A DNA stretch of 10,483 nucleotides, from positions 1 to 10,483 of the forward strand of contig NZ_JADWYQ010000087.1 of NCBI RefSeq assembly GCF_022414575.1, written 5' to 3'. Within the stretch, counting starts at the first letter, position 1, and the number at the start of each line of letters is the position of its first letter. Position numbers and translations under genes: made by a program. Of the stretch, positions 1 through 10,483 are shown in pieces. The stretch comes from Streptomyces sp. MUM 178J (GTDB taxonomy: Bacteria > Actinomycetota > Actinomycetes > Streptomycetales > Streptomycetaceae). The notes below the pieces were generated by a model that was not told the origin of the DNA, did not search any database, and was given only the letters and a program-made list of their open reading frames with translations.

Positions 1-65
1 TCCAGCGTCGCCACCAGTGCGGGTCCGTGCGACTCCCCCGCGGTCAGCCAGCGCAACCTGCTCAA
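1..65 (-). CDS. aroC: Chorismate synthase, N-terminal fragment (runs off the left edge)
   Basis: Only the first 21 codons are inside the window. Translation gives the N-terminus of chorismate synthase, including RWLTAGESHGPALVATL; the GESHG motif (residues 10-14) with its conserved histidine (residue 13) is a hallmark of the FMN-dependent enzyme. The enzyme converts 5-enolpyruvylshikimate-3-phosphate to chorismate, the last step of the shikimate pathway. The start is TTG at 65-63, chosen because a good Shine-Dalgarno GAGGAG (76-71) sits 5 nt upstream and the protein then begins MSRLRW, as expected for actinobacterial AroC. An ATG at 78-76 is out of frame. The gene lies downstream of aroE on the same strand, consistent with a shikimate-gene cluster. 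Identity is secure despite the short length, because the visible segment is among the most conserved parts of the family. Confidence 0.9.
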   Translation of the reverse strand, partial: MSRLRWLTAGESHGPALVATL

Positions 66-231
66 CGGTGCTCCTCATGCTCGCTCGCGCCTGGAACTGC
101 GACGGCGCGGCCCGGCTGCGCCTCCCGAGGGAGGACGGCCGTGGCCCGCCTCTCCCTCTGATCCTCCCACGTCCCGACCCGCGACCCGGTCCGTGGTCCA
201 GTAAGCGGACGGTCCGGGCGGAATCCACCCG
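66..231 (-). other. Gap between aroE and aroC with inverted repeats
   Basis: This 166-nt spacer holds no credible gene. Just past the aroE stop are two overlapping inverted repeats: CGGAC-g-GTCCG (206-216) and a 17-nt near-palindrome (215-231, with one G-T wobble). Farther on is a perfect CCTCCC-ga-GGGAGG palindrome (121-134). None is followed by a T-run. They may act as a weak terminator or attenuator between aroE and aroC, or aroC may have its own promoter here; no convincing -35/-10 pair was seen. Confidence 0.4.
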
Positions 232-1065
232 TCAGCGGGCGGCGAGCGCCCGCTCTCCGGCCTCCCGCATGGCGGCCAGCGGTGCAGGGGTCCGTCCGGT
301 CATCTGCTCGACCTGGAGCACGGCCTGGTGGACGAGCAGATCGAGACCGCCGACGACGGCTCCGCCGTGTGCGGACCAGGCGGCGGCGAGCGGGGTCGGC
401 CAGGGTTCGTACAACACGTCGAACAGCGTGCCGGGGGTCTCGGGGACGGCCTCGGCGAGCGCGTCCGCGGCACCCGCGGGCGTGGTGGCGATGACGAGCG
501 GGGCGGCGAGCGCATCCGCGGCCCGGGTCCAGTCGGCGGTGCGGACCTCCACGCCGAGCCGCCGGCCCCAGCCGCGCATCTCGTCGGCGCGGGCCTCACT
601 GCGTACATAGGCGGTGACGGGGCCGGTGCAGACCCGGGCCAGTGCGGCCAGCGCCGAGGAGGCGGTGGCCCCCGCGCCCAGCACCGCGGCTCCGTCGACC
701 TTGTCGACACCCCGCTCCCGCAGAGCGGCGACCATGCCGGGAATATCGGTGTTGTCGCCGACCTTGCGGCCGTCGTCGGTGAACACGACCGTGTTGACCG
801 CCTCCACGGAGGCCGCGGTCTCGGTGACGGAGTCGAGCAGCGGAATGACCGCCCGCTTCAGCGGCATGGTCAGCGAGAGGCCGGCCCAGGTGTCGTCGAG
901 TCCGGCGACAAAGCCGGGCAGCGCCGCCTCGTCCACCTCGAAGCGGTCGTAGGACCACTGGTCGAGACCGAGCGCGGCGTATGCGGCGCGGTGGAGGACC
1001 GGGGAGAGGGAGTGGGCGATGGGGGATCCGAGGACCGCCGCGCGCTTGGCTGTGCTGCTGCTCAC
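232..1065 (-). CDS. aroE: Shikimate dehydrogenase
   Basis: The 277-residue protein has the usual AroE length and reduces 3-dehydroshikimate to shikimate with NADPH in the cytosol. Visible motifs, in order: shikimate-binding SLSPVLH (19-25); the substrate loop LTMPLK with the catalytic-type lysine at about residue 70; EAVNT (N91) and GDNTD (D107), the Asn and catalytic Asp of the family; the NADP-binding glycine loop LGAGATA (129-135); and a C-terminal YEPWPTPL followed by GGLDLLVHQ, the conserved Gln-containing helix. The start is GTG at 1065-1063, overlapping the mltG stop by 4 nt (GTGA), which implies translational coupling. The reading frame stays open farther upstream, but that part is a shadow of mltG. 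The glycine loop reads GAGATA rather than the commoner GAGGAA, a variant I associate with actinobacterial enzymes. The next gene downstream is aroC, two steps later in the same pathway. Confidence 0.95.
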   Translation of the reverse strand: MSSSTAKRAAVLGSPIAHSLSPVLHRAAYAALGLDQWSYDRFEVDEAALPGFVAGLDDTWAGLSLTMPLKRAVIPLLDSVTETAASVEAVNTVVFTDDGRKVGDNTDIPGMVAALRERGVDKVDGAAVLGAGATASSALAALARVCTGPVTAYVRSEARADEMRGWGRRLGVEVRTADWTRAADALAAPLVIATTPAGAADALAEAVPETPGTLFDVLYEPWPTPLAAAWSAHGGAVVGGLDLLVHQAVLQVEQMTGRTPAPLAAMREAGERALAAR

Positions 1066-2891
1066 TGGCCCTTGTTCTCCTGTGCCTCTTCGTACTTCTG
1101 CCGGTTGCGTTCGTGCTCTTCGTTGGTGACCGCGAACAGCGTCTCGTCCTCGGTGATCGAGACGAAGTAGTACCACGGTCCCGGTGTGGGGTTGAGCGCC
1201 GAATTGAACGCGGACAGACCGGGATTGCCGATGGGGCCGGGCGGCAGGCCCTTGATGTCGTAGGTGTTGTACGGGTCGTCGATCTTGCGCAGATCGTCGA
1301 CCGCGCCGATGTCCAGCCTGCTCTGGTCCTTGAGGTAGTTGACCGTCGAGTCGAACTCCAGACGTCCGACGGTCTCGGCGTTGTCCGGCTTGAGCCGGTT
1401 GTAGACGACCCTGGACACCTTGTCGAAGTCGTGCTTGTACTTGCCCTCGGCCTGGACGAGGCTCGCCACGGTGAGCACCTGGAGCGGGGAGTCGAGCCCC
1501 AGCCGCTTCGCCTCCGCTTCGAGGTCCTTCTGGCCGAACTCCGCATTGGCGCGGGCGACCATCTTGCGCAGGACGTCCTCGGGCTTCATATCCTTGGCGA
1601 CGGGGTAGCTGGCCGGGAAGAGGAAGCCCTCCAGCGGGTCCTTGATGTCCTTGCCGTCGTTCGCCCACTCCGGGAGGCCGAGGTTCTTCGCCTCCTTCTC
1701 GGCCACGGCGGCAGTGGTGCCCGCCTTCACTTCGAGCCGCTTGTCGATCTGCTCGTAGATGAAGGCGTTCCGCTTGCCCTCGGGGATGACGAGGTTGTTG
1801 CGGCTGGCCGGGCTGAGCATCATCTCGACGGTGCTTCTTGCGGACATCTCCTTCTTGAGGAGGTAGATGCCCGCCTGAATGGTCTTGCCCTTGGGGTCGG
1901 CGTTGGCGGCCGACACGAAGGCGTCGGTGCTCTTGACCACGCCGGCCTTCTTGAGGATGGAGCCGATCTCGCCCAGGCCCGCGCCTTCCGGGACCTCGAC
2001 CTCTACCTGACCGGTGCCGCTGCCCGAGTAGTCCTCCGGTGCGCCGAACCGCCCCTGCCAGAACTGGTAGCCGTAGTAGCCGACGCCGCCGAGGCCGCCC
2101 ACGAGCACCGCTGCGACGACGAGGCAGGCGAGTCCGTTGCGGCTCTTCTTCTTGCCCGCGCCGCCGCCCTTGTCCTTGCCGCGGCCGTCACGGCCGCTGC
2201 GCCGCGACGAGGCGGAGGCGTCGTCGTCACCGTCGTCGTCACCGTCGTCGCCGGCTCCTGTGAAGAAGGGGTGCTTCTCTTCCTCCGGGTCCTCTGCCTC
2301 CCAGTCCGCCCCGGCCTGCGGGGCGGGCTCCGGGTCGGGTTCGCTGCGGCGTCGGCGCGGGGGCTGCGGCGGAGGGTACGCCTCGGCCGTGGCGTAGGGG
2401 TCGGCTTCCGCCCCGCCGTAGCCGGGCTGCTGTCCCCCGTAGGTGTCGGCCGCGCCCGCTCCGTACGGCATGGCCGTCGGCTGTCCGGCGTCCCAGGCGC
2501 CGTATTGCTGACCGTACTGCTGCTGCCCGTACTGCTGCTGGCCATAGCCCTGGCCGTACTGCACCGGACCGCCCTGTGGCGGCTGCTGCCCGTACTGCTG
2601 GTCGTTGTACTGCTGGTAGCCGTACTGCTGCTGCCCGTACTGCTGCTCGTTGTACTGCTGGTGGCCGTACTGCTGCTCGTTGTACTGCTGCTGCCCGTAC
2701 TGCTGATACGGATCCTGCCGGTCGCCGTACTGCTGCGGCTGCTGCTGGTACTGGTCATGGCCCTGCTGCGGCTGATCGGCATACGGGGCTTGACCGGCCG
2801 AGGCCTGCTGTCCTGACCATCTCTGGTCCCCGTACAGGGGGTCCTCGGGATGCCATGGTTGGGAGCCGGGGCCCCGGCCATACTCAGTCAT
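1062..2891 (-). CDS. mltG: Endolytic murein transglycosylase MltG (YceG family) with a Q/Y/G-rich cytoplasmic tail
   Basis: The 609-residue inner-membrane enzyme cuts nascent glycan strands and is thought to set peptidoglycan chain length. Domains in order: a Gln/Tyr/Gly-rich low-complexity region (about 25-160, densest at 47-130, with repeated QQYG/QQYN units); a Pro-rich and then Asp/Glu-rich stretch (173-224); a basic cluster with KKKSRNG (about 232-253); one transmembrane helix (about 254-278); a LysM-like subdomain (about 295-375); and the catalytic domain. The catalytic glutamate is probably E482 in SLVQAEGK. Family signatures EGFLFPASYPV (421-431), YNTYDIKGLPPGPIGNPG (541-558) and LNPTPGPWYYFV (566-577) are present. 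E. coli MltG is about 340 residues; the extra length here is almost all cytoplasmic tail. The ATG start (2891-2889) is preceded by AGGGGAT. aroE overlaps its 3' end by 4 nt. Confidence 0.93.
   Translation of the reverse strand: MTEYGRGPGSQPWHPEDPLYGDQRWSGQQASAGQAPYADQPQQGHDQYQQQPQQYGDRQDPYQQYGQQQYNEQQYGHQQYNEQQYGQQQYGYQQYNDQQYGQQPPQGGPVQYGQGYGQQQYGQQQYGQQYGAWDAGQPTAMPYGAGAADTYGGQQPGYGGAEADPYATAEAYPPPQPPRRRRSEPDPEPAPQAGADWEAEDPEEEKHPFFTGAGDDGDDDGDDDASASSRRSGRDGRGKDKGGGAGKKKSRNGLACLVVAAVLVGGLGGVGYYGYQFWQGRFGAPEDYSGSGTGQVEVEVPEGAGLGEIGSILKKAGVVKSTDAFVSAANADPKGKTIQAGIYLLKKEMSARSTVEMMLSPASRNNLVIPEGKRNAFIYEQIDKRLEVKAGTTAAVAEKEAKNLGLPEWANDGKDIKDPLEGFLFPASYPVAKDMKPEDVLRKMVARANAEFGQKDLEAEAKRLGLDSPLQVLTVASLVQAEGKYKHDFDKVSRVVYNRLKPDNAETVGRLEFDSTVNYLKDQSRLDIGAVDDLRKIDDPYNTYDIKGLPPGPIGNPGLSAFNSALNPTPGPWYYFVSITEDETLFAVTNEEHERNRQKYEEAQENKGQ
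2502..2753 (-). repeat. Degenerate tandem repeat encoding QQYG/QQYN units in mltG
   Basis: On the plus strand the unit GTACTGCTG, often extended with CTGCCC or TCGTT, recurs many times; on the coding strand it reads CAG CAG TAC GGC/AAC. It encodes residues about 47-130 of MltG. Units are 4 residues (12 nt), sometimes joined as 8-residue pairs such as QQYNEQQYG. Glutamine is almost always CAG and tyrosine almost always TAC, so the DNA itself is repetitive and prone to slippage in multiples of 3. The tract is likely to vary in length between strains. Confidence 0.85.
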
Positions 2892-2995
2892 CGATCCCCT
2901 AGGGCCGCGAGGCAGCCGTCCGACGAGCCGCCCTCTTCACTGCACGACGGCTGTTCGAACACAGCCGCTTGGCGCGGAACGTTACCGTATCGCGA
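2892..2995 (-). promoter_or_regulatory. ruvX-mltG spacer with hairpin
   Basis: This 104-nt gap holds a perfect 7-bp inverted repeat, CGGCTGT (2948-2954), loop TCGAAC, ACAGCCG (2961-2967). There is no T-run after it on either strand. It could be a U-free terminator after ruvX, an attenuator in the mltG leader, or a processing site. The imperfect palindrome GGTAACGTTCC lies close to the ruvX stop on the minus strand; I could not assign a convincing promoter. Confidence 0.4.
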
Positions 2996-3472
2996 TCAGA
3001 CAACCACTTCGACGCCCTCGCCGGGTGGGGCCCCTGACGCCCGTTCGGCCTCCAGGGCGTTCTGGAGGATCACCACGGCGGCCGCCTGATCGATGACAGA
3101 ACGGCCCTTTCTGGACTTCACTCCCGAGGCCCGCAGTCCCTGGCTGGCCGTCACTGTGGTCATCCTCTCGTCGACCAGTCGGACGGGCACGGGGGCGATG
3201 GAACGGGCCAGGTGCTGGGCAAAGGTGCGGATCTTGGCCGCGGCGGGGCCTTCCCGCCCGCTGAGCGAGCGGGGCAGGCCCACGACGACCTCGATCGGCT
3301 CGTACTCCTCCACCAGCCGACGCAGCCGCCGGTGGGCGGCCGGGACATCGCGTCCCGGCACGGTCTCCACCGGTGTGGCGAGGACCCCGTCGGGGTCGCA
3401 CGAGGCGACCCCGATACGGGCGTCCCCGACATCGATCGCGAGGCGGCGGCCTCTGCGCATCGCGGCGGTCAT
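2996..3472 (-). CDS. ruvX: Putative Holliday junction resolvase / pre-16S rRNA nuclease (YqgF/RuvX family)
   Basis: The 158-residue RNase H-fold protein has the usual family length. Motifs: LAIDVGDARIGVA (11-23), with D14 as first acidic ligand; EVVVGLPRSLSG (61-72); LVDERMTT (99-106), with E102; and GRSVIDQAAA (123-132), with D128. These are the conserved acidic positions of YqgF nucleases. In E. coli the protein is linked to maturation of the 16S rRNA 5' end; RuvX orthologues have also been assigned Holliday junction resolution, so the physiological substrate here is open. The ATG at 3472-3470 follows the alaS stop by 12 nt, with GAGGG as likely ribosome-binding site inside the spacer, so it should be co-transcribed with alaS. 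An in-frame ATG at codon 5 is a possible alternative start. Confidence 0.92.
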   Translation of the reverse strand: MTAAMRRGRRLAIDVGDARIGVASCDPDGVLATPVETVPGRDVPAAHRRLRRLVEEYEPIEVVVGLPRSLSGREGPAAAKIRTFAQHLARSIAPVPVRLVDERMTTVTASQGLRASGVKSRKGRSVIDQAAAVVILQNALEAERASGAPPGEGVEVVV

Positions 3473-3484
3473 CTCTCTGCCCTC

Positions 3485-6169
3485 TTACGCGGTCTCGGCG
3501 ACAAGACGCTCGACGGCGGCCATGGCGTCGGCGACGGCGTCCGGGTTCTGGCCGCCGCCCTGGGCGACGTCCGGCTTGCCGCCACCGCCGCCGCCCAGCG
3601 TCTTGGCGGCGGTGCGCACCAGGTCGCCGGCCTTGAGTCCACGCCCCCGGGCGGCCTCATTGGTGGCGATCACTGTCAGCGGGCGGCCGCCCGCCACGGT
3701 GAACAGGGCGACGACGGCCGGGCGGTCGCTCGCCCCCGACAGTCGGTCCAGGCGGCCGCGGACGTCGAGGACCAGCTTTCGCAGATCGTCGGCGGAGGTG
3801 CCGTCCGGGACCTGACCGGTGACCAGCGCCGTGCCCCTGACGTCCCGGGCGCCCTCGGCGAGTCCGGCGGCGGCCGCCAGAACCTTCTCGGCCCGGAACT
3901 TCTCGATCTCCTTCTCGGCGTCCTTGAGCTTGGCGAGCATGCCGGAGATCTTCTCGGGGAGCTCTTCGGGACGGCCCTTGACCAGCTCCTGGAGCTGGGC
4001 GACGACCGTGTGCTCCTTGGCGAGGAAGTTGTAGGCGTCCACGCCGACCAGAGCCTCGATACGGCGCACGCCGGAGCCGATCGAGGACTCGCCGAGCAGC
4101 TTCACCAGGCCCAGCTGGGCGGTGTTGTGGACATGCGTGCCGCCGCAGAGCTCCTTGGAGAAGTCTCCGATGGTGACCACGCGCACCTGCTCGCCGTACT
4201 TCTCGCCGAACTCGGCGATGGCGCCCTGCCGCTTGGCCTCATCGATCGGCATGACCTCGGCGTGCACGTCGAGCTCGCGGGCGAGCACCTCGTTGATCTT
4301 CTGCTCGACGTCGGTGAGGACCGTGCCGGGCACGGCGGACGGGGAGCCGAAGTCGAAGCGGAAGCGGCCCGGGGAGTTCTCCGAACCGGCCTGGGCGGCC
4401 GTGGGGCCAAGGGCGTCGCGCAGCGCCTGGTGGGTGAGGTGGGTGGCGCTGTGGGCGCGGGCGATGGCGCGGCGGCGCTTGACGTCGATCGTGGCGTACG
4501 CGGTGGAGCCCACCGTCACCTCGCCGACCTGGACGGAGCCCTTGTGCACGGACACGCCCGGGACCGGCTGCTGGACGTCGCGGATCTGGACGACGGAGCC
4601 GCTGTGCAGCTTGATCCGGCCGGTGTCGGCGAGCTGGCCGCCGCCCTCGGCGTAGAAGGGGGTGCGGTCCAGGACGACCTCCACCTCGTCCCCCTCGGAG
4701 GCGGCCGGGGACGGCACGCCGTTGACGAGGAGGCCGACGACGGTGGTCTCCCCCTCGGCGTTGGTGTAGCCGGTGAACTCGGTGGCGCCGGAGCTGTCGG
4801 CGATCTCGCGGTAGGCGGAGACGTCGGCGTGTCCGGTCTTCTTCGCCTTGGCGTCGGCCTTGGCGCGCTCCCGCTGTTCCTTCATGAGGCGGCGGAAGCC
4901 GTCCTCGTCCACGGTGAGGCCCTGCTCGGCGGCCATCTCCAGGGTGAGGTCGATGGGGAAGCCCCAGGTGTCGTGGAGCAGGAAGGCCTTGTCGCCGGAC
5001 AGGACCGTGGAGCCGGCGCCCCTGGCCTCGCTGACGGCGCCGTCGAGGACGTTGGTGCCGGCGTTGAGCGTCTTGAGGAAGCGGGTCTCCTCGGCGAGGG
5101 CGACCGTCTCGATGCGCTTGCGGTCGGTCTCCAGCTCCGGGTACTGCTCGCCCATCGTCTTGATGACGGTGTCGACGAGCTCGCCGACGACCGGCCCGGC
5201 AGCGCCGAGGAGCCGCATATTGCGGATGGCGCGGCGCATGATGCGGCGCAGGACGTAACCGCGGCCTTCGTTGCCGGGCGTGACGCCGTCGCCGATGAGC
5301 ATGACGGAGGTGCGCATGTGGTCGGCGACCACGCGCAGGGAGACATCGCTGTCGTGAGCGGCGCCGTACTGCACGCCGGTCAGCGCGGTGGCCTTGTCGA
5401 TGACGACCCGCAGGGTGTCGGTCTCGTACATGTTCTGCACGCCCTGCAGGATCATCGCCAGACGCTCGAGGCCGAGACCGGTGTCGATGTTCTTGCTCGG
5501 CAGCTCGCCGAGGATCTCGAAGTCCTCCTTGCCCGTGCCCTGGCCGCGCTCGTACTGCATGAAGACGAGATTCCAGATCTCCACGTACCGCTCGTCGTTG
5601 ACGGCGGGGCCGCCCTCGACGCCGAACTCCGGACCGCGGTCGTAGTTGATCTCGGAGCAGGGGCCGCAGGGTCCGGGGACGCCCATGGACCAGTAGTTGT
5701 CCTTCTTGCCGAGGCGCTGGACGCGCTCGGCGGGCACGCCGACGACATCACGCCAGATCCGCTCGGCCTCGTCGTCCTCCTCGTAGACGGTGATCCACAG
5801 CTTCTCCTCGGGGAGGCCGTAGCCGCCGTGCTCGACCGGGGTGGTCAGCAGCTCCCAGGCGAGCTTGACGGCGCCTTCCTTGAAGTAGTCGCCGAAGGAG
5901 AAGTTGCCGCACATCTGGAAGAACGTGCCGTGCCGGGTGGTCTTGCCGACCTCTTCGATGTCCGGGGTGCGTACGCACTTCTGCACGCTGGCGGCGCGCG
6001 GGAAGGGCGGCTTGACCTCGCCGAGGAAGTAGGGCTTGAAGGGCACCATGCCGGCGGGGACCAGCAGCAGAGTCGGGTCGTCCGCGATGAGCGACGCCGA
6101 AGGCACGACGGTGTGCCCGCGCTCCTCGAAGAAGCTCAGCCAGCGGCGGCGAATTTCAGCCGACTCCAT
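3485..6169 (-). CDS. alaS: Alanyl-tRNA synthetase
   Basis: The 894-residue class IIc synthetase has normal full length and charges tRNA-Ala. The N-terminal aminoacylation core (about 1-250) shows [20 protein letters not shown] (78-97), GPCGPCSE (166-173) and the class II motif 3 GLGLERLAM (231-239). A tRNA-recognition helical region follows (about 250-455). The editing domain carries the zinc-site residues H573 and H577 in HSATH, and C675 and H679 in CGGTH, so proofreading of mischarged Ser/Gly should be intact. A coiled-coil linker (about 740-765) leads to the C-Ala domain, ending with a glycine-rich [15 protein letters not shown] (859-873). The ATG start (6169-6167) shares one base with the TGA of the upstream small gene (TGATG), and GAGGA lies 6-7 nt upstream, indicating translational coupling. 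I saw no T-box leader. Confidence 0.97.
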
Positions 6170-6531
6170 CAGTGGTCCTCATTCCGGTTGTATGTCTGCT
6201 TGGGGTGCTGGGGATGCGAGGGCTTGCTGTGCTCGAGGGCGGCCTGGCTCCGCTGCGGCGGAAGGGCCCGCGCCGGCGGCGGCGCGTCGACGGGCGTGTG
6301 CAGACCCAGCGCCTCGCCGAGTTCGGCCTCGCGCTGGTTCATGGACGTACGCACGTCCAGGGCGAAGTCCCTGAGCCGCTGGCCGGTCTCGACGGCCTTG
6401 TGCCGGGCCTTGTCCGCGGCCTGTGCCGCCAGGTTCTCCGGTGTCAGCTGCCGGAGTTTGCGGTTGACCTTGGTCGTGGCCCAGACGCCGGCTGCCGCGC
6501 CCGCGGTGAACCAGAACGTACGGCGGAACAT
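6169..6531 (-). CDS. Small membrane-associated protein of unknown function (DUF6167-like)
   Basis: The 120-residue protein begins [22 protein letters not shown], a short N-terminal membrane anchor (about 5-22). A basic, mostly helical section follows (about 23-75, containing [20 protein letters not shown]), then a Pro/Gln/His-rich hydrophilic tail. The ATG at 6531-6529 was chosen because it starts at the anchor, lies 7 nt after the preceding stop, and has GGAAGGG upstream; the frame remains open farther upstream, but that part overlaps the DUF948 gene. I recognise it as the conserved small protein found directly before alaS in Streptomyces; the DUF6167 label is from memory. No catalytic motif is visible. 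Its 3' end overlaps alaS by one base, so it belongs to the alaS transcription unit. Confidence 0.8.
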
Positions 6532-6538
6532 CGCAGTG

Positions 6539-6961
6539 TCAGCCCTTCCGCTTCTTGCGGCGTGCGGACGGCACGGTGCGTCCGACGAGCACGGTGCGGC
6601 GCTCCGGCTCGGCGGGCGTCCTGCGTCCGATGGCCCGGCGCACTCCGTAGCCAAAAGCCGCGACCTTGACCAGCGGCCCGCCGAAGGTGGAGGCGACGGT
6701 GGTGGACAGCGCGGAGGCGTTGGAGGTGACCTCCTGGACGTCCGATGCGATGGCGTCGACCCGGTCGAGCTGCGTCTGGGCGGAGCGGACCGTCTCCGAG
6801 GCGTCCGCGAGCAGCGGCACCGCCTGGTCGGTCACCTCGGTCACCAGCCGGGTAGTCGCCCTGAGCGTCTGGGCCAGCCTCACGAGCGCCACCGCGAGGA
6901 AGGAGACCAGGATCGCCCAGAAAACGGCCACCAGGATCCCGGCCACCTCTCCACCGGACAC
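6539..6961 (-). CDS. DUF948 family membrane protein
   Basis: The 140-residue protein has one N-terminal transmembrane helix (about 6-28, GILVAVFWAILVSFLAVAL). A long amphipathic coiled-coil-like segment follows (about 30-90, with TDQAVPLLADASETVRSAQ and LDRVDAIASDVQEVTSNAS), then GGPLVKVAAFGYGVRRAIG and a strongly basic C-terminus ending RRKKRKG. This arrangement matches DUF948 proteins, which resemble methyl-accepting chemotaxis-type helical stalks but have no known function. The GTG start at 6961-6959 gives the family's usual SGGEVAGIL N-terminus; its spacing from GGAG (6967-6964) is short, with AGAGAG (6977-6972) as an alternative ribosome-binding site. A second in-frame GTG lies at 6946-6944. 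The frame opens farther upstream, but those residues look non-coding. First gene of the alaS cluster. Confidence 0.82.
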   Translation of the reverse strand: MSGGEVAGILVAVFWAILVSFLAVALVRLAQTLRATTRLVTEVTDQAVPLLADASETVRSAQTQLDRVDAIASDVQEVTSNASALSTTVASTFGGPLVKVAAFGYGVRRAIGRRTPAEPERRTVLVGRTVPSARRKKRKG

Positions 6962-7070
6962 TTCTCCACCGCTCTCTGTGTTTGGAAAAAGTCGCCCTCC
7001 GACCCTATCGCGCCTCAGGTCGCACCCCATACCGCATTTGCCCTGCCAGGGAAGGCGGTTGCGCAAGCGG

Positions 7071-7099
7071 ATTGTACGCAGTGCATACGCGCCGGTACG
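7071..7099 (-). promoter_or_regulatory. Candidate promoter of the DUF948-alaS cluster
   Basis: TACAAT at 7076-7071 (minus strand) is a five-of-six match to the vegetative -10 consensus in an otherwise very GC-rich stretch, and lies about 110 nt ahead of the DUF948 start. At 17-nt spacing the -35 reads CGTACC, which is weak. This is a suggestion, not a secure call. Confidence 0.3.
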
Positions 7100-7290
7100 C
7101 TCCGCGCCTTATGCGACCAGCCCCCGCGGCCTCCCCTCCGAGCTGAACCGATGCGTCGGACGGGCCGAAGAGCCGGCCGAGCTCGCGCGGCTGCGGAGAC
7201 CTCCGGCGGCACGGAGGGCGCCGTCGGGAGCCGGACGACGACATGCGCCGGAACCGGCGCCGAGGCCGGCGTCGGCCCGGGAACGCGCGA

Positions 7291-7333
7291 GCCCGCCGGC
7301 TCCCCGACCGGGAAGGTCGGGGAGGCGGCGGGC
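7291..7333 (-). terminator. Strong hairpin terminator after rpsD
   Basis: Two 19-nt arms (7291-7309 and 7315-7333) pair at 18 of 19 positions, with a single G-G mismatch, around the 5-nt loop GGGAA. It lies about 50 nt past the rpsD stop codon. There is no U-tract on either side, which is usual for Streptomyces terminators. Being nearly symmetrical, it could also block transcription in the other direction. Confidence 0.8.
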
Positions 7334-7383
7334 TGAAGCGCGCTCGCTCCGACGGCCCGAAGGCCTTGGCCCGAAGGCTTCGA

Positions 7384-7998
7384 TCAGCGGGCGTAGTACT
7401 CGACGACCAGCTGCTCGTCGCAGATCACCGGGATCTCCTTGCGCTGCGGGTCGCGGTCCAGGCGGAAGGCCAGGGCCTTCAGGTTGACCTGCAGGTAGCG
7501 CGGGGTCTCGCCCTCGGGGGCGTAGCCGCCCTCACGCGCGACCTGGAAGGGGTGCTTGTCACGGCTGCGCTCGCGGACCATCACGACGTCGTCGGGACGG
7601 ACGCGGAACGACGGCTTGTCGACCTTGCCGCCGTTGACCTCGATGTGACCGTGGACGACCATCTGACGGGCCTGGTAGATGGTGCGGGCGATGCCCGAAC
7701 GCAGGACCAGGGCGTCGAGGCGGCGCTCGAGCTCGATGACCAGGGCGTCACCGGTCTTGCCCTCGGCCTTGCGGGCGCGGTCGTAGGCGCGCACCATCTG
7801 GCGCTCGCTGATGTCGTACTGGGCGCGCAGACGCTGCTTCTCGAGCAGACGCACCTTGTAGTCCGAGTTCTGCTTGCGACCGCGGCCGTGCTCGCCCGGC
7901 GGGTAGGGGCGGGCCTCGAAGTACTTGACGGCCTTCGGCGTCAGGGCGATGCCGAGCGCACGAGACTTCTTGACCTTGGGACGCGACTGGTTAGGCAC
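7384..7998 (-). CDS. rpsD: 30S ribosomal protein S4 (uS4)
   Basis: The 204-residue protein is a primary 16S rRNA binder that nucleates 30S assembly; family members may also regulate their own translation and act in antitermination. The S4 RNA-binding domain spans about 92-150 ([20 protein letters not shown], then [18 protein letters not shown]). The N-terminal region has [19 protein letters not shown] where zinc-binding S4 proteins carry four cysteines, so this is the zinc-free form; its only cysteine is near residue 193 (VICDEQ). The protein begins [16 protein letters not shown] from a GTG at 7998-7996, with GGAG (8005-8002) unusually close upstream. It is transcribed alone, away from the main ribosomal protein operons, divergently from the iron-box gene, and ends in a strong hairpin. 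Confidence 0.96.
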
Positions 7999-8021
7999 GT
8001 TCTCCAGACCTCCGATATAGG

Positions 8022-8040
8022 TTAGGTTAGGCTCACCTTA
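8022..8040 (+). promoter_or_regulatory. Iron box: DtxR/IdeR/DmdR-type repressor operator
   Basis: TTAGGTTAGGCTCACCTTA matches the actinobacterial iron-box consensus TTAGGTTAGGCTCACCTAA at 18 of 19 positions; the difference is T for A at position 18. The half-sites TTAGGTTAG and CTCACCTTA form an imperfect inverted repeat. The preceding bases add another AGGTT step (8019-8023), so the TTAGG-like unit repeats at 5-nt spacing and could hold two overlapping repressor dimers. TANNNT hexamers that could serve as -10 elements fall within the box, so Fe2+-loaded repressor should block transcription of the gene at 8055. It lies 15 nt ahead of that start codon and 24 nt ahead of the divergent rpsD start. 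Confidence 0.85.
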
Positions 8041-8043
8041 GTA

Positions 8044-8049
8044 AAGGAG
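8044..8049 (+). promoter_or_regulatory. Strong Shine-Dalgarno fixing the start at 8055
   Basis: AAGGAG is a full match to the anti-Shine-Dalgarno core, 5 nt before the ATG at 8055. It favours this start over the in-frame ATGs at 8127 and 8187, which have no comparable site. Confidence 0.75.
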
Positions 8050-8054
8050 ATCGC

Positions 8055-8879
8055 ATGTCTCGCCCTGGGAACACCACACCCATCACGGACAGCACAGACA
8101 ACGCCGACGCCCAGAGCATCGACATCATGACGGAGGTCCGATCAGATCGCGGTCAGCCGCGCCCCAGCGGGCTTGAAACCGCCCGGATGCCGTCAGCAGC
8201 CGAGCGCACACGAACTCTCGTACAGAGTACATGCTCCGCGGTGCTGCTCATCCCGGGGGTGGACGGGGTGCCTCCCGAACTGCTGATGCCTCAGGCCCGT
8301 GTGGCGGGCCCGGAGGGCGAGGTGTTCCTGCTGTATCCCGCAGACTCCCCCGCCGTGCGAGCCGCCACCCACGCCCAGGACGACGAGCTGCCCGCCGTGC
8401 TGGAGATCACCGATGTGGCGCCGGTGTCCGTCCCCCACCGCATCCGCGGACGCGCCTGGCTCTCCGGCTGGCTCACAACGGCCCCCAAAGTGGCCGAACC
8501 AGGCTTGATGATGCTCCGTCTCGAAGTCGGCGAGGCGTCGGTGGACGATCTGTGGGGCGCGCAGCAGGTCGAGCCCGAGGAGTTCGCCCGGGCGTCCGTC
8601 GACCCGCTCGTGGCGCACGAGGCGGAGCTGCTGCAGCATCTGCACGCCGCGCACAGCGACCAGGTGCAGTCGCTGTGCGGACTGCTGGGCGAGCGCGCGG
8701 AAGCGCCCGGCGGCCCGTCACAGCGGGCGGTGCCGCTGGCGCTGGACCGGTTCGGGCTGCGGGTGCGCATCACGGGGGAACGCTGTTTCGATGCGCGCTT
8801 CGACTTTCCCGAGCCGGTGCGCGACATCACCGGGCTGCGGCGCGCGATGCACGCGCTGTTCGAGGCGGCGGCGGCCTGA
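8055..8879 (+). CDS. DUF2470 / HugZ-like protein, probably iron-regulated
   Basis: The 274-residue soluble protein has three parts. Residues 1-45 are hydrophilic and probably disordered. Residues about 48-180 resemble an FMN-binding split barrel of the pyridoxamine-phosphate-oxidase/HugZ type (LVQSTCSAVLLIPG, GEVFLLYPADSPAV, RGRAWLSGWL). Residues about 184-272 form a DUF2470 domain (LVAHEAELLQHLHAAHSDQV, with H200 at the family's conserved histidine, then DRFGLRVRITG). In HugZ heme oxygenases this C-terminal domain helps bind heme. A role in heme or iron handling is therefore inferred from family and operator together; heme-degrading activity is not shown, and many DUF2470 proteins are uncharacterised. 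The ATG start is supported by AAGGAG, and an iron box lies just upstream. M45 would give the conserved core alone. The gene converges on rarA. Confidence 0.85.
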   Translation: MSRPGNTTPITDSTDNADAQSIDIMTEVRSDRGQPRPSGLETARMPSAAERTRTLVQSTCSAVLLIPGVDGVPPELLMPQARVAGPEGEVFLLYPADSPAVRAATHAQDDELPAVLEITDVAPVSVPHRIRGRAWLSGWLTTAPKVAEPGLMMLRLEVGEASVDDLWGAQQVEPEEFARASVDPLVAHEAELLQHLHAAHSDQVQSLCGLLGERAEAPGGPSQRAVPLALDRFGLRVRITGERCFDARFDFPEPVRDITGLRRAMHALFEAAAA

Positions 8880-8890
8880 AAGGGGAATAC

Positions 8891-8994
8891 GGGCTTCGCC
8901 CCCGACCCCGGTGCCGAAACCCAGCCCCGCCGGCGCTTGAGGCGCCGGGGCCCGGGGGCGGAGCCCCCGGGAAACGGGGCGGGGGCAGAGCCCC
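8891..8994. repeat. Hairpin-rich intergenic repeat, probable bidirectional terminator
   Basis: The convergent gap between the DUF2470 gene and rarA is filled with inverted repeats. They are GGGC-ttc-GCCC (8891-8901), CCGGCGC-ttgag-GCGCCGG (8930-8948), a perfect 9-bp CCCGGGGGC-gga-GCCCCCGGG (8951-8971) and GGGGC-aga-GCCCC (8982-8994). The segment around CAGCCCCGCCGGCGCTTGAGG closely resembles a sequence I know as a high-copy intergenic element in Streptomyces chromosomes. Its position between converging 3' ends fits a shared, U-free terminator serving both strands. Confidence 0.7.
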
Positions 8995-9001
8995 AAGGGC
9001 G

Positions 9002-10369
9002 TCAGCGCGGGTCCTCGCGGAACTCGCCGCGCAGGCGCTCGCGGACCCGGTCCACCACGTCCGCGTACCGCGCCTCCGCGCCATAGCGCGTGGGCTCGTA
9101 GTAGCGGCGGCCGTGCACCGCGTCCGGCGCGTACTGCTGTGCCGCGATGCCGCCGGGGACGTCGTGCGGATAGACATAGCCCTGGGCGTGACCGAGCTTG
9201 GCCGCGCCCTTGTAGTGGCCGTCGCGCAGATGGGCGGGCACGGGCCCCGCCAGGCCGTTGCGCACGTCCTGCTGGGCCGCGGCTATCGCGGTCGTCGCCG
9301 CGTTCGACTTGGGGGCCAGCGCCAGGGCGATGGTGGCGTGGCTGAGCGTGAGCGCCGCCTCGGGGAACCCGATCATCGCGACGGCCTGCGCGGCGGCCAC
9401 CGCGGTCGGCAGCGCGGTCGGATCGGCCAGGCCGATGTCCTCGCTGGCGGAGATCATCAGACGGCGGGCGATGAACCGCGGGTCCTCCCCCGCCTCGATC
9501 ATGCGGGCGAGGTAGTGCAGCGCCGCGTCCACATCCGAGCCGCGGATGGACTTGATCAGGGCGCTCGCCACGTCGTAGTGCTGGTCGCCGTCCCGGTCGT
9601 AGGCCACCGCGGCCCGGTCGACCGTCTCCTCGACGGTGGCGAGGGACACCTCCTGCTCGCCCTTGTCGAGCGCGGCCCCGGCGGCGGCCTCCAACGCGGT
9701 CAGCGCCCGGCGTGCGTCGCCGCCGGCGATCCGCAGCAGATGGGCCTCGGCCTCCGCGGACAGCTCCAGCGCCCCGCCGAGGCCGCGCTCCTCCGTCAGG
9801 GCCCGGCGCAGCAGCCCGCGCAGATCGTCGTCCGTCAGCGGCTCCAGGGTCAGCAGCAGCGAGCGGGACAGCAGCGGCGAGATCACCGAGAAGTACGGAT
9901 TCTCGGTGGTGGCGGCGATCAGCGTCACCCAGCGGTTCTCCACCGCGGGCAGCAGCGAGTCCTGCTGGGCCTTGCTGAAGCGGTGGATCTCGTCGAGGAA
10001 GAGGACGGTCTCCTTGCCGAAGCCGCCGGAGGCGCGGCGCGCGCCGTCGATGACGGCCCGCACCTCCTTGACCCCCGCGGTGATCGCGGAGAGCTCGACG
10101 AAGCGCTTGTCGGTCGCCTGGGAGACGACGTAGGCCAGCGTCGTCTTGCCGATGCCGGGAGGCCCCCAAAGGATCACGGACGACGCTCCGGCGGGCCCGC
10201 CTCGGGCCTCGCCGACGAGTCGGCGGAGAGGCGACCCGGGCTTCAGCAGATGCTGCTGGCCGACGACTTCGTCGAGGGTGCGCGGGCGCATCCGGACCGC
10301 CAGGGGGCTGCTGGACGGGTCCTTCTCCCGGCGCTCCTCGGCTGCTGCGGTGAACAGATCGGGCTCCAC
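9002..10369 (-). CDS. rarA: Replication-associated AAA+ ATPase RarA/MgsA
   Basis: The 455-residue protein is a clamp-loader-related AAA+ ATPase (MgsA; eukaryotic WRNIP1) that acts at stalled replication forks. Motifs: [15 protein letters not shown] (28-42), Walker [10 protein letters not shown] (69-77), Walker [10 protein letters not shown] (123-131), sensor 1 ATTEN (153-157), arginine finger in LLSRS (166-170) and sensor 2 [11 protein letters not shown] (217-227). The C-terminal tetramerisation part carries the family signature [21 protein letters not shown] (383-403). The first ~10 residues may resemble a clamp-binding peptide (QPDLF-like: EPDLF, 2-6), as often seen in RarA. The GTG start at 10369-10367 was chosen because MEPDLF is a typical N-terminus; the ribosome-binding site is weak. 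It follows the upstream same-strand gene by 50 nt. The ATPase motifs all look intact. Confidence 0.95.
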
Positions 10370-10419
10370 GCGATGAAGCCTAGGTCAGGGCACTGACAAT
10401 GCCGTGCGCCGCCCGTGGT
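10370..10419 (-). other. Spacer upstream of rarA with small inverted repeat
   Basis: This 50-nt gap has GTCAG-ggca-CTGAC (10384-10397), a 5-bp stem with a 4-nt loop. TTGTCA and TAGGCT occur on the minus strand but only 11 nt apart, too close for a normal promoter. rarA could be read through from the upstream gene. Confidence 0.3.
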
Positions 10420-10483
10420 TCAGCTGGTCCAGAAGTCCCACCAGCGGGTCAGGATCAGCATCCCGATGATCCCGATCCACAGC
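10420..10483 (-). CDS. C-terminal end of a membrane protein, possibly VKOR family
   Basis: Only the last 20 codons are in the window, ending LWIGIIGMLILTRWWDFWTS before a TGA (10422-10420). A hydrophobic helix followed by an aromatic-rich tail marks the last transmembrane segment of an integral membrane protein. The pattern resembles the C-terminus of actinobacterial vitamin K epoxide reductase (VKOR) proteins, which I recall near rarA in Streptomyces. VKOR proteins reoxidise DsbA-like partners through quinone. The visible part has no CXXC motif, so the assignment rests on the tail and context only. Confidence 0.4.
   Translation of the reverse strand, partial: LWIGIIGMLILTRWWDFWTS

Follow-up and report, generated by a model that had tools for sequence, protein, structure and literature searches.

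The 19 bases at positions 8022–8040 of the window, i.e. the whole stretch of 10,483 nucleotides of Streptomyces sp. MUM 178J DNA that was analyzed, are best explained as an IdeR-type operator for DmdR that covers the promoter of a gene encoding a heme protein of two domains; the gene would be off in high iron and on in low iron, and its product would handle heme (probability roughly 0.8). The explanation combines the site itself, its conservation, its link to the DUF2470 gene and not to rpsD, a repressor gene in the same genome and a modelled two-domain fold; it further predicts repressor binding, a response to iron, heme binding and one of two heme roles. The box lies in a 56-base gap between rpsD (minus strand, start at 7998), a neighbor that the preliminary description leaves out, and the DUF2470 gene (plus strand, start at 8055), with 23 bases separating it from the rpsD start. 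The features of the locus are listed in Table 1.

When iron is plentiful, metal-loaded DmdR would occupy the box and block transcription of the DUF2470 gene. Bound at this position it would overlap the -10 region of the gene, an arrangement described for desA in a passage of PMC6401478. When iron is short, DmdR would leave the operator and the DUF2470 protein would be made. The protein would then bind heme and either free its iron, in the manner of HugZ, or restrain heme synthesis, in the manner of Rv3839 and the plant GBP.

Table 1. Features at the rpsD–DUF2470 locus, with positions in the window and the basis of each assignment.
Feature	Positions	Strand	Basis
rpsD, ribosomal protein S4	7384..7998	-	ORF and domain match
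Predicted hairpin	8004..8031	-	rpsD Shine-Dalgarno GGAGGT paired with the complement of the iron box and of two adjacent bases (RNAalifold, 44 sequences)
Iron box (DmdR/IdeR operator)	8022..8040	+	TTAGGTTAGGCTCACCTTA; consensus match and conservation across loci
Probable ribosome-binding site AAAGGAG of the DUF2470 gene	8043..8049	+	sequence; AAGGAG is the majority form in 80 orthologues and the window
Multibranched rpsD leader RNA core, model R1	8046..8218	-	alignment, covariation, strand test; antisense to the 5' end of the DUF2470 gene
Gene for 274-aa split-barrel + DUF2470 (DRI) protein	8055..8879	+	Pfam, profile, model, start conservation
Base-level conserved block	8131..8236	.	third codon positions included; few variable positions near 8177–8183
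N-terminal split-barrel (PNPOx-like) domain, residues 45–172	8187..8570	+	limits from model, approximate
Candidate rpsD promoter -10 TACTCT (TAnnnT)	8224..8229	-	5/6 bases invariant in 44 sequences; inference
DUF2470/DRI domain, residues 190–268	8622..8858	+	Pfam; His195 and His200 invariant in 39 aligned sequences
RarA-like AAA ATPase gene, locus flank	9005..10369	-	NCBIfam matches, all below their cut-offs

The box was compared with TTAGGTTAGGCTCACCTAA, the DmdR form of the iron-box consensus, and with TTAGGTTAGGCTAACCTAA, the palindromic form. It has a single mismatch to the former, in agreement with the preliminary description, which had counted 18 of 19 bases in common with the DtxR/IdeR/DmdR consensus, and two mismatches to the latter (17/19; three on the opposite strand). 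The site is thus a 19-bp interrupted palindrome near the consensus, as an operator of this kind should be, and the start codon that had been placed just past it is found as an ATG after 14 intervening bases. Sites with three or fewer mismatches occurred in none of 200 dinucleotide shuffles of the window. Six distinct places in the 6.63-Mb genome reach this threshold and none in a backward-read control. Taken together with the conservation described below, the shuffles and the backward control rule out a chance match or an accident of one lineage. Of the five other genomic sites, four adjoin genes for FecCD, a siderophore-interacting protein (two such genes in all) or a semialdehyde dehydrogenase; the FecCD and siderophore neighbors are as expected of a DmdR regulon. 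Two iron-box-like sites (C7:45433-45451 and C7:41313-41331) lie near semialdehyde-dehydrogenase (argC-like) and amino-acid-kinase genes; a FecCD gene and a siderophore-interacting protein with a box of its own are found in the same region. Iron control of ornithine supply is a possible reading of these two sites.

The preliminary description had proposed a search for the box across Streptomyces and held that its loss from relatives that keep the gene would count against an operator. No such loss was found in the rpsD-linked orthologue loci examined, where a site with three or fewer mismatches is present in 124 of 124. These comprise 80 named orthologues, 20 diverged orthologues and 24 further loci from an order-wide search, the last set excluding loci previously counted and two loci from outside the family, and the site is kept within that limit in each set (80/80, 20/20 and 24/24). 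The named orthologues all have rpsD alongside, and the box usually begins 33 bases before the start codon. In the diverged orthologues adjoining rpsD it lies 22–23 bases from the rpsD start, and the 24 further loci have both rpsD and the box. A box with at most three mismatches is also present in 30/30 additional loci (L087–L116); the locus sets overlap in some species. As a control, the consensus was permuted 40 times; at three mismatches, the mean number of loci matched was 0.0 in each of the six sets. At position 18, where the palindrome has A, all 124 rpsD-linked boxes have T.

The box also follows the gene to other places. Among DUF2470 relatives elsewhere in Streptomyces genomes, it is present in 19/20 with three or fewer mismatches and in 20/20 with four or fewer, and it is found in 4/4 DUF2470 relatives from another family of the order; the rpsD motif was found in none of these 24 stretches. 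For Streptomyces without an orthologue, the box is absent from 26/26 readable rpsD upstream regions (220 bases; best site, seven mismatches). This set consists of rpsD from 28 of the 77 genomes without a close orthologue, with the start read by motif in 26; the contig of L175 carries no DNA upstream of rpsD, and the rpsD start of L174 was missed by the motif. When the 28 loci were scanned whole, no site had three or fewer mismatches and one had four, a single site somewhere in the 3.6 kb of L174. Since the box is kept with the gene and is missing at rpsD where the orthologue is missing, the operator belongs to the DUF2470 gene, wherever that gene sits. The box as an element of rpsD itself is ruled out by the 26 box-free upstream regions. 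Part of the conservation of the box among close orthologues could have another cause, as an RNA element overlaps it there; the relatives at other loci, which show no rpsD motif, answer this objection.

Among 150 genomes, the window's own included, 73 have the rpsD-linked gene type, 73 have only weaker matches and four have none, as divided by best E-value (below 1e-30 for the rpsD-linked type). Away from rpsD, the boxes of relatives have for the most part a symmetric ending, ACCTAA or GCCTAA. Another type of DUF2470 gene, with the N-terminus MRPF or MRSF (L210–L212, L214), has its box farther from the start than the other types, at a distance of over 50 bases where the start could be placed.

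Translation of the DUF2470 gene probably starts at 8055. This start is favored because a ribosome-binding site precedes it, the ATG is kept in relatives and the loci from outside the family are built likewise. An ATG occupies the position in 79/80 named and 18/20 diverged orthologues, the loci without it being L037, L182 and L183. The four out-family loci have the box, GAGGAG and ATG, with the ATG 36–37 bases after the box begins compared to 33 in the window. NCBI records of many relatives start at an internal Met45 (about 230 aa). The 44-residue N-terminal extension (8055–8186) was modelled mostly with low confidence, and as its conservation is partly explained by the overlapping RNA, the choice of 8055 over Met45 stays tentative. 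The out-family relatives (L242–L245) have N-terminal extensions containing Cys and His directly after the box.

The DtxR-family repressor invoked in the preliminary description has a counterpart in the same genome. One DtxR-type match is strong (E 1.1e-19) and a second passes the cut-off weakly. The best PDB match of the strong one (L246) is IdeR (E 4.8e-82), with an N-terminal half that is nearly identical. With the box conserved, an IdeR-like repressor encoded and a putative heme-type protein downstream, the earlier interpretation of a low-iron gene in heme or iron handling is supported, and iron control of a heme-type protein is the best reading.

The 274-aa frame matches Pfam DUF2470 (PF10615) with an E-value of 1e-6 and 29.6 bits against a cut-off of 22, which bears out the HugZ-type C-terminal domain proposed earlier. 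All 39 members of a protein alignment, picked from 240 listed sequences, match PF10615 at E 0.01. No Pfam split-barrel match was obtained for any of the 39, and the window protein matches DUF2470 alone. A profile of the 39 relatives matches the heme protein MSMEG_6519 over residues 43–271 (E 9.7e-11); over the second domain, it also matches plant HOZ, GBP and, weakly, Dri1 (E 0.0045 to 0.26). The AlphaFold2 model calculated with the 39-sequence alignment has a mean pLDDT of 79.5, with residues 1–29 and 38–42 under 50; a model calculated without an alignment (pLDDT 37.9) was discarded. MSMEG_6519, GBP and HOZ-type chains are the closest among the matches listed by Foldseek and VIA-align. Thus, the architecture of HugZ, an N-terminal split barrel followed by a C-terminal DUF2470 domain, is present, the split barrel by model and remote match only, and the model also has the two-domain fold of GBP. 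The DUF2470 protein is therefore predicted to fold as a split barrel plus DUF2470 (DRI), nearest to MSMEG_6519 and the plant GluTR-binding protein.

The invariant His195 and His200 align with the first two of the three zinc/heme histidines of Dri1 (His16, His21 and His79). The third has no exact counterpart: in the profile alignment, where the Dri1 chain is the H79A variant, His266 lies four residues, or about one helical turn, further on, and it is missing in 3/39 aligned sequences. The window protein ends six residues past the Pfam match. In HugZ, the heme-ligand histidine lies in a C-terminal loop. From its sequence, a heme role for the DUF2470 protein is likely; the shared fold alone proves no function.

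On the opposite strand, covariation and a strand test identify positions 8001–8234 as a conserved covarying RNA, the leader of the divergent rpsD, with the iron box inside it. Within the conserved block, most bases are identical in over 90% of 81 sequences of the close orthologues. The third positions that are kept include codons ending in A or T, which is unusual for a GC-rich genome. At the four-fold codons among codons 45–62, the commonest third base has a mean share of 0.94, compared to 0.63 to 0.72 later in the gene. The codon analysis used 75 sequences including the window; six of the 80 loci were omitted as their start is not ATGTCT, five having another ATGTCN and L037 having lost the ATG.

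The leader was aligned from 110 loci (L007–L116), of which 109 were readable and 89 distinct; 48 were chosen for diversity and 44 were used, four with long inserts being left out. L106 was missed by the pattern though it is boxed. On the rpsD strand, the alignment gives 64 pairs, and 99.0% of the 2807 cells can pair. Changes on both sides of a pair occur in 39 cells, compared to 8.0 in shuffles (0/500 reach 39), whereas the measure of further standard pair types, at 29 compared to 27.0 (reached by 73/500), is not above the shuffles. When the structure is slid by +3, 30 cells are still changed on both sides, but only 37.6% of cells pair. Covariation is absent from helices 1 and 9, and in helix 2 the changes are all one-sided. 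In the hairpin that takes up part of the box, seven of the eight pairs never vary, so covariation neither supports nor opposes it. Since the shuffles ignore relatedness, the structure comes from the same alignment and one of five measures stands at the level of the shuffles, the strand test carries more weight.

On the rpsD strand, G-U is used in some sequence by 22 of the 64 pairs and A-C by only one; synonymous C/T exchanges in the DUF2470 frame would by themselves tend to produce the opposite pattern. When the leader was folded afresh on each strand, the rpsD strand had 352 G-U and 7 A-C cells, compared to 53 and 89 on the DUF2470 strand, while three control tiles of the gene had about 3 to 6 G-U per A-C on both strands. 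The consensus energy is -129 kcal/mol on the rpsD strand and about -117 kcal/mol on the other, and the single-sequence energy is lower on the rpsD strand in 43/44. The diverged group has a weaker contrast (156 G-U to 17 A-C, against 80 to 39). Folding of the single window gave z-scores of -1.80 and -1.26 for two minus-strand spans and -0.20 and -1.05 for two plus-strand spans, which is not decisive.

The covariance model R1, built from 24 of the 44 leader sequences, finds one place per genome in 40/101 genomes, and all 40 carry the rpsD-linked gene type, which occurs in 56/101 of the searched genomes if these are G000–G100. In the diverged group R1 matches the rpsD strand with an E-value below 0.001 in 12/20 loci, with weaker matches on both strands below that; shared coding sequence adds to these scores. 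A search of window positions 7900–8400 against Rfam gave no family match, the four miRNA/lncRNA matches being all below the gathering score. The candidate -10 sits five bases before the R1 core; no -35 match was found near it, and a sigma-70 promoter scan found none. In the diverged group, TAnnnT precedes the leader in 10 of the 15 sequences that could be placed (5 of 20 not placed).

Streptomyces without a DUF2470 orthologue have a structured rpsD leader of another sequence (model R2, L148–L173). It spans 175 model positions and stops some 38–52 bases short of the rpsD start, resembling the window leader in size and location; the latter has 173 positions and ends 47 bases before the start. 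R2, built from 18 of the 28 loci without the gene, found 6/6 held-out rpsD loci and gave no match at the window leader; R1, searched against 17 of the 28, had no match with an E-value below 0.2. The strand test of the R2 leader has no clear contrast, and an Rfam search of three rpsD loci without the DUF2470 gene gave no match. The window leader has what is expected of an S4 leader, a conserved structured RNA directly before rpsD on its strand, without matching a curated Rfam family.

With the box inside the leader, the transcripts of the two genes would be expected to share about 180 nt at their 5' ends; with the box between the leader core and the rpsD start, and the leader antisense to the start of the DUF2470 gene, cross-talk could run both ways. 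It is unlikely that the iron box controls rpsD as well, either through DmdR blocking rpsD transcription through its leader or through interference from DUF2470 transcription in low iron. In favor of such control are the place of the leader core, upstream of the box in the direction of rpsD, and the expected overlap; however, the 26 orthologue-less upstream regions indicate that rpsD does not need the box, and a block of rpsD in rich iron would seem costly. More doubtful is an iron-gated 5'-to-5' overlap in which iron status adjusts the supply of S4 by way of DmdR occupancy and DUF2470 transcription, and transcription of rpsD in turn dampens the heme gene. The complementarity would then include the DUF2470 ribosome-binding site, and ribosome production would be coupled to iron in some 40 to 50 percent of the Streptomyces species sampled (leader model in 40/101 genomes, rpsD-linked gene type in 73/150). 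Any cross-talk between the genes is putative, as is a ligand of the leader. It is very improbable that the conserved block is instead a leader or uORF of the DUF2470 mRNA. A start at Met45, as in many records, would leave such a leader of about 150 nt after the box, and the leader tile has similarly few mismatched cells on either strand (DUF2470 strand, 40; rpsD strand, 45), compared to 257 to 389 in the control tiles. Mismatches are few on both strands because the whole block is so conserved (column identity 0.91, compared to 0.79 to 0.84 in the control tiles), while the contrast of G-U and A-C and the lower energies favor the rpsD strand; on the strand test the mRNA leader was rejected in favor of the rpsD leader.

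How the DUF2470 protein would handle heme may be considered in terms of two roles. It could be a heme oxygenase of the HugZ type, which would cleave heme open during starvation and so set its iron free, a role put at somewhat under even odds. The protein is modelled with the same two domains as HugZ, SCO0799 is an iron-boxed gene of DUF2470 type, the best fold matches include 6m0a and 9bl1, which are structures of HOZ type, and a passage of PMC11014987 has HugZ, ChuZ and plant HOZ members degrading heme. The same source terms HugZ and ChuZ a relatively small subfamily, however, and MSMEG_6519, the nearest solved relative by profile, is titled merely heme binding; nor can sequence reveal activity. 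HugZ is absent among the 50 matches listed by VIA-align, which excludes nothing. An equally tentative assignment is that of a brake on heme synthesis that depends on heme and is produced when there is too little iron for porphyrin to be filled. Rv3839 has a DUF2470 domain and is induced by low iron in an IdeR-dependent manner, and losing rv3839-rv3840 raises heme and porphyrin intermediates, according to the available part of PMC13258150; regulation of glutamyl-tRNA reductase by Rv3839 is, however, a proposal of the authors in that text. Such a brake would also be akin to plant GBP, which acts on glutamyl-tRNA reductase, and among the matches listed the VIA-align Z-scores to GBP entries (19.7, 19.7 and 19.5) tie with that to MSMEG_6519.

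With the operator assigned to the DUF2470 gene, a poorly understood domain is tied to iron control across the genus and in another family of the order, and with an operator that follows the gene wherever it is sited, a function in heme handling can be tested directly. In Streptomyces, rpsD has a candidate regulator in the overlapping RNA, whose position opens a link between iron supply and ribosome production to testing. Searches of open-licence PMC articles found none on rpsD in Streptomyces with an iron box, with a leader or autoregulation, or with an untranslated region and antisense; on ribosomal leaders, rpsD and Actinobacteria, they found PMC7247131 only. A passage of that paper places S4 leader candidates, among 20 new ones, in Bacteroidia, Clostridia, Flavobacteria and Fusobacteriales, with none actinobacterial. 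The bacterial S4 leaders it describes and the window leader are alike as structured RNAs before rpsD.

Of the solved relatives, MSMEG_6519 (PDB: 5bnc) is a heme binding protein with 22% identity to the window protein. The plant GluTR-binding and HOZ-type proteins (PDB: 4n7r/5che/5yjl, 6m09/6m0a and 9bl1) share the two-domain fold; they are chloroplast proteins with 14–19% identity. An excerpt of PMC11014987 places the split barrel of GBP at the N-terminus but also gives the order as swapped in plant homologues; the GBP and HOZ alignments to the window protein run in the same domain order. Dri1/Ssr1698, for which that excerpt describes a zinc-mirror heme site, also has a DUF2470 domain, and two histidines of its triad, the first and the second, are the ones aligned with His195 and His200. 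It differs in being a single domain with a third histidine that is not matched in place.

The description of the protein as otherwise uncharacterised was too strong for the family, as iron-boxed DUF2470 genes are published for S. griseus, SCO0799 and Rv3839. SCO0799 of S. coelicolor, which a passage of PMC12161575 assigns to the predicted DmdR1 regulon and describes as a HugZ-like heme oxygenase, is by this description alike in being a HugZ-like protein under predicted DmdR1 control. Loci of about 40% identity away from rpsD, such as L196–L209, are probably its orthologues. In S. griseus, a gene given as heme iron utilization family DUF2470 bears a DmdR1-like motif according to a passage of PMC8914203, and the motif shares its last bases, ACCTTA, with the boxes of the window group. 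An rpsD-linked orthologue with the box is present in S. griseus NCTC13033 (L061), which is presumably the published gene, an identity that we infer because the passage names no locus; rpsD is absent from the available main text of that paper. Rv3839 of Mycobacterium tuberculosis resembles the window gene in encoding a DUF2470 protein with a putative IdeR site and low-iron induction, but differs in forming an operon with Rv3840 next to bfrB, as compared by description with the available part of PMC13258150. The operator is thus of a known kind, and what is new within the open-licence PMC literature searched is an iron operator embedded in an rpsD leader.
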